Source: Sporocytophaga myxococcoides DSM 11118 (GTDB lineage: Bacteria > Bacteroidota > Bacteroidia > Cytophagales > Cytophagaceae). Taken from it: DNA of 64,000 nucleotides. Positions 1 through 64,000 of this stretch are shown piece by piece (the first letter of the stretch is position 1; each line of letters opens with the position of its first letter). A program made the translations under genes and the position numbers. The notes below the pieces were generated by a model. The model was not told where the DNA came from. It saw only the letters and a list, made by a program, of their open reading frames with translations, and ran no database searches. The DNA lies in contig NZ_KE384560.1 in the NCBI RefSeq assembly GCF_000426725.1, forward strand, positions 518,960-582,959. The letters run 5' to 3'.

Positions 1-131
1 TAACTGTAACTTTATTTATCGGGGGGCTTATGCTTTTTTCCATAGGCATAGTTGGCGAATATCTGATCAGGATCATTAATGGAGTGGAATTAAAGCCTGC
101 TTATGTTGTAAGGGAAAAATCGGGAGAATGA
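1..131 (+). CDS. Glycosyltransferase family 2 (GtrB/DPM1-like), C-terminal fragment
   Basis: The window opens inside a gene; 42 codons remain before a TGA stop at 129-131. The visible tail has a hydrophobic stretch (FIGGLMLFSIGIVGEYL) followed by GEYLIRI and a KPAYVV segment. This is the usual ending of membrane-anchored family 2 glycosyltransferases that move sugars to polyprenyl phosphate. The next gene starts one base after the stop, so they are probably co-transcribed. The catalytic part is outside the window, so the donor sugar cannot be judged. Confidence 0.6.
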   Translation, partial: TVTLFIGGLMLFSIGIVGEYLIRIINGVELKPAYVVREKSGE

Positions 132-132
132 A

Positions 133-822
133 ATGAAAAAGACTGTGGTCATACTTCAGTCAAATTATATTCCCTGGAAAGGATATTTTGATTTAATCAA
201 TAGTGCTGACGAATTTATTTTTTATGATGACGTTCAATATACTACTGGAGACTGGAGAAACAGAAATAAAATAAAAACAGATGAAGGTGCAAAATGGCTA
301 ACCATTCCTGTTGGTGATAATATTAAGCGAACTATAAAGGAAGTAAGGTTTATAAATAAAGATTGGAAAAGAAAGCACTTTCAGACACTTGAAAAGTATT
401 ATTCCAAAGCCCCTTTCTATGAAAGTTCCTTACCTTTAATTAATAAATTGTATTTCAACGAAATTGAGACATTATCAGAATTTAATCAGTCTGCGATAAA
501 AGAAATTTCTAATTGGTTAGGATTAACAACCAAATTTAATGATTCTTCCATCTATGCCCCGAAGGGGGATAAAATAGGTCGTTTAATAGATATTCTTGTA
601 AAGACAGAGGCTACAGAGTTTTTGTGTGGGCCAGCAGTAAAGAATTATTTAAAGCAAGAATCAATTCAGGAAAAAGGGATAGCATTGAGATATTTTGATT
701 ATTCTGGTTATAAAGTATACCATCAGCTCTTTCCTCCTTTCATCCACGAAGTAAGCATTCTGGACCTCATATTTAATGAAGGGGAGCACTCGATCGAATT
801 CCTAAAAAGTTATAGCAGTTGA
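133..822 (+). CDS. WbqC family protein
   Basis: 229-aa soluble protein. The N-terminus carries the WbqC signature (QSNYIPWKGYFDLI, residues 9-22), followed by DEFIFYDDVQYT and WRNRNKIKT. WbqC proteins occur in O-antigen and capsule clusters of many Gram-negatives; their biochemical role is not settled, though involvement in sugar or aminoacyl modification is suspected. It lies between a glycosyltransferase tail and a sulfotransferase, and its TGA overlaps the TTG start of the latter, which implies translational coupling in a surface-glycan operon. Confidence 0.85.
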   Translation: MKKTVVILQSNYIPWKGYFDLINSADEFIFYDDVQYTTGDWRNRNKIKTDEGAKWLTIPVGDNIKRTIKEVRFINKDWKRKHFQTLEKYYSKAPFYESSLPLINKLYFNEIETLSEFNQSAIKEISNWLGLTTKFNDSSIYAPKGDKIGRLIDILVKTEATEFLCGPAVKNYLKQESIQEKGIALRYFDYSGYKVYHQLFPPFIHEVSILDLIFNEGEHSIEFLKSYSS

Positions 823-1889
823 AATTTATTTTCGTCACCGGTTTATATAGATCAGGAACAACCCTTCTGGAAAAGCTTCTATTCCAGCATCCTTCGGTCA
901 GCATCGCATTTCAGCCCTATCCTTCTTTTTATCATTTGGTGAAAAAGAGATTTAATGAAATTCAAAATATTTCATCCGTTTATCCTATCAATACCCGGTT
1001 GGATAATGAGTATTTTGAAATGAAGGATTTTATCGAATTTCTTAATCGCTATAAATTTACCGAGGCAGATAAGGTTCATTCAGGACTTGAATCATTGCTT
1101 CATTCCAACAATGGTTTTATTGATTTATTCAAACAGTTACAGCTGGAAGCAGGGAAGGAGTACATTACCAATGAGATATCATTTGCTGGTAGTAAGGAAA
1201 TATTATGTGAAGATTTTGTCGGTGCACTTCTTGAAAATGGTGTACGTGTAATTCACATTGTAAGAGATCCAAGAGATGTACTTTGCTCTGCTGCTTTAGG
1301 AAAAGAATATACAGGGAGAATCAGGCCATTGTTGTACACACTAAGAATGTGGCGGAAGTCTGTTGCGTTTCGTATTCAGTACTCTGAACATCCACTGTTT
1401 TATTCTGTCAGGTATGAAGATCTGGTTAAGTCTCCTATGTCTGTAATGAAAGAATTAGCTGGCTTTATGAATGTCCAGGAAATAGAATTAAAGTCAAAGC
1501 TCATGGATCAGCAGGGAAATATTTGGAAAAGCAATTCATCATTTGGAAAAAGTGAATTGATATCCTCTTCATCTATTGGCAAGTATAAAGAGATTCTCGA
1601 TGATAATGCCATTGCGTATGTTAATACGCTTTGCGCTCCCGAATTAAAATATTTGAATTACGAATGTGAAGATGTTAAAGATTCAAAAGAAGTTTTCGAA
1701 GCATTTAAAGAACCATTCCCCGTAGACCATGATTTGTTTCAGCATGATTATTCAGTTAGTGAAATAAATCAAAATATGGAAATTAAAAGGGTGAGCCTTT
1801 TAAAGGAAGATGGACTTTCGTGTAAAGAAACAGAAAAGTATTACCAGTTTGAATCGGTATATAAAATTTTAAAAAAGCATGCAATCTAA
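819..1889 (+). CDS. Sulfotransferase family protein
   Basis: 356 aa, start TTG at 819 overlapping the upstream TGA. Residues 8-16 (GLYRSGTTL) form the 5'-phosphosulfate loop that binds PAPS, and IVRDPRDVL near residue 150 is the 3'-phosphate-binding motif, so both halves of the PAPS site are present. It probably sulfates a carbohydrate or lipid acceptor in the cytoplasm; the acceptor is unknown. The C-terminal ~80 residues do not resemble the core domain and may recognise the acceptor. The gene overlaps mnmD by 11 bp. No sulfate-activation genes are in the window. Confidence 0.8.
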   Translation: MKFIFVTGLYRSGTTLLEKLLFQHPSVSIAFQPYPSFYHLVKKRFNEIQNISSVYPINTRLDNEYFEMKDFIEFLNRYKFTEADKVHSGLESLLHSNNGFIDLFKQLQLEAGKEYITNEISFAGSKEILCEDFVGALLENGVRVIHIVRDPRDVLCSAALGKEYTGRIRPLLYTLRMWRKSVAFRIQYSEHPLFYSVRYEDLVKSPMSVMKELAGFMNVQEIELKSKLMDQQGNIWKSNSSFGKSELISSSSIGKYKEILDDNAIAYVNTLCAPELKYLNYECEDVKDSKEVFEAFKEPFPVDHDLFQHDYSVSEINQNMEIKRVSLLKEDGLSCKETEKYYQFESVYKILKKHAI

Positions 1890-2547
1890 AATTGAAATAA
1901 TAAAAACAGAAGATGGGTCTCATTCTCTTTATATACCTGATATGAAAGAAACATATCACTCGACTCACGGAGCATTGCGTGAATCAGAATATGTATTTAT
2001 ACAGAACGGACTGGACTTGATACCAACAGATAATGAAATCAATATTCTTGAAGTAGGGTTTGGAACGGGCCTCAATACATTTTTGACTTTTCTTGAAAGC
2101 GAAAAAAGAGCACTAAAAATTTACTATCAAACCATTGAGCCATATCCACTGGAAGAAAATATTTTTTTAGAATTGAATTATCCGGAAATGATTTCTCCGG
2201 ATAAAAGCAGTATTTTTTATGATTTTCATAAGGCTTCTTTCGGTGAAATAAAAGAGATCAATCAAGACTTCATTTTTAAAAAGCATTTGCAAAAGCTTGA
2301 AAATCTAGAAATGAAACCTGCGATCCTTGATCTCGTATACTTCGACGCATTTGCACCTTCAAAACAACCTGAACTTTGGGAGTTAGGAAATTTTGAAAAA
2401 ATTTATGGATGGATGAAAAACGAAGGTGTAATCGTAAGTTATTGTGCCAGTGGACAATTTAAAAGAAATTTAAAGGCTGCAGGCTTTTTTGTTGAGACGC
2501 TTCCTGGCCCTCCGGGAAAAAAGGAGATGACAAGAGGAAGAAAATAG
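1879..2547 (+). CDS. mnmD: tRNA 5-methylaminomethyl-2-thiouridine methyltransferase MnmD
   Basis: 222 aa, the stand-alone MnmD type without the MnmC oxidase domain. The SAM-binding glycine loop is EVGFGTGLN (residues 58-66). Later motifs are YFDAFAPSKQPELW and a C-terminal LPGPPGKKEMTRG segment, all typical of the family. It methylates the nm5s2U wobble base of tRNA in the cytoplasm. Its position behind a sulfotransferase (11-bp overlap) looks like chance operon membership rather than shared function. Confidence 0.9.
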   Translation: MQSKIEIIKTEDGSHSLYIPDMKETYHSTHGALRESEYVFIQNGLDLIPTDNEINILEVGFGTGLNTFLTFLESEKRALKIYYQTIEPYPLEENIFLELNYPEMISPDKSSIFYDFHKASFGEIKEINQDFIFKKHLQKLENLEMKPAILDLVYFDAFAPSKQPELWELGNFEKIYGWMKNEGVIVSYCASGQFKRNLKAAGFFVETLPGPPGKKEMTRGRK

Positions 2548-2577
2548 TTGTCGTAACATTAAAAAACGTTATTTTTG
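2548..2577 (+). promoter_or_regulatory. Bacteroidota-type promoter upstream of the OM barrel gene
   Basis: TTG at 2548-2550, then 19 bases, then TATTTTTG at 2570-2577. This matches the Bacteroidota vegetative pattern TTG-N(17-23)-TAnnTTTG and lies 40 bp before the start at 2618. It is a sequence match only. Confidence 0.55.
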
Positions 2578-2617
2578 AAACATTAATTATTTTTAAGTAC
2601 ATATTTTAATACTAACC

Positions 2618-3415
2618 ATGAGGAAAATTTCAGTTATCTTTTTACTGGTATTAGTTGCCAGTACTTCATTCGCCCAATTATCAGAGAGGGTAAACGATAC
2701 TAGTGTTTACAACATCGGAGCAAGACCTTTGAAAGGATCTAAAGTCCTTACATTTGGATTTAACATGAACCAAAGTGTATTTGACAATTATAATGATCTT
2801 AGACAAGGTGGACTTATCAGTGGTAAGTATTTTATTAAAGACGATGTTGCTGTAAGAGGCGGTATCAGAATTACAAAAGAAGCTACAACTTCTAAAGGAG
2901 ATTTAGATCAAACAAGCTTCCCTACTATTAAAAGTGCATCATCTAAATCAAGCGTTAGAGAGTATGTGCTTGTTCCAGGTCTTGAAAAACACTTTAGCAG
3001 CAAAAACATCTTCGATGTATATGCAGGTGGTGATCTTTACTTAGGTTTCAAAAGAGAAGTAAACAAAGAGGAAACCGATTTTACAGATGGCGACTTTGAT
3101 CACTATTCAGCGAAGACACCTTCGACTTTAGTTGGTCTTGGTGGAGTTGTAGGTTTCAATGTATTCGTTCTTAATCTTCCATTGTCTGTTGGTATGGAAT
3201 ATGGTTTACAAGGTCTTTGGGCTCTAGGTGGAAAAACACACGTTGAGTCTGAACAGAGAGTTGGTGGGGTAACAACATCTCAGGATTATTATACTCAGAC
3301 TACAAATGGTGCAGGTAATGCTGACCCATATCAATACAGCAAACTGAAGAAAAGATCTACAACCTGGGATACAAACAGCAACTTTAGATTAATCTTAAAT
3401 ATTTATTTTAACTAA
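2618..3415 (+). CDS. Outer-membrane beta-barrel protein
   Basis: 265 aa with a clear signal peptide (MRKISVIFLLVLVASTSFAQ, cleavage after about residue 20). The mature part has alternating hydrophobic strands (SGKYFIKDDVAVRGGIRIT, VYAGGDLYLGFKREV, LVGLGGVVGFNVFV) and ends RLILNIYFN with a terminal aromatic residue, as in small outer-membrane barrels. It has its own promoter-like element and is followed after 5 bp by a lipoprotein gene, so the two probably form one envelope unit. Specific function not recognised. Confidence 0.75.
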   Translation: MRKISVIFLLVLVASTSFAQLSERVNDTSVYNIGARPLKGSKVLTFGFNMNQSVFDNYNDLRQGGLISGKYFIKDDVAVRGGIRITKEATTSKGDLDQTSFPTIKSASSKSSVREYVLVPGLEKHFSSKNIFDVYAGGDLYLGFKREVNKEETDFTDGDFDHYSAKTPSTLVGLGGVVGFNVFVLNLPLSVGMEYGLQGLWALGGKTHVESEQRVGGVTTSQDYYTQTTNGAGNADPYQYSKLKKRSTTWDTNSNFRLILNIYFN

Positions 3416-3420
3416 TCAGG

Positions 3421-3846
3421 ATGAAGAGCATTTTTAATAAATTATTCATAGGCGCCCTATTATTGAGCCTGGCTACTTCATGCAGAATGTATTATAAAGC
3501 AGTGCCAGTTGCTCCTTTGGATGCCAGAGTTAATTTCACAACTGCAGATCTTGAATATCTGGGTGAAATAAAAGGGTCAGCTACTCAAAGTTATCTTTTA
3601 GGATTTATTCCTGTAGGTGGAAGAAGATTTTACTACAGTTCTCCTGGACTAAATCCGACGGGGATATTCAACTTCAGACTTCGCGGAAGAGGATTCAACA
3701 ATGCATATTATGATGCATTGCAATCTAAGCCAGAGGCTGACTTTGTTCTTCCTTTAGGCTTTACTCAAGTGGTAGATAGAATGTTCCTTGGAAGAAAAGT
3801 AACTATTCAGGTAAAAGCAAAAGCTTTTAAATTAAAAGAAAAATAG
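3421..3846 (+). CDS. Putative lipoprotein, unknown function
   Basis: 141 aa. The N-terminus is a lipoprotein signal with the cysteine in LATSCRM at residue 21. The mature protein is compact, with GEIKGSATQSYLLGF, then a GGRRFYYSSPG segment, and ends with lysines. No family recognised. It is 5 bp downstream of the beta-barrel gene and is followed by a strong terminator, so it closes that transcription unit. It could be a periplasmic partner of the barrel; this is inferred from position only. Confidence 0.65.
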   Translation: MKSIFNKLFIGALLLSLATSCRMYYKAVPVAPLDARVNFTTADLEYLGEIKGSATQSYLLGFIPVGGRRFYYSSPGLNPTGIFNFRLRGRGFNNAYYDALQSKPEADFVLPLGFTQVVDRMFLGRKVTIQVKAKAFKLKEK

Positions 3847-3880
3847 TAACAACTTATTGTTGCCTGAAATTAAACCATAA

Positions 3881-3909
3881 AAAAAACCTAAGATCTTCTT
3901 AGGTTTTTT
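3881..3909 (+). terminator. Rho-independent terminator
   Basis: Perfect 13-bp stem, 3881-3893 with 3897-3909 (core ACCTAAGA/TCTTAGGT), a 3-base loop and a following T run. It sits 35 bp after the lipoprotein stop. Confidence 0.8.
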
Positions 3910-3924
3910 TTAATTTTAAATCAA

Positions 3925-4740
3925 ATGATAAAAATCAGAATAATTTTTGTAATTCTTCTTTCTGCAATACTTTTTCAAAATTGTAAAAAGGAAGATGCGG
4001 ATCCATTGATTACATCCGTTGATCCTTCACAAGTGGTATTGAATGGATATGGCGGCGAAGTTAAAAATTTTTATTTTAATGCATCATCCAAAGATGGGCT
4101 TAATAGATTAATAATATCACAACAGGAAGTTGGTAGTGCATCAAAGGTAATATTAGATTCCATGATGAATGGGATCAGAAACTCAACCTATAAACTTGAG
4201 TATGTTATTCCTGAAAAACAAAAAGATTATACGCTTCTAATAACGTTCAGGATTATTGATAATGAAGGCCGTGATAAAACTGAAGCAAGAAAGATTCTTG
4301 TGAAAGGCAAAGAAATATTGCTGACAGAATTTTCAGGTGCTTCTTTATATTCTAAAGCTTCCGGGAATGCAGATGCATTTGACCTGGTCGCCCTGACTGC
4401 AAAATTCTCAGGTCTTTCTCCGGATAGTTTAAGAGATATTCAGATGTATTCAGAAAATGATACCTCTTCGGTTTTATCCAAATCTATTATTAGTCCTGCA
4501 GGCGGGCAGTTTGTGCTGTTCAATGGATTTGATTATTTAAATGCAACAGCTTTGACTTTGCAGGAAGCATATAACTCTGGACAAAAAGTAGATAAAATTT
4601 CGAATATAGAGCAAGGTCAGATTATCTTAACCAGACTGGGTAGAAAATCAAATTCTTCTTACGCAGCTATTAAAATTACAGATGTGGTCGATCTTCCAGG
4701 AGCGAAGGATGATAAGATCCTGTTTAATTTGAAGAGATAA
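3925..4740 (+). CDS. Putative lipoprotein with Ig-like or beta-sandwich fold
   Basis: 271 aa. It begins with a lipoprotein signal (cysteine 20 in LFQNCKKED), the common Bacteroidota outer-membrane lipoprotein form. The following stretch (DPSQVVLNGYGGEVKNFYFNASS...LLITFRIIDNEGRDKT) reads like an extracellular beta-sandwich. The second half (FSGASLYSKASGNADAFDL) has no recognisable domain. It is framed by terminators at 3881-3909 and 4764-4793, so it is probably monocistronic. Function unknown. Confidence 0.65.
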   Translation: MIKIRIIFVILLSAILFQNCKKEDADPLITSVDPSQVVLNGYGGEVKNFYFNASSKDGLNRLIISQQEVGSASKVILDSMMNGIRNSTYKLEYVIPEKQKDYTLLITFRIIDNEGRDKTEARKILVKGKEILLTEFSGASLYSKASGNADAFDLVALTAKFSGLSPDSLRDIQMYSENDTSSVLSKSIISPAGGQFVLFNGFDYLNATALTLQEAYNSGQKVDKISNIEQGQIILTRLGRKSNSSYAAIKITDVVDLPGAKDDKILFNLKR

Positions 4741-4763
4741 ATTTTTTAATTCAATGATAAAAT

Positions 4764-4793
4764 AAAAAAGGAGCTGCATACAGCTCCTTTTTT
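4764..4793 (+). terminator. Rho-independent terminator
   Basis: Stem AAAAAAGGAGCTG (4764-4776) pairs with CAGCTCCTTTTTT (4781-4793) across a CATA loop, 24 bp after the lipoprotein stop. Confidence 0.85.
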
Positions 4794-4876
4794 ATTTGTG
4801 CTTTTCACCTGTTTGTTATGTAGGCTTATGTATAATTGAATCGCTTTATTAAATTTGTACAAAAAACAGTTTCATA

Positions 4877-5248
4877 ATGCTTTCAATAGACAGATCTCTT
4901 GACAAATTAATAGTAGTGGGAGACAGAGTATTAATAAAGCCCAAAACATTAAATGACAAAACATCATCGGGTTTATATCTACCTCCGGGAGTAATTGAAA
5001 AAGACAGGATTCAGAGCGGATATGTTATTAAGGTTGGTCCTGGATATCCAATTCCTGTTCCAGATGAAAGTAATCAGGAGCCATGGAAAGAAAAACAGGA
5101 TTCAACCAAGTATATACCGTTGCAGGCACAAGAAGGTGATCTTGCAATTTATTTACAAAATGGAGCTTATGAAATTACTTTTAATAATGAGAAGTATTTT
5201 ATAGTGCCGCAGCCAAGTATATTAATGCTTGTGAGAGAGGATTTGTAA
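4877..5248 (+). CDS. GroES-like co-chaperone (Cpn10 family), stand-alone
   Basis: 123 aa. The Cpn10 core is visible: VVGDRVLIKPKTLNDKTSSGLYLPPG near residues 13-38 (here split: VVGDRVLIKP and SSGLYLPPG), then GYVIKVGPG, and near the C-terminus EKYFIVPQPSILMLV. It is longer than classical GroES (about 95 aa) because of an insertion around PVPDESNQEPWKEKQDS. No groEL is adjacent, so this is probably the accessory GroES-like protein of Bacteroidota rather than the main GroES. Role is inferred from fold only. Confidence 0.75.
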   Translation: MLSIDRSLDKLIVVGDRVLIKPKTLNDKTSSGLYLPPGVIEKDRIQSGYVIKVGPGYPIPVPDESNQEPWKEKQDSTKYIPLQAQEGDLAIYLQNGAYEITFNNEKYFIVPQPSILMLVREDL

Positions 5249-5320
5249 AAGCTGAAAGCGTAAAGCAAAAAGCTTATAGTGAAAAGAAATTCAACACCAC
5301 TCTATAATTTGAGGTTTATA

Positions 5321-5357
5321 AAAAAAGAGGTAAATGTGTTTTCATTTACCTCTTTTT
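5321..5357. terminator. Bidirectional terminator between GroES-like gene and hemB
   Basis: A-rich left flank, stem AAAGAGGTAAATG paired with CATTTACCTCTTT across a short T/G loop, and a T-rich right flank. The symmetry lets it stop both the plus-strand gene ending at 5248 and hemB ending at 5388. Confidence 0.8.
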
Positions 5358-5387
5358 ACTTTCAGTTTTTAGCATTCTGCTTTCCGC

Positions 5388-6356
5388 TTAATAATTTGAA
5401 AGAACTGCAAATTCCTTTGCAAAATAAGTAAGGATAACCTTTGCCCCAGCTCTTTTCATGCTTAATAAAGCTTCTGCCATTGCTTTTTCTCCGTCAATCC
5501 AACCTTTTTCAGAAGCAGCTTTTATCATAGCATACTCTCCACTTACATTGTAAGCTGCAATCGGAAGCTCATAATTGTCATATAAAAGTTTAATGACATC
5601 GAGGTAAGCCAATGCAGGTTTTACCATCAGGAAATCTGCACCTTCAGCAAAGTCTAGTTCAGCTTCTATCAATGCTTCCGCCTGATTCGCAGGATCCATC
5701 TGATAAGTTTTTTTATCTCCAGCTTTTGGGGCAGAATCCAGAGCATTTCTGAATGGTCCGTAAAATGCACTTGCATATTTAGCTGTATAAGACATTATAG
5801 ATACATCATCAAAGCCTTCGGTGTCTAGCATTTCTCTAAGGTAACCTACCCTAAAATCCATCATATCTGAAGGGCCGATAATGTCTGCTCCGGCTTCAGC
5901 TTGCGCTAATGCCATTTTTCCTAATACTTCAAGTGTGGCATCATTCAGAATTTTGCCATTTTTTAATATGCCATCGTGACCGTCAGAACTGTATGGATCC
6001 ATTGCTACGTCTGTCATAATGCATGCTTCAGGAAGTGCAGATTTGATAGCCTTGATTGTCTTTAAATACAGACCTTTCTCATTATAGCTTTCTTTAGCAA
6101 GAGGATCTTTTAAAGAATCTTCTATTTTAGGAAAAAGCGCAAACGTCTTTAATCCAAGCTTCATGCACAGCTCAATTTCTTTGATTAAAAGATCAGGTGT
6201 ATATCTGAAAATTCCAGGCATACTGGTTATTTCAGATCTTCCATTTTTACCTTCCTGCATAAACATTGGATAAATCAGATCATTAGTGCTTACCTGATGT
6301 TCTCTTACCATAGATCTGATCGCTTCAGATTTTCTGTTTCTTCTCGGACGACGCAT
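5388..6356 (-). CDS. hemB: Delta-aminolevulinic acid dehydratase (porphobilinogen synthase)
   Basis: 322 aa, full length. It condenses two 5-aminolevulinate molecules to porphobilinogen in haem synthesis. The Schiff-base lysines are K193 (SYTAKYASAFYGPF) and K246 (ADFLMVKPALAYLD). The metal-site region (DVAMDPYSSDGHDG, residues 116-129) has aspartates where zinc enzymes have three cysteines, so this is the Mg/K-dependent class. The start follows rocD by 19 bp on the same strand, so the two are probably co-transcribed. Confidence 0.95.
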   Translation of the reverse strand: MRRPRRNRKSEAIRSMVREHQVSTNDLIYPMFMQEGKNGRSEITSMPGIFRYTPDLLIKEIELCMKLGLKTFALFPKIEDSLKDPLAKESYNEKGLYLKTIKAIKSALPEACIMTDVAMDPYSSDGHDGILKNGKILNDATLEVLGKMALAQAEAGADIIGPSDMMDFRVGYLREMLDTEGFDDVSIMSYTAKYASAFYGPFRNALDSAPKAGDKKTYQMDPANQAEALIEAELDFAEGADFLMVKPALAYLDVIKLLYDNYELPIAAYNVSGEYAMIKAASEKGWIDGEKAMAEALLSMKRAGAKVILTYFAKEFAVLSNY

Positions 6357-6375
6357 GTTTATTCAGGTTTTGAAA

Positions 6376-7608
6376 TTAAAATTCAAGTATTGTTTTTTCA
6401 ATGATATCGCAACACTCGTTTAATTGAGCTTCATTGATTACCAAAGGAGGTGCGAATCTGATAATGTCACCGTGGGTAGGTTTTGCTAAAAGGCCATTGT
6501 CTTTGAGCGCAACACATACGTCCCATGCGGTTCTTCCGTCATTTGTTGGTTTAATAACGATTGCGTTTAATAATCCCCTTCCTCTTACCGCTATCACGTG
6601 GTCAGATTTTTCCTGGAGCTCGGTCATTCTCTTTCGGAATAACTCACCCATTTTGAATGCATTTTCAGTAAGTTTTTCATCACGAATTACTTCCAGGGAA
6701 GCTTGGGCCACAGCGCATGCCATCGGATTTCCTCCAAATGTGGATCCATGCTGACCAGGTTTAATAGTGAGCATGATATGGTCATCTGCAAGCACAGCAG
6801 AGACTGGATATGTTCCGCCAGATATTGCTTTACCAAGTATCAGAATATCCGCTTTTACATCTTCATATTGAGAAGCAAGTAGCTTTCCGGTTCTCCCGAT
6901 CCCAGTCTGGATCTCATCAATGATGAACAGTACATTATATTTTTTGCACAGCTCTGCAGCCTTTTTCAGATAGCCTTCGGTAGGTACATATACACCTGCC
7001 TCACCTTGAATAGGTTCTACAAGAAATGCGCATACATTCGGGTTCTTCAGTGCATTTTCAAGTGCTGCAGTATCACTGTATGGAATAATCTGGAATCCAG
7101 GATTGAAAGGTCCGAAATCTTTTGTCGAATCAGGATCCGTAGATGCAGCAATAACTCCAGTTGTTCTTCCGTGGAAGTTTTTTTCTACAGCAACAATTAA
7201 AGCCTGATTAGATGGGATGTTTTTAACAGTATAACCCCATTTCCTTGCTAGCTTAATTGCAGTTTCAACAGCTTCAGCACCAGAATTCATCATGAGTACC
7301 TTATCATATCCAAAGTATTCAGTGATAAATTTCTCACACTCTCCAAGTCGCTCGTTATAAAATGCCCGGCTTGTTAAAGTAAGCTTTTGGGCCTGTGCTA
7401 CCAGAGCATTAATAATTTTAGGATGACAATGTCCTTGGTTTACAGCGCTATATGCGGATAAAAAGTCGTAATAACGTTTTCCCTCAACATCCCATACAAA
7501 TACTCCTTCTCCTTTCGAAAGGACAACCGGCAGAGGGTGATAGTTATGTGCTCCATATTTTTCTTCCAGCTCAATAGCCTGTGCAGTGGCGGAAATAGTC
7601 CCCATCAT
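6376..7608 (-). CDS. rocD: Ornithine--oxo-acid transaminase
   Basis: 410 aa class III PLP aminotransferase, moving the delta-amino group of ornithine to 2-oxoglutarate to give glutamate semialdehyde. Visible motifs: [19 protein letters not shown] (residues 108-126), [14 protein letters not shown] with PLP-contacting D231, and Schiff-base K260 in [10 protein letters not shown]. The N-terminal [15 protein letters not shown] is characteristic of ornithine rather than acetylornithine transaminases. A short dyad (AGGATA-A-TATCCT, 7633-7645) lies about 25 bp upstream of the start and could be an operator. Confidence 0.93.
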
Positions 7609-8059
7609 AAGTTTATTATTTTAAATTTAAAAAGGATAATATCCTGAAAATTATCAATTCTCCATTCTAATCTTTCACAGATATATATCAGGATTATAAG
7701 CAAATTTTTCAGGAAAGAATTTCAAATTTAAAAATAAAAGTATTCTTTTCTTAATGATTTGAATGGTTTCCTGAAAAATAGAAATGAGTTTTTAGTGATA
7801 TTATAATATTCAGAAAATTAACGTGATGACAATGGATTTTTAAAGAATTGGCAGGGTTCCTGAGCCGGCTTCCTGAAAAAATATTTCTCAAAAAGAGTTT
7901 TTTGACTTAATTTTGTTTGAAATAATTGTGGTAAAAGTACATTTACACCTTTGGGTAAAGGATAAATTACTTTTCTTCGAAAGAAAAAATAAATCTAAAT
8001 TTTGTATTTAGATTTTATTTTAGCATCTTTGCAACCCTATAATATAAAAAATTAGAAAA
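7609..8059. other. Divergent intergenic region between rocD and rpmB
   Basis: 451 bp without a coding signal. It holds a dyad at 7633-7645, an exact 12-bp inverted pair (TTTTTCAGGAAA at 7705-7716 and TTTCCTGAAAAA at 7767-7778), a further TTCCTGAAAAA at 7870-7880, and the rpmB promoter near 8001-8032. The repeated motif is described as a finding. Confidence 0.6.
8001..8032 (+). promoter_or_regulatory. Promoter of the rpmB-rpmG-DUF4295 operon
   Basis: TTTTG at 8001-8005, a 19-base spacer, then CATCTTTG at 8025-8032, one base off TAnnTTTG. It is 27 bp upstream of the L28 start, as expected for a strong ribosomal-protein promoter in this phylum. Confidence 0.55.
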
Positions 8060-8296
8060 ATGGCTAGAGTTTGTCAAATTACAGGAAAGAGAACTAGAGT
8101 AGGAAACAATGTTTCTCACGCCAACAACAAGACAAAGAGAAAATTCTATCCTAATCTTCAGACTAAGAAATTTTTTATTCCTGAAGAAAACAAATGGATA
8201 ACTCTTAAAGTGTCTGCATCTGCTTTAAGAACAATTACAAAAAAAGGAATTAGCGCAGTATTAAAAGAGGCTAAGGCAAACGGAATGGCCGTTTAA
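8060..8296 (+). CDS. rpmB: Large ribosomal subunit protein bL28
   Basis: 78 aa, full length. It starts [27 protein letters not shown] as split motifs CQITGKR and [13 protein letters not shown], the standard L28 N-terminus, and has [17 protein letters not shown] and a basic C-terminal half. It is the first gene of a three-gene ribosomal operon with rpmG (35-bp gap) and a DUF4295 gene. Confidence 0.97.
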
Positions 8297-8331
8297 TTAT
8301 TTGGTTTTTACAAGAGAAATTGCAATAAATC

Positions 8332-8514
8332 ATGGCAAAAAGAGGTAACAGGATTCAGGTGATTCTGGAGTGTACCGAGCACAAAAACAGTGGTCTACCT
8401 GGTACAAGCAGATATATCACTACTAAAAACAGGAAAAATACTCCTGAAAGGATTGAATTAAAAAAATACAATCCTGTGTTAAAAAAAGTGACCACTCATA
8501 AAGAAATTAAATAA
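8332..8514 (+). CDS. rpmG: Large ribosomal subunit protein bL33
   Basis: 60 aa, normal length. Motifs [11 protein letters not shown] and [22 protein letters not shown] are diagnostic of L33. It lacks the CxxC zinc pairs, so it is the zinc-independent form. It is 3 bp upstream of the DUF4295 start. Confidence 0.97.
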
Positions 8515-8517
8515 CCC

Positions 8518-8673
8518 ATGGCAAAGAAAGTAGTTGCTACCCTGAAGAAAGCTGATGCTGGAAAAGGGTTTGCCAAAATTATTAAGGCAGTAAAGAACGA
8601 TAAAACTGGAGCTTACGCTTTCAAAGAAGAAATCGTACCGGTAGATCAAGTTCAAGAAGCATTGAAGAAATAA
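8518..8673 (+). CDS. DUF4295 family small basic protein
   Basis: 51 aa, easily missed because of its length. ATG at 8518, TAA at 8671. The product begins MAKKVVATLKKADAGKGFAK, is rich in lysine, and ends VDQVQEALKK. In Bacteroidota a DUF4295 protein regularly follows rpmB-rpmG, and this one starts 3 bp after the rpmG stop and ends before a terminator. A ribosome-associated role is inferred from the operon and charge; no biochemical function is known to me. Confidence 0.88.
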   Translation: MAKKVVATLKKADAGKGFAKIIKAVKNDKTGAYAFKEEIVPVDQVQEALKK

Positions 8674-8699
8674 TTGCTTCTTCGTAAATTATTAATGAT

Positions 8700-8724
8700 A
8701 AAGTCCCTTAATGGGACTTTTTTA
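8700..8724 (+). terminator. Terminator after the rpmB operon
   Basis: Stem AAGTCCC (8701-8707) / GGGACTT (8713-8719), loop TTAAT, then a T run to 8724. The ATG at 8711 that could extend ftsY lies inside this hairpin, which is one reason to reject that start. Confidence 0.8.
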
Positions 8725-8755
8725 TTATTTTGGTGTTTTAAGAAAAAGATATTTC

Positions 8756-9712
8756 ATGGCGCTGTTTAATTTCTTTTCAAAAGATAAAAAGGAGTCTCTG
8801 GATAAGGGTCTGGAGAAAACCAAGGATAACTTCTTCTCTAAGTTAACCAAGGCCATGGTGGGGAAGTCCAAGGTCGATGACGAGGTGTTGGACAGCCTGG
8901 AAGAGATGCTGGTTACATCTGATGTGGGCGTGCAGACTACCTTAAAGATTATCAAAAGAATTGAACAGAGGGTCGAAAGAGATAACTATGTAACTACTTC
9001 TGATCTGGATAAAATACTAAAGGAAGAAATTGCAGGTCTGCTTGCTGAAAATAACTCAGAGGATTTGTCTGACTATGAAGTTCCAAAAGTATCCGGGCCA
9101 TACGTAATTCTTGTTGTTGGCGTGAATGGGGTAGGTAAAACGACTACCATTGGTAAGCTGTCCGCCCAGTTTAAAAAGAAAGGCAAAAAAGTAATTCTGG
9201 GAGCTGCAGATACTTTTAGAGCTGCCGCTGTGGACCAATTGAAAATGTGGGGAGAAAGGGTTGGAGTACCTGTAGTCTCTCACGGCATGAACACTGACCC
9301 TGCTTCTGTAGCATTTGATGCAGCAAAGCAAGGTGTCGATCAGCAGGCTGACATAGTTATTATTGATACTGCAGGAAGATTACATACTAAAGTAAATCTT
9401 ATGAATGAGCTCTCTAAAATAAAGAGGGTTATTCAAAAATTTATTCCCGAAGCTCCGCATGAAGTTCTTTTAGTTCTGGATGGAAGTACTGGCCAAAATG
9501 CATTTGTCCAGGCTACTGAATTTACCAAAGCTACAGAAGTGTCAGCTCTGGCAATTACAAAGCTGGATGGTACCGCAAAAGGTGGGGTGGTTTTGGGAAT
9601 ATCAGATCAGTTTAAAATACCAGTAAAATATATCGGAGTAGGAGAAAAGGTAGATGACCTTCAGGTATTTAATAAACATGAGTTCGTTGATTCTCTCTTC
9701 AACAGGCAATAA
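8756..9712 (+). CDS. ftsY: Signal recognition particle receptor FtsY
   Basis: 318 aa from ATG 8756. An in-frame ATG at 8711 would add 15 residues but sits inside the preceding terminator. The NG domain is complete: N-domain helices (residues ~25-95), G1 GVNGVGKTT (122-130), the ADTFRAAAVDQL box, DTAGRLHTK (G3), and TKLDGTAKGG (G4). The acidic A domain is almost absent, as in other Bacteroidota FtsY. It receives SRP-bound ribosomes at the inner membrane. A lipoprotein gene overlaps its 3' end. Confidence 0.96.
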   Translation: MALFNFFSKDKKESLDKGLEKTKDNFFSKLTKAMVGKSKVDDEVLDSLEEMLVTSDVGVQTTLKIIKRIEQRVERDNYVTTSDLDKILKEEIAGLLAENNSEDLSDYEVPKVSGPYVILVVGVNGVGKTTTIGKLSAQFKKKGKKVILGAADTFRAAAVDQLKMWGERVGVPVVSHGMNTDPASVAFDAAKQGVDQQADIVIIDTAGRLHTKVNLMNELSKIKRVIQKFIPEAPHEVLLVLDGSTGQNAFVQATEFTKATEVSALAITKLDGTAKGGVVLGISDQFKIPVKYIGVGEKVDDLQVFNKHEFVDSLFNRQ

Positions 9713-10184
9713 ATTAATCCTGCTTCTGGGGTTAATATTTCTGTTTTCTTTTTCAGAGTTTTCCTGCGTTTCCACTAAAACCGTATCTGTCACAGCAGAT
9801 ACAAGCCAAGGTATTACAGGTAAATTAATTTTCAAAGAAGGTAATTTCTCCACTACAGAAGAGCTTCCTGAAGAAGGTAAAATTTTTGGTATTGAAAGAG
9901 AAATCTACATATATCCACTTACTTCCTTAAAAGAATCGGAACTTGCCGAGGGAGATTTTTTTAAAACAATCTCAACAACTCCCTTAGACACAATTTTAAC
10001 CCAACAAGACGGAACTTTCAAGTTACCTTTGGAAGTTGGAAAATATTCATTGGTCATTAATGAGGGGGGAAGATTGTATTCTAAAATATCTCCTGATTAT
10101 TACTTGTTTCCGGTGAAAGTTGAAAAAAATAAACTCACTAATGTAGTTTTTGAGGTAGACTACATGGCACACTACTCTGAATAG
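9678..10184 (+). CDS. Putative lipoprotein with carboxypeptidase-regulatory-like fold
   Basis: 168 aa from ATG 9678, which gives a clean lipoprotein signal (hydrophobic LILLLGLIFLFSF, cysteine in EFSC). An ATG at 9654 would lengthen the N-terminus by eight residues. The 3' end of ftsY is overlapped by 35 bp. The mature protein contains GITGKLIFKEGNF and TQQDGTFKLPLEVGKYSLVI, the pattern of carboxypeptidase-regulatory-like beta-sandwiches. It precedes rimO and may be co-transcribed with ftsY. Function unknown. Confidence 0.65.
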   Translation: MSSLILSSTGNKLILLLGLIFLFSFSEFSCVSTKTVSVTADTSQGITGKLIFKEGNFSTTEELPEEGKIFGIEREIYIYPLTSLKESELAEGDFFKTISTTPLDTILTQQDGTFKLPLEVGKYSLVINEGGRLYSKISPDYYLFPVKVEKNKLTNVVFEVDYMAHYSE

Positions 10185-10272
10185 TTTAAAAATAATAAGT
10201 AATTTCGGGGATTGGAGAGCTAAAGGAATAAGTATTTATTCCATTTCCGATAAATATATTCCAGTATTAAAG

Positions 10273-11586
10273 ATGAAAACTAAAGGCACTAGAAAGACAA
10301 AGGTAAATATCATCACATTAGGTTGTTCTAAAAATCTGGTGGACTCGGAGAATATTCTTACCCAATTGAGAGGTAATAATATTGACGCTGCTCACGAATC
10401 AGGAAAAGATGATGCTAATGTAGTGGTCATTAATACCTGTGGCTTTATTGACAATGCTAAACAAGAGTCTATAGATACCATCCTGAGATACGTTGATGCC
10501 AAAGAAAGCGGACTTGTAGAAAAGATTTATGTTACAGGATGTCTTTCTCAACGCTATAAAGATGACCTTGAAAAGGAAATCCCTCAGGTAGATGCTTTTT
10601 TTGGTACAAGCGACCTCCCAATACTTCTTAAGAAGTTTAAAGCTGACTATAAACATGAATTGCTGGGCGAGCGTCTGATTACAACTCCAAGGCATTATGC
10701 TTTTATGAAAATAGCTGAAGGTTGTGATCGTCCGTGTTCATTCTGTGCGATTCCCGTTATGCGAGGCAAACATGTATCAAGAGGAATTGATGAACTAGTC
10801 ACAGAAGCAAAGAACCTGGCCAAAAATGGAACGAAAGAACTAATTCTTATCGCTCAGGACCTTACTTATTATGGTCTAGATATTTATGGCAAACGTGATC
10901 TTGCAGAGCTGTTAAGGAAATTATCAGACGTAAACGGAATCGACTGGATACGTTTGCAATATGCTTATCCGTCTCAGTTTCCGATGGACATTCTGGATGT
11001 AATGGCGGAAAGAGATAACATCTGCAAATACCTGGATATGCCACTTCAGCATGCCTCTTCAAATATGTTGAAGATTATGAGAAGGGGTATCACGCGTAAC
11101 AGAACTGAAGATCTGATAAAAGAAATCAGAGATAAAGTTCCAAATATAGCTTTAAGAACTACAATGATTGCCGGGCATCCTGGCGAGACAGAGCAGGATT
11201 TTGAAGAGCTTTGTCAGTTTGTGGAGAATATGAAATTTGACAGACTGGGCATTTTTACATACTCCCATGAAGAACATACTCATGCATATACTTTAAATGA
11301 CGATATACCTAGCGATATAAAAAGAGAGCGTGCCGATACCATTATGGGTATTCAGGAAGGTATTTCTTTAGAATTAAATCAGGCAAAGGTTGGAAATACT
11401 TACAAAGTACTCTTTGATAGGAAAGAAGGTGGATATTTCATTGGAAGAACAGAATCAGACTCTCCGGAAGTAGACAATGAAGTATTGGTTTCTGCAGAGA
11501 ATACTTATGTGAGAGTTGGGGATTTTGCAAACGTAAAGATCGATTCTGCTTCTGAGTTTGATCTTTACGGTAAAATTGTCAGCTAG
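10273..11586 (+). CDS. rimO: Ribosomal protein S12 methylthiotransferase RimO
   Basis: 437 aa. N-terminal MTTase domain with cluster cysteines C18 (TLGCSKNLVDSE), C56 and C90. Radical SAM CxxxCxxC at C151, C155 and C158 (GCDRPCSFCAIPVMRG). C-terminal TRAM domain from about residue 370. The GCSKN and CAIPVMRGKHVSR signatures point to RimO rather than MiaB. It methylthiolates an aspartate of S12. Confidence 0.95.
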   Translation: MKTKGTRKTKVNIITLGCSKNLVDSENILTQLRGNNIDAAHESGKDDANVVVINTCGFIDNAKQESIDTILRYVDAKESGLVEKIYVTGCLSQRYKDDLEKEIPQVDAFFGTSDLPILLKKFKADYKHELLGERLITTPRHYAFMKIAEGCDRPCSFCAIPVMRGKHVSRGIDELVTEAKNLAKNGTKELILIAQDLTYYGLDIYGKRDLAELLRKLSDVNGIDWIRLQYAYPSQFPMDILDVMAERDNICKYLDMPLQHASSNMLKIMRRGITRNRTEDLIKEIRDKVPNIALRTTMIAGHPGETEQDFEELCQFVENMKFDRLGIFTYSHEEHTHAYTLNDDIPSDIKRERADTIMGIQEGISLELNQAKVGNTYKVLFDRKEGGYFIGRTESDSPEVDNEVLVSAENTYVRVGDFANVKIDSASEFDLYGKIVS

Positions 11587-11610
11587 ACAGAATAAAACTT
11601 AGGTTTAACC

Positions 11611-11659
11611 AAAGTGCGAAATTGGTTCTGTCATCTAATCAGACTCAATTTCGCACTTT
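11611..11659. repeat. 14-bp perfect inverted repeat after rimO
   Basis: AAAGTGCGAAATTG (11611-11624) and CAATTTCGCACTTT (11646-11659), separated by 21 bases. No T tract follows on the plus strand, so it is not a textbook terminator, though a 14-bp stem could still stop or stabilise the rimO transcript. Confidence 0.75.
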
Positions 11660-11789
11660 AATGGAGCGATCTATCGGTTCTCAGTCCTTTCCTATTTCAT
11701 TAGAATTTCATTTTTTTTCGTTGTATTTGTCTATTGAAAAATCAGGCTTAACTTCGGCCCATTAAATTTCCATCTTTCCATCACCACCA

Positions 11790-13349
11790 ATGAAAATACT
11801 TTCTGTTGAAGCTGAAAAAACCGGTGCTTTTTCAAAATTATATCTTGATTACATTTCAAAGAAAGAAGATCTCTCACCTTTTTATAATTTATTTCCTTCA
11901 ATAGAGAATATAGAGCAGCAAATTGGTCAGAAGAAGTTTAACGCAGATCAAAGAGTACTTCTGACTGATGCTTTGAAACGTCAATATTCAAATATTGTAA
12001 TAAAGGAAGCTGCAAGTAAGAGTATTGGAGAATTATTAAACGACAATACATTTACGATTACCACTGGCCACCAATTAAATCTGTTTACTGGTCCTTTATA
12101 TTTGATTTACAAGACTATTGCCATAATAAAAGCTTGTGAAATTTTAAAACGTAAATATCCGAAATATTCATTTGTCCCCGTATTCTGGATTGCTTCTGAA
12201 GATCATGATTTTGCAGAAATCAATCATTTTCATCTTTTCGGAAAAACATATACTTGGGAAACCCAACAGAAAGGGGCTGTGGGAAGACTGAGTTGTGAAG
12301 GGATAGAGAAGATATTAAATGAACTTCCGGAAAAGGTTGAGCTATTCCAAAAAGCATATCTTGAGAAGGGAAGAACATTAGCTGAAGCTACCCGCTACAT
12401 TCTTAATGAGCTCTTCGGAGATTATGGACTGATAGTACTAGATGGAGATGATATTTCATTAAAGCAGGTGCTGAAACCGGTAATCAAGGAAGAAATTGAA
12501 GGGGATCACGTTTGTAAAATTGTAGAAAATGCAACTAAATCTCTGGAAACTCTTGGCTATACAGGACAAATATTTCCAAGGGAGATAAATCTCTTTTATT
12601 TAAAGGAGGGGCTAAGAGAAAGACTAATTATTGAAGGCGATAACTATAGAGTTAATAATACCAATATCGTTTATAGCAAATCAGAAATACTTAGGCTAGC
12701 TGAGGAGCAACCTGAAGCCTTCAGTCCCAATGTAGTGCTAAGACCCTTATATCAGGAAATGTTGTTACCTAACCTGGCTTATGTTGGAGGCCCTGCAGAG
12801 GTTACTTACTGGCTTCAGCTTAAAAAGGTATTTAATCATTTCGGAGTAACGTTTCCTATGCTGATGCCAAGGTTGTTTTTCTTAATTATCAATTCAGCGA
12901 ATAGCAAAAAGATAAGCAAACTAAATATTAATGAAGAGGACTTATTTAAATCAGCTCTTGAATTAAAAGAATTATATCTGGAAAAGCATTCTTCCGAGCA
13001 TATTGAAACAGTAGAGGAGCATGCACTGTTGGATTACATATTTAAAATGCTTCAGACTAAAGCTGCGGATATCGATCCGACTTTGGTTGCCTTTACCGAG
13101 GCGGAAGCAAAGAGAGCAGGTGATATTATTAATAACGTAGAAAAACGATTTAGAAAGGCTTTGGAGAAAAAGCATGAGCAGGGAATTCAACAATTACTTG
13201 GTTTGAAAGAGAAGTTGTTTCCGGCAAATACACTTCAAGAGCGATATGATAATTTTCTCAATTTTTACATCAATGATCCGGATTTAATAAACAAACTGAT
13301 GATCGCAGATCCATTTGATTTCAGATTTAAAGTTTTGTTGCCGGAATGA
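11790..13349 (+). CDS. bshC: Bacillithiol biosynthesis cysteine-adding enzyme BshC
   Basis: 519 aa, typical length. Motifs: ITTGHQLNLFTGPLYLIYKT (around residues 90-109), PVFWIASEDHDFAEINH, YVGGPAEVTYWLQLK, and a long coiled-coil segment near residues 420-470. BshC is thought to add cysteine to glucosaminyl-malate in the last step of bacillithiol synthesis. Its stop overlaps the next start in an ATGA arrangement, so the two are translationally coupled. bshA and bshB are not in the window. Confidence 0.93.
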   Translation: MKILSVEAEKTGAFSKLYLDYISKKEDLSPFYNLFPSIENIEQQIGQKKFNADQRVLLTDALKRQYSNIVIKEAASKSIGELLNDNTFTITTGHQLNLFTGPLYLIYKTIAIIKACEILKRKYPKYSFVPVFWIASEDHDFAEINHFHLFGKTYTWETQQKGAVGRLSCEGIEKILNELPEKVELFQKAYLEKGRTLAEATRYILNELFGDYGLIVLDGDDISLKQVLKPVIKEEIEGDHVCKIVENATKSLETLGYTGQIFPREINLFYLKEGLRERLIIEGDNYRVNNTNIVYSKSEILRLAEEQPEAFSPNVVLRPLYQEMLLPNLAYVGGPAEVTYWLQLKKVFNHFGVTFPMLMPRLFFLIINSANSKKISKLNINEEDLFKSALELKELYLEKHSSEHIETVEEHALLDYIFKMLQTKAADIDPTLVAFTEAEAKRAGDIINNVEKRFRKALEKKHEQGIQQLLGLKEKLFPANTLQERYDNFLNFYINDPDLINKLMIADPFDFRFKVLLPE

Positions 13350-13918
13350 AAAAGAAAGAAATCAGATCTTACTTTTTAAATGAAAGGAAAAATATCTCTT
13401 CTCAAAAGCTTGATGAGTTGAGCCGTGAATCTTCAGATTGCTTTTTTAATAATTTTGATCTTAAATCTATAAAATGCGCTCACATATTTCTTCCAATTCC
13501 TTTAAAAGCTGAAATAAATACTAAATATCTTATCGACAGGTTCTGGAATGATTATCCGTCCATCGATATTTCAATCCCCAAATCAGATTTGAATAACCTT
13601 ACCATTGATAGTTATTATTTTACCCCCACCACTGTTTTAGAAGAAAATCCATGGAAAATTCCTGAACCTATGCATGCTCGTCCTACACCACATGAGTTGA
13701 TAGACCTTGTATTTTTACCTATGCTTGCTTTTGATAAGAAAGGGTTCAGAGTGGGGTATGGTAAAGGGTTTTATGACAGATTTTTAGGCACCTGTCGTGC
13801 AAATGTATTAAAAGTAGGTCTGGCTTATTTCCCTTCGATAGATATTATTGAAGATGTGGATCAATATGATATTCCAATGAATTACTGTATTGTGGGGAAG
13901 GAATTGTACAGGTTTTAG
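13346..13918 (+). CDS. 5-formyltetrahydrofolate cyclo-ligase
   Basis: 190 aa. The C-terminal signature FDKKGFRVGYGKGFYDRFL binds ATP and folate; the N-terminus starts with a basic KKKEIRSYFLNERKNIS stretch as usual. It converts 5-formyl-THF to 5,10-methenyl-THF. The start overlaps the bshC stop (ATGA), and a bidirectional terminator follows at 14034-14062. Confidence 0.9.
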   Translation: MKKKEIRSYFLNERKNISSQKLDELSRESSDCFFNNFDLKSIKCAHIFLPIPLKAEINTKYLIDRFWNDYPSIDISIPKSDLNNLTIDSYYFTPTTVLEENPWKIPEPMHARPTPHELIDLVFLPMLAFDKKGFRVGYGKGFYDRFLGTCRANVLKVGLAYFPSIDIIEDVDQYDIPMNYCIVGKELYRF

Positions 13919-14033
13919 AATTGAAATCTAAAACAGAGTTTAAGTTTTGCTCCTCCTGCTGAAAAGTCCCTTTTTTTGAAGTATTGGAGCTTTTAATGAA
14001 AGATAAGATATCCCTTTAATCTATAAATAAAAG

Positions 14034-14062
14034 AAAAGCGCAGTCTTACTGACTGCGCTTTT
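14034..14062. terminator. Bidirectional terminator
   Basis: Stem AAAAGCGCAGTC (14034-14045) / GACTGCGCTTTT (14051-14062) with loop TTACT. It serves the convergent folate gene and the minus-strand exosortase locus. Confidence 0.88.
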
Positions 14063-14066
14063 AATA

Positions 14067-14312
14067 TCATTTCAATTCTTTGCTTTTCTTGTAATGAGAG
14101 TGGATTTTTTTTGCTCCCAATGCTGCCCCTGCAACCAGAAAAATTCCAATTCCTCCGTCCATCGGTATGCCACCCGTTCCACCCGGACCGCCAGGTCCTC
14201 CGGGGCCACCACCTCCACCGCCAGGTTGTGCATATGCTGTTTCTGCTGCTAACGCAAGCAATACTATAAATATAACTTTTGATACTATTTTAATTATTGA
14301 TATCATCTTCAT
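14067..14312 (-). CDS. Small PID-CTERM-like exosortase substrate (second copy)
   Basis: 81 aa. Order: signal peptide to about residue 29 (ending AYAQ), a Gly/Pro spacer (30-48), IPMDGG (49-54), a hydrophobic helix (55-66), and a basic tail (AKKIHSHYKKSKELK). The motif-helix-basic arrangement is that of exosortase sorting signals, and it resembles the 72-aa protein beside the exosortase gene. There is almost no cargo domain, so the spacer may be the functional part, for example as a surface tether. It starts 11 bp after the large T9SS protein gene. The PID-CTERM name is recalled and was not checked. Confidence 0.7.
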   Translation of the reverse strand: MKMISIIKIVSKVIFIVLLALAAETAYAQPGGGGGGPGGPGGPGGTGGIPMDGGIGIFLVAGAALGAKKIHSHYKKSKELK

Positions 14313-14323
14313 ATGTAAAAAAA

Positions 14324-16867
14324 TTAATAAAGGATAATTTTTTGAGTCACAAACTTTTGTCCGTCAAAAACGGAAACAAGGTACATCCCTGGTTTTAAAT
14401 CAGCAACGTTATAAACGATTGTTGAGTCGCCAATAGGCAGCTCTTTGTTGTCTAACACCTGATTTCCTGATACATCTGAAATACTTAAGTTTAGAGAAGT
14501 ATTTGCAGATTCAGGTAGGTTGATGAATATTTTTTTGTCAAAACAATAAAGACTTAGATTTTTACTTGGGCCACCATTTACTCCAGTAACAACATCTGTT
14601 CTTGCTTTTTCCAATGTCAGATAAAATCTTTCTGGGTTTTCATTCTGATTAATATAAACAGAGTAATTCGGACTTGTTCTTAGATTTTGTGTTTTGTCAA
14701 ATTGTTTGTCTGTAAGAAATATGTTGTATTCATCTCCAATTGAACCAAGATCTGAGACTGAAATTAGATAATTCCCTGCTGATGCTGCAGAAACGACCAA
14801 TGGAATTTCAACGGAGTTAAATTCTTCAGCAATTGAGTTAACCGCATAATCAACCCCATTCAATTGAGTGAAAATCGATGGGCAGTTGCCAGAGTTTAAC
14901 AATTTATAAGCATCAAATTCTTCATTAAATGAAGTGTCCGCATCTGCGCTCAAACGCACCAGAGTTTCGTCTGAACCATTGTTGTTTGCTACACTAATTC
15001 TCAATCCGGTTGAAGTTATTGCAGTTCTAGTTACAGCCGGATTGGACTGAGTGTTAAATGCTTTCTTATTAACAGACAATGACGGCTTTAAACCGGTTGA
15101 TGCCTTTATAAAAAAGGATTGCATTGAAGGGATAATGGGGCTACCTCCATTTAGACTTACTCCATTGATATATGTTCTATATTTCCCCGCTTTGGTATCC
15201 CATATGTAAATAGCATTGTTCACATTGGTTTTGGCCCATCCACTGTCAAGTGTCCAGTTGATAGGAGAAGGGAAGGGGTTTCCAATCAGATTCCATCCAT
15301 CGCTTTGAGGATCGCCCGAATTGGTATTGGTTACATTGAGTTTCAATGGAGAAGATGTATTGGTATAGTTACCTGATAAATCAAGTGAAGTTGGTTTGTT
15401 AAAGTAAAAAGTATAACCAGAGGTATTCACTAAAGGAGTGCTTAGGCCTGAAACCGGTACCCAGCCGCTATCAGCACTTTTATGTTTATCCAACTCATTG
15501 TAAGTATAAATCCATGAGTACCCACCTTTTTCTATAGTAGCATTGTCTGCCAATTCTGAAAGTGTAACGTTGGTGAGTGGAAAGGATACATGATGATATC
15601 CGAACTCATTTCCTGAGATATTTTTCTTTATTTTTATTTTACCGGCAAGGACACCTGAGCCAAACCTTGAGACATAACCTGTATTTAAATCAAGTAGTAC
15701 ATTGTTTGAAGTATTGAATGTCCCGGAATAAAGGACCAATGCTCCTTTAATAGTAATAGAAGTCTGGTTGGTTACACCAGCAGTATTTATCACATAAATG
15801 TCTTTAACTGTCAAAGGACTTCCAGAGATTATCTGAGCTTCCGAAGATCTAAAAGTTACAGTGTTATTGTTGAAGTTTATAGGTTTTTGGCTTGATACAC
15901 TTCCCTGAATATATACTGGTAGCCCAATGGATAGATCATTTGCGTTTTGCAAACCATAAATGTGAAATATTCCTGAGCCTGTGACATTTGAATTATTTAA
16001 AGTTTTTAAAGTCAGCTTATCAGAAGCGGAAATTCCGTTCCCGAAAGTACCATTCACTATAAGATTTCCATAAAGAGACACAGAATATTCGGTTGATGAC
16101 CCTGCATATAATTTACCCGAACTGTTGATGGTAAGGTCTTTTGCGATGATATTATTCAGCGTTTTAACAGAGTGCCCAGACTGAATAACAAAAGAGTTTT
16201 CGGAGCTATAAATGGCTGGTATTTTTGGTCCAGTCGGAGTGGTCGCCCATATGTTGGCGTTCGAATTACCTGTAGCCTGACTGTAGAAAGTGATAGGTCC
16301 TGACAGAATTGATCCTATTACTTCTATTTCATCCAAATATAATTGGCCTGCAGCATCTCCAGCTGACCATCCGAATAAACGGAAGGTAACGGTAGCGCCT
16401 TTTTCAGTGATGATCTGTTTGGTAAGTGATTTGCGTGCTTCTGTTGTTTTAACAGAATCTACAGAAGGACTGTAATCAAAGAAATTTGACCCGTCAATAC
16501 TGTATTTAAGAATCATTGCCCCTGGACCGGTAGCTGTTCTTTTCCTGGAATACTTTATTCCCGAAATGATAAGATTGGTTCCAGAACCAGCAGTTATAGA
16601 AAACTGAACATAAGTATTGCCTGGGCCTGATTTTTCGAGGCTCCAATTAGAGGATAGATACTTGTTGGCAAACTCATGACAGGTTTGACTGGTAGTCAAA
16701 TTTCCAAACGTCGCATTAGCAGGCTGAGCGGAAACTCCTAATTTTGGAGATGCACAAGTATTACCGGTGAATTGGTATAGGCCTAAAGTAGTTTGGGAAA
16801 AGACTAATGATGATTGAAAAATTATCAGGATAATAAATATTATACTGATGCGGTAATTTTTGATCAT
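14324..16867 (-). CDS. Large secreted protein with T9SS type A sorting domain
   Basis: 847 aa. Signal peptide (IIFIILIIFQSSLVFSQ). Residues ~25-190 are a jellyroll-like region (VQFSITAGSGTNLIISGIKYSRK), ~190-400 are beta-helix-like strands, and ~409-759 is a module shared with the 1309-aa protein (GWNLIGNPFPSPINW, NNAIYIWDTKAGKY, IPSMQSFFIK, ending DVVTGV). The last ~75 residues are a type A T9SS domain (SISDVSGNQV, LKPGMYLVSV, TQKIILY). It is probably exported through the outer membrane and surface-attached. It is followed by the small exosortase substrate. Confidence 0.8.
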   Translation of the reverse strand: MIKNYRISIIFIILIIFQSSLVFSQTTLGLYQFTGNTCASPKLGVSAQPANATFGNLTTSQTCHEFANKYLSSNWSLEKSGPGNTYVQFSITAGSGTNLIISGIKYSRKRTATGPGAMILKYSIDGSNFFDYSPSVDSVKTTEARKSLTKQIITEKGATVTFRLFGWSAGDAAGQLYLDEIEVIGSILSGPITFYSQATGNSNANIWATTPTGPKIPAIYSSENSFVIQSGHSVKTLNNIIAKDLTINSSGKLYAGSSTEYSVSLYGNLIVNGTFGNGISASDKLTLKTLNNSNVTGSGIFHIYGLQNANDLSIGLPVYIQGSVSSQKPINFNNNTVTFRSSEAQIISGSPLTVKDIYVINTAGVTNQTSITIKGALVLYSGTFNTSNNVLLDLNTGYVSRFGSGVLAGKIKIKKNISGNEFGYHHVSFPLTNVTLSELADNATIEKGGYSWIYTYNELDKHKSADSGWVPVSGLSTPLVNTSGYTFYFNKPTSLDLSGNYTNTSSPLKLNVTNTNSGDPQSDGWNLIGNPFPSPINWTLDSGWAKTNVNNAIYIWDTKAGKYRTYINGVSLNGGSPIIPSMQSFFIKASTGLKPSLSVNKKAFNTQSNPAVTRTAITSTGLRISVANNNGSDETLVRLSADADTSFNEEFDAYKLLNSGNCPSIFTQLNGVDYAVNSIAEEFNSVEIPLVVSAASAGNYLISVSDLGSIGDEYNIFLTDKQFDKTQNLRTSPNYSVYINQNENPERFYLTLEKARTDVVTGVNGGPSKNLSLYCFDKKIFINLPESANTSLNLSISDVSGNQVLDNKELPIGDSTIVYNVADLKPGMYLVSVFDGQKFVTQKIILY

Positions 16868-17149
16868 AATTAAAAGATTTTTTTATGTAGTCTTTAAAAA
16901 GTTTAATTTACAAAAAAGGTTGTAAGACAGAAAGTAACTTTCGTTGGAGGGGGGATATTGGGGTATAAAATAATAGAAAAATGCCACTAGAGTCTGCAGA
17001 CCGGGGAAAAGCATGCAACAAAATGAAAGAATAATCGTAGTTCAGTTTTTTTGTTTTGTATTGTTTAGTTGTTTCTAAAGAAAAAATAAAAAATCACTAA
17101 CTACAACTGGACACCGATTTTTACAATTTTAGCAAGAGACTTAAGGCCA
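16868..17149 (-). other. Spacer between exosortase gene and second large-protein gene
   Basis: 282 bp with no open frame of note and no clear terminator. It contains a G-rich stretch (GGAGGGGGGATATTGGGG near 16947-16964) and A/T runs. Because the genes on both sides read leftwards, it may hold the promoter of the 847-aa protein, but no convincing TAnnTTTG element was found. Confidence 0.4.
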
Positions 17150-17767
17150 TTAAAGGATTGCAGTTTCATTTTTTTTTGCCGAATACAGCAAATCTGAAGA
17201 ATAATTTTTAACCCACCAGTAAAAAAGTACAATAATAAAAGTATAGGCAATAGAATTGAATACATCATGGCCAGGAAACTCCATATTTGAATCTAGATGT
17301 CTTAATAGAGCTAAACCTGTAATCCGTAAGATGTTAATAATATGAATTCCAATCACACCAGCAATAAGGTATATTTTCTTGTTTCTTCCTGGATAGGCAA
17401 GCATTAATGCGATTAGGGAAAATATGATTTCAAATCCCATGCATGGAAAGGCAATTCTGACAGCGCCAGCTCCTGCAATTTTTACAGAGTTATAGGTCAA
17501 AATCGTATCAAAGCCCATAAGATTTAACAAAAATGCTGAAGGATAAACCAAAAGATTAAGGATGCCTTGGATAAGATTGAATTTTTCAAGAATTGGCAAA
17601 GAATAATCACCTTTAGGGTCTAGCAGACCTATATAGGCATAAAAAATATATTTTAAAGAATAGAAAATAAGGAGGGTAAAAAGAATAAATAAAGGAATTC
17701 TACCCCATTGAGGAACTTTCTCATATGGGGTAGAATTTATTTTACTTTCTATTTTTATAACTGTCAT
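17150..17767 (-). CDS. Exosortase/archaeosortase family transpeptidase
   Basis: 205 aa from ATG 17767; the longer frame back to 17893 is rejected because those codons lie over the upstream small gene in another frame. About five to six membrane helices. The catalytic triad of the family can be placed: Cys109 (FPCMGFEI), Arg148 (NILRITGLALL) and His167 (PGHDVFNS). It is predicted to cleave C-terminal sorting signals at the inner membrane and transfer the protein to an unknown acceptor. It overlaps the 72-aa substrate gene by 26 bp and lies 4.8 kb from an EPS locus, the usual exosortase setting. An XrtX-type assignment is possible but unchecked. Confidence 0.8.
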   Translation of the reverse strand: MTVIKIESKINSTPYEKVPQWGRIPLFILFTLLIFYSLKYIFYAYIGLLDPKGDYSLPILEKFNLIQGILNLLVYPSAFLLNLMGFDTILTYNSVKIAGAGAVRIAFPCMGFEIIFSLIALMLAYPGRNKKIYLIAGVIGIHIINILRITGLALLRHLDSNMEFPGHDVFNSIAYTFIIVLFYWWVKNYSSDLLYSAKKNETAIL

Positions 17768-17960
17768 AGATTTTCTTTCCACCAATTCCAATACCTGCAG
17801 CCAGCAAAATACTTGCACCACCGTCAAGTGGTATATCGATAGGGTCTTCATCGTCACAACCTCCAGGAGGGCAAGGAGGTTCGTCCTGAGCACTCGCTGA
17901 CAATACTATACTAGTTGTTAACAATGTGAATAGTGTCAGAAATTTTATTGTTCTTTTCAT
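17742..17960 (-). CDS. Small PID-CTERM-like exosortase substrate (first copy)
   Basis: 72 aa from ATG 17960 (an ATG at 17984 would spoil the signal peptide). Signal peptide to about residue 24 (SASAQ), a short acidic Cys-containing spacer (CPPGGC at 30-35, then DDEDPIDI), PLDGG at 44-48, a hydrophobic segment 49-60, and a basic tail KKIYDSYKNRK. The tripartite end matches exosortase signals and the 81-aa paralogue. Two cysteines in the spacer could form a disulfide or linkage. It lies 31 bp after the 1309-aa gene and overlaps the exosortase gene, which strongly links the three. Confidence 0.75.
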   Translation of the reverse strand: MKRTIKFLTLFTLLTTSIVLSASAQDEPPCPPGGCDDEDPIDIPLDGGASILLAAGIGIGGKKIYDSYKNRK

Positions 17961-17991
17961 TATATCAAAGATAAAAATTATCAATTGATTC

Positions 17992-20900
17992 TTAATTGTT
18001 TATGTAAACTTTTTCTGTGTATACTTTGTCTCCGGCTTTCACCTTTACAATGTAGACACCTGTCGATACATTTAGCTCTTTTGTATAAATACCTTGGGCA
18101 ATATTCACATTTTCTGAGCGTCCTACTTCTTGACCAATAATGTTAAGGAATACAATTGAAGCCTCTTTTTCATCGATATTTGAAAAATATACATTGACTG
18201 TTTTGCCAATCGCATTTACAGCTACTTTGCCTTCTTGTAAGTCACTTATTCCTGTAACAACATCTGACTTTCTGAATTTTATATAAAATCTGGAAGTTGT
18301 ATCTCCTTTGGTAATTGCAGCAGAGTAACCGTTTGAAGACTTTAAATCATAAGAAATGTTTAATAATTTATCTTCAAGAATGATGTCTGTTGTATCAAAA
18401 CCTGAAAATTGGTTGGCAGAGATAATATAATTGCCTGTAACAGGAGCTTCAAGTTTTAATGGAATAGTTGAATCGATATAATTCAATGGCAAGCTATTGA
18501 CTGAGTAGTTTTTTCCATTGATCAACGAGAATAAATTAGGGTTATTACCTGCATTCTTTAATTTTAATGCATCAAGGTTCCCATCAAATGAATCAGATGC
18601 ATCTTCTGTAAAGTTTAAAATTGTCTCATCAGAATATATTCCATTTTGAGCAGTTAACTTTAAAACAGGCTGATTATCTACAGAAGTTCTCCATAATGAA
18701 GGATTCTGAGTGGTAGTTCTTACATTATTAGTCATAGATAAAGTTGCAGTTCCTCCACTTCCACTTGTTGTAACAAAAAATCCCTGCATTGCCGGTACGT
18801 ATTGAGTTCCTCCGTTAACACTTGAACCATTAACAAAAGATGCATATTTGCTGGTAGTTGCATCCCAGTAATAAATGGCATTATTGATGTTGCTTTTTGT
18901 CCATCCGGCTTTTGTCCAGTCAATTGTTGAAGGGAAAGGGTTTCCAACCATTCTGAAGGCAGAAGTAGAATTAGGGAATGTTACTTCGGAAGGAACATTT
19001 CCATGGTCATAATTACCAGTGAAATCGAGTGTTGTCGGAGCTGTAAAGTATAAGGAGTATGCCTTAAACGGAGCTAGTCCGGTGTTCATATCTAATATTT
19101 GAGACCAAGCACCATCTACATATTCGAATAATCTTGTTCCATTAGGTTTATTAGGATCAGTTACAGGCGTATTGTCTGCAAAATCATTAGCTGTAGTACC
19201 GGTAAGGGGGCAGGCAAGATAATGTGTTTTTGTAGAATTCACAGATTTTGAAATCTTAATATTACCGGTAACAGTTCCTGCATCACCAGTATTATAAGCT
19301 ACACTACCCGAGTTCAGGTTCACAGAAAGATTTCCGCCAGATGCCAGAGTACCTTTGGTAAGGGCAAGTATTCCGTTTACTGTTGCTACAGAATTTAAAG
19401 AAACAGTTGAAGAAATGGTCATATTTATAGTAAGATCATTAAATATTTCCCCTCCTGCAGTTGTAATTGATTGTGGTGCAGATCCATTGAATATAACTTT
19501 GCTGCCAGTTTCTGAGAATGCTGTTGCGCCATAGCTTGTCCAGTTACCGGCTACATTAATGGTTTTAGCATTGCCAACCAATACAGCAGAACCTGCAAGT
19601 GTTAAATCATTAGTAGTTAAACTAATTCCGGCAGGAGTTTTGGTGCCGCTGTTAGATAGCCTAAGATTGTTATAATAATTGAATGTGCTGATCGTCTGGT
19701 TTGTTCCATTATAATCTATGGTACTTCCCGTTGAAATATATTCATTGGTTCCCGGAGTAAAAGTATTAGCTATTCCAATTGTTCCGTTCAACTCTCTGGC
19801 GCCGGTATTCGAGCTGCTTAGGTTGTAGTAGTTAATACCTGCAATTTTTTGTGTAGCAGTACCGGTAAAAGCAATTGTACCATTGTTATGATTGAAGGTA
19901 GCAGTGGGTGATACTGTAAAATCTCCGGTAAGAGAAGTTGTAGAACCAGCTGGTACTGTTAAAGATGCTCCGGATGCTAATGAAAGGTTGTTAAAGGTTG
20001 TATTTACTACAGAGCCTGACAAAACTGTTGAACCAGCGAATTCCACTGTACTTAGAGACGGTGTGAATGTACCATTATTAGTCCAGTTACCTTTTACTGT
20101 CAATATCTGAGATCCTCCGTTTAATTTTGAAGAAGGTGAGATTGTCAGGCTGCCGTTAACAGTAACATCTGAATTAAGTGTCAGTCCTGAAGCTCCGGTT
20201 TTTGAAACGACTAAATTATTTAAGGTTACCTGATCTGTTGGAAGTTCATAACCTGTAGGCACGGCAATAATACCTGTATAAGTAAGATTAACAAGTGTAC
20301 CAAATATTGGAGGAGCGGCAAGCGTACCTTCGTTTCTTGAAATTGTTGCATTATTAGCAAGAGTGATATTGCTAACTGTATTATCAATTTGTCCAAGGGT
20401 CAGGAATAATGTACCGCTAAGGCTAAGCGGCCCGGAAAGATTAACACCGCTTGATCTGTTAATTGTAAAATTATTTAGAGTTAAAGAAGGCAGAGAAAGG
20501 CTTGTTCCACTGGATCCGTTTGCGATAAGATTAGAAGAAGAACCGCCGTTTAATGTACCACCTCCTGAAGTAATTGCTCCACTAATTGTAAGTGTGTTTG
20601 CCCCTATTTCAAGCGTTCCTGCTGATAGGCCTAAAGAATTGGCTACAGTAACATTTCCAGTCAAAGAGATTGTCTGTCCGGACCTGTTAATATTTAAAGT
20701 TCCAAGCGTAACAGTAGGAAGATTTGCACCAACTGACGAAGTTCCAAAGGTAATTCCTGCACTATTATCTCCGATAAGTGTACCTCCGGTTATATTAAGA
20801 GCATTGTTTAAAGTCAAAATATGACCATTAAGACTAAAATTTCCTGATGAAAGTGTTAAGGCATTTCCGACAATAAAATTTGTCTGAAGTCCATAACTAC

Positions 20901-21921
20901 CTGAAATGTTAACTTTCTGATTGCTATTGGACATCGATATGCTTGAAACATCACCAGTTCCCAATAGATTTAAGGTTGCAAGCCCTGCTCCTGAACCGCT
21001 TTTTCCAATATAGGTTCCTCCGGAATAAAGAAAGTTTCCTTGAACATTGATTGAAGCATTTGCAGGACTATTGTTTGTCACCCCCGAGAATGTTCCACCA
21101 TTGATATTTAAGCTACCAGTAATGTTAATAGCAGAAGCAGGTGCTACAGGAGAGGTGGATGTTGATGCTGTTCCAACAAAACTTCCTCCAGATATATTAA
21201 AATTTCCTCCGACTTTTATTGTTGCTTGTCCCGTTCCTCCTGAATTTAAAGCAGTCAAAGATCCTCCGGAAATATTAAGATCTCCATCTATATCCAGTGT
21301 TCCTGAGCCAGAACCAGCATTAACTACTCTAAATATTGTAGATTGAAGAAAGACATTCTGATAAACTTTTATTGTTTTGGTTGTTGTGTTTGTAATTAGG
21401 TTCAGTGTTCTGCTGCCAGCTAAATATAGGTCTCCATTTACTGTAAATCCGGCAGGAATAGTAGATGCTGTTCCTGAACCCTCTATATAAAGTGTAGGGT
21501 AACTCAGATTTCTGATTTGAAAATTAGCTCCGGCAATATGAACTTCACTGAATGGATCTAAAGTGCCGAATTTAAGAGATGGATATGTAGTTGATAACGT
21601 ATATACAGCTCCACTCTGCATATCAAGAGTTATGTCATGATCAAATCCATTGGCATCAAAGGAGGAGCCGGATTCAATAACAACCTTACCCAATACAGTC
21701 CATTTCGCGGATGCAAACATTGCATCTCCATTAGTTATGATAAATTCATCAGAGGTACTTGTAAAATCTGCAGGGTTGTTGCCATTGCCATCATCCCAGT
21801 TAGATAAATTTAAAACATCGGGATCTTCAGTAATGGCAGCTTGCGAATAATACACCGTTGCCCATCCGGGACTGGCATATAGGAGGACTGATATTACTAT
21901 TAGAGTAAAAATTTTTTTCAT
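17992..21921 (-). CDS. Giant beta-solenoid surface protein with T9SS type A sorting domain
   Basis: 1309 aa. Signal peptide to about residue 21 (LLYASPGWA). Residues ~60-880 are Ser/Thr/Gly/Asn-rich strands built on repeats such as LNISGGSL, FNISGGSF, LNINGGTF and FLYSGGTY (around 210-310), as expected for a parallel beta-helix adhesin. Residues ~885-1220 match the 847-aa protein's module (VGNPFPSTIDW, NNAIYYWDATTSKY, VPAMQGFFV, DVVTGI). The final ~80 residues are a T9SS type A domain (FLNIIGQEVG, STGVYIVKVKAG, KVYINN). It is the first gene of the exosortase operon. Confidence 0.82.
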   Translation of the reverse strand: MKKIFTLIVISVLLYASPGWATVYYSQAAITEDPDVLNLSNWDDGNGNNPADFTSTSDEFIITNGDAMFASAKWTVLGKVVIESGSSFDANGFDHDITLDMQSGAVYTLSTTYPSLKFGTLDPFSEVHIAGANFQIRNLSYPTLYIEGSGTASTIPAGFTVNGDLYLAGSRTLNLITNTTTKTIKVYQNVFLQSTIFRVVNAGSGSGTLDIDGDLNISGGSLTALNSGGTGQATIKVGGNFNISGGSFVGTASTSTSPVAPASAINITGSLNINGGTFSGVTNNSPANASINVQGNFLYSGGTYIGKSGSGAGLATLNLLGTGDVSSISMSNSNQKVNISGSYGLQTNFIVGNALTLSSGNFSLNGHILTLNNALNITGGTLIGDNSAGITFGTSSVGANLPTVTLGTLNINRSGQTISLTGNVTVANSLGLSAGTLEIGANTLTISGAITSGGGTLNGGSSSNLIANGSSGTSLSLPSLTLNNFTINRSSGVNLSGPLSLSGTLFLTLGQIDNTVSNITLANNATISRNEGTLAAPPIFGTLVNLTYTGIIAVPTGYELPTDQVTLNNLVVSKTGASGLTLNSDVTVNGSLTISPSSKLNGGSQILTVKGNWTNNGTFTPSLSTVEFAGSTVLSGSVVNTTFNNLSLASGASLTVPAGSTTSLTGDFTVSPTATFNHNNGTIAFTGTATQKIAGINYYNLSSSNTGARELNGTIGIANTFTPGTNEYISTGSTIDYNGTNQTISTFNYYNNLRLSNSGTKTPAGISLTTNDLTLAGSAVLVGNAKTINVAGNWTSYGATAFSETGSKVIFNGSAPQSITTAGGEIFNDLTINMTISSTVSLNSVATVNGILALTKGTLASGGNLSVNLNSGSVAYNTGDAGTVTGNIKISKSVNSTKTHYLACPLTGTTANDFADNTPVTDPNKPNGTRLFEYVDGAWSQILDMNTGLAPFKAYSLYFTAPTTLDFTGNYDHGNVPSEVTFPNSTSAFRMVGNPFPSTIDWTKAGWTKSNINNAIYYWDATTSKYASFVNGSSVNGGTQYVPAMQGFFVTTSGSGGTATLSMTNNVRTTTQNPSLWRTSVDNQPVLKLTAQNGIYSDETILNFTEDASDSFDGNLDALKLKNAGNNPNLFSLINGKNYSVNSLPLNYIDSTIPLKLEAPVTGNYIISANQFSGFDTTDIILEDKLLNISYDLKSSNGYSAAITKGDTTSRFYIKFRKSDVVTGISDLQEGKVAVNAIGKTVNVYFSNIDEKEASIVFLNIIGQEVGRSENVNIAQGIYTKELNVSTGVYIVKVKAGDKVYTEKVYINN

Positions 21922-22526
21922 AATTATGATTTGTTAGCTATACAAATTAACAAGTTAAATTTTAATTATTTGTAAACAGAAATAGGTGATTATTAAGATT
22001 TGTTTACACCTTACTTGGTTTTCAGATGATTAAAGCACTAGGAAATATACGAATAGTTTTATAAATCTGCTAACTTGATTAGATCAAAGTGAATATCAAA
22101 TCGATGATTTGGTGTAATTGTTTTTAATTTAAATTTATATTAGAATTTGAATTTAAGACCTCATTTTAGGGATGAGTTGAAATAATTTACACTCTTGTTT
22201 TCGTTTTATTATTTATTTAAGTGAAAAAGCTAAAATGGATTGAATTCTAGTAACGCTATTTTTGTTTGAAGAACGATAATATTATATTAAATAATATAAA
22301 AAAAATCCAATATTTTTAATTTTAATAACTTAATAATTAAGAATAAAATGAAGTAGATTTGATTTCGTTATATTTCTAGGACAATAAGTATATGTCAATA
22401 AATGTTTTTATATATATTTGTTCCCATCCAAAATAGTTTTCAAAGAGAAACCCAATTAACTTTAAAATCGTATTAAAACATTTTTAAAATTAAATCTGGG
22501 ATTAGCCCAAAGAAGAATTGTACAAA
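21922..22526. other. Divergent intergenic region between exosortase operon and EPS locus
   Basis: 605 bp, very AT-rich, no coding frame of note. It must hold the divergent promoters of the exosortase operon (minus) and of the Wza gene (plus). The only good element seen is TATATTTG at 22413-22420. No repeat or RNA gene was recognised. Confidence 0.5.
22413..22420 (+). promoter_or_regulatory. Putative -7 element of the EPS operon promoter
   Basis: TATATTTG fits TAnnTTTG exactly and lies 107 bp before the wza-like start. No clear TTTG lies 17-23 bases upstream, so the match is partial. Confidence 0.35.
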
Positions 22527-23297
22527 ATGAATAAAAAAAATTATTTAAGACTACTGTTTCTATTTTTATCAGGTTGTTCAATTTTTTCCTGTATTCCACA
22601 AAAAAAGATTGTTTACTTACAAGGAAAGCAAAATGACTCGGTTTTCATAGCACAGGAACAATTTGTTTATAAAATCCAACCACGCGACCTTTTGAATATA
22701 AGTATTGTAAGTCCGGATCCACGGGTTACTTCTTTTTATAATATTCAGCAAACCCCTAGTCAGGCTATAAATCCGGGGAGTATGTACCTAAATGGATACG
22801 TTGTGAACGATTCAGGCTCGGTGACTATTCCGGTTATAGGGAAAGTGATGGTAAAAAATCAGACCATATCAGAAGTTCAAACCATTATTGAAAGAATTGT
22901 AAGAGAGCAAGTTTCGGATGCAACTGTCGTTGTAAAACTGTTAAGCTATAGAGTAACTGTATTGGGAGAAGTTAGAACTCCTGGAATACATTACATGTAT
23001 AATGAGCGATTTACTTTACTAGAGGCATTAGGGATGGCTGGTGATCTGTCAGAATATGGAAACAGAAAGAATATCAAGCTGATGCGACCTAAAGAAGGCG
23101 GAATGGAAATCATACACTTAGACCTTACGGATAAAAACCTCCTTAAATCACCATTCTTTTATCTGAAGCCTAATGATGTGATTTACGTAGCTCCGATGAA
23201 GGCAAAAATTGACAGGAATAACCTGACACTGGTGACTGTATTGTTTGCTGGAATTTCTGCATTGGTTCTGGTTATTAATTTTATAAAGACAAACTAA
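22527..23297 (+). CDS. Polysaccharide export lipoprotein (Wza/OPX family)
   Basis: 256 aa from ATG 22527 (a TTG at 22518 is in frame but less likely). Lipoprotein signal with cysteine at 17 or 22 (LSGCSIFSC). Poly_export domain starts at YKIQPRDLLNISI, followed by an SLBB-type segment (YRVTVLGEVRTPGIHYMY, LLEALGMAGDLSEYG). A C-terminal hydrophobic helix (VTVLFAGISALVLVINFI) may span a membrane. It forms the export channel with the Wzc-like protein encoded one base downstream. Confidence 0.92.
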   Translation: MNKKNYLRLLFLFLSGCSIFSCIPQKKIVYLQGKQNDSVFIAQEQFVYKIQPRDLLNISIVSPDPRVTSFYNIQQTPSQAINPGSMYLNGYVVNDSGSVTIPVIGKVMVKNQTISEVQTIIERIVREQVSDATVVVKLLSYRVTVLGEVRTPGIHYMYNERFTLLEALGMAGDLSEYGNRKNIKLMRPKEGGMEIIHLDLTDKNLLKSPFFYLKPNDVIYVAPMKAKIDRNNLTLVTVLFAGISALVLVINFIKTN

Positions 23298-23298
23298 A

Positions 23299-25656
23299 GT
23301 GAAAAAGAGAGAAGATGAATCTATTGACATTAAAGCGCTTTTAAGTAAGGCTTACCAATATTGGCCTTTATTTGCTTTAAGTCTTTTCCTTTCACTTGGG
23401 TATGCCTATTTATATATTAGATATTATACTGAACCTCACTACAATGTAGTTTCTACTATATTAATTAAACCCAATGAGAAAATTTCAGGATTTCAGGAAA
23501 TAGACTTGTTCCGCCAGGATAAAAAGAAAGCCAACGAAATGGCTATACTCAAGTCTTATGAAATAGCTTATAAAACTCTACTGCAGCTGGAATTTAGCGT
23601 TTCATATTTTCATAAGGGACAGGTCAGAGATGTAGAGTTGTATCAATCCACTCCATTTAAAGTGATTATTGATACAAGTTTTAAAAAACAGGCCTATAAT
23701 GTTCCTGTTTTTATAAATATTATTTCTTCTAATGACTTTAAACTTGCTATAGGAAATGCGGGAGAGCTAAATCAAACGTTCTCCTTTGGAGAGCCTGTGA
23801 AGCTTGAGAATTTATCCTTTACTGTGGTGAAGCTTGATGAAAATCTTCAGATTGCTGATCATTATTATTTTAAGCTTCATGATCCTGCCAATCTTGCAAT
23901 ACTTTACAGGAATAAATTACAAGTAACAAATTCAGGAGGAAAGGAATCCAGTATTCTAGAATTATCGACAGTTGGTAATAATATCCAGCGTGAATGCGAT
24001 TATTTGAATAAGCTGACGGAAGTGTATATCCAAAATGGTCTGGAAGAAAAAAATCAGATTGCAAGTAATACTATTAATTTTATAGATAGTCAGCTTGCTT
24101 CCATAGCTGCTTCTTTGAATAATGCAGAAACGGAGTTGGAAAGTTTCAGAAGAAACAACAAGGTGATGGATATTTCTTCAGCTGCAACTTCTGTTTTTGC
24201 TAAACTGGATGAGCTTGAATCGGAAAAGGCCGTATTGTTGGTCAAGGATAAATACTATCATTATGTTCTTGATTATGTAAGCAATAATAAGGATTTGAGT
24301 GGAGTGGTAGCTCCTTCCACGATGGGGATAGATGATCCATTGTTAAATAGCCTAACATTAAATCTTGTTGAATTGAACAGAGAGAAGTCATCTTTAGGAA
24401 GGAATACAACAGGAAATAACCCTTTTTTAAACTCTCTTGAAATCAAGATTAAAAACTCTAAAGAAGCGTTATTAGAAAATGTTAAAAATATAATCAATGG
24501 ATCTAGGATATCGATAGAAGATATTGAAAAGAGAATAGTAAAACTCGAGAAAGAAGTGAGCAACCTTCCAAGGAATGAGCGGGATTTAGTAGATATTCAA
24601 AGAAGATTTAACCTCAATGATCATTTATACAATTACCTTCTAGAAAAGAAGGCGGAATCAGGAATAGCAAAAGCCTCAAATATCCCTGACAACAGAATTG
24701 TTGAACGAGCAAGAAGTTTTAACGCTTTTCAGGTTGGTCCTAAAACAAATATGATTTATTCCAATGCCATACTCGTTGGTTTATCTATCCCTCTGGGATT
24801 TTTGTTTCTTAGAAGTTATTTTAACAATAAAATTCAATCGAAGAAAAGTATTGAAGAACGTACAGATATTCCGGTGATTGGAATCGTAGGACATAATGAT
24901 AATTTCTCAAACCTGGCTGTATTAAAAAATCCTAAATCAGGGATTGCAGAGTCCTTTAGGTCAATAAGGATTAATCTTCAATACCTTGCACCGGATAAAG
25001 AAAAGAAGATAATATGTATTACTTCAAGTATAAGTGGTGAGGGGAAAACATTTACATCTATTAATCTAGCATCCATAGTCGCAATGTCAGGAAAGAAAAC
25101 GATTTTGATCGGAGCTGATTTAAGGAAACCTAAAATTTTTGAAGACTTTGGGTTGGATAATTCAAGCGGACTTAGCACCTATCTTGCGGGTAAGCATAAA
25201 TTGGAACAGATCGTATTTAAGACGCAGGTGGAACATCTTGATATTATTTCTGCAGGACCAGTGCCTCCTAACCCGGGGGAGTTAATTCTATCAAGTAGAT
25301 TAAATGTATTGATGGATGAACTGAAGTTGCGATATGATTATATAATTATTGATACTCCTCCAATAGGACTGGTTTCTGATTGTTTTATCCTGATGAAGTA
25401 TTCTGATATCAATTTATATATCGTAAGACATAAGTATACAGAAATAAAATTACTGGATAAGGTTAATGGCTTCGTTAATGATGGTAAAATTAGTAACATG
25501 AGTATTATCATTAATGATCTTTATAATAACGATAGTAAGTATGGCTATGGGTACGGTTATTATGATAGTTTTGGATATTATGAAGAAAAAACTAAAAGTG
25601 AAGGTTTCCTGAATAGAATATATAAAAAAATAATTAAGGAAAATAATGCCAGTTGA
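23299..25656 (+). CDS. Wzc-like polysaccharide co-polymerase and tyrosine autokinase
   Basis: 785 aa, GTG start one base after the wza-like stop. N-terminal membrane helix (~20-40) and Wzz domain, coiled coil (~255-460), second helix (~490-510), then a BY-kinase domain: Walker A SISGEGKT (~577-584), Walker A' ILIGADLRKP, Walker B IIIDTPP. The tail has a tyrosine cluster (YGYGYGYYDSFGYYEE), the autophosphorylation site of this family. It controls chain length and export of the polysaccharide made by the downstream genes. Confidence 0.93.
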   Translation: MKKREDESIDIKALLSKAYQYWPLFALSLFLSLGYAYLYIRYYTEPHYNVVSTILIKPNEKISGFQEIDLFRQDKKKANEMAILKSYEIAYKTLLQLEFSVSYFHKGQVRDVELYQSTPFKVIIDTSFKKQAYNVPVFINIISSNDFKLAIGNAGELNQTFSFGEPVKLENLSFTVVKLDENLQIADHYYFKLHDPANLAILYRNKLQVTNSGGKESSILELSTVGNNIQRECDYLNKLTEVYIQNGLEEKNQIASNTINFIDSQLASIAASLNNAETELESFRRNNKVMDISSAATSVFAKLDELESEKAVLLVKDKYYHYVLDYVSNNKDLSGVVAPSTMGIDDPLLNSLTLNLVELNREKSSLGRNTTGNNPFLNSLEIKIKNSKEALLENVKNIINGSRISIEDIEKRIVKLEKEVSNLPRNERDLVDIQRRFNLNDHLYNYLLEKKAESGIAKASNIPDNRIVERARSFNAFQVGPKTNMIYSNAILVGLSIPLGFLFLRSYFNNKIQSKKSIEERTDIPVIGIVGHNDNFSNLAVLKNPKSGIAESFRSIRINLQYLAPDKEKKIICITSSISGEGKTFTSINLASIVAMSGKKTILIGADLRKPKIFEDFGLDNSSGLSTYLAGKHKLEQIVFKTQVEHLDIISAGPVPPNPGELILSSRLNVLMDELKLRYDYIIIDTPPIGLVSDCFILMKYSDINLYIVRHKYTEIKLLDKVNGFVNDGKISNMSIIINDLYNNDSKYGYGYGYYDSFGYYEEKTKSEGFLNRIYKKIIKENNAS

Positions 25657-25731
25657 AATCTTTGTAGGAAAGTAAAATATTTGAATTTAAAAATTAGATA
25701 GTTTAGTTATATAGTCATTCAAAAAATAGCG

Positions 25732-27300
25732 ATGAGTTATCCTAAAATATTAGATTGTACATTAAGAGATGGAGGTTATTATACAAATTGGGACTTTGAT
25801 AGAAGTCTTGTGGAAAAATATATCAAGGCTCTGTCGAAATTGCCAGTAGATTATGTCGAAGTTGGATATAGGTCGAAGGAATTGAATGGCTATTTTGGAG
25901 AGTATAGATATCTTCCAGTTTCCACAATGCAATGGATAAAGAATCTTGCCGGGAATAATTTGAAAATTGCTGTAATGCTTGATGAGAAGGAAACAGAAAT
26001 AACAGATATAGAAAGTCTTATCAAACCAATTAAGGAGTACTGCGACATGGTTAGAATTGCTGTTGCTCCTGATCGTATTGAGTTAGCAATTAAGCTTGCC
26101 AAGGAGATAAAAGCGCTTGATTTAGAAGTTGGTTTTAATATAATGTACATGTCCAAAATAAGCCTGGACGAGAAGATGTTGGAAATGATTAATTCTAACA
26201 AGGAGTTTATAGATTATTTTTATTTAGTCGATTCGTTTGGAAGCGTAATACCTGAAGAAGTAAATGAAAAGTTTACCAAGGCATTTAATAGCATTGAAAC
26301 TAAATTAGGATTTCATGGGCATAATAATCTTGAGTTAGCATTAGCAAATAGCCTAATGGCAGTATCAAGCGGTGCATCTATAGTTGATGCTACAATTACA
26401 GGAATGGGAAGAGGGGCAGGAAATCTTAAAACAGAATTATTCTTGACATATATTCAATCGAAGTTTGGTGTTAAGTTTAGTTTCGGCGAGCTTGTTGAAA
26501 TTTTGAATGCATTTGAAGCTCTTCAAAAAAAATATAACTGGGGCACAAATCTACCTTACATGATTTCTGGCGCAAACTCCTTGCCGCAGAAAGATGTAAT
26601 GAGTTGGATGAGTAAAAAAAGATACTCAATTAGTGCGATAGTTCAAGCTTTAAGCAATCAAAGTAATAAAGAGCTTGATAATTATAGGTTGCCTGATTTT
26701 ACTTTTAATGAGTTATTCAAAGACGGAGAACACTATCGAAGAACCGCAATAATTGGAGGGGGAAAAAGTGTACAGGAAAATATAGTTCAAATCAAAAAAT
26801 TTTTGACAGAGAATCAGGATATAATTGTAATACATTCCAGCGCAAGAAATATTGGTTCTTTGCTTAATATTCCTAATAAACAAATTATGTGCCTTACAGG
26901 AAATGAAGGTACTAAGCTTGATGATGAGTCGCTTTCACATGATATTAAATTAATTAGCGGTTATGTTTTTCCTCCGTATCCAAGACAAATGGGAACTTAT
27001 GTGCCGGAAAAGATAAAAGATAAGTCTTATCAATTGAAATCGATAGACTTCAAGAACCCATTTAATGATGCTCCTCTTGCTATTGCGTTACAAATTGCTT
27101 TGCAAAAGACTGGAATTTCTGAAGTTATATTGCTGGGATTTGATGGATATCATGAAACTTTGAGTCAAAATGTGGAATTAAGGGACGAAACCCAGTCCAT
27201 TATAAATAGCTTTAAAACTTATACAGATATTGAGCTAGTATCATTTACTCCTACACACTATAATAACATCAAGACAAAATCAATCTACGCTTTTTTATGA
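25732..27300 (+). CDS. DRE-TIM aldolase fused to an MptE/DUF115-like domain
   Basis: 522 aa. Residues 1-~290 are an HMGL/4-hydroxy-2-oxovalerate aldolase-type barrel: ILDCTLRDGGYYTNW, FHGHNNLELALANS, and GMGRGAGNLKTE. Residues ~335-522 are a Rossmann-like domain (AIIGGGKSVQENI, VIHSSARNIG, EVILLGFDGYHE) like DUF115. By family logic the barrel would join pyruvate to an aldehyde, or cleave such a product, using a divalent metal. It overlaps the HAD gene (ATGA) and so the CMP-sugar synthetase, which suggests synthesis of a 3-deoxy-2-ulosonic acid. The substrate is unknown. Confidence 0.75.
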   Translation: MSYPKILDCTLRDGGYYTNWDFDRSLVEKYIKALSKLPVDYVEVGYRSKELNGYFGEYRYLPVSTMQWIKNLAGNNLKIAVMLDEKETEITDIESLIKPIKEYCDMVRIAVAPDRIELAIKLAKEIKALDLEVGFNIMYMSKISLDEKMLEMINSNKEFIDYFYLVDSFGSVIPEEVNEKFTKAFNSIETKLGFHGHNNLELALANSLMAVSSGASIVDATITGMGRGAGNLKTELFLTYIQSKFGVKFSFGELVEILNAFEALQKKYNWGTNLPYMISGANSLPQKDVMSWMSKKRYSISAIVQALSNQSNKELDNYRLPDFTFNELFKDGEHYRRTAIIGGGKSVQENIVQIKKFLTENQDIIVIHSSARNIGSLLNIPNKQIMCLTGNEGTKLDDESLSHDIKLISGYVFPPYPRQMGTYVPEKIKDKSYQLKSIDFKNPFNDAPLAIALQIALQKTGISEVILLGFDGYHETLSQNVELRDETQSIINSFKTYTDIELVSFTPTHYNNIKTKSIYAFL

Positions 27301-27959
27301 TTGACACAAATCAAATAAAGAATATAATACTTGATTGTGATGGGGTTATATTTGATTCTAATAAATTGAAAACTCAAGCATTTGAGGATACATTAACTTT
27401 TCATAAAGTTGATCAGGAAAATGTTAGGAGTTTTATTGATTATCATAAAGCACAAGGTGGAGTCTCTAGATATATCAAGTTTGAGTATTTGATCAAAGAA
27501 ATAATGAAGGTACCTTTTGACCCATCATTTTATCAATCACTTCTAGAAAAATATTCTGAAATAAGTCAGGAAGCTTATTTAAAGTCTTCATTTACAGATG
27601 GCTGTAATGAATTTTTATCCAAAGTTTCAAGTTTGAATATTAGGCTATTTGTAGCTTCTGGAAGCGATGAAGCAGAGCTCAATACGATATTTAAACTTCG
27701 AAATATTGATCATTATTTTAATCAGATATTTGGCTCTCCTAAAACCAAATATGAAATACTTACAAAATTTATACTCCCTGGCCAAAACAAGGATTCTTTT
27801 TTAATGATTGGAGATGCGATTGCGGATATGGATTCATCATATAAGGCCGGGATTAAAGGTATTGCAATGAAACAATATTCTGAAAATCTTCTTGGTCTAT
27901 GCGATTCTGCGGAAAAATTTGGCTTTGCAACTATAAATAACCTGTCTGAGATAATATGA
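27297..27959 (+). CDS. HAD family phosphatase
   Basis: 220 aa. Motif I DCDGVIFDSN (residues ~14-23, nucleophile and acid-base Asp), motif II VASGSDEAE, and motif IV MIGDAIADMDSSYKAGI. The cap is the helical type. It overlaps both neighbours (ATGA at each end), so all three are coupled. In this setting it would dephosphorylate the sugar-acid phosphate made by the aldolase before CMP activation, as KdsC does for Kdo. The substrate is inferred. Confidence 0.82.
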   Translation: MIDTNQIKNIILDCDGVIFDSNKLKTQAFEDTLTFHKVDQENVRSFIDYHKAQGGVSRYIKFEYLIKEIMKVPFDPSFYQSLLEKYSEISQEAYLKSSFTDGCNEFLSKVSSLNIRLFVASGSDEAELNTIFKLRNIDHYFNQIFGSPKTKYEILTKFILPGQNKDSFLMIGDAIADMDSSYKAGIKGIAMKQYSENLLGLCDSAEKFGFATINNLSEII

Positions 27960-28645
27960 GTACAACGAATAAAGTGACTGTATTTCTACCATGCAGAGCT
28001 GGTAGTCAAAGGGTTGTTAAAAAGAATATTAAAGATTTTGCCAATATCAAAGGAGGCCTCACAAGAATTAAAATTGAGCAACTGCTTAATATGAAAAGTT
28101 TGGAGACCCTAATTGTTTCTACAGATGACGAGGAAGTGAAAGAAATAGCAAGGTCCTTTAAAGATTCCAAAGTTCTTATTGATGACCGCCCTGCACACCT
28201 AGCTAGCTCTTCTACTAGCACTGATGAACTCATTAATTATGTTCCGCAAATTATTAATGAAGGAATCGTACTGTGGACACATGTAACTTCGCCTTTTATC
28301 GATGCTGAAGACTATGATCTGTTTCTTTCCAAGTATTTCGAAGGCCTTGAAAATGGCTATGACTCACTGATGACAGTGAATAAAATTCATAAGTTTCTTT
28401 GGAATGAATCTGGCTCTGTCAATTATGACAGAACACTTGAAAAGTGGCCAAGGACCCAGACATTACCTCCATTGTTTGAAATAAATAGTGGTGCATTTAT
28501 AGCAGATATTGATATTTATCTTAACATGAAAGATCGGATAGGAAAGAACCCATTAATGTTAGAGATAGATGAGTTAAAAGCGTTTGACATAGATTGGGAG
28601 TTAAACTTCAAAACTGCGGAATTTTACTGGCTAAATAAATTTTAA
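27956..28645 (+). CDS. CMP-sugar synthetase (acylneuraminate cytidylyltransferase family)
   Basis: 229 aa. N-terminal nucleotide loop VFLPCRAGSQRVVKKNIKDF, a slight variant of the IPARxGSKxIxxKN consensus. Then STDDEEVKEIA, LWTHVTSPFIDAEDYD, and FDIDWELNFKTAE with the metal-binding aspartate region. It activates a sugar acid as CMP-sugar in the cytoplasm. No NeuB, NeuC, Pse or KdsA gene is in the window, so the aldolase-HAD pair just upstream is the likely source of the acid. Confidence 0.87.
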   Translation: MSTTNKVTVFLPCRAGSQRVVKKNIKDFANIKGGLTRIKIEQLLNMKSLETLIVSTDDEEVKEIARSFKDSKVLIDDRPAHLASSSTSTDELINYVPQIINEGIVLWTHVTSPFIDAEDYDLFLSKYFEGLENGYDSLMTVNKIHKFLWNESGSVNYDRTLEKWPRTQTLPPLFEINSGAFIADIDIYLNMKDRIGKNPLMLEIDELKAFDIDWELNFKTAEFYWLNKF

Positions 28646-28651
28646 CACATA

Positions 28652-29899
28652 ATGTTTTCATTAGTCAGATTTAAGCAAATCGGGTCAGTACTTTTTTTTC
28701 AATCCTTTTCTTTTGGGATAAGTCTTATTTGCAGCCTTTTGTTGATACGGAATTTATCCAAAAATGAATATGCTCTCTTTACTATAACATTGATGCTCTT
28801 GGGAATGATGGATGCTTTATCCGATTCCGGGTTAACAGTGGGATTCAGACGATTAGCTGGGAAGTATTCTAATAATGCAGATTTGTTTTCTTCTTTGTGC
28901 TTATCCTTATTTAAAATTCGGAAACAAATCTTATTTGGAATTATGGTCTTAATAGGATCTGTTGGATTTATATTTTACTACAAGGAAAGTTCTTCTACTC
29001 CTCATTCAATAATACTAGTGTTCCTTACCTTGGTACTAGCATTTTTTGAGGTTGAAAGGTCTATGAAGATTGAAGTTTTAAGAATTCAAATGGAAGTTCA
29101 GACGGTTCAAAATTCTGAAATGCTAATGAATCTGATTAGATTAGGCATAATAGCCTGTGTAATGCTTGTTATATCTATTGAATTTGTAATTCTTGGATAC
29201 ATTATATCAAGTATAATTACGGGATATTTTTTAAAGCAAAGAAGCAATGTCTATATTAAAGATAATACAATTGCAGGATCTAGATATGTTAACGTTTATT
29301 TAAAAAAATTTAAAGAGTTGCTTCCCAATACAGTTTTTTATCTTTTTCAGTCACAGATATCTTTGGCAATAATTACTTTGATGTTCTCATCAAGTCAGAT
29401 AGCCGATTATGGTGCATTGTCCCGTTTTGGGATGGTTTTTATAGCCCTAAATGCTGTAACTACTAATGTTTTTGCGCCAAGATTTTCTAAGTATACTGAT
29501 CTGACAATTTTGAGAAAAAGGTTTCTGCAGCTTGTTATTCTATTTATTGCAACAGGTTTTTTTATCCTATTGTGTGTAGGTACTTTAAGTACACAAATTC
29601 TAAGTATTTTGGGGGATAAATATTCAGGGCTTGAAAAGCTATTTCTTTATTTAGTATTGGGAAACATTGTGGGGTATTTGTTTGGAAATATTAATTCACT
29701 AAATAATTCAAGGGCTTGGGTATATTTTAATGCCCGCTTGGCTATACCTGTTTCAATTGTCGCATTGGTTTTGGGGGCATTGATACTTGATTTGACAAAA
29801 GTGGAAAATGTTGTAATCTATTCTATGTTGCCAATTTTATTTACAGGCTTCTTAAAATTAGCAGATTCATTACGAGGTCTAAAAATTATATTTTATTAA
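28652..29899 (+). CDS. Oligosaccharide flippase (Wzx/MATE-like)
   Basis: 415 aa, strongly hydrophobic, about 12 membrane helices. The N-terminus (LFFQSFSFGISLICSLLLIRNLSKNEYALFTITL, seen as QSFSFGISLI then LLLIRNLSKNEYALF) is characteristic of polysaccharide biosynthesis flippases. It should move undecaprenyl-linked repeat units across the inner membrane. It follows the CMP-sugar synthetase by 6 bp, within the same operon. Confidence 0.85.
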   Translation: MFSLVRFKQIGSVLFFQSFSFGISLICSLLLIRNLSKNEYALFTITLMLLGMMDALSDSGLTVGFRRLAGKYSNNADLFSSLCLSLFKIRKQILFGIMVLIGSVGFIFYYKESSSTPHSIILVFLTLVLAFFEVERSMKIEVLRIQMEVQTVQNSEMLMNLIRLGIIACVMLVISIEFVILGYIISSIITGYFLKQRSNVYIKDNTIAGSRYVNVYLKKFKELLPNTVFYLFQSQISLAIITLMFSSSQIADYGALSRFGMVFIALNAVTTNVFAPRFSKYTDLTILRKRFLQLVILFIATGFFILLCVGTLSTQILSILGDKYSGLEKLFLYLVLGNIVGYLFGNINSLNNSRAWVYFNARLAIPVSIVALVLGALILDLTKVENVVIYSMLPILFTGFLKLADSLRGLKIIFY

Positions 29900-29902
29900 T
29901 AG

Positions 29903-30709
29903 ATGATAATAAAAGAAAATTTTAATCCATATAAAAAATCATTTGGAGATATTTATAGGGCTTTAACAACAGGTATCGGAAGGCGACTTATTTGGGATTT
30001 AAATCCTGAATCAATTAGCAGTTCCAAAAAGTTTAAAAAATTAAAGAACAAGTATGCAGGGGAGAAAGCAGTCATATTATTTAATGGTCCTTCTTTATTA
30101 AAGGCTGACTTCGAATCTCTGAAAAACACCTATACATTTGGTTTAAATAAAGTTAATTTAATTTTTGAAGAGAAAAATTTTATACCTAATATTTTGGTTG
30201 CATTTGATAGTCTCTTGAATGAGCAAAATACCTCCTTCCTTTCGAATAGTCCTCACTTGCTTAAAATACTAGCTTATGATTCGTATAAAGACCTAAAAAA
30301 GAGGGGAGAGGATTATATATATCTATATCATCAGGAGGATCCGAGTTTTTGCTATGATCCATCCTCTTGTGTCGTCAATAGAGGTTCGACACCATATATT
30401 ACGTTTCAAATCGCTTACTATATGGGATTTGAACAAATTGCTATAGTAGGAGCTGATCATAATTTCCCTAATCTACCTCCTATGGCGAAAATTAAAAATT
30501 TGGATGAGGATAAATATCATTTTCATAAGGATTATCATAAAAAAGGAGATGTAAATCAATATCCTGATCGTCTAAAATTAGATATTCTATTTCGCGATAT
30601 AAAACTTGCTTATGAAATGAAAGGAAGAAAAATTTATAATGCAACAGAGGGAGGAAACCTTGAAATCTTTGAAAGAAAAAACCTTCATGATTTTATCAAT
30701 GGAATCTAA
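29903..30709 (+). CDS. DUF115/MptE-like protein, possible CMP-sugar glycosyltransferase
   Basis: 268 aa soluble protein. The Rossmann-like motif AVILFNGPSLLKAD (residues ~55-68), then NILVAFDSL, YMGFEQIAIVGADHNF, and C-terminal IYNATEGGNLEIFERKNL fit the DUF115 family. That family includes Maf flagellin glycosyltransferases, which use CMP-nonulosonic acids, and it is distantly like CstI/II sialyltransferases. Its neighbours include a CMP-sugar synthetase, so a transferase for that sugar is an attractive inference, not a demonstrated function. Confidence 0.65.
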   Translation: MIIKENFNPYKKSFGDIYRALTTGIGRRLIWDLNPESISSSKKFKKLKNKYAGEKAVILFNGPSLLKADFESLKNTYTFGLNKVNLIFEEKNFIPNILVAFDSLLNEQNTSFLSNSPHLLKILAYDSYKDLKKRGEDYIYLYHQEDPSFCYDPSSCVVNRGSTPYITFQIAYYMGFEQIAIVGADHNFPNLPPMAKIKNLDEDKYHFHKDYHKKGDVNQYPDRLKLDILFRDIKLAYEMKGRKIYNATEGGNLEIFERKNLHDFINGI

Positions 30710-30744
30710 GTTTTAAAATTGTTTTAAAAAGCCTATATAGTACT

Positions 30745-31800
30745 ATGTCTGGAAAAAGATTGCAAGAATTTGATGCGCTTAGAGGAATCGCATGCATGCT
30801 TGTTGTTTTGTTTCACTATGCCAAATATCAATATTTAGATTACGGCTTAGGTTGGAAGTTTAGATATGGAGTAACAGGAGTTGATTTATTTTTTATGATA
30901 AGTGGCTTTGTTATTTATATGACATTGTTAAAAACACAAACTATAAGAGATTTTATTTATTTAAGAGTTACACGGTTATTTCCTACATATTGGTTGGCAG
31001 TAACAATTACTTTTTTATTTTGCATTATTACAGTCAGTTATCCGGAACGAACTTCTATCTTAAATTATCTTCTAAATATGACGATGGTGCCCTCTTGGCT
31101 TTCTGCACCATTTCTTGATAACTCTTATTGGACACTCTTAGTAGAGCTTATATTCTATGCTATAATTGCATTTTTTTATTTCTATTTTAAAACGATAAAA
31201 GTTCTGCACAAATCAATAACACTTCTGATAATTCTATTTGTTTTTAATTTAGTTAGTATTTATACTGAACATGGGCAAAAGATTATTTTTTATTTTCCCA
31301 TAATCATGTATTGGAATCTGTTTTTATCCGGAATAGTTTTTTATAAAATGAAATTTGAAGGTAAATCAAGTTTCATTTATCATTTAATAATTATATTAAA
31401 TCTGGCATTTCTATTTTTGACGCATGAGCAGGGCGGCACAGCAATGCATCATGTGTCTAGAATAGAGCATTTAGTTTGTAATATAATATTTGTGATACTT
31501 TTTTACCTTCTTATTTATGGGAAACTAGCTATTATTACGAATAAAGTGATGGTTTTTATTGGCACAATTTCATATAGTATTTACCTATTGCATCAAACAA
31601 TAGGATACATATTGATTGAGAAATTTTATGACATATTTAAAAATAGCTACATTTCACTAATATTAACACTCTCAATCGTGTTCATAATTTCTTACTTGAT
31701 AACTAATTATTTCGAAAAACCATTCATGCAATGGTCTCGTAACCGATCCGGAGAAATTTTAAAGATGGAATTCTTGAAAAGGTTACGTCTTTATAAATAG
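30745..31800 (+). CDS. AT3 family membrane acyltransferase
   Basis: 351 aa with about ten membrane helices. The N-terminal family signature is ALRGIACMLVVLFHYA, with the conserved Arg and His spaced about ten residues apart, followed by GVDLFFMISGFVIY. The C-terminus ends in a helix and FEKPFMQW. AT3 (OafA/NodX-like) proteins carry acyl groups, usually acetyl, across the inner membrane onto polysaccharide. The first of five in this locus. Confidence 0.9.
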   Translation: MSGKRLQEFDALRGIACMLVVLFHYAKYQYLDYGLGWKFRYGVTGVDLFFMISGFVIYMTLLKTQTIRDFIYLRVTRLFPTYWLAVTITFLFCIITVSYPERTSILNYLLNMTMVPSWLSAPFLDNSYWTLLVELIFYAIIAFFYFYFKTIKVLHKSITLLIILFVFNLVSIYTEHGQKIIFYFPIIMYWNLFLSGIVFYKMKFEGKSSFIYHLIIILNLAFLFLTHEQGGTAMHHVSRIEHLVCNIIFVILFYLLIYGKLAIITNKVMVFIGTISYSIYLLHQTIGYILIEKFYDIFKNSYISLILTLSIVFIISYLITNYFEKPFMQWSRNRSGEILKMEFLKRLRLYK

Positions 31801-31813
31801 TTGCCAATTAAAT

Positions 31814-32240
31814 AACGGTGCTTGTGTTGTCTTAATGGTGACAAATTATATATATTAAAAAAGCGAAATTCTGGGATAAAGAATTTCTAAAAATATAATT
31901 ATTAAAAATATTAGCTATGCTTTGCAAGGCAATGTGTTACCACAGGAAGAATTTGTGATTATTAGTTGAAGATACCACTCGATGTGCCGAAATTTAAAAT
32001 AATCTTAAAGTCAAGTTTTTGTTGAAACCAACAAAGGATTGGATTTAAATTAGAATGAGGTGGTATGTAAGATGCAGTCGATGTATAATAACTGTTAAAC
32101 TCTCAAAATTTATATATGCTATGGATATCTTAGGGTACCGTAATAATTTAACGATTAAGCTAGATCTGAATAACCCACTCGTTTTTAATCTCATCATTGT
32201 AGGTGGTATTATATTTTTCATGTTCTTTCCTCGTAGAAAG
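31814..32240 (+). pseudogene. Decayed glycosyltransferase family 2 gene fragment
   Basis: Translation shows GT2 landmarks in order, broken by stops and frame changes: CVVLMVT, then ALQGNVLPQEEFVII, LVEDTTRCAEI, NNLKVKF, VETNKGLDLN, a stop where NWNE would have Trp, FIYAMD...GYRNNL (like the IaRMDxDDi..pnRl block), and LIIVGGIIFF (like IVGGxIxxF). Two 13-mers (32007-32019, 32030-32042) recur in order in the intact GT2 gene at 33538 and 33565. The remnant runs into the next acyltransferase frame. It is recognised by eye, not by alignment. Confidence 0.6.
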
Positions 32241-32243
32241 AAT

Positions 32244-33368
32244 ATGAAAAGCGATTTAATTTCAATGGAACATTCAGAAGTTATTCGTGGCTTTTCAATT
32301 CTCATTATCATCATACATCACCTATGCAGGCACGCCATATCGGATCCTTCAGACCTGATAATATTTTATAACTTAGGACATATCGGTGTCGGACTATTTT
32401 TGATTCTTTCAGGGTATGGATTGTCAGAGTCTTATAAGAAGAAAGGCTTGAATGATTTTTTTTATTCTAAATTACTCAAAATTTATACTCCTTTTCTACT
32501 AGTAAATATTTTATATGTAACATTAAACCAGCAACTGTTGGGACAACATTTGAGTTTTAATGATAAAATTCTTTATGCTGTAGGAATAATAAATTTCGAT
32601 GCAAATTTCTGGTATATGAAGTATCTTTTCTTATTGTATCTAAGTTTTTATGTCGTATTCAGGCTTTCAATTAAGGATAATTACAAACTCATCTTTTTAA
32701 CTATTATCTCACTTGCATTCATGGCTTCTCCTTTTATTCCAGACAGTGGAAGGGTAAACAGCTTGACTTTTTTGTTTGGGGTCTTAATTTCTATGAAAAA
32801 AGAATTTATAGAAGTATATATTTCTAAAATGAATATGGGAAAATTAAGTCTGACACTATTATCTTTAATATTAATATCAATTCCATTAATATTTTTATCT
32901 GAATATACTGCAACAATGCCTCATATTGCAGGAAAACTAAATTTTGGATTGGCGCTAATTTCGGCAGCTGGTTTATTCTATATCATTAGACTTCCCATGC
33001 AAGAAAGAATATCATTGCTGCTATTTTATGTTTTAGCGGTAAGTTATTTTACTACCACAGATCTTATAGTAACCTATTCATGGGCTTTTGCTTTAGTATT
33101 AATTTGTCCAGTAGTAATCTTTCTTCTGAAAAACATGAATTTGAATAGTCACTCTATTGTGTTTGCATTTATAGGTAGTATTTCATTTGAGCTGTATCTT
33201 TTTCATGGTGCATTTATGTACAGTTATGACTTTATCCTACATAAGTTTCCACTGGAGTATTCCTTCTTTATTTATTTAATATTTATTATGATTCTTTCAG
33301 TAGTATTTAAAAAATCTACAGACGGAATTCAGCGTTTTTCATATAAATTAAGTACTCGTGTTAGTTAG
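32244..33368 (+). CDS. AT3 family membrane acyltransferase
   Basis: 374 aa from ATG 32244 (MKSDLISMEHSEVIRGFS). The open frame reaches back to 32055, but the codons from 32055 to about 32240 look like the tail of the decayed GT2 gene, and AT3 proteins normally begin just before the RG...HH signature (VIRGFSILIIIIHHL). Alternative starts are 32121 and 32220. About ten helices; GVGLFLILSGYGLS is also typical. It overlaps the next glycosyltransferase gene by 11 bp. Confidence 0.8.
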   Translation: MKSDLISMEHSEVIRGFSILIIIIHHLCRHAISDPSDLIIFYNLGHIGVGLFLILSGYGLSESYKKKGLNDFFYSKLLKIYTPFLLVNILYVTLNQQLLGQHLSFNDKILYAVGIINFDANFWYMKYLFLLYLSFYVVFRLSIKDNYKLIFLTIISLAFMASPFIPDSGRVNSLTFLFGVLISMKKEFIEVYISKMNMGKLSLTLLSLILISIPLIFLSEYTATMPHIAGKLNFGLALISAAGLFYIIRLPMQERISLLLFYVLAVSYFTTTDLIVTYSWAFALVLICPVVIFLLKNMNLNSHSIVFAFIGSISFELYLFHGAFMYSYDFILHKFPLEYSFFIYLIFIMILSVVFKKSTDGIQRFSYKLSTRVS

Positions 33369-34284
33369 TATCCTCATTCCAACCTATAAAAGACTTAACT
33401 ACTTAAAGGAAGCTGTAGACTCATGCCTAAAACAGTCATATCCAGACATAGAAGTTATAGTTATTCAGGACCCCACGCCGGATGGTTTGGTTGAAGAAAT
33501 TACAAACTGGGGAAAGGAGATTTCCTCTGCAACTCATAAAGTCAAGTTTTATTCTAATAAAACTAACAAAGGATTGGCAGGAAACTGGAACGAGTGCTTG
33601 TCAAAGGCAAATGGTGAATATATTGTCATAATTGGAGATGATGACAGATTAATGCCAAACTGTATAGATGAATTAATGATAGGGATTAAGGGAGACGCTG
33701 ATGTTTCTTTTTCCAATCATTATTTAATAGATGAAAAAGGTGAGCAGTTGGCTATAAGCAAAGAAAACACCAAAAGATTTAATCGACATTATCTTTCAAA
33801 AGGCATTCTCCCAAATGCAGAGAAAAGTATCTGGGAAAATGCAATTCCCATTTCTGCTGCTCTAATTAAATCTAATCTTGCTAAAGAAATAAAATTTAAA
33901 GAACAGTTGAATACACCAGAAATTGAAATGTTTCTTCAAATAAATCAATTAAAAGGAAAATTTTATTTTAATCCGGATTACCTGGCTGAATATAGAGTAC
34001 ACCCTGAATCTGCAACCAGCTCTGGGTTAAGGGTTCATTTATTATTTGATCTGCTTAAAGACTTTCCTGTCACAAAGGAGAATTATAAATCTAAATGGAG
34101 TTTTCTAAATGGTTTGTGCTCTGTTTCTATAAATTTATTATTAAAAAATATAGAAAGGAAAAAGGCTTTTCAGTTATATACGAGTATTTATTATAGTTGG
34201 AGAAATAGAATGAGTTTAAAAGGAATTGCTCAATTAGGGTTATTGCTAATGCCTGCAATGGTTATAAAAAAGATTTTGAAATAA
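33358..34284 (+). CDS. Glycosyltransferase family 2
   Basis: 308 aa, GTG start overlapping the previous gene. GT-A fold: VSILIPTYKRLNYLKEAVDSCL, nucleotide-binding region VIVIQDPTPDG, NKGLAGNWNECLSKANGEYIVIIGDDD in two parts (NKGLAGNWNEC; IIGDDD as the metal-binding DxD). Soluble, inverting enzyme that adds one sugar to the lipid-linked repeat. Its sequence is the nearest intact relative in the window of the decayed fragment at 31814-32240. Confidence 0.9.
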   Translation: MLVSILIPTYKRLNYLKEAVDSCLKQSYPDIEVIVIQDPTPDGLVEEITNWGKEISSATHKVKFYSNKTNKGLAGNWNECLSKANGEYIVIIGDDDRLMPNCIDELMIGIKGDADVSFSNHYLIDEKGEQLAISKENTKRFNRHYLSKGILPNAEKSIWENAIPISAALIKSNLAKEIKFKEQLNTPEIEMFLQINQLKGKFYFNPDYLAEYRVHPESATSSGLRVHLLFDLLKDFPVTKENYKSKWSFLNGLCSVSINLLLKNIERKKAFQLYTSIYYSWRNRMSLKGIAQLGLLLMPAMVIKKILK

Positions 34285-34853
34285 TGAGTAAACTATTTGA
34301 TAAAGTTATTTTTAGATTTAGAGAAAGATCAACATACATTGCTAATATATTCAGGAAACTTAAGTGGAGATTTTATGGGATGGAATTTGGCGCAAATGTT
34401 TCATGCAGTACAATATTTGTAACATGGCCTCACCAAGTGAAAATTGGGAACAATTGCAATCTTGAACATGGAATCTTTTTCAAGTATGATGGAATATGGG
34501 AGCAAGGGCCTTCTATTATACTAGGTGATAATATCTTTGTTGGCAAAGATGTGGAATTTAATATTAAAGAAAGAATTGAGATCTCGAATAGCACATTAAT
34601 TGGTTCAAACTCCAAATTTATTGACCATGACCACGGGATAAACCTAGGATTATTGATTGGAGATCAGCAATGTCCTGCAGCTTCAATTTCAATTGGCCAA
34701 GGAGTTTGGATAGGAGCAAACGTTGTAATATTAAAAGGCGTAAGTATAGGGGATGGAGCTGTTATTGCAGCAGGAGCCATAGTTAATAAGTCAGTACCTT
34801 CCAATGAAATTTGGGGAGGTGTACCTGCCCACAAAATAGGTATAAGGAAATGA
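34284..34853 (+). CDS. Left-handed beta-helix acyltransferase
   Basis: 189 aa. Hexapeptide repeats run from VKIGNNCNLEHG through IILGDNIFVGKDVEF to ISIGQGVWIGANVVILKGVSIGDGAVIAAGAIV, in pieces of less than 20 residues each. The catalytic-type HDHG (FIDHDHGI) and terminal WGGVPAHKIG match sugar O-acetyltransferases. It starts on the last base of the GT2 stop. Confidence 0.87.
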   Translation: MSKLFDKVIFRFRERSTYIANIFRKLKWRFYGMEFGANVSCSTIFVTWPHQVKIGNNCNLEHGIFFKYDGIWEQGPSIILGDNIFVGKDVEFNIKERIEISNSTLIGSNSKFIDHDHGINLGLLIGDQQCPAASISIGQGVWIGANVVILKGVSIGDGAVIAAGAIVNKSVPSNEIWGGVPAHKIGIRK

Positions 34854-35959
34854 GGATGAAAATTCTTTTTATTTGTGGCTCTTTGGAACCAGGCTGTGAC
34901 GGAGTTGGTGACTATACCAGGAGATTGGCTGGTGAGCTCATACGTAAGGGGAATGAAGTTCGGATAATTGCTTTGAATGATAAAAATGCAAGATCCATTA
35001 GCTGCCAAGTACAAGAGGATGACAATACTTCCATAGTGTGTTTGCGTTTACCGCACAATATTAGTTGGAACAAAAGAATGAAAGAAGCTACTTTATTTAT
35101 GGATAATTTTAATCCAGCTTGGCTTTCTTTACAATATGTTCCCTTTGCTTTTCAGGATAAGGGCCTCCCCCTAGGTTTGGTTAGTAAATTAAAGAGCCTG
35201 TCTAAAGGTAGGAAATGGCATATAATGTTTCATGAGTTATGGGTAGGCATGGATAAGGAATCTTCCTTGAAAATGAAGTTATGGGGTAGTGTGCAAAGAT
35301 TGTTGATACTTCATTTGCTAAATGAATTAAACCCTAGTCAAATTCATACTCAATTGCAGGTTTACAAAGCTGTATTGAATAACTTAGGATATAATGCCTC
35401 CTTATTACCTCTCTTCTCTAATATACCTCATCGCGATAATTTAAAAAGAACAATAGATTCAACTTACTATACTTGTATATTGTTTGGAGGTATTCATAGT
35501 GGCGCCCCTGTCAAAGTTTTTATTAATGAATTGAAAGAATATTGTAGTGAAAAAAAACGTTTGTTAAAATTTGTTTTTATAGGAAGGTCTGGAGAAACTA
35601 GTAAAGAGTGGACTTCGGTATTGGAAGACTTTGATATTCCTTATCGTGTAACAGGCGAATGTGATCCAAAAGAAATTTCTGAATATTTGCATGAAGCGGA
35701 TTTAGGTATTAGTACTACCCCATATTTTCTGGTGGAGAAAAGTGGTACGGTTGCCGCTATGCTCAGTCATTCATTACCTGTATTATGTGTGGCGCGTTCA
35801 TGGAGCCCTAAGTTAAGTATGGATGAAATAAGGGTTGATTCTGTAGTTTGTTATAAAGTTGACAGTTTAAAGAAATCATTCCCTATTAATACTACCCTGA
35901 ATAGAAGTTTTTTTGAACTGAGGGATATAAGCGAATTGTTTATAAAGGAGCTAAAATAA
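34850..35959 (+). CDS. Glycosyltransferase family 4
   Basis: 369 aa from ATG 34850 (ATGA overlap with the upstream stop); ATG 34856 also fits. The longer frame from 34811 is rejected because it runs through the end of the previous gene. N-terminal ILFICGSLEPGCDGVGDYTRRLAGELI is the GT4 donor-loop form (PGCDGVGDYT). C-terminal lobe: FIGRSG...YRVTGECDPKEISEYLHEADLGIST. It lacks a classical EGFG motif, so the donor is unclear. Confidence 0.8.
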   Translation: MRMKILFICGSLEPGCDGVGDYTRRLAGELIRKGNEVRIIALNDKNARSISCQVQEDDNTSIVCLRLPHNISWNKRMKEATLFMDNFNPAWLSLQYVPFAFQDKGLPLGLVSKLKSLSKGRKWHIMFHELWVGMDKESSLKMKLWGSVQRLLILHLLNELNPSQIHTQLQVYKAVLNNLGYNASLLPLFSNIPHRDNLKRTIDSTYYTCILFGGIHSGAPVKVFINELKEYCSEKKRLLKFVFIGRSGETSKEWTSVLEDFDIPYRVTGECDPKEISEYLHEADLGISTTPYFLVEKSGTVAAMLSHSLPVLCVARSWSPKLSMDEIRVDSVVCYKVDSLKKSFPINTTLNRSFFELRDISELFIKELK

Positions 35960-36552
35960 TGGCTGAATTTTCATATTTATATAAGAACAGAGCCCGGTTT
36001 CCTTTTGGGTCAGTCGCATACTTAAGAGCTTATGCCAAACGTTTGTTAAGCATTGGAGAACTATTGAGACGCAACCGTGTGCGAAATAGATTACAAAAAA
36101 AAGGAGCCTTTATACATCCTTGTGCAGAAATAGGAGATGTAAAAGCCGATGGAGTAAAGAAAAATTTAAAAATTGGTGCTTTTTCTTTTTTGGGGAGAGT
36201 AGAACTGGCCCTACACGATAAAATTCAAATTGGAGAAAAAGTATGTATAAATGATGGTTCGATATTGCTTACAGCTTCTCATGATATCTCTGATCCGGAA
36301 TGGAAACATAAAAAAGCGCCAATAATAATTGATGATTATGCTTGGATTTGTACCAACGTAACAATTTTGCCAGGTGTACATGTTGGTCGTGGGGCTGTAT
36401 TGGGAGCTGGAGCAGTGGTGAGTAAAAATGTCGCACCCTATGATGTGGTAGCGGGAAATCCTGCAAAATCTACAGGAAAAAAGCGTGTTGAAGAACTAAA
36501 TTATAACCCATGTGAGTTTTTGGCTTCCAATGCTTCATGGTTAAAGGGATAG
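35959..36552 (+). CDS. Left-handed beta-helix acyltransferase
   Basis: 197 aa. Hexapeptide repeats start about residue 70 (LKIGAFSFLGRVELALHDKIQIGEKVCIN in two parts) and include ITASHD-like LTASHDISD, IIIDDYAWICTNVTILPGVHVGRG and VLGAGAVVSKNVAPYDVVAGNPAK. The ending VVAGNPAK is diagnostic of maltose/galactoside O-acetyltransferase relatives. Start ATG on the last base of the previous TAA. Likely acetylates a sugar or repeat unit. Confidence 0.87.
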   Translation: MAEFSYLYKNRARFPFGSVAYLRAYAKRLLSIGELLRRNRVRNRLQKKGAFIHPCAEIGDVKADGVKKNLKIGAFSFLGRVELALHDKIQIGEKVCINDGSILLTASHDISDPEWKHKKAPIIIDDYAWICTNVTILPGVHVGRGAVLGAGAVVSKNVAPYDVVAGNPAKSTGKKRVEELNYNPCEFLASNASWLKG

Positions 36553-36561
36553 ATATTTAAT

Positions 36562-37800
36562 ATGAATAAAATTATACTTTCTCATCCAACTGGAAATGCC
36601 AATGTTCGTGCAGCTGCGGTTGGTATGAAGGAGGCAGGCATATTAGAAGAGTTTCATACATCAATTGCAATTTTTCCTAAAGGCATTTTATCTAAACTGT
36701 CAGGATTACCGGGACCATTTTCTGAAATAAACAGAAGAACCTTTGAAACTTGTTTAAAGGATTTGACTTATTCTTCACCTTTTTGGGAAGTGGGCAGGTT
36801 GATTTCTGCTAAAGCAGGTATTTCATCCTTTATTGAACATGAAAAGGGTGTCTTTTGTGTGGATGCTGTTTATCACCAAATGGATAAGAATGTAGGAAAA
36901 CGACTACAAAGAAGAAACACCCATTTTAATGCAATATATGCCTATGAAGATGGAGCACTTTATTCCTTTGAAATAGCCAAACAAATTGGAGTATGTTGCA
37001 TTTATGATTTGCCAATTGGGTATTGGAGAGCAGCCAAAAGATTGATGGAATCAGAGTTGGAAAAGTGGCCGGAATGGTCAGGGACACTAACTGGCTTTAA
37101 AGACTCCTTGGCTAAATTGTCAAAAAAAGACGAGGAACTAAGACTTGCAGATAGAATTTTTGTAGCGAGTACTTTTACTGCAAAAACACTTCAGGAGTAT
37201 CCTGGCAATTTGAGCAAAATAGATGTTATACCTTATGGCTTTCCTCCGGTAGGAGAAATTAAAAAATACAGCAGCCATAAATCGCTAAAGATTTTATTTG
37301 TTGGTGGATTGTCCCAACGAAAGGGCATTGCATATTTGTTTGATGCTGTGGAGTATTTAGGAGATGCTGTTGACTTAACAGTTGTTGGGCATAAATTGGT
37401 TGAGGATTGCCAACCATTGAATGAGGCACTGAATAAGCATAAATGGATACCTAGTTTATCACATGGTGACATTTTAAAACTTATGCACCAACAGGATGTA
37501 TTAGTTTTTCCATCTCTTTTTGAAGGTTTTGGGTTGGTGATTACAGAAGCTATGTCGCAAGGAACTCCTGTTATTACTACAGACCGCACAGCAGGACCGG
37601 ATCTGATTGAACATGGAAAAAACGGATGGATTATTGAAGCAGGTTCCAAAGAAGCAATAATAAATTCTTTGGAGGAAATATTATACAATCCAGGGAGAAT
37701 TTCGGATGTTGGGAAAGCCGCAAGGCAAACCGCCATGAATCGTCCTTGGAGCGCATATGGAGAGGAATTAGCAAAAAAAATTAAGGACATAGCGGACTAA
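36562..37800 (+). CDS. Glycosyltransferase family 4
   Basis: 412 aa. The C-terminal GT-B lobe carries IDVIPYGFPP, ILFVGGLSQRKGIAYL, and FPSLFEGFGLVITEAMSQGTPVI with the EX7E motif (EGFGLVITE). It has a long central region (~60-170) unlike common GT4s (DAVYHQMDKNVGKRL; IYDLPIGYWRAAKRL), shared by some cyanobacterial and Bacteroidota enzymes. Retaining transferase using a nucleotide sugar in the cytoplasm. Confidence 0.9.
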   Translation: MNKIILSHPTGNANVRAAAVGMKEAGILEEFHTSIAIFPKGILSKLSGLPGPFSEINRRTFETCLKDLTYSSPFWEVGRLISAKAGISSFIEHEKGVFCVDAVYHQMDKNVGKRLQRRNTHFNAIYAYEDGALYSFEIAKQIGVCCIYDLPIGYWRAAKRLMESELEKWPEWSGTLTGFKDSLAKLSKKDEELRLADRIFVASTFTAKTLQEYPGNLSKIDVIPYGFPPVGEIKKYSSHKSLKILFVGGLSQRKGIAYLFDAVEYLGDAVDLTVVGHKLVEDCQPLNEALNKHKWIPSLSHGDILKLMHQQDVLVFPSLFEGFGLVITEAMSQGTPVITTDRTAGPDLIEHGKNGWIIEAGSKEAIINSLEEILYNPGRISDVGKAARQTAMNRPWSAYGEELAKKIKDIAD

Positions 37801-37857
37801 ACTTTTTAAAATAGCAAGCTTGGATATAATTAATTAGATTTAATGGTTGTTTAATTT

Positions 37858-39210
37858 ATGAGAGAGAATAAGGCTATTTCAGGTTTTACTTCTTTGGAAT
37901 CAAAAAAAGAATTCACAGAGCTCCATGAGGAAGGAAAATTTGACTCTTTGTTCATGCTAAAAAGAGGTGTCTGGCTATATTTTTTTCTGCTCATATTTGA
38001 AGGAGCTCTGAGAAAATGGGTATTACCTGGGCTTGCCACTCCTTTGCTTGTTGTTCGGGATCCTTTAGCAATTTGGCTTTTGATCAGTGCCTCACAAAAA
38101 GGATTATTTAAACTAAATAACTATATTGTTCTAGCCTGGATTCTTACCATTATTTCATTGTATACCACTTTATTTTTCGGACATGGAAACGGAATGATTG
38201 CATTGTACGGTTTTCGTATTTTTTTCTTACAATTTCCCATAATTTTCTTAATAGGTCAACTGTTTAATAAGGATGATGTAGTTCAGATCGGTAAGGTATT
38301 ATTGTGGCTGCATATTGGCATGACAATTTTGGTGGCTGTCCAATTCTTCAGCCCACAGACAGCTTGGGTAAACAGAGGAATTGGCGGAGAAATGGAAGGA
38401 TCTGGTTTTACAGGTGGAGGAGGATATTTCAGAGTTCCCGGGACCTTTTCTTTTACAAATGGTTTATCCTCTTTTTATGGGTTTGTTAGTGTTTTTGTCT
38501 TTTATTTTTGGTTGGATAATAGCAATAAAATATCTAATTGGTTTCTTATTCTTGCAACATTTGCTCTGCTTGCTGCCATTCCGCTGACGATAAGCCGGAC
38601 CGTTTTCTTTCAATTTTTAGTAACAGCCATCTTTTCTATCTTTACCACAGCTAAAAGGCCTAAGGCCTTTTTTAGAATTTTAGGTTCATTTATAACTGGT
38701 ACAGTTTTATTATATATACTAAGCACGTTGGTTTTTTTCCAAACAGCTATTACAGCATTTACAGAACGTTTTACAAATGCATCGGAAGTTGAGGGTGGGG
38801 TTGAAGGGACATTAATTGATCGTTTTCTTGGGGGGGCAGTATTTGCTTTAACCAATGATAAGAATATTGATTTTTGGGGAGCAGGGCTGGGAATGGGAAC
38901 AAACGTAGCTGCAAATTTATTGACCGGAAACAGTGTTTTTCTAATCTCTGAAGAAGAGTGGGGAAGACTCATTGGTGAAATGGGGATATTGTTAGGCTTT
39001 GCTGCAATTGCTATACGTTTCACACTAGTTTTAAGTATGTTTTTAAAGGCATGGAAAGTTTTAAATCGGGGGAATTATTTACCTTGGCTTTTATTTAGTC
39101 TTTGTGGTACTTTAGTGTTGATGGGAACATGGGCACAGCCAACCGCACTAGGTTTTGCAGTTTTTACAGGTGGCTTACTTCTTGCAAGTTTAAAAGAAGG
39201 TGAAATATGA
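37858..39210 (+). CDS. O-antigen polymerase/ligase-like membrane protein (Wzy candidate)
   Basis: 450 aa with 10-12 membrane helices. A large periplasmic loop around residues 165-200 contains RGIGGEMEGSGFTGGGGYF as GGEMEGSGF and VPGTFSFTNGLSSF. A second loop (~295-365) has the ERFTNASEVEGG segment. These are the shape and Arg/Gly-rich loops of EPS polymerases. It is the only such protein in the locus, so it is the best candidate for repeat-unit polymerisation. Sequence identity in this family is low, so the call rests on topology and context. Confidence 0.78.
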   Translation: MRENKAISGFTSLESKKEFTELHEEGKFDSLFMLKRGVWLYFFLLIFEGALRKWVLPGLATPLLVVRDPLAIWLLISASQKGLFKLNNYIVLAWILTIISLYTTLFFGHGNGMIALYGFRIFFLQFPIIFLIGQLFNKDDVVQIGKVLLWLHIGMTILVAVQFFSPQTAWVNRGIGGEMEGSGFTGGGGYFRVPGTFSFTNGLSSFYGFVSVFVFYFWLDNSNKISNWFLILATFALLAAIPLTISRTVFFQFLVTAIFSIFTTAKRPKAFFRILGSFITGTVLLYILSTLVFFQTAITAFTERFTNASEVEGGVEGTLIDRFLGGAVFALTNDKNIDFWGAGLGMGTNVAANLLTGNSVFLISEEEWGRLIGEMGILLGFAAIAIRFTLVLSMFLKAWKVLNRGNYLPWLLFSLCGTLVLMGTWAQPTALGFAVFTGGLLLASLKEGEI

Positions 39211-39217
39211 ATTGATT

Positions 39218-40375
39218 ATGAGTAGATTATTAAGGTTTGTCCTGATTGGAAATTACAAGCTTGACAAGCAAGAAAGTATGGCCCGATATGCTAATAGTCT
39301 GCAAATTGGTTTATCTGAAGCTGGAATACATGCAGAGATTTGGTATCCAGTAGTTTTTTTTGCTCGTTGGTCTAAGTCGACTATTACCGGACTGGGGAAA
39401 TGGTTAGGTTATTTAGATAAATGGATTCTCTTTCCTCTAGTTTTAAAATTTCGAATTCTGATCTTTCGCATAAAGCATTCTGATGAGAATATATTCTTTC
39501 ATGTTTGTGATCATTCAAATGCTCCATATCTTGCCCATTTGCCATTAAATAGAAGCGGAATCACTTGTCATGATGTGCTGGCGATTCGCGGAGCTTTAGG
39601 ATTTAAAGATGCTTACTGCCCAGCTTCACCAGCAGGTAAAGTTCTCCAAAAATGGATCCTTGCAAATTTAATAAAAGCAAAAAGACTGACTGCAGTATCT
39701 CAATTTACTTTAAATCAATTGTATGAATTGGCCTCGGGAGAAAGGAATAATCAGAATGGTAAAAAATGGAGAGTCATTCATAACTTTTACAATGCATCCT
39801 TTGAGCCAATGGATGTTGAAAAAAGGCGCAAAATGCTTTTGAATATTTTACCTGATACAGAGTTTATCCTTCATGTAGGATCCTCGCTGCCCAGAAAGAA
39901 TAGGCCTCTTCTGATTGGCATGCTAAAAAATATTGGAGATAAATGGGATGGGAAAGTTTGTTTTGCAGGTGAGAAATTAGATGAAGAATTGAAAAATATT
40001 ATTGATGGATCTGGTTTGAAAGATAGGTTTTTTTCAGTAGAGAAACCTGAACACGATACATTGGTGGCATTGTATTCCAGCTGTCTAGCCTTTATTTTCC
40101 CATCATTTTCTGAAGGATTTGGCTGGCCATTAATAGAGGCGCAGGCATGTGGCGCTCCTGTTATAGCAAGTAAAATAGAGTCATTGAATGAAGTGAGCGG
40201 AGGAAGTGCATTGCATGCCGATCCTGAAAAACCAGCTGAATTTGCAAATGCATTTCTACAAGTCCTTGAGAAGTCTTTCAGAGATCAGTTAATTAGAAAG
40301 GGATTTGATAACTGTGCTAGATTTGAAAAGTCACGATTAATTGGGGAGTTCATTCAACTTTATACAGACAGATAG
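39218..40375 (+). CDS. Glycosyltransferase family 4
   Basis: 385 aa from ATG 39218; a GTG at 39200 would overlap the previous gene but adds an unlikely N-terminus. GT4 motifs: FVLIGNYKLDKQESMARYA (N-terminal loop), ILHVGSSLPRKNR, and FPSFSEGFGWPLIEAQACGAPVI with EX7E (EGFGWPLIE). CHDVLAIRG in the middle is typical of GDP-mannose-type GT4 relatives. Ends 2 bp before the next acyltransferase gene. Confidence 0.88.
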   Translation: MSRLLRFVLIGNYKLDKQESMARYANSLQIGLSEAGIHAEIWYPVVFFARWSKSTITGLGKWLGYLDKWILFPLVLKFRILIFRIKHSDENIFFHVCDHSNAPYLAHLPLNRSGITCHDVLAIRGALGFKDAYCPASPAGKVLQKWILANLIKAKRLTAVSQFTLNQLYELASGERNNQNGKKWRVIHNFYNASFEPMDVEKRRKMLLNILPDTEFILHVGSSLPRKNRPLLIGMLKNIGDKWDGKVCFAGEKLDEELKNIIDGSGLKDRFFSVEKPEHDTLVALYSSCLAFIFPSFSEGFGWPLIEAQACGAPVIASKIESLNEVSGGSALHADPEKPAEFANAFLQVLEKSFRDQLIRKGFDNCARFEKSRLIGEFIQLYTDR

Positions 40376-40377
40376 TA

Positions 40378-41040
40378 ATGTTTAAGAAACTTATACCATT
40401 GATGCTCCCGTGGAAGCTTAAAAGATGGTTTTTAAATAAATATTTTGGTTTTGAAATTCATCCTTCAGCGAAAATTGGCTTAGCATGGGTTTATCCTCAT
40501 AAGCTTGTTATGGGGCCTGGTACCCGCATTGATCATTTTACTATAGCCATTCATCTGGACCTTATTGAAATGCGAGCTAATTCAATAATTGGAAGAAATA
40601 ATTGGATCACTGGACTTAGCACCCAAACTGAATCAATACATTTCTCTCATCAAACAAATAGAAAGGCAGAGTTATACATGGGAGAAGAGGCTGCAATTAC
40701 CAAGAATCACCACATTGATTGTACTAATCGAATTGCAATAGGCAGGTTTGCCACAATTGCAGGATACCAAACTCAATTACTGACACATTCAATTGATGTA
40801 TTTGAAAATCGACAGGATAGTTTACCAATTATAATTGGAGATTATACATTTGTGGGTACAAATTGTGTAGTGCTGGGTGGGGCAAAACTACCTTCTCAAA
40901 GTGTGCTTGGGGCAAAGTCATTACTTAATAAAAGTTTTGAAGAACCATGGACATTGTATGCCGGTGTTCCAGCAAAAGCAATCAGTCAGATTTCTCAAGA
41001 TGCAAAGTACTTTACCCGAGCAACTGGATTTGTTCAATAA
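40378..41040 (+). CDS. Left-handed beta-helix acyltransferase
   Basis: 220 aa. Hexapeptide turns (IHPSAKIGLAWVYPHKLVMG, then IDHFTIAI, GRFATIAGYQTQL, IIIGDYTFVGTNCVVLGG) and YAGVPAKAI at the C-terminus. Some repeats are irregular, and HHIDCTNRIAIG replaces the usual His-containing loop, so it is a divergent member. Its start is 2 bp after a GT4 stop. Presumed sugar O- or N-acyltransferase. Confidence 0.8.
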   Translation: MFKKLIPLMLPWKLKRWFLNKYFGFEIHPSAKIGLAWVYPHKLVMGPGTRIDHFTIAIHLDLIEMRANSIIGRNNWITGLSTQTESIHFSHQTNRKAELYMGEEAAITKNHHIDCTNRIAIGRFATIAGYQTQLLTHSIDVFENRQDSLPIIIGDYTFVGTNCVVLGGAKLPSQSVLGAKSLLNKSFEEPWTLYAGVPAKAISQISQDAKYFTRATGFVQ

Positions 41041-41055
41041 TAATAAAGTGTAATA

Positions 41056-42207
41056 ATGAAGCTTTCTTTTATAATCCCCTCTTTTTATCCTGCAACTGCA
41101 TTCGGAGGAACGATTTTTTATTCATTAGACTTATGTAAAGCTCTTGCCGCAAAAGGAGTAGAAGTTAATGTGACCACTACAAATACCAATATGCATAGCC
41201 ATCTGGAGGTAGATTCCAAGCAGGCAGTAATATTTGAGAAAGGAATGCGAGTCAGGTATTATCATGATACTTTGTTAAACAGGTTTTCGCTTCCATTATT
41301 TTTGAATATTAAAAAGGATATTGAAAAATCTGATGTTGTCCATATCAATGCAATTTTTAATTCTCCTACTCCTATTGCTTTATATTGGGCAAACCGTTTA
41401 AAGAAAAGAATAATCTTATCTCCACATGGAGTTATGGGAGATTGGATACTGAATCAAGGGTTGCCATTTAAAAGAGTTTGGCTAGATGCTTTTATAAAAC
41501 CTTATGCAGACAAAGTAATCTGGCATGCTACAGCAGAACAGGAAAAGAAAGAGATATTAAAACACTATCCTAATGCTAAAGTTGAAGTAGTCCCAGCAGG
41601 GATACACGTCAAGCAGTATTCAAAGGCCTTTCCTATTTCTAAAGAAAGTTTTCTTGAAAAAATCTTGGGCCAAAGGGTCGTTGCAGATCAGATTATTATT
41701 GGAATGAGCAGGCTGCATAAGAAAAAAGGGTTTGATATCTTAATCAAGGCATTTAAGAAACTGTCAGAAAAAAGTAATCAAAAATTGTTGTTGTTAATTG
41801 CTGGGGAAGATGAAGGTGAAAAAGATAATTTAAATGTACTGATTAAATCTTTAGATCTTCAGGCGAGTGTTTTTCTGCTCCCGGCAATGTATGAAGATGA
41901 CAAGGTGAATTTTCTGCAATTGGGAGATTTGTTTGTATTACCATCCCATAACGAAAATTTTGGAATTGTTATCGCAGAAGCATTAGCCTCTGGAACTGCT
42001 GTGATTACTAGTATTCATACTCCGTGGCAAGAGCTTGTTTCTCATAAATGTGGCGATTGGATCCCTAATACTGAATCTGATTTAATCGCTTCAATCACCA
42101 AATTCTTAGATATGAATAAAGAAATGTTGCAACAAAACGCAAGACAGTATGCGGCAACATATGATTGGGAAAAAATTGGAGAAAAGATGATGGAGGTATA
42201 TAAATGA
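41056..42207 (+). CDS. Glycosyltransferase family 4
   Basis: 383 aa. N-terminus LSFIIPSFYPATAFGGTIFYSLDLCKAL in two parts (SFYPATAFGGTIFYSLDL is the donor loop). Then ILSPHGVMGDW, VEVVPAGIHVKQY, IIGMSRLHKKKGFD, and LPSHNENFGIVIAEALASGTAVI with the E-x7-E form ENFGIVIAE. Typical of the WcaL/PelF-like GT4 group in EPS clusters. Confidence 0.9.
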   Translation: MKLSFIIPSFYPATAFGGTIFYSLDLCKALAAKGVEVNVTTTNTNMHSHLEVDSKQAVIFEKGMRVRYYHDTLLNRFSLPLFLNIKKDIEKSDVVHINAIFNSPTPIALYWANRLKKRIILSPHGVMGDWILNQGLPFKRVWLDAFIKPYADKVIWHATAEQEKKEILKHYPNAKVEVVPAGIHVKQYSKAFPISKESFLEKILGQRVVADQIIIGMSRLHKKKGFDILIKAFKKLSEKSNQKLLLLIAGEDEGEKDNLNVLIKSLDLQASVFLLPAMYEDDKVNFLQLGDLFVLPSHNENFGIVIAEALASGTAVITSIHTPWQELVSHKCGDWIPNTESDLIASITKFLDMNKEMLQQNARQYAATYDWEKIGEKMMEVYK

Positions 42208-42217
42208 TCTTTTAAAA

Positions 42218-43000
42218 ATGAATAAGGATTTAACAGCATTAATAATTACATATAATGAGGAGTCTAACCTCTTTAGAGTTCTTGAAAAATTAACCTGGGT
42301 TCCCAAAGTTATTATTCTTGATAGTGGCAGTACTGATAAAACTCTAGGTATCGCAAATCAGTTTTCTAACGTTTCGGTTGTTTACAGAAAGTTTGATTCT
42401 TTTGCAGAGCAATGCAATTATGGCTTAAGCCTGATCAATACAGAATGGACGCTGTCTTTGGATGCAGATTACGTATTCACGGATGCTCTTATAGGGGAAG
42501 TTCAAAATGCCCTAACTAAGCCATTATTTGATTCTTATGAAGTCGCATTTCGCTTTTGTGTTTATGGATATCCATTGAGATCAGATAATACAACTCCCCG
42601 AATTATTTTATTCAAAACTAAGAAGGGACAATATTTTAACGATGGGCATGCGCACAGGCTTTTATTGGATGGCACACTAAACCGGTTTACAAATGAAATT
42701 TTGCATGATGACAGAAAAGATCTTAGTCGTTGGTTTAGGAATCAAGATAAATATTCACTCCAGGAATGTCACAAGATCTTAAATGAAAAGGAACTACGAA
42801 AAATTGATAAAATAAGAAAATTGAAATGGCTAGCTCCTTTTCTAGTATTTTTTTACTGCTTGTTCGTAAAAAGATTAATATTTGATGGGTGGCATGGCTG
42901 GTATTATACCCTCCAAAGGACAATGGTAGAAATCATGTTTACTTTAAGGTTGATTGAAGCTGAGAAGATTAATCAAGAGGGGGAAGAGTATAAGTCATGA
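42218..43000 (+). CDS. Glycosyltransferase family 2
   Basis: 260 aa. N-terminal LTALIITYNEESNLFRVLEKL, VIILDSGSTDKTLGI, and LSLDADYVFTDAL with the DxD. A C-terminal hydrophobic stretch (FLVFFYCLFVKRLIF) may anchor it, as in the WaaE/KdtX-type GT2 (KdoIII glucosyltransferase) relatives, which also share the YGYPLR and AHRLLL-type motifs. It starts 10 bp after the GT4 gene. Confidence 0.88.
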   Translation: MNKDLTALIITYNEESNLFRVLEKLTWVPKVIILDSGSTDKTLGIANQFSNVSVVYRKFDSFAEQCNYGLSLINTEWTLSLDADYVFTDALIGEVQNALTKPLFDSYEVAFRFCVYGYPLRSDNTTPRIILFKTKKGQYFNDGHAHRLLLDGTLNRFTNEILHDDRKDLSRWFRNQDKYSLQECHKILNEKELRKIDKIRKLKWLAPFLVFFYCLFVKRLIFDGWHGWYYTLQRTMVEIMFTLRLIEAEKINQEGEEYKS

Positions 43001-43078
43001 ATCAACTCTCCTAGGTCAGAGGACAGAGAATCAAATAATAGAAATAATAGAAAGATTCTCTCTATAGAATTTTATAAT

Positions 43079-44144
43079 ATGTCAAACTCAAAATTAAGAA
43101 AATTAGAAAGCGTAAGAGGGGTTGCGGCAGTATATGTCGTTTTTCATCACATAAACCAGCTTTATCCATTTAAATACAATTATTTGAATTACATATTCAG
43201 ATTTGGGCAAGAAGCTGTAATATTATTCTTTTTGATGTCTGGTTTCGTTATTTATTATTCAATATTTTCTAAAGAAAATCAGCCTAAAGATTTTAAAAGT
43301 TATTTTGTGAAGCGCTTCAAAAGGATTTATCCTTTATTTACTCTGGCTTTACTATTGTCATACGTCACAAGTTGTTTCTATTCAGGAGAAATTTTGCCTG
43401 TCCAAAGTGGAGTTCTAATTGGAAATTTACTTAACCTTCAGGATTTCTCTTCTGGTAAGCCTGGGGTTTGGGTAAATCCGTACTATGGAAATTTACCTCT
43501 TTGGTCGCTGAGTTATGAATGGTGGTTTTACATGATTTTCTGGGTTATTATAAAGATTCCTTTCAATAGGCAATTTATCTGTGTTTGTGCAATTTCAGCA
43601 TTAGGAGTTATTTCATATTCCTTATTTCCAAATTCGGCTTCTTTGGTTTTGACATATCTGGTAATTTGGTGGGTGGGAGCTGAACTTGCTAAATTATATC
43701 TAACTAAAACCACTATAAGATATAAAGATATTGTTCAATTGCTCATAGGCTTAGGAACCGTTTCATTAGTACTGTTAATTCCAGTGATTAAAAATGTTGG
43801 TTCCCTTCAAATGGGTTTACATCCTGTTCTTGAGTTAAGACACTTTCTCGTTTCAATATTTTTCATACTATGTGCCATTACTTGGAAACAATTTCAGTTT
43901 ATCGGTTTTGAACCAATTTTCGGGATGTTTTCTCATATTGCCCCAATATCGTATGGAATATATATATCATTACCCTTTTATCATGGGAATTTCATATTTG
44001 CCGACGCACTTTTCCATTTATATTAGGGTGTTATTAGTATTATTTTTGATTGGGGCATTTTCTTATCTGATGGAAATGAAATTCCAAAAGTTTATTAACG
44101 GACTTGGAAGAAGTAGGGAAAAACTTAACTTGAGAAGTTCGTAG
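43079..44144 (+). pseudogene. AT3 family acyltransferase with 3' frameshift
   Basis: The main frame (43079-44026, 315 aa) has the AT3 start SVRGVAAVYVVFHHI and VILFFLMSGFVIYYS, then stops early after ADALFHLY. The +1 frame continues IYIRVLLVLFLIGAFSYLMEMKFQKFINGLG to a TAG at 44144, which is the missing last helix and tail. One extra T in TTTT at 44010-44013 explains the shift. It may be a mutation, a phase-variable tract or a sequencing error. The truncated product lacks one helix and may be inactive. Confidence 0.75.
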
Positions 44145-44265
44145 TAACTTTACAGGATTGCTTAACCTAAAATAACTTCAATGTTCTACAATATTTGTAT
44201 GACAAAACCGGTATCACTAGATGAAAAGATCTAAAGTTGTTAAATAAATTTTTACATTAAAAGAG

Positions 44266-45315
44266 ATGGACATTGTAAATGAGTATAAAGTAAATTGGGC
44301 CGTTTTAGCATTAACTAGATTCTTTTTGGCATCTATCGTAATGATGGAGCATTTAAAAAAATTTTGTGATGTTGGCAATTGGGGCTTATATACCTATTTT
44401 GGAGCATTTGAAGCTATTCTAGGCTTTTTACTCATAAGCGGCTTTTCAATTGGAACATCTTTAGAAAAGGATAATGGCAAAGATTTCTTAATACGAAGGG
44501 GAAAACGTATATATCCTGTATTTCTTGCCAGCATAATTTTCCAGGCATTAATTGTACCCAATTTTTGGGAAACAAGTGAACTATTTAAATTTGCAATTAA
44601 TTTATTTTTTTTAAATCAAATATTTTCTGGTGAATCATTTTTAGGAGTTTCTTGGACATTATCTACAGAAGTGTGGCTTTATTGTCTTGCACCACTATTA
44701 AGGAAAGTGAGGTTGAATATATTATTTTTCTTAATAGGCTTTTCATTTATGTCCTATTGCCTGTACACTTGTGGCCGTACATTATTTCACTGGAATTATT
44801 ATTCCGGAACTTCGTTTGGTATAAACTTAATCCTCTTATCGTTTATTTGGATTTCGGGTTTTGCATTAGCACTTTTTCCGGAAAGAAGGAAGATAATACT
44901 TCTTATTATTGGGGGAATATTAATAGGTCATATATCGATTACAATTTTAATTCAATCTCTTTATAGGTTCAAGCACCATGAAATTGAATTGTTATGGCAA
45001 ATAGACACTCTTGACTTTGTCGGAAAGGCTCTTTGTGTTATTTTGATTTACGGAGTCATTGCCTATAATCATAAGTTTCCAGAAATTTCTAATACAGCTA
45101 AAAAACTATTTAAGTTATTGGGCGATATTTCTTATCCATTGTATTTAACACATTGTACATTCTTTTTCATAATGGCTCAAAATAAAGTAAGTAATTTATA
45201 TGTGATGATTCTAGGTCAATTGCTTTTATCCCTTCTAATTTATTACTTATTCGATTTCTATAGTAAAAGAAGAGATTCTCAACGTCAAGAAGCTCTTGTT
45301 GTTGAAAAAAAATAG
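44266..45315 (+). CDS. AT3 family membrane acyltransferase
   Basis: 349 aa, about ten helices. The signature region is LTRFFLASIVMMEHLKKF, with Arg and His spaced as in AT3 proteins, then AILGFLLISGFSIGTSL and SWTLSTEVWLYCLAP. The C-terminal charged tail (YSKRRDSQRQEALVVEKK) is cytoplasmic. Part of the acylation set of the EPS locus. Confidence 0.85.
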   Translation: MDIVNEYKVNWAVLALTRFFLASIVMMEHLKKFCDVGNWGLYTYFGAFEAILGFLLISGFSIGTSLEKDNGKDFLIRRGKRIYPVFLASIIFQALIVPNFWETSELFKFAINLFFLNQIFSGESFLGVSWTLSTEVWLYCLAPLLRKVRLNILFFLIGFSFMSYCLYTCGRTLFHWNYYSGTSFGINLILLSFIWISGFALALFPERRKIILLIIGGILIGHISITILIQSLYRFKHHEIELLWQIDTLDFVGKALCVILIYGVIAYNHKFPEISNTAKKLFKLLGDISYPLYLTHCTFFFIMAQNKVSNLYVMILGQLLLSLLIYYLFDFYSKRRDSQRQEALVVEKK

Positions 45316-45342
45316 AGTATAGAGCTGTGTGATTACTAAAAT

Positions 45343-45960
45343 TTGGTTAAAAAGGTGGCAAAAGTAAATACTAACAAATATCAATCTCTTAATTCATTCG
45401 TAATCCCCCCAAATTTCCGAGGCAAATCAGGTATAGTGGTACAGCTATGGTGGATTGTAGAAGCATTATTGTTTAATCCTTCTCCACAAATTTTATATGG
45501 CTGGAGACGCTTTCTTCTCAGACTATTTGGAGCAAAAATAGGCAAAGGTGTTATTATAAGGCCGTCTGTAAAAACTACCTACCCATGGAAATTAAGCATT
45601 GGAGATTATTCTTGGATTGGAGATAATGTGGTACTGTATAGTCTGGGAGAAATCAATATTGGAAGCAATGCTGTAATCTCTCAGAAATCCTATTTATGTA
45701 CAGGTTCTCACGATTTTGAAAAAACTACATTTGATATTTTTGCAAAAGAGATAACGGTTGAGGATGAGACTTGGATTGCATCTGACGTATTTATTGGGCC
45801 TGGCGTGACTATTGGGTGCGGAGCTGTAGTTGGGGCAAGGAGTTCCGTATTTAAGAGTGTTGAAGGAGGATTTGTATATGCTGGAAATCCTTTGAGTAGA
45901 ATCAAATTGCGAAATAATGTTTCTGTTGAAATTGGTGATGTCAGTATAAAAAATGAGTAA
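45343..45960 (+). CDS. WcaF-like colanic-acid-type acetyltransferase
   Basis: 205 aa; TTG start at 45343, with GTG at 45355 as an alternative. The N-terminal linker (VVQLWWIVEALLF, YGWRRFLLRLFGAKIG) followed by hexapeptide repeats (LSIGDYSWIGDNVVLYS, EINIGSNAVISQKSYLC) and VYAGNPLSRIK is the WcaF pattern. A TGSHDFEKTTFD loop carries the catalytic His. It overlaps the next AT3 gene by 8 bp. Confidence 0.87.
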   Translation: MVKKVAKVNTNKYQSLNSFVIPPNFRGKSGIVVQLWWIVEALLFNPSPQILYGWRRFLLRLFGAKIGKGVIIRPSVKTTYPWKLSIGDYSWIGDNVVLYSLGEINIGSNAVISQKSYLCTGSHDFEKTTFDIFAKEITVEDETWIASDVFIGPGVTIGCGAVVGARSSVFKSVEGGFVYAGNPLSRIKLRNNVSVEIGDVSIKNE

Positions 45961-46957
45961 AGTTCCAGAAGGAGAAAAGGAAGAACTATTCTCTATTCAT
46001 TTTTTGAAATTCTTATCGCTAATTGGTGTTGTTTTTATTCATTATTCATTCTTTTTTAAGGAACAAAGATTCCACTCCGAAATATTTAGATTCTGTGTAC
46101 CTATTTTTATTTTATCAAGTGTATTCTTATTCGAAAGAGCGAATATTCATAAGGAACTCGGCCTCTCATTTCTATCAAAAAGATTATTAAGATTATCAAT
46201 ACCTTTCATCTGTTGGAGCGTTGTTTATTTCTTAATCTTTCCTCATAGACAAACTGCCCCCTTAAAAATTCTTACGACACATTTTCTTGGATACGGTTGG
46301 TCTGGGCAATACTATTTTTTTATTCTCTTTCAGGTTACCATTATTTATTTTTTTATTCGTAGAGTTAAGTTAATTAATGGATATTATTTGCTAGCTATAG
46401 GAGTTTCAACATTAATCATTTATTGGATTCTATTTTATGGGATCTACAGAAATGCCCTGGTTTTAAAAATCAGTAACAGGCTTTTTATTTATTGGACATT
46501 CTATATAATTGTCGCAATTTGGTTAGCAAGAAACTATAGTAACATCCGAAATCATAAATATCGGAGATCTGTATGGTTAGTAGCATTACTAATGTCGTTT
46601 CCATTGCTCATCTCCCTGGAAGAACATTTTTATCCCATTACAGGACGATTAGAAGAATATTGCAAAGTTTCAATACTGATAGCTTCAACGTGTCTTTTCG
46701 GATTGGTTTTAATGGAGGAGAGTTTGGTGAAAATAATTATATCAGATCATTTAAAGAATTTAATAAGAATGGTATCAAAATATTCTTTAGGAATTTTTTG
46801 TCTAAATCCATTAGTGATAACCATGTTTCAAAAAGTGGCAATCTATTATAGGATACAAAATGGAAATATTTTGATTTCAATTCCACTTATAATTATCATA
46901 TGCGTTTCAATATCCTTAGTTTTGGAAAAACTTAAACTCGGGGTTCTGATAAAGTAA
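45953..46957 (+). CDS. AT3 family membrane acyltransferase
   Basis: 334 aa, ten or so helices. The signature FLKFLSLIGVVFIHYSFF has the family His but Lys instead of the usual Arg, as in WecH-like proteins. Then FCVPIFILSSVFLFERA and LSKRLLRLSIPFICWSVVYFLI in two pieces. It overlaps the WcaF-like gene and is followed by a 116-bp gap, so it may end this sub-operon. Confidence 0.85.
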   Translation: MSKVPEGEKEELFSIHFLKFLSLIGVVFIHYSFFFKEQRFHSEIFRFCVPIFILSSVFLFERANIHKELGLSFLSKRLLRLSIPFICWSVVYFLIFPHRQTAPLKILTTHFLGYGWSGQYYFFILFQVTIIYFFIRRVKLINGYYLLAIGVSTLIIYWILFYGIYRNALVLKISNRLFIYWTFYIIVAIWLARNYSNIRNHKYRRSVWLVALLMSFPLLISLEEHFYPITGRLEEYCKVSILIASTCLFGLVLMEESLVKIIISDHLKNLIRMVSKYSLGIFCLNPLVITMFQKVAIYYRIQNGNILISIPLIIIICVSISLVLEKLKLGVLIK

Positions 46958-47073
46958 ATTTTGGGTTTTAATGAATGAATACATAGATTCTTCGTTAAAA
47001 TATCTGAAATAAATAATATCTTGATTCCCCATTTCGTAGTCAGGAAAGAAATAAAGCCGGATTTTGCAGATTA

Positions 47074-48303
47074 ATGAGAATTTTAGTATTTGGAATAAAT
47101 TATGCGCCTGAGTTAACAGGTATAGGTAAGTATACAGGAGAAATGTGTGAATGGCTTGCCGGACAAGGTCACGATGTAGAGGTAATAACTTCCATGCCCT
47201 ATTATCCTGAATGGAAGATTAAAAAAGCCTATCAGGGTAGATGGTGGTTTACCGAAACAATCAATAAAGTAAAAGTCAGAAGAACTTTTTTTTACGTTCC
47301 TGAAAAAGTGACGGGGACAACCAGAATTGCGCATGAGTTTTCCTTTTTATTATCCTCCTCAGTCTGGTGGCTCAAAGCGCTTTTTAAGAAATATGATCTT
47401 GTTATATCTCCCTATCCTCCATTGATCATAGGTATCTGGCCGTATTTATATTCTAGATTTCATAAAACTAAATGGGTATTCCACATTCAGGACCTTCAGG
47501 TAGATGCAGCCAGAGATTTAGGTTTAATAAAAAATAAACGTTTACTATATATTCTTGAACACGTAGAACGTTTTTTTCTCAGAAAGGCAAATTCTGTATC
47601 TTCGATTAGTGAAGGCATGAAAAAGAAAATTCTTGAGAAAGGAATTTCTGAGGAAAAATATATCATGCTACCTAATTGGGTTGATATTGATTTTATTAGA
47701 CCTATGTCAAAAGAGGAATCTATGCGCAGAGAATTAGGGTTTGAGGAGAAAGATATTATCATCTTGTATTCCGGGAATATGGGCGAAAAGCAAGGGCTTG
47801 AGGCTGTAATACCTATGGCTCAAAAATTTGCAAACAAGTCTGAGGTGAAAATAGTACTCGCTGGGGAAGGTGCTGCAAAAGAACGATTGATGAAAGAAAC
47901 AGAAGCAAATCGTTTAAAGAATATAACATTTCTCCCTATTCAGCCTTATGAAAAGCTTTCGGCATTTCTTGCTATTGCAGATTTTCATCTTGTTTTACAG
48001 AAAAAAGCAGCATCTGATTTATTGCTACCATCAAAACTCTTATCCATCCTTTCTGCAGGCGGATGCGCCATTGTCACCGCAGTGGAGAATTCTTCATTGC
48101 ATAAAATGATTGGAGAAACAAATGCAGGATGGCTCGCTGAACCAGAAAATATAGAAGATTTGATCAGAATATTAGAGAATGCGATTGATTCCCCTTCAAA
48201 AAATATACAGAAGAAGGAAAATGCGCGAAAATACGCATTGAAATATCTGAATAAAGATGAGATATTGAGCAATTTTCAAAACGTTATTTCAGGTCAATCG
48301 TAA
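47074..48303 (+). CDS. WcaI/WbuB-type glycosyltransferase family 4
   Basis: 409 aa. N-terminal ILVFGINYAPELTGIGKYTG, VITSMPYYPEWKI, and HIQDLQVDAARDLGL are hallmarks of the WcaI family (colanic acid fucosyltransferase type). C-terminal lobe: ILYSGNMGEKQGLEAV, LPSKLLSILSAGGCAIV. It lies directly upstream of the initiating phosphotransferase. The sugar it adds cannot be deduced. Confidence 0.9.
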   Translation: MRILVFGINYAPELTGIGKYTGEMCEWLAGQGHDVEVITSMPYYPEWKIKKAYQGRWWFTETINKVKVRRTFFYVPEKVTGTTRIAHEFSFLLSSSVWWLKALFKKYDLVISPYPPLIIGIWPYLYSRFHKTKWVFHIQDLQVDAARDLGLIKNKRLLYILEHVERFFLRKANSVSSISEGMKKKILEKGISEEKYIMLPNWVDIDFIRPMSKEESMRRELGFEEKDIIILYSGNMGEKQGLEAVIPMAQKFANKSEVKIVLAGEGAAKERLMKETEANRLKNITFLPIQPYEKLSAFLAIADFHLVLQKKAASDLLLPSKLLSILSAGGCAIVTAVENSSLHKMIGETNAGWLAEPENIEDLIRILENAIDSPSKNIQKKENARKYALKYLNKDEILSNFQNVISGQS

Positions 48304-48362
48304 AGAATTTTGTTTTATCTTCGCCCCGAATAATATAGTCCAAAAAGAGCAAGCAGCTCAAA

Positions 48363-49754
48363 ATGAGAAAAGGTTACAGCAGGTTTTTAAAGTTAATAAG
48401 TTTATTGGGCGATCTGGCAATTTTGAATGCTGGATTTCTCGGGTCCTATCTTTATTTAAAACTGCGATATTATCTAGGATATAACGATCATTTTGTCTTT
48501 TTGACAATCTTACTGAACCTTCTCTGGATGGTAATAGTCCTGTTGCTTAGGATTTATGATATTGAACGTTTTACCAGAATAGAAAGAATTTTGTGGAATA
48601 TGTTCAAGGCTCTTGTCCTTCATGCTCTTACAATCTTCTCATTCATTGCCATTATTCACGGATATTATTATTCCCGAAGTCATCTACTGCTTTCATACGC
48701 AATTTGTATTGTTGGAATGGTATTCTGGAGGCTTGGCTTTTATTATTTGCTAAAAAGATATAGGAGAAAAGGGGCGAACTTTAGGCATGTAATTATCATT
48801 GGCGCTGGTTCAGCAGGTAATTCCATGCTAAATTATTTTAGATCAGAAAATTCTGCAGGATATAGATTTCTGGGGTTTCTCGATGATAATCCGGAAAAAT
48901 GTCTACATAAAAATTTGATTATAGGTAAAGTCAGTGATTTGCCCACTGTCGCCAAACGATTTAAAATAGATGAAATATTTTGTGCTCTTCCTCTAAATTC
49001 TTCAAAGCTGATAAGAGAATTAGCCGAGTTTTCTGATAATAATTTAATACGATTCAAAATAGTACCGGACTTCAGAGGTTTTTTAAGCAAGAAAGTTAAT
49101 CTGGAATTTTACAGTTCTGTACCTATTCTGACTATTAGAAAAGAACCATTGGAAAATGTTCTGAACAGATTTGCTAAAAGGACTTTTGATATACTCTTTT
49201 CCCTATTTGTAATTGTGTTCCTCTTTTCATGGTTATTCCCTCTATTTGTTATACTTATAAAGCTTAGCTCAAAAGGACCTATTTTCTTTATTCAGAAAAG
49301 ATCTGGAAAGAATAATCTGGTTTTTCCTTGCTATAAATTCCGCTCTATGAAGGTAAATCAGGAAGCTGACTCAAAACAGGCAACAGCAGAAGATCCTCGC
49401 GTTACTAAAATTGGTAAGTTTATGCGGAAAACCAATCTGGATGAATTGCCCCAATTCTTTAATGTGCTCATCGGTAATATGTCTGTTGTGGGGCCAAGAC
49501 CTCATATGCTTAAACATACTCAGGAATATTCCAAAATAGTAGACCGTTTTATGGTAAGGCATCTTGTGAAGCCCGGAATAACTGGCTGGGCTCAAGTAAG
49601 CGGACTACGAGGTCAAACTGAGGATCCAAGAAAAATGATCAGGAGAGTAAAATATGATGTCTGGTATATAGAAAACTGGAGCTTGTTGCTTGATATTCAA
49701 ATAATCTTTCTCACCGTATTTAATATGATAAGAGGCGAAGAAAATGCCAAATAA
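48363..49754 (+). CDS. Undecaprenyl-phosphate glucose phosphotransferase (WcaJ/WbaP-type)
   Basis: 463 aa. N-terminal helices (~1-120), a Rossmann-like domain (HVIIIGAGSAGNSML, LGFLDDNPEKCL), then the catalytic part: KRTFDILFSLFVIVF, KLSSKGPIFFIQKRSGKN, CYKFRSMKVN, RKTNLDELPQFFNVL (Asp-Glu pair), VVGPRPHML, and KPGITGWAQVSGLRG. It starts repeat-unit synthesis by placing a hexose-1-phosphate, probably glucose, on undecaprenyl phosphate. Confidence 0.94.
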   Translation: MRKGYSRFLKLISLLGDLAILNAGFLGSYLYLKLRYYLGYNDHFVFLTILLNLLWMVIVLLLRIYDIERFTRIERILWNMFKALVLHALTIFSFIAIIHGYYYSRSHLLLSYAICIVGMVFWRLGFYYLLKRYRRKGANFRHVIIIGAGSAGNSMLNYFRSENSAGYRFLGFLDDNPEKCLHKNLIIGKVSDLPTVAKRFKIDEIFCALPLNSSKLIRELAEFSDNNLIRFKIVPDFRGFLSKKVNLEFYSSVPILTIRKEPLENVLNRFAKRTFDILFSLFVIVFLFSWLFPLFVILIKLSSKGPIFFIQKRSGKNNLVFPCYKFRSMKVNQEADSKQATAEDPRVTKIGKFMRKTNLDELPQFFNVLIGNMSVVGPRPHMLKHTQEYSKIVDRFMVRHLVKPGITGWAQVSGLRGQTEDPRKMIRRVKYDVWYIENWSLLLDIQIIFLTVFNMIRGEENAK

Positions 49755-49760
49755 TTTAAT

Positions 49761-51410
49761 ATGAGCTATTTGAGATTTCTGTTTATTGTATTTATTTTTT
49801 TTGCGGGACAGTTGCAAGCTCAAGATTTTTTGCCTCTTAACAGGGAATTCCTCCTTCCTTATGACAGAGCATTCGCCCAAAAGAAAATTGAATTTCATAC
49901 TGCAATAAAACCCTATTATTCTGCAGAGCTTGATACCCTAATCAATACAGATTCTTTGTATGATTTCAGGCCGTTTAATATTTCAAGGAAAAGACTGGTT
50001 GGGCGGATAGCAGATAACCTGCTGAATAGACACTTGGTAAATATTGATACAGCAGGATTGGTCCTTCATGCAGATCCATTGTTAAACGTAGATTTAGGAA
50101 GAGAAACAGTTTCTGGGAAAAAGGTTTATACCAATACACGTGGCATTCAGGTATTCGGATCAATAGGAAAAAGGGTATCATTTTATACATCGTATTATGA
50201 AAATCAGGCAACTTTTTCACCTTACATAGATACCTTCATCACTGAATACAAAGTTGTACCAGGACAAGGAGAGTCAAAACCATTTAAACCTGGTGAACTG
50301 TCAAGAGCATATGACTATAATATGGCATATGGATGGGTAACCTATACGCCAAGTAGGTATTTTAATTTTCAATTTGGTCAGGGAAAGAATTTTATTGGAG
50401 ACGGTTATAGGTCTCTATTGCTTTCGGACAATTCTTTTGCTTATCCATTTTTAAAAATTACCACATCGGTTTGGAAGATTAAATATGTAAACCTTTTTAC
50501 ACAATTCCAGGATATAAGGGGAAGTCAGCTAGTTGTGAACGGTAAAGGTACTGGCTATCCCAAAAAATTCGGAACATTTCATTACCTCAGCATTGATGTA
50601 GGAAAGTCTCTGACAGTTGGTTTTTTTGAAAGTACTATCTGGCCTGGAGGAGACTCGACCTCTAAAAGAGGCTATGATGTTGCTTATCTTAATCCGATAA
50701 TATTTTACAGATCTGTTGAATTTTCACAAGGAAGTTCAGACAATGCTCTAATGGGTTTAAATTTGAAATATAAGATAAACAGCAAATGGTATTTGTACGG
50801 GCAATTTATTCTTGATGATTTTAAGCTGGATGAATTCAAAAATAAAAATTACAACTATCAACAGAAATATGGTTATCAGATAGGTACAAGGATATTTGAT
50901 CCTTTGAAAATAAAGAATCTTGCCTTACAGGGGGAATATAATGTAGTAATGCCATATACTTACTCTCATCGGACGATAGAGCAGAATTACAGCCATTATA
51001 ATCAAGCTCTTGCACATCCTCTTGGTGCTAATTTTAGAGAGTTAGTGGCAATTGTAGATTATCGATATAAAAGATTTTTTACAGAAGTAAAATATATCCA
51101 TGCTCAGTATGGGGTAGATACTGGAAATGTGAGTTATGGAAAGAATATTTTTATCCCCGATTATGGTGGAGTGTATAACGGGGTGAATTACAGGTTTCCT
51201 TATGCCAAACATCCGGCCCAAGGACCAAAAAGTAACCTGCATTATTTGGAGTTTAAAGCAGGTTATTTGATAAATCCTAAAACTAATATGCGGTTGACTT
51301 TAAGTTATGTCAACAGGACAATAACTGGTTACGGAGAGCCGAATAACAAGACTCACTATTATTCTATTGGTATTTCTACTAATTTGCAGAATTTTTATTA
51401 TGACTTTTAA
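49761..51410 (+). CDS. Capsule assembly Wzi / gliding protein RemB-like outer-membrane protein
   Basis: 549 aa. Signal peptide (IVFIFFAGQLQAQD). N-terminal region FLPLNREFLLPYDRAF, then strands such as KVYTNTRGIQVFGSIGKRV, FQFGQGKNFIGDGYRSLLLS, and VDYRYKRFFTEVKYIHAQYG, ending YSIGISTNLQNFYYDF. This is the Wzi/RemB-type barrel of Bacteroidota. It may anchor polysaccharide to the outer membrane or take part in gliding. It starts 6 bp after the phosphotransferase gene, which ties it to the EPS operon. Confidence 0.8.
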   Translation: MSYLRFLFIVFIFFAGQLQAQDFLPLNREFLLPYDRAFAQKKIEFHTAIKPYYSAELDTLINTDSLYDFRPFNISRKRLVGRIADNLLNRHLVNIDTAGLVLHADPLLNVDLGRETVSGKKVYTNTRGIQVFGSIGKRVSFYTSYYENQATFSPYIDTFITEYKVVPGQGESKPFKPGELSRAYDYNMAYGWVTYTPSRYFNFQFGQGKNFIGDGYRSLLLSDNSFAYPFLKITTSVWKIKYVNLFTQFQDIRGSQLVVNGKGTGYPKKFGTFHYLSIDVGKSLTVGFFESTIWPGGDSTSKRGYDVAYLNPIIFYRSVEFSQGSSDNALMGLNLKYKINSKWYLYGQFILDDFKLDEFKNKNYNYQQKYGYQIGTRIFDPLKIKNLALQGEYNVVMPYTYSHRTIEQNYSHYNQALAHPLGANFRELVAIVDYRYKRFFTEVKYIHAQYGVDTGNVSYGKNIFIPDYGGVYNGVNYRFPYAKHPAQGPKSNLHYLEFKAGYLINPKTNMRLTLSYVNRTITGYGEPNNKTHYYSIGISTNLQNFYYDF

Positions 51411-51426
51411 GAATCTGAGATGTAAT

Positions 51427-52062
51427 CTAGGATTTCTTGCTCAACTCACCAACAACAATCATTGATTTCCAAAAATGAGGAAATCGTCCAGCTCCTTTAA
51501 AGTTTTTTACTTCATAACCATTATCTGTAAGTAATTTCGAAACTGTATCTTTTGACCAGAATTTAATATGACCACCAACCCATAAAGGATTATAATGAAA
51601 ATCCATTTTTCCTGCTATTGCCAGTGCTAGATTTTTTAAGTAGCCATGATAAGGAGTGGAAAGAATTAATTGGCCTACATTTAGATTGTTCTCAAATATT
51701 TTAGAACAAAAGGATATGTATTGATAGGGATTATATATATGTTCAATCACTTCTGTAGAGATGATTGTGTCAAATTTCTTATTTTGGATTTCAACTGGAA
51801 GATTATTGTCTGAAATATCCTGAAGGAAAAACCTGTTTGGGTGACTTTTGGAGGCAATGGTTATTCCAGTTTCAGAGGCATCAATTCCATAAATGTCATA
51901 TCCCATTTCTAAAATAGCTTTTGTCATTTGACCATTTCCACAACCAAGATCTAAAATGCATTTATTCCTATTTTTATCAAGAAGATCAATAATCTTCGGT
52001 AAGATATAATTTGTGGAGTATGCTTCTGTTGCACTCCAATTGTAATCTTGATAATCGCTCAT
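51427..52062 (-). CDS. Class I SAM-dependent methyltransferase
   Basis: 211 aa. Motif I CILDLGCGNGQMTKAIL, motif II YDIYGIDASETGI, and TIISTEVIEHIYNP, similar to UbiG/Coq3-type methyltransferases. Ends VGGHIKFWSKDTVSKLLTDNGY. The gene converges with the EPS operon end (16-bp gap) and could modify a sugar or lipid, but it is on the opposite strand and substrate cannot be judged. Confidence 0.85.
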   Translation of the reverse strand: MSDYQDYNWSATEAYSTNYILPKIIDLLDKNRNKCILDLGCGNGQMTKAILEMGYDIYGIDASETGITIASKSHPNRFFLQDISDNNLPVEIQNKKFDTIISTEVIEHIYNPYQYISFCSKIFENNLNVGQLILSTPYHGYLKNLALAIAGKMDFHYNPLWVGGHIKFWSKDTVSKLLTDNGYEVKNFKGAGRFPHFWKSMIVVGELSKKS

Positions 52063-52197
52063 AAAATTTTGTTGAAAATTGACTTAATTAATAATTTCAT
52101 TTAAAAAGAGATGATCCTCTCAATAAGAGATATTGTTTAAAAAAAGTTGCAAAGATTTGATAATTTTAAAATTAAATGGGATAGAATTAAAATTTAT

Positions 52198-52230
52198 AAA
52201 AAAGCCCCGAAAATTATTTCGTGGCTTTTA
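52198..52230 (-). terminator. Terminator of the DUF6089 gene
   Basis: On the minus strand AAAAGCCACGAAATAATTTTCGGGGCTTTTTT is nearly self-complementary (AAAGCC..CGAAA / TTTCG..GGCTTT) and ends in a T run, 28 bp after the stop at 52259. Confidence 0.75.
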
Positions 52231-52258
52231 GGAATTAGTTGATTGTAATCACAAATCA

Positions 52259-53107
52259 CTAGTATGTCTTTCTCAAGAATCTTGGACTTCTGCCTCTGAA
52301 ATTGTTAATATTCGTAACAAAGGTATATCTGGCTTTTACCTGGAATACAAAATATCCATCGTTTCTTTTAGGATTGCCCCTCTGAAAATTTTGAGTTTCT
52401 CCTGATGTTATTTTATTCGAAATATCTCGGGCTACAGGATCAGTAAACTGGCTGTCATCCAGAAATTTATAAGAACTTGCATCGTCCAGATAATCTGTGA
52501 AAGTGAATCTGTATCCACCTTCAACCATAAACTCTAATTGTCTTGTATATTTGATTCTGAAACCCAAACCAACTGGTATAATTGCTGTAACAGGGCTATA
52601 TGATTTACCTTCTGTATGCAGGGGTCTGAGTTTATACCACTGCCCGTTCAGAGAACCGTAAGGATTGAAATAGGTAATTCCAAATCCTAAGAATGCATAG
52701 GGGTTAATAAGTTTTCTACGTCTGAAATGCTTAGTATAAGGATAATAATCATAAACCCCTGCAACATAAGCTTCGAGATTTCCGGATCTGAAATCAAGGT
52801 TTCTATTTTCATGAACATCTTTAGATGCTAGCCTTACATAATTTATTTCAGCTCTTCCATAAATGTTTGGATTAAATCTGTAAGCCATGCCAATTCCGAA
52901 GTTTGGACGGAACTGCATACAGTCAAATTTATCACACAAATCACCATAGTAAGATGAAAGCCCCAGTTGAGCTGTAACGCTAAGCTTCTCCTGCATTAAA
53001 TATCCTGATCTGTTTACCAGCCTGTTATGCTTTGCTTGAGAGAAACCCAAATGGGAAAACAATAAACAAAATATTGTAAAAATGTAAAGTTTTTTCTTTG
53101 ATTTCAT
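52259..53107 (-). CDS. DUF6089 family outer-membrane beta-barrel protein
   Basis: 282 aa. Signal peptide (YIFTIFCLLFSHLGFSQ). Strand-like segments LSVTAQLGLSSYYGDLCD, PNFGIGMAYRFNPNIYGRAEINYVRL in two parts, INPYAFLGFGITYFNPYG, LEFMVEGGYRFTFTDYLDD, and a C-terminal YFVFQVKARYTFVTNI match the family. Two cysteines (DLCDKFDCMQF) are close together. Function unknown; likely outer membrane. Confidence 0.82.
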   Translation of the reverse strand: MKSKKKLYIFTIFCLLFSHLGFSQAKHNRLVNRSGYLMQEKLSVTAQLGLSSYYGDLCDKFDCMQFRPNFGIGMAYRFNPNIYGRAEINYVRLASKDVHENRNLDFRSGNLEAYVAGVYDYYPYTKHFRRRKLINPYAFLGFGITYFNPYGSLNGQWYKLRPLHTEGKSYSPVTAIIPVGLGFRIKYTRQLEFMVEGGYRFTFTDYLDDASSYKFLDDSQFTDPVARDISNKITSGETQNFQRGNPKRNDGYFVFQVKARYTFVTNINNFRGRSPRFLRKTY

Positions 53108-53296
53108 TTTGTCTTAAAGATCAAAAAACTGAAAATTCTTTTCCAGTTTGAAATTAATAATAATCAATTTTTAATAACATATTTGAATTAAAAACCAAAT
53201 TAAACCGTTTTGGTTAAATATTTCTTAGAATAGACCCGATAAAAGCAAAATCATATACGGATTTTCGCAGGTTTTGTTAACGTTTCAAATGTATTT

Positions 53297-54499
53297 ATGA
53301 GAAAACTCATTCATTTACTGTTGGTTGCATTGTTTTTGGGTGGGTGTGACTCAAAGGGACCACAGGGGCAATTGTCCTTTTTAAATAATAAAAGTGATAT
53401 TTCTAATAATGTACAAGTTGCAGAGAATTATTATACCCTGAGTGTAAACCTAACACAATCCCAAAAAACAAAATCCGCGAAAATAGAAGACCTAGTGCAA
53501 AAACTTGGACGGTCAAAACAGTTTAATGGATGTGTTTTGGTTGCTGAAGATGGGAAAATCATCTATGATAATTTTTATGGATTTTCTGATTGGCGAAAAA
53601 AAACGCCTCTTTCTGATAGTGCTTCCTTTCACCTAGCATCTGTATCCAAGCAGTTTACTGCTATGGGAATAATGATGCTAAGTGAAGAAAAGAAAATTTC
53701 TTTAGATGACGATATTCAAAAATACCTGCCGGAAATTCCATATAAGGATATCAAAATCAGAAACTTGTTGAATCACAGTTCAGGAGTGCCCAACATTCTC
53801 AATTATCTTCCTAATTTTTTCTGTTATTGGGACAGCTGTGAGATTGCCAAAAACAAGGATTTGATATACATCTATAAAAATTTTCATCCACCCGTGCAAT
53901 TCAGACCTGGAAGTAGATTCTCTTATAACAACAGTAATTATGTACTTCTTGCTGAAATCATAGAAAGGGTATCAAAACAATCTTATGAATCATTTATCGA
54001 AAGAAGAATTTTCAAGACTTTAGGGATGAACAACTCCTTTGTTTATAATATAAATGATGAAGGAAAAATAAGGAATAGAGTTAGAATATATGGTCCTTAT
54101 AGGGGAGGGCATAGCTCTGATGAAAATGATCTTCGAAATGGAATGGTTGGAGAAAAGGGGATTTATTCTTCTGCAATTGATTTGTTTAAATGGGATCGTG
54201 CTTTGGCAAAAAATATTTTAGTGGCAGATTCCACCATAAAAAAAGCTTTCGAATATTCGGTTTTAAATAATGGTAAGCGCATAAATTATGGATTTGGTTG
54301 GAGAAAAGTAAAAAATGAACCTGATATTGTCTATCATTTTGGTCATTGGAGAGGAGCTAATACTTGCATCATAAGGTTTACAAAGGATAATAACTGTATT
54401 ATTATTTTAAATAATACCAGCAGTCGAAGAGTGAAATATCTTGCACAACAGATCATTTCTGTCCTTTATCAGGATAGAGGTTTTGAGCCAGAGTTTTAG
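53297..54499 (+). CDS. Serine hydrolase, class C beta-lactamase-like lipoprotein
   Basis: 400 aa. Lipoprotein signal (LLVALFLGGCDSKG, cysteine 17). Catalytic SxxK at residues 115-118 (LASVSKQFTAM) and a second motif with Tyr in FSYNNSNYVLLAEI; the third motif is HFGHWRGANT. These are the features of the beta-lactamase/penicillin-binding-protein-like esterase family, not a proven resistance enzyme. It likely acts in the periplasm or on the surface. The gene is divergent from the DUF6089 gene. Confidence 0.87.
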   Translation: MRKLIHLLLVALFLGGCDSKGPQGQLSFLNNKSDISNNVQVAENYYTLSVNLTQSQKTKSAKIEDLVQKLGRSKQFNGCVLVAEDGKIIYDNFYGFSDWRKKTPLSDSASFHLASVSKQFTAMGIMMLSEEKKISLDDDIQKYLPEIPYKDIKIRNLLNHSSGVPNILNYLPNFFCYWDSCEIAKNKDLIYIYKNFHPPVQFRPGSRFSYNNSNYVLLAEIIERVSKQSYESFIERRIFKTLGMNNSFVYNINDEGKIRNRVRIYGPYRGGHSSDENDLRNGMVGEKGIYSSAIDLFKWDRALAKNILVADSTIKKAFEYSVLNNGKRINYGFGWRKVKNEPDIVYHFGHWRGANTCIIRFTKDNNCIIILNNTSSRRVKYLAQQIISVLYQDRGFEPEF

Positions 54500-54559
54500 A
54501 TATCAAAGAGATAGATAGCGAGAGCAGGAAAGTGATTAATCGAAAACTGTAAAAGAAAT

Positions 54560-54587
54560 GGTTGCTTAAATATTGGCAACCTTTTTT
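54560..54587 (+). terminator. Terminator of the serine hydrolase gene
   Basis: GGTTGC (54560-54565) pairs with GCAACC (54576-54581) and is followed by TTTTTT. Confidence 0.75.
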
Positions 54588-54690
54588 CTTTTGTTTACAT
54601 AAGGTCTCCTTGGTTTGAGAACCCGATTTATAGTGGAGATATCCGACATTCTGTTACGCAACCGTTTTGTGGTAGATAAATTATAAATGC

Positions 54691-54710
54691 AAAAGGCCGA
54701 TTGCTCGGCC
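54691..54710 (-). terminator. Terminator of the S41 protease gene
   Basis: On the minus strand GGCCGA-GCAA-TCGGCC followed by TTTT, 25 bp after the protease stop at 54735. Confidence 0.75.
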
Positions 54711-54734
54711 CCTTTACTTTAAACTTTCAATTTT

Positions 54735-56372
54735 TTATTTCTTCTTTTTTCCAGATTCAATTTCTTTTGCCTTATCCCATTGCTTCAGTGCCGAAAGATA
54801 TATTTCATCAGTTTCATTAATGATTGGGTAAAATCCGCTATTACCCCAAACGCTTCTTCCAATGTATGCTTTGATATTATTTTTAAGCATATTCCTGGAT
54901 TTATTAAAGTCGCTTTCTTTATATTTCACTCCTGACCTTGTAGCCAGATCAACTACTTCTTTCAGCATTTTATCTGTAACAGTGAAAGATTTTTTAAATT
55001 CTTCAAAAGTCATTTTCTGAAGTTCCTCTTTATTATTTGAAAAGTAGTCAAGAGTATATTCTCTGATTATATTCTTATTAAACAGTTCAACAAGATAGGT
55101 GGTAAATGCAGTAGTATCTCTTGGTACAAAGATATCCGGCATGATACCTCCACCTCCATAAACGTATCTACCTTTCGTGGTTTTATACTTTAATGAGTCG
55201 TTGAATTTAATACTGTCCGCATGGAAAAATTCCCCATGTTGGTATCTTTTCAGAAGATCGGAGCTATAATCATCAGTATTATTTTTATCATATGGCTTTT
55301 GAATACTTCTTCCGCTTGGTGTATAATACCTGGAAATTGTCAGCCTTAGTTCTGATCCATCACTCAGCGGAATGGGCATTTGAACCAACCCTTTTCCAAA
55401 TGATCTTCTGCCTACAATAAGAGCTCTGTCGTTGTCCTGCAATGCACCTGAAACGATTTCTGAAGCAGAGGCACTACCTTCATTTATCAATACAATAACA
55501 GGACCTTTTTCAAAATCACCATTCATATAAGCTTCTATCCTTGAGTCATACCGAGGATCCTTTCCATCTGTATAAACAATCAGTTTTCTATCGTCCAAAA
55601 GCTCATCCACAATTCTTGTAGCTCTGTCCATGTAACCTCCTGGGTTATCTTTCAGGTCTATAATCAGCTGTTTCATACCTTTCGCTTTAAGACCTGTAAG
55701 TGCTTGTTTGAATTCTGTATAAGTATTTGCAGAAAATCTACTCACTTTTATGTAACCGGTTGTCTGATCCACCATATAAGATACATCCACGGAATAAGTT
55801 GGTATTTTATCACGCGTAATCACAAAATCCAGAGGTTTTTTGGCATTTTTTCTTACAATTGTGACTTTAACTTTAGTTCCTTTAGGGCCTCTGAGTTTGC
55901 TGAATACATCACCATTAGTGATGCCCGCTCCGGCAACTGATTTATCATCGACCTTTACTATTTTATCTCCAGCCATTAATCCAACAGCTTCAGATGGTCC
56001 TCCACTAATAGGAGCGACAACGTAGATAGTGTCTTTGATAATATTAAATTCAATCCCGATTCCTTCGAAGTCTCCTTCCAGCTGAGATCTGGCGATGTCA
56101 ATATCTTTTTTGGGAATATATGCTGTGTGCGGATCCAGTTTTTCCAGCATTTTTACTATGGAAAAATCCACCAGCTCATCCATGTTGACTGTATCAACAT
56201 AATCATTTTCTACATAATTGAGAATTTCATAATACCTTTTAAAGCTCTGGGTAATATTATTCTTGCTTCCGTCGCTGTTCATAACAGCACCGATAAAGAT
56301 TCCACAAATCACAGCTAGTGCCAGAAAAATTGGGAATTTGTAGTATTTTCTTGGATTCGTTTTTTGAGTCAC
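54735..56372 (-). CDS. S41 family C-terminal processing peptidase (CtpA-like)
   Basis: 545 aa. N-terminal membrane anchor (FPIFLALAVICGIFIGAV). PDZ domain around residues 85-175 (GIGIEFNIIKDTIYVVAPI, DKIVKVDDKSVAG). Peptidase core with GYMDRATRIVDELL, catalytic Ser in NEGSASASEIVSGAL, and catalytic Lys in RRSFGKGLVQMPI. It trims C-termini of periplasmic proteins. Long C-terminal extension (~400-545) with lysine-rich tail. Confidence 0.93.
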   Translation of the reverse strand: MTQKTNPRKYYKFPIFLALAVICGIFIGAVMNSDGSKNNITQSFKRYYEILNYVENDYVDTVNMDELVDFSIVKMLEKLDPHTAYIPKKDIDIARSQLEGDFEGIGIEFNIIKDTIYVVAPISGGPSEAVGLMAGDKIVKVDDKSVAGAGITNGDVFSKLRGPKGTKVKVTIVRKNAKKPLDFVITRDKIPTYSVDVSYMVDQTTGYIKVSRFSANTYTEFKQALTGLKAKGMKQLIIDLKDNPGGYMDRATRIVDELLDDRKLIVYTDGKDPRYDSRIEAYMNGDFEKGPVIVLINEGSASASEIVSGALQDNDRALIVGRRSFGKGLVQMPIPLSDGSELRLTISRYYTPSGRSIQKPYDKNNTDDYSSDLLKRYQHGEFFHADSIKFNDSLKYKTTKGRYVYGGGGIMPDIFVPRDTTAFTTYLVELFNKNIIREYTLDYFSNNKEELQKMTFEEFKKSFTVTDKMLKEVVDLATRSGVKYKESDFNKSRNMLKNNIKAYIGRSVWGNSGFYPIINETDEIYLSALKQWDKAKEIESGKKKK

Positions 56373-56786
56373 GTGTAAAAAATTTAACTATTTGTTGTAC
56401 ATTCTATAACCAATTATCGCTTGTAAAGTTATTAATTTAAGATATTCAAATCATATATTCTTGCAGTTTGTTAATACTTTCTCCCTACGTTTATTCAAAC
56501 TGATGAATGTAAAGGTTAATATATGGAATAGAAAGCTGTATTAAAAAAAAGGATTGTAGTAAATTTATTAAAATGAGTTTCATACAACCTTTGTTGAATA
56601 TCTTTCGATTTTGCTCTCTCTTTGAGTATAAATGTTCTTTTATATTAATCATTCAGAATTAAGCAAATTAAGGTCGTTTATTTCGGTTTATCCGTAAATA
56701 ATTTATACTTATCGTTACAAATGATGTATTTAATTTGCTTAGTTTTGGAAAAAATTGTAATATAATAATATATAATATTTTTATTT
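56373..56786. other. Divergent intergenic region with an inverted repeat
   Basis: 414 bp, AT-rich, no coding frame of note. It contains a 12-bp inverted pair, TAAGCAAATTAA (56660-56671) and TTAATTTGCTTA (56730-56741). Upstream regions of both the S41 protease and the membrane-protein gene lie here; no confident promoter was assigned. Confidence 0.5.
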
Positions 56787-58178
56787 TTGAGAATTTATAT
56801 TCCAAATATTATCCTTCTTTTGCTGTGCTTGATTAGCAGGATTCTCACATCACTTTACTATGTGGAGGATGTAGAAAATCTTCGTTACGCTTTAAGTGTG
56901 ATGGATTTTGATTGGGCGCTTTCTCAAGCACAATATGCCGGAGCCCCTTTGTTTGTCGCAGTCACAAAGGCTGTATATATTATTACGGGTAATTTGCCGG
57001 TTGCATTTTCCATAATTGGAGCACTTGGGCTTTTTTTACTTATTTATTTTACTTTAAATGTTCTTCAGGTTCCTTTAGTATCTTTAGAAGGAGGCCTTAC
57101 AGCATTGCTGATATTCTTTAGTCAGGCGATCTGGCTTGCAAGTAACAGGTATCTGCCAGATGTCCTGGCTGTTGCTGGATTGATGGCATGTTTTTACTAC
57201 CTTGTTCCTGATCACTATCAAATAAAGCAGGTTTATAAAGGATGTTTTGCTGCTGGATTGGTGCTAGGTATTAAATTGGTTTACTTCCCATTTTTGATAG
57301 TCCCTATTGTTTATGCTTTTATTAGTAATAATAAATTCCTTCCTTGTCTGGGGTACTTTTTAATAGGAATTTTGATATGGCTTATGCCTGTTATTATTGC
57401 TACGGGATGGACAGATTTTCTTAATCTTTCCGCTGATTACACAAAAAACTATTTCATATTCGGGTTAATGAATTTTAAAGTAACTCAGATATTTAGTTTT
57501 ATCGAATATCTTTGGAGAGATGGGTTGGGAGGTTTTTGGATTGACAGAAGTCCGTTTACACTCATCATTTCTGTAGGAATTCTTTTCTGTACTTTTTTTG
57601 GAATCATCATTTTATTAAGCTTTGACTATCCAAGAGCGAAAAACTATGTCATTTCAGGAACCTTGGGGCTATATGCTATCTGGGCTATTATCTTTCCAAA
57701 TCAATATTATGGATCTATAGATGTTTTACCTCTTGTCCCTTTTTTTCTGATTACGATTTCTTATGGTATTATTTATTTTATAGTAAACTATAATTATCTC
57801 TCAGCCAAATTAATGGTTCTGGTATTTCTGTTTACAAATATCAGTATTACCGTTTATCTTGTTGTTCAACATATGAATCCCACAGCTCTAGCTCAGGCAA
57901 AAATGTATGTGGATGAGATAGAAGATGGTAAAAAAGGTTCCCTAAATCTTATTTCTGTTCAATCGATAAATTACTACCTTGAGGCACAAAAGGTGAAAGG
58001 GAAGTTTTATAGTGTGGAGTTAGATAAAGATAAGATTGGTGGACTAAAAATGGGAAAAGTCATAACAATAGGTGAAGGGCCTTTTCTTTTAAAACGGAAT
58101 CCTAAAAAGGTGACTGCATTTCATCACAATCCAGAAGTGAATCGTAATTGGGCAGATATTTGGGTATATGAATATTAA
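56787..58178 (+). CDS. Polytopic membrane protein, GT-C glycosyltransferase-like
   Basis: 463 aa from a TTG start, since no ATG lies close by in frame. About ten helices. The first loop contains YYVEDVENLRYALSVMDF, with the acidic residues expected in the first loop of GT-C (ArnT/PMT-type) enzymes, then a second loop QAIWLASNRYLPDVLAVAG. A soluble C-terminal domain (~370-463). Likely transfers sugar from a lipid carrier, but no specific family is recognised. It lies 12 bp upstream of ruvX. Confidence 0.6.
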   Translation: MRIYIPNIILLLLCLISRILTSLYYVEDVENLRYALSVMDFDWALSQAQYAGAPLFVAVTKAVYIITGNLPVAFSIIGALGLFLLIYFTLNVLQVPLVSLEGGLTALLIFFSQAIWLASNRYLPDVLAVAGLMACFYYLVPDHYQIKQVYKGCFAAGLVLGIKLVYFPFLIVPIVYAFISNNKFLPCLGYFLIGILIWLMPVIIATGWTDFLNLSADYTKNYFIFGLMNFKVTQIFSFIEYLWRDGLGGFWIDRSPFTLIISVGILFCTFFGIIILLSFDYPRAKNYVISGTLGLYAIWAIIFPNQYYGSIDVLPLVPFFLITISYGIIYFIVNYNYLSAKLMVLVFLFTNISITVYLVVQHMNPTALAQAKMYVDEIEDGKKGSLNLISVQSINYYLEAQKVKGKFYSVELDKDKIGGLKMGKVITIGEGPFLLKRNPKKVTAFHHNPEVNRNWADIWVYEY

Positions 58179-58190
58179 TTGATTTAAAAT

Positions 58191-58607
58191 ATGGGTAGAA
58201 TTTTAGCTATTGATTATGGAAGAAAGCGTGTGGGATTAGCTGTAACGGATCCATTACAAATTATAGCAACAGCACTTGATACAATTGACGAATCGAAGAT
58301 TCTGGATTTTTTAAAAGCATATTGCAACAAAGAGGATGTTGAAACCTTCGTAGTTGGTATGCCCAAAACTTTAAATAATAATGACTCTGAAAATGCAAAA
58401 TATGTTAAGGCCTTTTCGGAGAAACTGATCAAGGCGCTGCCTTCAATTCCTATTCACTTTGTGGATGAAAGATTTACGAGCTCCATGGCCTTAGATGCTA
58501 TGATTGCCGGAGGAATGAAAAAGAAGGACAGAAGAGAGAAAGGCAATATAGATAAGATCAGCGCTACGATTATTCTGCAATCTTTCCTTGAGCAGCAAAG
58601 GAGATAA
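58191..58607 (+). CDS. ruvX: Holliday junction resolvase-like RuvX/YqgF
   Basis: 138 aa. RNase H-like fold with [19 protein letters not shown] (first Asp), [13 protein letters not shown], and [16 protein letters not shown] (DERFTS motif). It is thought to process 16S rRNA or resolve Holliday junctions. The gene converges with the HExxH protein gene (22-bp gap). Confidence 0.93.
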
Positions 58608-58629
58608 CAAAATTATTAAGCTGGGAGAT

Positions 58630-59340
58630 TTATTGGTGAAGAGAGTACTCTGGTAGTAATGCCATGTAATCCAGAATTCTTTTAGGGCTCATGTAATACT
58701 GGTCAATCCAGTCACTATCACCTTCCATTTCGGGAAGGCTTCTCACATAAGCTGCATACTCATAAAGTTGCCAACCTAAACCATGTCTAATAGTCCGGCG
58801 GTCGGTATCTTTTTCAAATTGGGATCTTGTATTAGGAAATATATAATCCAGCGCAACAGATGCTAATTCTTCCCCACTTTTATTGATGTAAAAAGCTGTG
58901 TGAGCGAGTTCGTGACCAATGACTCCTATCTGAGCATTAAATGACAAACTTTTGAGGATAATATTCTCCATGATCGGACTGCTCTGACTACTGATAATTA
59001 CCAAATATTCTCTTTGATCGGTTTTCCTCAAAATTGTCCAGAGATTTGGCTGTGAGGTGAGAGGAATATATGCTGGCTTCATGACAAATTTGATTTTCAC
59101 TCCTTTCAGTTCTGGGAAATGTGATAGAGCTATTAATGCCTGCAATTCATAACCTTGAGGCAATATTTTGTTTTGCCCGAATTCTTTCTTGAGGCTATCA
59201 TATTTAGAAATATAGTCTGCTTTTTTATATTCCTTTCTGACCTCATTTTTTGTCTGCAGTCCTGTTCCTGAATACAGGTTGTTAAATAATGAGGCAAGGA
59301 GTGCTAAAATCAAAACCAAAATGCTATTTCTCACCATCAT
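58630..59340 (-). CDS. Putative HExxH metallopeptidase-like protein
   Basis: 236 aa; MM start. N-terminal hydrophobic segment (ILVLILALLASLFNNLY) acts as signal or anchor. HELAH at residues 143-147 (VIGHELAHTAFYI) is a zinc-binding motif, with EKDTDRRTIRHGLG (residues ~176-189) downstream as a possible third ligand. PAYIPLTSQPNLWTIL precedes it. No named family recognised, but a zinc peptidase is plausible. Minus strand, convergent with ruvX. Confidence 0.6.
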   Translation of the reverse strand: MMVRNSILVLILALLASLFNNLYSGTGLQTKNEVRKEYKKADYISKYDSLKKEFGQNKILPQGYELQALIALSHFPELKGVKIKFVMKPAYIPLTSQPNLWTILRKTDQREYLVIISSQSSPIMENIILKSLSFNAQIGVIGHELAHTAFYINKSGEELASVALDYIFPNTRSQFEKDTDRRTIRHGLGWQLYEYAAYVRSLPEMEGDSDWIDQYYMSPKRILDYMALLPEYSLHQ

Positions 59341-59529
59341 ATTAACGTACTTTTAAATAGTTAGATGCATTACAATTTGCTTTAAAAATGTCTGTAAACC
59401 AATTTATTCAATAAATCTCTATAATTAGAAGAGGAATTCATTTGTATAAAAACTACCTATAAGATAAAATAATGTTTTAAAACTATTCTGGATGTTGAAT
59501 CGAATCAAATACCAGAATAGTTTAACCAT

Positions 59530-59790
59530 TTATTTTTTGTCATTACTATCACTCTTGCTTTCGCTAGCCTGAGCGTCGGCTTTCTTTGTGTCAGACTCAG
59601 CTGCTCCACGAGCAGCTGGTTTTGTGTCTACAAGATTTGCGGGATCTTTCTCCTGAAGCTCTTTGTTGGGCACATCATTTACTGTTATCGTGTCTTTAAA
59701 TGCGGCATCGACAGTTTCATATTCTCTGCCACAAGAAAACATTATACCCAAAGCCATCATTAACAATCCCGATTTGAAAATCCTTTTCAT
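59530..59790 (-). CDS. Small putative lipoprotein
   Basis: 86 aa. Lipoprotein signal ending at FSCGREYE (cysteine 20). The rest is low complexity and charged: TVNDVPNKELQEKDPANLV, then Lys/Asp/Ser/Ala-rich KADAQASESKSDSNDKK. No family recognised. First of three small lipoprotein-like genes on this strand (in genome order). Confidence 0.6.
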   Translation of the reverse strand: MKRIFKSGLLMMALGIMFSCGREYETVDAAFKDTITVNDVPNKELQEKDPANLVDTKPAARGAAESDTKKADAQASESKSDSNDKK

Positions 59791-59808
59791 CGCATTGCTA
59801 TTTTGATT

Positions 59809-60051
59809 TTATTCTTTAGTTCTCCCATTGAAAAACCATGCATTGGTACCGTGTGCCCCCTGTTGTCCTTCTACAGGACCGTTTTCGGCTTCGGGACTCG
59901 CGCTGTTATAATTATATTCAGTGTTTTGGGATGCGCCTTCAGGCAATTCCCGCTCAGTATTGATGCTATAACTTTCGCTATTAGTCTGACTTTTACAACC
60001 AACCCCGAAAATTACTATTGTCAATGAAAGAGCTATTAAAATCTTTTTCAT
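59809..60051 (-). CDS. Small putative lipoprotein
   Basis: 80 aa. Signal with cysteine 19 (IVIFGVGCKSQ). Short, Asn/Gln/Ser/Glu-rich mature part (SESYSINTERELPEGASQ) ending with HGTNAWFFNGRTKE. No recognised domain. It sits 5 bp downstream of the 155-aa gene and 18 bp upstream of the 86-aa gene, so the three probably share a transcript. Confidence 0.6.
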   Translation of the reverse strand: MKKILIALSLTIVIFGVGCKSQTNSESYSINTERELPEGASQNTEYNYNSASPEAENGPVEGQQGAHGTNAWFFNGRTKE

Positions 60052-60056
60052 AATTT

Positions 60057-60521
60057 TTACCAGTTATATTGCTGCCACTCCTGCTTATAAGAACTGGTAT
60101 CCGCGTCTTTATTGCTGCTGCTATATGCAGAGTCTGTCTCGGGATAACTTTGTTGTATATATGCAGTAGTGTCATTATAAGATTTTTTGACTGTTGGCAA
60201 TGGCTTTGAAGGATGTTTCTTCTCTGCAGCAATTTTCTTGTCTTCACCAGCGAAAAAGGTAGAGGCATAACTTCCTCCCATACCCATTCCGGAAGCTCCC
60301 TGAAAATTTATTCTAGTCCTGGAAAAGCTGTATGCATATCCATCTGAGTCAACATTGCTTTCTTCTGCATCTTGTTGCTTTTTCGTTGACGAACTAGCTG
60401 TGATATTTCCCTTATTTACACCTTTAGTATTCATATAGGATCTGCCTCTTGACCTGCCTTTGGTGCTGCATGATCCTAATACCAGGGAAAAAATTACCAT
60501 GCTATAAAATATCCTTCTCAT
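60057..60521 (-). CDS. Small putative lipoprotein
   Basis: 154 aa from the second of two ATGs (60521). Signal with cysteine 18 (VIFSLVLGSCSTKGRSRG). The mature part is rich in Ser, Lys, Gly, Tyr: DSDGYAYSFSRTRI, FQGASGMGMGGSYASTFFAG, and a C-terminal TSSYKQEWQQYNW. No domain recognised. It is the first gene, by transcription order, of the three-lipoprotein group. Confidence 0.6.
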   Translation of the reverse strand: MRRIFYSMVIFSLVLGSCSTKGRSRGRSYMNTKGVNKGNITASSSTKKQQDAEESNVDSDGYAYSFSRTRINFQGASGMGMGGSYASTFFAGEDKKIAAEKKHPSKPLPTVKKSYNDTTAYIQQSYPETDSAYSSSNKDADTSSYKQEWQQYNW

Positions 60522-60617
60522 CACATACCTCCTTTTTATAAAATTAAGTTGTGATTCCTAGGAAATGTTTTTTGCTAAAATCTTGTGCTTTGGTTATTAG
60601 GTAGTTAATAGATGTCT

Positions 60618-61466
60618 CTAGGGAAGTGAAAAAGAAAAAATGTCAACCGATTCCTGATCGAAAAGGAAAGCCTTTTGTTCGCTTAACAGAGCAAAACTGT
60701 AAATCTTTTGAGCCGGAAGTTCTATTTCTCTTGCATTTTTAGTGTAAAGGTCAAGAATAACAAGTTTGTTGTCTTTAATATAGTAAAGATTGTTTTTTAG
60801 GAAGCTGAAATAATCTAATCCTTGAACTTGGATCCTTTCTTTGAGATTACCCATATTGTCAAATATTAGAATGCCTGAGTTTTTGTCATTTATAAACAGC
60901 AAATTTTGGTACTCCCTTAAAAAGGTCAGATCATAATTCTGGGGGTTCAGAATAAGTTCAAGGGGATTTCTTATATCAAGTTTATGAAAAGTCAGATTAT
61001 ATTTTTTTAGTGAAAAGTCCGTTTCATCCACCAGCCACAAATTATTGTCAGAGGAAGGTGCCGCAATTCTGGCAAAGCCTACAAGCTCTTTATTCAGATC
61101 TGTGTTGGGAGATGGCGTGAGGAATCTGTTTAAAAAAAGAAATTGCTGAAAATTTCTGTAAAAGACGAAAATGTTCACATTTCTCCATGCTTCCAGCAGA
61201 GTAACATTGCTTTTTTTCTGGGGAGAAAAAGTTAATAGAAAATTACCCTCTGAATCAAATTTGCTGACATTGCCATTGGCGTCAGTTGTATAAAAATTGA
61301 AATAAGTATCGATCGAGACTTTTTTTACAGGACTGTTGATTTTTACAGATTTTAAAAACTTAAAATCGTTTTCCTGCGAGAATGAATTTTGAAAAGAAAC
61401 AAATACCAAGATTGATGAAATAAGGAATTTAATTCCGGAATTCTTTAAGCTCAAGTTTATTTCCAT
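60618..61466 (-). CDS. Predicted periplasmic beta-propeller-like protein
   Basis: 282 aa from ATG 61466, which gives a signal peptide (IKFLISSILVFVSFQNSFSQ); longer starts lie inside lpxH. Repeated blade-like units: VSIDTYFNFYTTDANGNVSKFDS, IAAPSSDNNLWLVDETDFSLKKY, LLFINDKNSGILIFDNMGN, and NLYYIKDNKLVILDLY, each in short pieces. Consistent with a propeller; function unknown. It overlaps lpxH by 38 bp, so they may be coupled. Confidence 0.6.
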   Translation of the reverse strand: MEINLSLKNSGIKFLISSILVFVSFQNSFSQENDFKFLKSVKINSPVKKVSIDTYFNFYTTDANGNVSKFDSEGNFLLTFSPQKKSNVTLLEAWRNVNIFVFYRNFQQFLFLNRFLTPSPNTDLNKELVGFARIAAPSSDNNLWLVDETDFSLKKYNLTFHKLDIRNPLELILNPQNYDLTFLREYQNLLFINDKNSGILIFDNMGNLKERIQVQGLDYFSFLKNNLYYIKDNKLVILDLYTKNAREIELPAQKIYSFALLSEQKAFLFDQESVDIFSFSLP

Positions 61467-62202
61467 CAAATTCTGCATAGGTATAATAATTAATCCAATC
61501 TCCAATATTCATATAAACGGAATTTGCCCCCACTTTCATCTCTAGTTTGAGATGTCTATGACCAAAAATATAATAGTCCCTGTGTTTCAGATTTTCCTGT
61601 TCAATACAATATTGGTAAAGAAATTCTTTATCACCGAGAAATTCCTCTCCATGTTTACGGGTTTTGTTTCTGCTGCTTTTGGAGAAATAGTTTGCAAGTC
61701 CTATACCAATATCAGGATGAATCCAGCTAAAAAGAAATTGACATATTGGGTTATGAAAGAATTTTCTGAGTAATTTAAAGGTTCTCTCACCTGGTCCTAA
61801 TGCATCTCCATGTCCTATAAGAAATTCTTTGCCTGCAATAGTTAGCTCTATAGGATTTCTGTAAACTGGAATATTTAATTCTTCAGTGAAGTAATTAAAT
61901 ATCCACATATCATGGTTTCCTGTAAAAATATAAATAGGAATACCAGCATCTGATAATTCTGCGAGTTTGCCCTGTAGACGGATAAATCCTTTTGGAATTG
62001 CATGTTTGTATTCAAACCAGAAATCAAATAGGTCACCAAGCAAATAAATTGCCTGAGCTTCATTTCTGATAGATTCCAACCAAGCTACAATTTTCTTTTC
62101 TCGAAGAAGACTTCCCTCTGCTGTCGGGACACCGAGATGGAAGTCAGAAGCGAAAAATATTTTTTTTCCTGGGGAAAGCGAATTAATTATCTGTTTCATC
62201 AA
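61429..62202 (-). CDS. lpxH: UDP-2,3-diacylglucosamine diphosphatase
   Basis: 257 aa calcineurin-like phosphoesterase. Metal ligands: FASDFHLG (D20, H22), GDLFDFW (D57), GNHDMW (N96-H97), LIGHGDAL, and FGHRHLKLEM. It hydrolyses UDP-2,3-diacylglucosamine to lipid X in lipid A synthesis at the inner membrane. The gene overlaps the LUD-domain gene by 20 bp and the propeller-like gene by 38 bp. Confidence 0.9.
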   Translation of the reverse strand: MMKQIINSLSPGKKIFFASDFHLGVPTAEGSLLREKKIVAWLESIRNEAQAIYLLGDLFDFWFEYKHAIPKGFIRLQGKLAELSDAGIPIYIFTGNHDMWIFNYFTEELNIPVYRNPIELTIAGKEFLIGHGDALGPGERTFKLLRKFFHNPICQFLFSWIHPDIGIGLANYFSKSSRNKTRKHGEEFLGDKEFLYQYCIEQENLKHRDYYIFGHRHLKLEMKVGANSVYMNIGDWINYYTYAEFDGNKLELKEFRN

Positions 62203-62812
62203 TTAAAAACAAAACAACTTCTTTTGGTCGTTGCTCTGCATTTGAAGAAGATTTTGATCCTGTTAATATAGAGACCAAAGATGGTGAATTTTTCTGATAC
62301 TTTTCTTCCAGATGTCTGATTCCAGCATTGCGTGAAAGTAAGATCTGATCAACAAATGCGATGATGATATGTATGTTGGCGTGAAAGTAAAGCGGAGATT
62401 GAATTTGTTGTTGATTGGAAGAAACTATTATACTCCCTGAATCTGCTAATAGAGATTCGCAGCTGGAAATAAAGAGGTTGTTATCTGAAAGTTTATCGAT
62501 TTGACTTTGGCATTTTATTCCAAAATCTCCTGCCATTTCACTTATAAGCGTCTCCGCACTATAAGAAGTACAGTTTTTTTTCTGCTTTACAAATTTGACA
62601 AATGCATTCTGAAAATGAACAATTGATTCACAGTATATGAAAGTTCCACCAGTCTGCGTGAATTTTTCTGCAAATGATACGCCCAGATCATCGGATTTAT
62701 CTATGCCATAAATAGGGGAGGAAAAGTCAGGAGTGCGAGCTGCTCCCTGAACGGTAGAACTCGCACTCCTGATTTTATTAAAAATTTTGTCTTTTAATAA
62801 ATTGAATCCCAT
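62183..62812 (-). CDS. LUD domain protein (LutC/YkgG-like)
   Basis: 209 aa. LUD fold suggested by FAEKFTQTGGTFIYCESIV, LADSGSIIVSSNQQQIQS, and the DQILLSRNAGIRHLEE-type segment. LUD proteins include LutC, which works in lactate oxidation, but many in Bacteroidota sit next to ftsH and lpxH, as here, and their role is unknown. The start codon overlaps the ftsH stop (TAATG-type), so it is translated with ftsH. Confidence 0.75.
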   Translation of the reverse strand: MGFNLLKDKIFNKIRSASSTVQGAARTPDFSSPIYGIDKSDDLGVSFAEKFTQTGGTFIYCESIVHFQNAFVKFVKQKKNCTSYSAETLISEMAGDFGIKCQSQIDKLSDNNLFISSCESLLADSGSIIVSSNQQQIQSPLYFHANIHIIIAFVDQILLSRNAGIRHLEEKYQKNSPSLVSILTGSKSSSNAEQRPKEVVLFLIDETDN

Positions 62813-64000
62813 TAATTATTCGGTTGATCTCCTTCTTGTTTTACCTTCTCAGGAGACTGAGATTCTGATTCCTTCTTTTTTTCCTGCTCTGAAATCTTTG
62901 CTTTGTGTTCATCTTCAAGATTTTTCAAGGCATTTGTATTCAAATCAACATTACCATCGCCAGATACTTTTCTATTTGTATACGCCTGATAAGTTGTTTC
63001 TCTTTCAAATGGTCTTTTTCCGATTAACACCTCCAGATCAGTCTGGAAAATAATTTCTCTTTTAAGAAGTTCCTGAGCAATTAACTCAAGCTCATTTCTC
63101 TTATCCGAAAGAAGTTGTTTTGTTCTATCGTATGCTTCCTGAATAATTGTCCTTACTTCCTGGTCAATCGTTTCAGCAGTAGCTTCTGAATATGGTTTGT
63201 TAAAAGAGTATTCGCTTTGTTTTGAATCGTAGAATGAAATATTTCCGATTTTATTATTCATACCGTACATGGTTACCATGCTGTATGCCATTTTAGTGAT
63301 TCTTTCAAGGTCACTTAATGCACCGGTAGATATTTTATTGAAAACAATTTCTTCTGCAGCTCTTCCTCCAAGTGTCATGCACATTTCGTCAAACAACTGC
63401 TCTGTTGTATAAAGGAACTGCTCTTTTGGCAGGTATTGAGCATAACCAAGGGCAGCTATACCTCTTGGAACGATACTTACTTTTACCAAAGGATCTGCAT
63501 GTTCCAGGAACCAGCCAGCAACTGCGTGTCCTGCCTCATGGTATGCAACGATCTTTTTTTCTTCAGGGGAAATGATTTTGTTTTTCTTTTCAAGACCACC
63601 TATGACACGGTCGATTGCATCCTGAAAATCATTCATGTCAATTTCCTGCTTATCTTTTCTTGCGGCAATTAAAGCGGCTTCGTTACACACGTTTGCTATT
63701 TCTGCTCCTGCAAATCCGGGAGTCTGAGCTGCCAGCTTTTTAGCATCAAGTTCTTTAGACAGTTTCAATGGTTTTAAATGAACATTGAAAATTTGTTCCC
63801 TTCCTACAATGTCTGGTTTGTCAATGCTTATTTGTCTGTCAAAACGTCCTGGTCTTAAGAGAGCAGAGTCAAGAACATCAGGTCTGTTTGTTGCTGCTAG
63901 TATGATTACTCCGGAATCTGTAGAAAATCCATCCATTTCCACAAGAAGAGAGTTAAGAGTATTTTCTCTTTCATCATTAGCTCCTGGAATCTGTCCTCTA
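62812..64000 (-). CDS. ftsH: ATP-dependent zinc metalloprotease FtsH, 3' part
   Basis: Partial: the gene runs off the right edge, and about 396 codons remain. Visible: the end of the AAA domain ([38 protein letters not shown] with the second region of homology), the zinc site HEAGH ([13 protein letters not shown]), and an acidic-lysine C-terminal tail ([20 protein letters not shown]). It degrades membrane and regulatory proteins at the inner membrane. The Walker motifs and membrane helices are outside the window. Confidence 0.95.

Follow-up and report, generated by a model that had tools for sequence, protein, structure and literature searches.

Recurrent pairing of predicted T9SS type A proteins with PID-CTERM micro-proteins in exosortase-encoding Bacteroidota

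Judged from sequence, genes for predicted T9SS type A proteins that carry a common pre-CTD module are followed by a micro-gene, in an arrangement that recurs across the phylum Bacteroidota and co-occurs with exosortases. Two such modules and an exosortase gene lie together in the window, by which we mean the whole 64,000-nucleotide stretch of Sporocytophaga myxococcoides DSM 11118 that was analysed, and all of the features that the initial annotation had described for them are present in the sequence:

17992..21921, minus strand: T9SS-sorted secreted protein 1, 1309 aa (ORF; TIGR04183 26.0 bits, cut-off 23)
18001..18195, minus strand: predicted C-terminal sorting domain (T9SS type A), spanning residues 1243-1307 of protein 1 (TIGR04183; PF18962 18.4 bits, below its cut-off of 27)
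18220..19236, minus strand: pre-CTD module of protein 1 (GNPFPSTIDW...), common to partners elsewhere (sequence comparison)
17742..17960, minus strand: tiny PID-CTERM protein 1, 72 aa (PID_CTERM, NF046080, 34.4 bits, cut-off 26)
17763..17831, minus strand: sorting signal (PID-CTERM) within tiny protein 1, with PLDGG, helix and basic tail (PID_CTERM profile)
17150..17767, minus strand: exosortase of 205 aa when started at the ATG at 17767, with C109, R148 and H167 (TIGR04178 42 bits, cut-off 23)
14324..16867, minus strand: T9SS-sorted secreted protein 2, 847 aa (ORF; TIGR04183 29.0 and PF18962 32.6 bits, both above cut-off)
14333..14530, minus strand: predicted C-terminal sorting domain (T9SS type A), spanning residues 780-845 of protein 2 (TIGR04183, PF18962)
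14576..15607, minus strand: pre-CTD module of protein 2 (GNPFPSPINW...) (sequence comparison)
14067..14312, minus strand: tiny PID-CTERM protein 2, 81 aa (PID_CTERM 26.7 bits, cut-off 26)
14103..14165, minus strand: sorting signal (PID-CTERM) within tiny protein 2, with PMDGG, helix and basic tail (PID_CTERM profile)
14034..14062, minus strand: terminator-like hairpin, 12 bp stem, 3' of the second module (pattern match only)
22518..25656, plus strand: polysaccharide export protein and Wzc-like tyrosine kinase, the start of an adjoining divergent polysaccharide locus

The C-terminal sorting domains of both partners point to T9SS type A substrates. An earlier description of these proteins as giant is generous for the one of 847 aa. 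T9SS and tiny genes are separated by 31 bp in module 1 and 11 bp in module 2, and the exosortase reading from the ATG at 17767, in which the annotated Cys109, Arg148 and His167 are found, shares its first 26 bp with tiny gene 1.

Both tiny proteins match PID-CTERM, a motif that is itself already known as a curated NCBIfam domain, and, read by eye from the translations, each comprises a signal peptide, motif, helix and basic tail. They are the only two matches above the cut-off in the 6.34 Mb genome (a third, with an E-value of 2.6, falls under it), and no PEP-CTERM family is among the NCBIfam or Pfam matches at E-values up to 1. Pairwise dN/dS across four genomes of the genus is 0.06-0.21 for tiny gene 1 and 0.10-0.22 for tiny gene 2; both seem to evolve under purifying selection, and the possibility of spurious micro-ORFs was rejected on this ground.

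We listed at least 170 PID-CTERM places and followed the 157 that have gene context, leaving out 13. Among the matches listed, and with genes in relatives called as simple ORFs, 115 of the 157 PID-CTERM genes lie directly behind a same-strand T9SS gene (115 of 152 without the 5 places that have less than 520 bp upstream). Such pairs occur in 50 of 66 genomes, which are not independent, and in 11 of 13 families, the one count in which kinship is allowed for. The gene-for-gene pairing proposed in the initial annotation is thus general, and its proposed check of how often the signal follows a T9SS gene has been run with this result; absence of the pairing in other genomes with this exosortase had been set beforehand as one of its refuters and did not occur, as each of the 3 other genomes of the genus keeps both pairs. 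By comparison, a T9SS domain occurs in 52 of 1468 other genes of the same loci, and 23 of 153 PID-CTERM genes also have a T9SS gene behind them, in part through tandem units. Chance pairing is rejected on these counts, and the presence of just two PID_CTERM matches above the cut-off in the source genome, together with recurrence across the phylum, likewise makes chance very unlikely.

The upstream neighbours themselves served as training set for our CTD and module profiles; public models and profiles from another clade agree with them. Of the 132 distinct genes next upstream on the same strand, drawn from 134 neighbour rows, 112 have a T9SS domain by public models (E up to 0.01), and profiles from the other clade recover 102 of 113 partners. 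A finder that worked by rules and made no use of the PID profile reported a micro-ORF after 70 of 113 PID partners versus 1 of 50 other T9SS genes; micro-ORFs of the same type followed 11 of 1385 other genes, and 10 of these 11 are PID genes. No T9SS gene lies upstream of 42 of the 157 PID genes among the matches listed, a figure that includes one place (G139:C2) with an upstream module match missed by the gene caller. Sixteen of the 66 genomes have no pair, and a single group, f25, holds 70 of the 115 pairs.

The motif of the tiny gene comes in several versions (PIDGG, PIGGG, PITG and PISG), across which the order of partner and then micro-gene is kept. At six further loci the start of a PITG or PISG tiny gene and the stop of the T9SS gene overlap by 4 bp. 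Locus L264 has XrtF and polysaccharide genes within one run of genes, and at L264 and L267 an aminotransferase and a Polysacc_synt_2 gene belong to the run that contains the exosortase, T9SS gene and micro-gene. The locus set (A6) comprises 63 rows, 16 of 80 loci having been dropped by length or name, plus L205. A search of Flavobacteriaceae with a mixed tail profile gave mostly weak E-values, and several of its matches were plainly other proteins. Locus L063 holds two neighbouring T9SS-PID-exosortase triplets. In G399-G402, a tiny gene lies behind a gene whose tail appears Wzc-like.

The window exosortase is a member of the exosortase/archaeosortase superfamily (TIGR04178 as above; PF09721, 30.5 versus 25.7 bits), and its C109, R148 and H167 are invariant across 17 aligned exosortases. 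It falls under the cut-offs for both exosortase X (NF046081, 67.2 versus 170 bits) and exosortase Y (NF046083, 100.2 versus 160 bits). The source genome encodes two other exosortases, one of which (C2) scores 149.6 bits with the XrtX model, so the window neighbour need not be the processing enzyme. Across 395 sampled genomes, an exosortase is encoded in 62 of 62 PID-positive genomes versus 81 of 333 others, and XrtX exceeds its cut-off in 43 of the 62 versus 2 of 80 PID-negative genomes with an exosortase (80 of the 81 were scored; G389 was left out). An exosortase directly follows 16 PID genes, of which 12 lie behind a T9SS gene as well, and is found for 22 of the 157 PID genes within the DNA stretch around each. 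Complete co-occurrence, the next-gene exosortases and the XrtX comparison make the tiny PID-CTERM proteins very probable exosortase substrates.

A pre-CTD module of roughly 350 aa is common to 111 of 113 partners. When 42 module sequences (from 47 prepared rows) were searched, each Pfam or NCBIfam family that matched did so for 1 of them at most. In a survey that scored only about five candidates per genome, the module was found (E up to 1e-10) in 137 of the 395 genomes, of which 40 have no exosortase match; the module thus works without an exosortase system, and the idea of a PID-specific domain was rejected. Among 49 named module-bearing genomes, searched from 50 of the 80 named loci, an exosortase is present in 25 of 37 without the micro-gene, a share nearly matching the 11 of 12 with it. 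Among PDB chains, 8gl6_D, which bears the name RemA, matches the pre-CTD module with an E-value of 3.6e-31, which provides a link to Flavobacterium johnsoniae RemA/RemZ; a PDB search with one window module alone gave no match. We take PDB 8gl6 to belong to a study of the trapped translocon. That study reports that only the CTD of the substrate RemZ was well resolved (PMC10994853).

The locus resembles the known PID-CTERM system with exosortases X and Y in that the tiny proteins exceed the domain cut-off and an exosortase adjoins, and differs from the PID-CTERM entry, whose description names the domain only, with neither a T9SS partner nor a shared module. Known PEP-CTERM substrates are mostly full proteins bearing the signal themselves. 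The tripartite C-terminal signal, exosortase and neighbouring polysaccharide locus are shared with PEP-CTERM/exosortase (EpsH) exopolysaccharide systems, whereas in the present loci a micro-protein bears the signal and the protein encoded next to it is sorted differently. A further parallel is provided by T9SS type B substrates, which are often genetically linked to PorP/SprF-like shuttle proteins (PMC12618676), so that a secreted-protein gene lies with the gene for a dedicated surface partner. The present partners instead carry predicted sorting domains of type A, and what accompanies them is a predicted substrate of exosortase type rather than a shuttle protein.

The initial annotation read the tiny protein as a candidate anchor or partner of the T9SS protein. 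After predicted processing, a median of 13 residues would be left between signal peptide and motif, which makes a folded anchor unlikely, and the predicted peptide has no obvious binding site. The spacers are short, rich in Pro, Gly, Ala and Gln, and rather uniform within one genome. The predicted new N-terminus is Gln in 145 of 149 modelled micro-proteins, under a cleavage rule that favoured Gln; N-terminal Gln tends to cyclise, blocking the amine. Tiny-protein tails are 79% alike within f25 genomes where partner C-termini are less than 35% identical (38 pairs), and 72% alike between genomes, so a matching of each tiny protein to one partner is not evident. Similarities of tiny protein and partner correlate with a Spearman coefficient of 0.41-0.44 within genomes and 0.13-0.34 between them, for f25 pairs only.

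A plausible reading, which we hold tentatively, is that each module is a two-signal surface cassette in which an exosortase-made short peptide conjugate helps to hold the T9SS protein. We strongly infer that the micro-protein would enter the inner membrane by Sec and lose its N-terminus to signal peptidase, and that an exosortase (the adjacent XrtY-like enzyme or the genome's XrtX-like one) would cut it near the motif. We further infer that the new C-terminus of the peptide would be passed by the enzyme to a carrier (a lipid or an amino sugar) connected with the neighbouring polysaccharide pathway, so that the cell surface would bear a short conjugate of the peptide. In the last and weakest step, this conjugate would hold the T9SS partner close to the surface or matrix, with the pre-CTD module as the probable contact; such holding would keep the two genes coupled one to one. 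Support for the cassette comes from the pairing counts, exosortase co-occurrence, the distribution of XrtX, the near-universal module, motif versions that keep gene order, the 4-bp overlaps and the polysaccharide genes at the window and L264, with precedents in the shuttle-linked type B substrates (PMC12618676) and in a F. johnsoniae screen that yielded both XrtF and T9SS genes (PMC10936215). Counting against it are the tiny 13-residue peptide, the alike tails, the 16 genomes without a pair, the Wzc-like neighbour in G399-G402, the module in 40 genomes without an exosortase, the nearby exosortase in only 22 of 157 cases and the comparison of 25 of 37 with 11 of 12.

An unlikely alternative is that the micro-protein is an inner-membrane or periplasmic escort or assembly factor for the T9SS partner, which exosortase cleavage switches off or recycles. 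The conserved order of partner and micro-gene in 115 of 157 cases, with close gaps or 4-bp overlaps, and neighbouring copies of whole units, as in L063, would suit such a role, but the micro-proteins are so alike within a genome that one might suffice, and the exosortase gene behind the pair in 12 places fits maturation better than help. It is likewise unlikely that the conjugate is itself a matrix component or signal, sharing a transcript with the T9SS protein without physical contact: uniform Pro/Gly/Ala/Gln-rich peptides and the 42 PID genes without an upstream T9SS gene are consistent with this, yet neighbouring copies retain one micro-gene per partner, and one module in 111 of 113 partners is more specific than co-expression requires. 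Inertia of gene order, in which an old neighbour pair without shared function is kept by inheritance and duplication, could draw on the concentration of pairs in f25 and on the T9SS genes after 23 of 153 PID genes, partly tandem units; it is rendered highly improbable by pairs in 11 of 13 families and by an order that stays constant while gaps, motifs and sequences vary widely. We give least credence to a relay of two sortases, in which PorU joins the partner's C-terminus to the conjugate as one covalent chain, since the predicted N-terminal Gln of the micro-proteins speaks against it, despite the gene runs at L264 and L267 and the C-terminal glycosylation of Porphyromonas and Tannerella T9SS cargo through the Wbp/Vim pathway, described in a paper whose authors also speculate about an amino-acid-modified sugar in exosortase systems (PMC7468200).

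If the cassette reading applies broadly, an exosortase-made peptide conjugate joined, covalently or not, to its partner would be a further way of fixing T9SS proteins in Bacteroidota, a generalization that is possible but doubtful. XrtF and T9SS genes emerged from one colonisation screen in F. johnsoniae, and that paper assigns exosortase substrates to future work and expects them to look unlike PEP-CTERM (PMC10936215). Were the proposal true, two sorting enzymes would build one surface structure, and PITG, PISG, PING and PID-x micro-proteins would include the XrtF substrates left open by the F. johnsoniae study. The pairing supplies concrete exosortase substrate candidates, partner proteins and tractable species, and draws attention to a module, as yet unnamed, that many T9SS proteins carry. 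T9SS and exosortases are usually treated apart; their pairing suggests that these two surface-display routes work together.

The two large proteins of the window that carry a type IX secretion (T9SS) sorting domain (1309 and 847 aa) are each followed by a PID-CTERM micro-protein of 72-81 aa, built of a signal peptide, spacer, PIDGG-type motif, helix and basic tail. An exosortase gene stands between the two pairs, separated from T9SS protein 2 by 282 bp, and the minus strand reads in the following order, with the divergent neighbour given last:

17992-21921, minus strand, T9SS protein 1 (pre-CTD module at 18220-19236)
17742-17960, minus strand, tiny protein 1
17150-17767, minus strand, exosortase
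14324-16867, minus strand, T9SS protein 2 (pre-CTD module at 14576-15607)
14067-14312, minus strand, tiny protein 2
14034-14062, hairpin, 3' of tiny protein 2
from 22518, divergent, polysaccharide locus (export protein, Wzc-like kinase, glycosyltransferases; ten genes profiled)

Both tiny proteins match PID_CTERM and both large proteins match the T9SS type A sorting family, in each case above the curated NCBIfam cut-off. The window's genome contains 2 PID matches above cut-off and at least 150 T9SS sorting domains, and the micro-gene thus labels a small subset of T9SS genes.

The initial annotation had described a pairing of T9SS and tiny genes at an exosortase locus. This proved right and more general than the window. 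In the phylum sample, PID_CTERM (E up to 0.001) is present in 62 of the 395 genomes; in the window's family it is present in 14 of 19. Pairing was counted for the 157 of 170 listed PID places that have sequence context; among these listed matches, 115 of the 157 PID genes are preceded by a same-strand T9SS gene that ends no more than 1200 bp away. Such pairs are spread over 11 of 13 families and were seen in 50 of 66 genomes; the other 16 genomes, which have no T9SS-PID pair, count against generality. The median distance from T9SS stop to first micro-gene ATG is 71 bp, with 98 pairs at 0-120 bp. By comparison, 52 of 1468 other genes (≥100 aa) in the same loci encode a T9SS domain. Public models agree: of 132 distinct neighbours upstream on the same strand, they identify 112 as T9SS. 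For seven further PID genes the T9SS gene lies immediately downstream rather than upstream. Also against it, the micro-gene follows a gene with a Wzc-like-looking tail in genomes G399-G402, and an apparent rmlD-type sugar gene in G408 and at one of the two G409 places (two upstream neighbours match rmlD, and their assignment to these genomes is inferred from reading the loci). Separately, a PID-CTERM signal ends a 965-aa multi-helix protein (G166:C1:2167132-2167203, locus L133), which is much longer than any other PID protein of the 157.

Exosortases co-occur with the micro-genes. All 62 PID-positive genomes contain an exosortase match vs 81 of 333 PID-negative genomes (Fisher p about 1e-32, with genomes treated as independent and kinship uncorrected). 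XrtX exceeds its cut-off in 43 of the 62 vs 2 of 80 PID-negative, exosortase-positive genomes. An exosortase is the directly following gene for 16 PID genes and lies anywhere within the fetched stretch for 22 of 157. Cys109, Arg148 and His167 are invariant across 17 aligned linked exosortases. The window exosortase itself scores above superfamily cut-offs and below those of XrtY and XrtX. Its genome also encodes an XrtX-like exosortase (150 bits, cut-off 170; G000:C2:648353-648610, L004) and an XrtO exosortase (345.8 bits, cut-off 250; G000:C7:154533-154811, L006); upstream of the former is a short ORF of a repeated 'ELKARIFDLRARRL'-like unit (L004:911-1126). One genome, G397, has three T9SS-PID-exosortase triplets, two being near-identical neighbours; locus L063 holds two near-identical neighbouring triplets. 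In PID-positive G309, an exosortase match (C1:1848244-1848504) contains one in-frame TAG.

The partner proteins are themselves related. Single linkage of their non-CTD parts (CTD being the T9SS type A C-terminal sorting domain) places 111 of 113 in one cluster, whose common module spans ~350 residues directly before the sorting domain and bears the motifs GNP[FY]..IDW, YVWD and QGFF. A profile trained on the partners finds this module in 111 of 113 partners, whereas only 27 of the 1468 other genes match; T9SS genes make up 23 of these 27. It is present in 59 of 62 PID-positive genomes and in 97 of 143 exosortase genomes vs 40 of 252 other genomes of the sample; the module is thus broader than the pairing. 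Of 42 module sequences, at most one matched any given Pfam or NCBIfam family, and the sole PDB match is a chain called RemA. The module, common in T9SS proteins, lacks a dedicated family in Pfam and NCBIfam.

Other versions of the motif occur in similar positions. Reading by eye around 80 named module loci revealed 12 with a same-build micro-gene directly after the T9SS gene: PIDGG-like (Sporocytophaga L197, L198; Adhaeribacter L221; Hymenobacter L246, L269; Cytophaga L238), PIGGG or PIGSG (L248, L256, L263) and PITG (Cyclobacteriaceae L264, L267; Cytophagales L274). Loci L208, L242 and L255 have a PID-like match elsewhere, on the opposite strand. In this named set the association with exosortase is weak (11 of 12 micro-gene genomes vs 25 of 37 other searched genomes). 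L264:445-9830 and L267:449-9824 share a run of exosortase, DegT-type nucleotide-sugar aminotransferase (profiled in L267), T9SS, PITG and Polysacc_synt_2 (profiled in L264) genes, of which only the later part is visible in L274:7722-9821. The exosortase is XrtF above cut-off in L264 and was seen solely with a purpose-built profile in L267. In both, the PITG micro-gene and T9SS stop overlap by 4 bp, and no NCBIfam family matched the PITG proteins. The same 4-bp overlap, following a T9SS-module gene, recurs for PITG or PISG micro-genes in G049, G146 and G186. These three genomes belong to the window's order, are PID-negative and encode an exosortase; they were the clear matches among 32 searched (two further matches were weak).

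Flavobacteriaceae, a label resting on a Flavobacterium-type exosortase and genus grouping, provided leads. A mixed tail profile matched 22 of 35 genomes at E up to 0.5, but many of these matches were weak or clearly belonged to unrelated proteins. In six exosortase genomes (L281, L283, L285, L286, L288, L297) the match is a micro-protein with the expected architecture of signal peptide, Pro-rich spacer, PID motif, helix and basic tail, and no T9SS gene stands just upstream; in L281, L283, L286 and L297 a gene of one common type precedes it by 475-720 bp. A module gene is just upstream in L277 (a PID gene already counted), L280 and L289 (whose partner did not match the purpose-built CTD profile). 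These Flavobacterium-group micro-proteins are candidate XrtF substrates.

Little of the micro-protein lies between its signals. For the 149 of 157 modelled, the median distance from predicted signal-peptide end to motif is 13 residues (≤30 in 122), as placed by simple signal-peptide rules that favour Gln, and the spacer is rich in Pro, Gly, Ala and Gln. In f25, one group of genomes, tails are 81% similar within genomes vs 73% between genomes. Similarity of micro-proteins correlates with that of their partners within genomes (Spearman 0.41 for tails, 0.44 for signal plus spacer) and less between genomes (0.13 and 0.34). Micro-protein similarity in f25 thus tracks the genome and, to some degree, the partner.

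No open-licence paper was found under the name PID-CTERM. In the portions consulted of open-licence exosortase papers on T9SS, Bacteroidota and Cytophaga, we found no description of the pairing, which may be in print elsewhere. Exosortases may act as transpeptidases, according to PMC11980579. The initial interpretation, in which an exosortase attaches or releases the tiny protein and the latter serves its giant neighbour as anchor or partner, is half supported: judging from gene content, with an exosortase in every PID-positive genome, the tiny proteins are very likely exosortase substrates, and the anchor role stands as a proposal. A folded anchor domain within the micro-protein is unlikely, and the natural product predicted from its architecture would be a short peptide conjugate.
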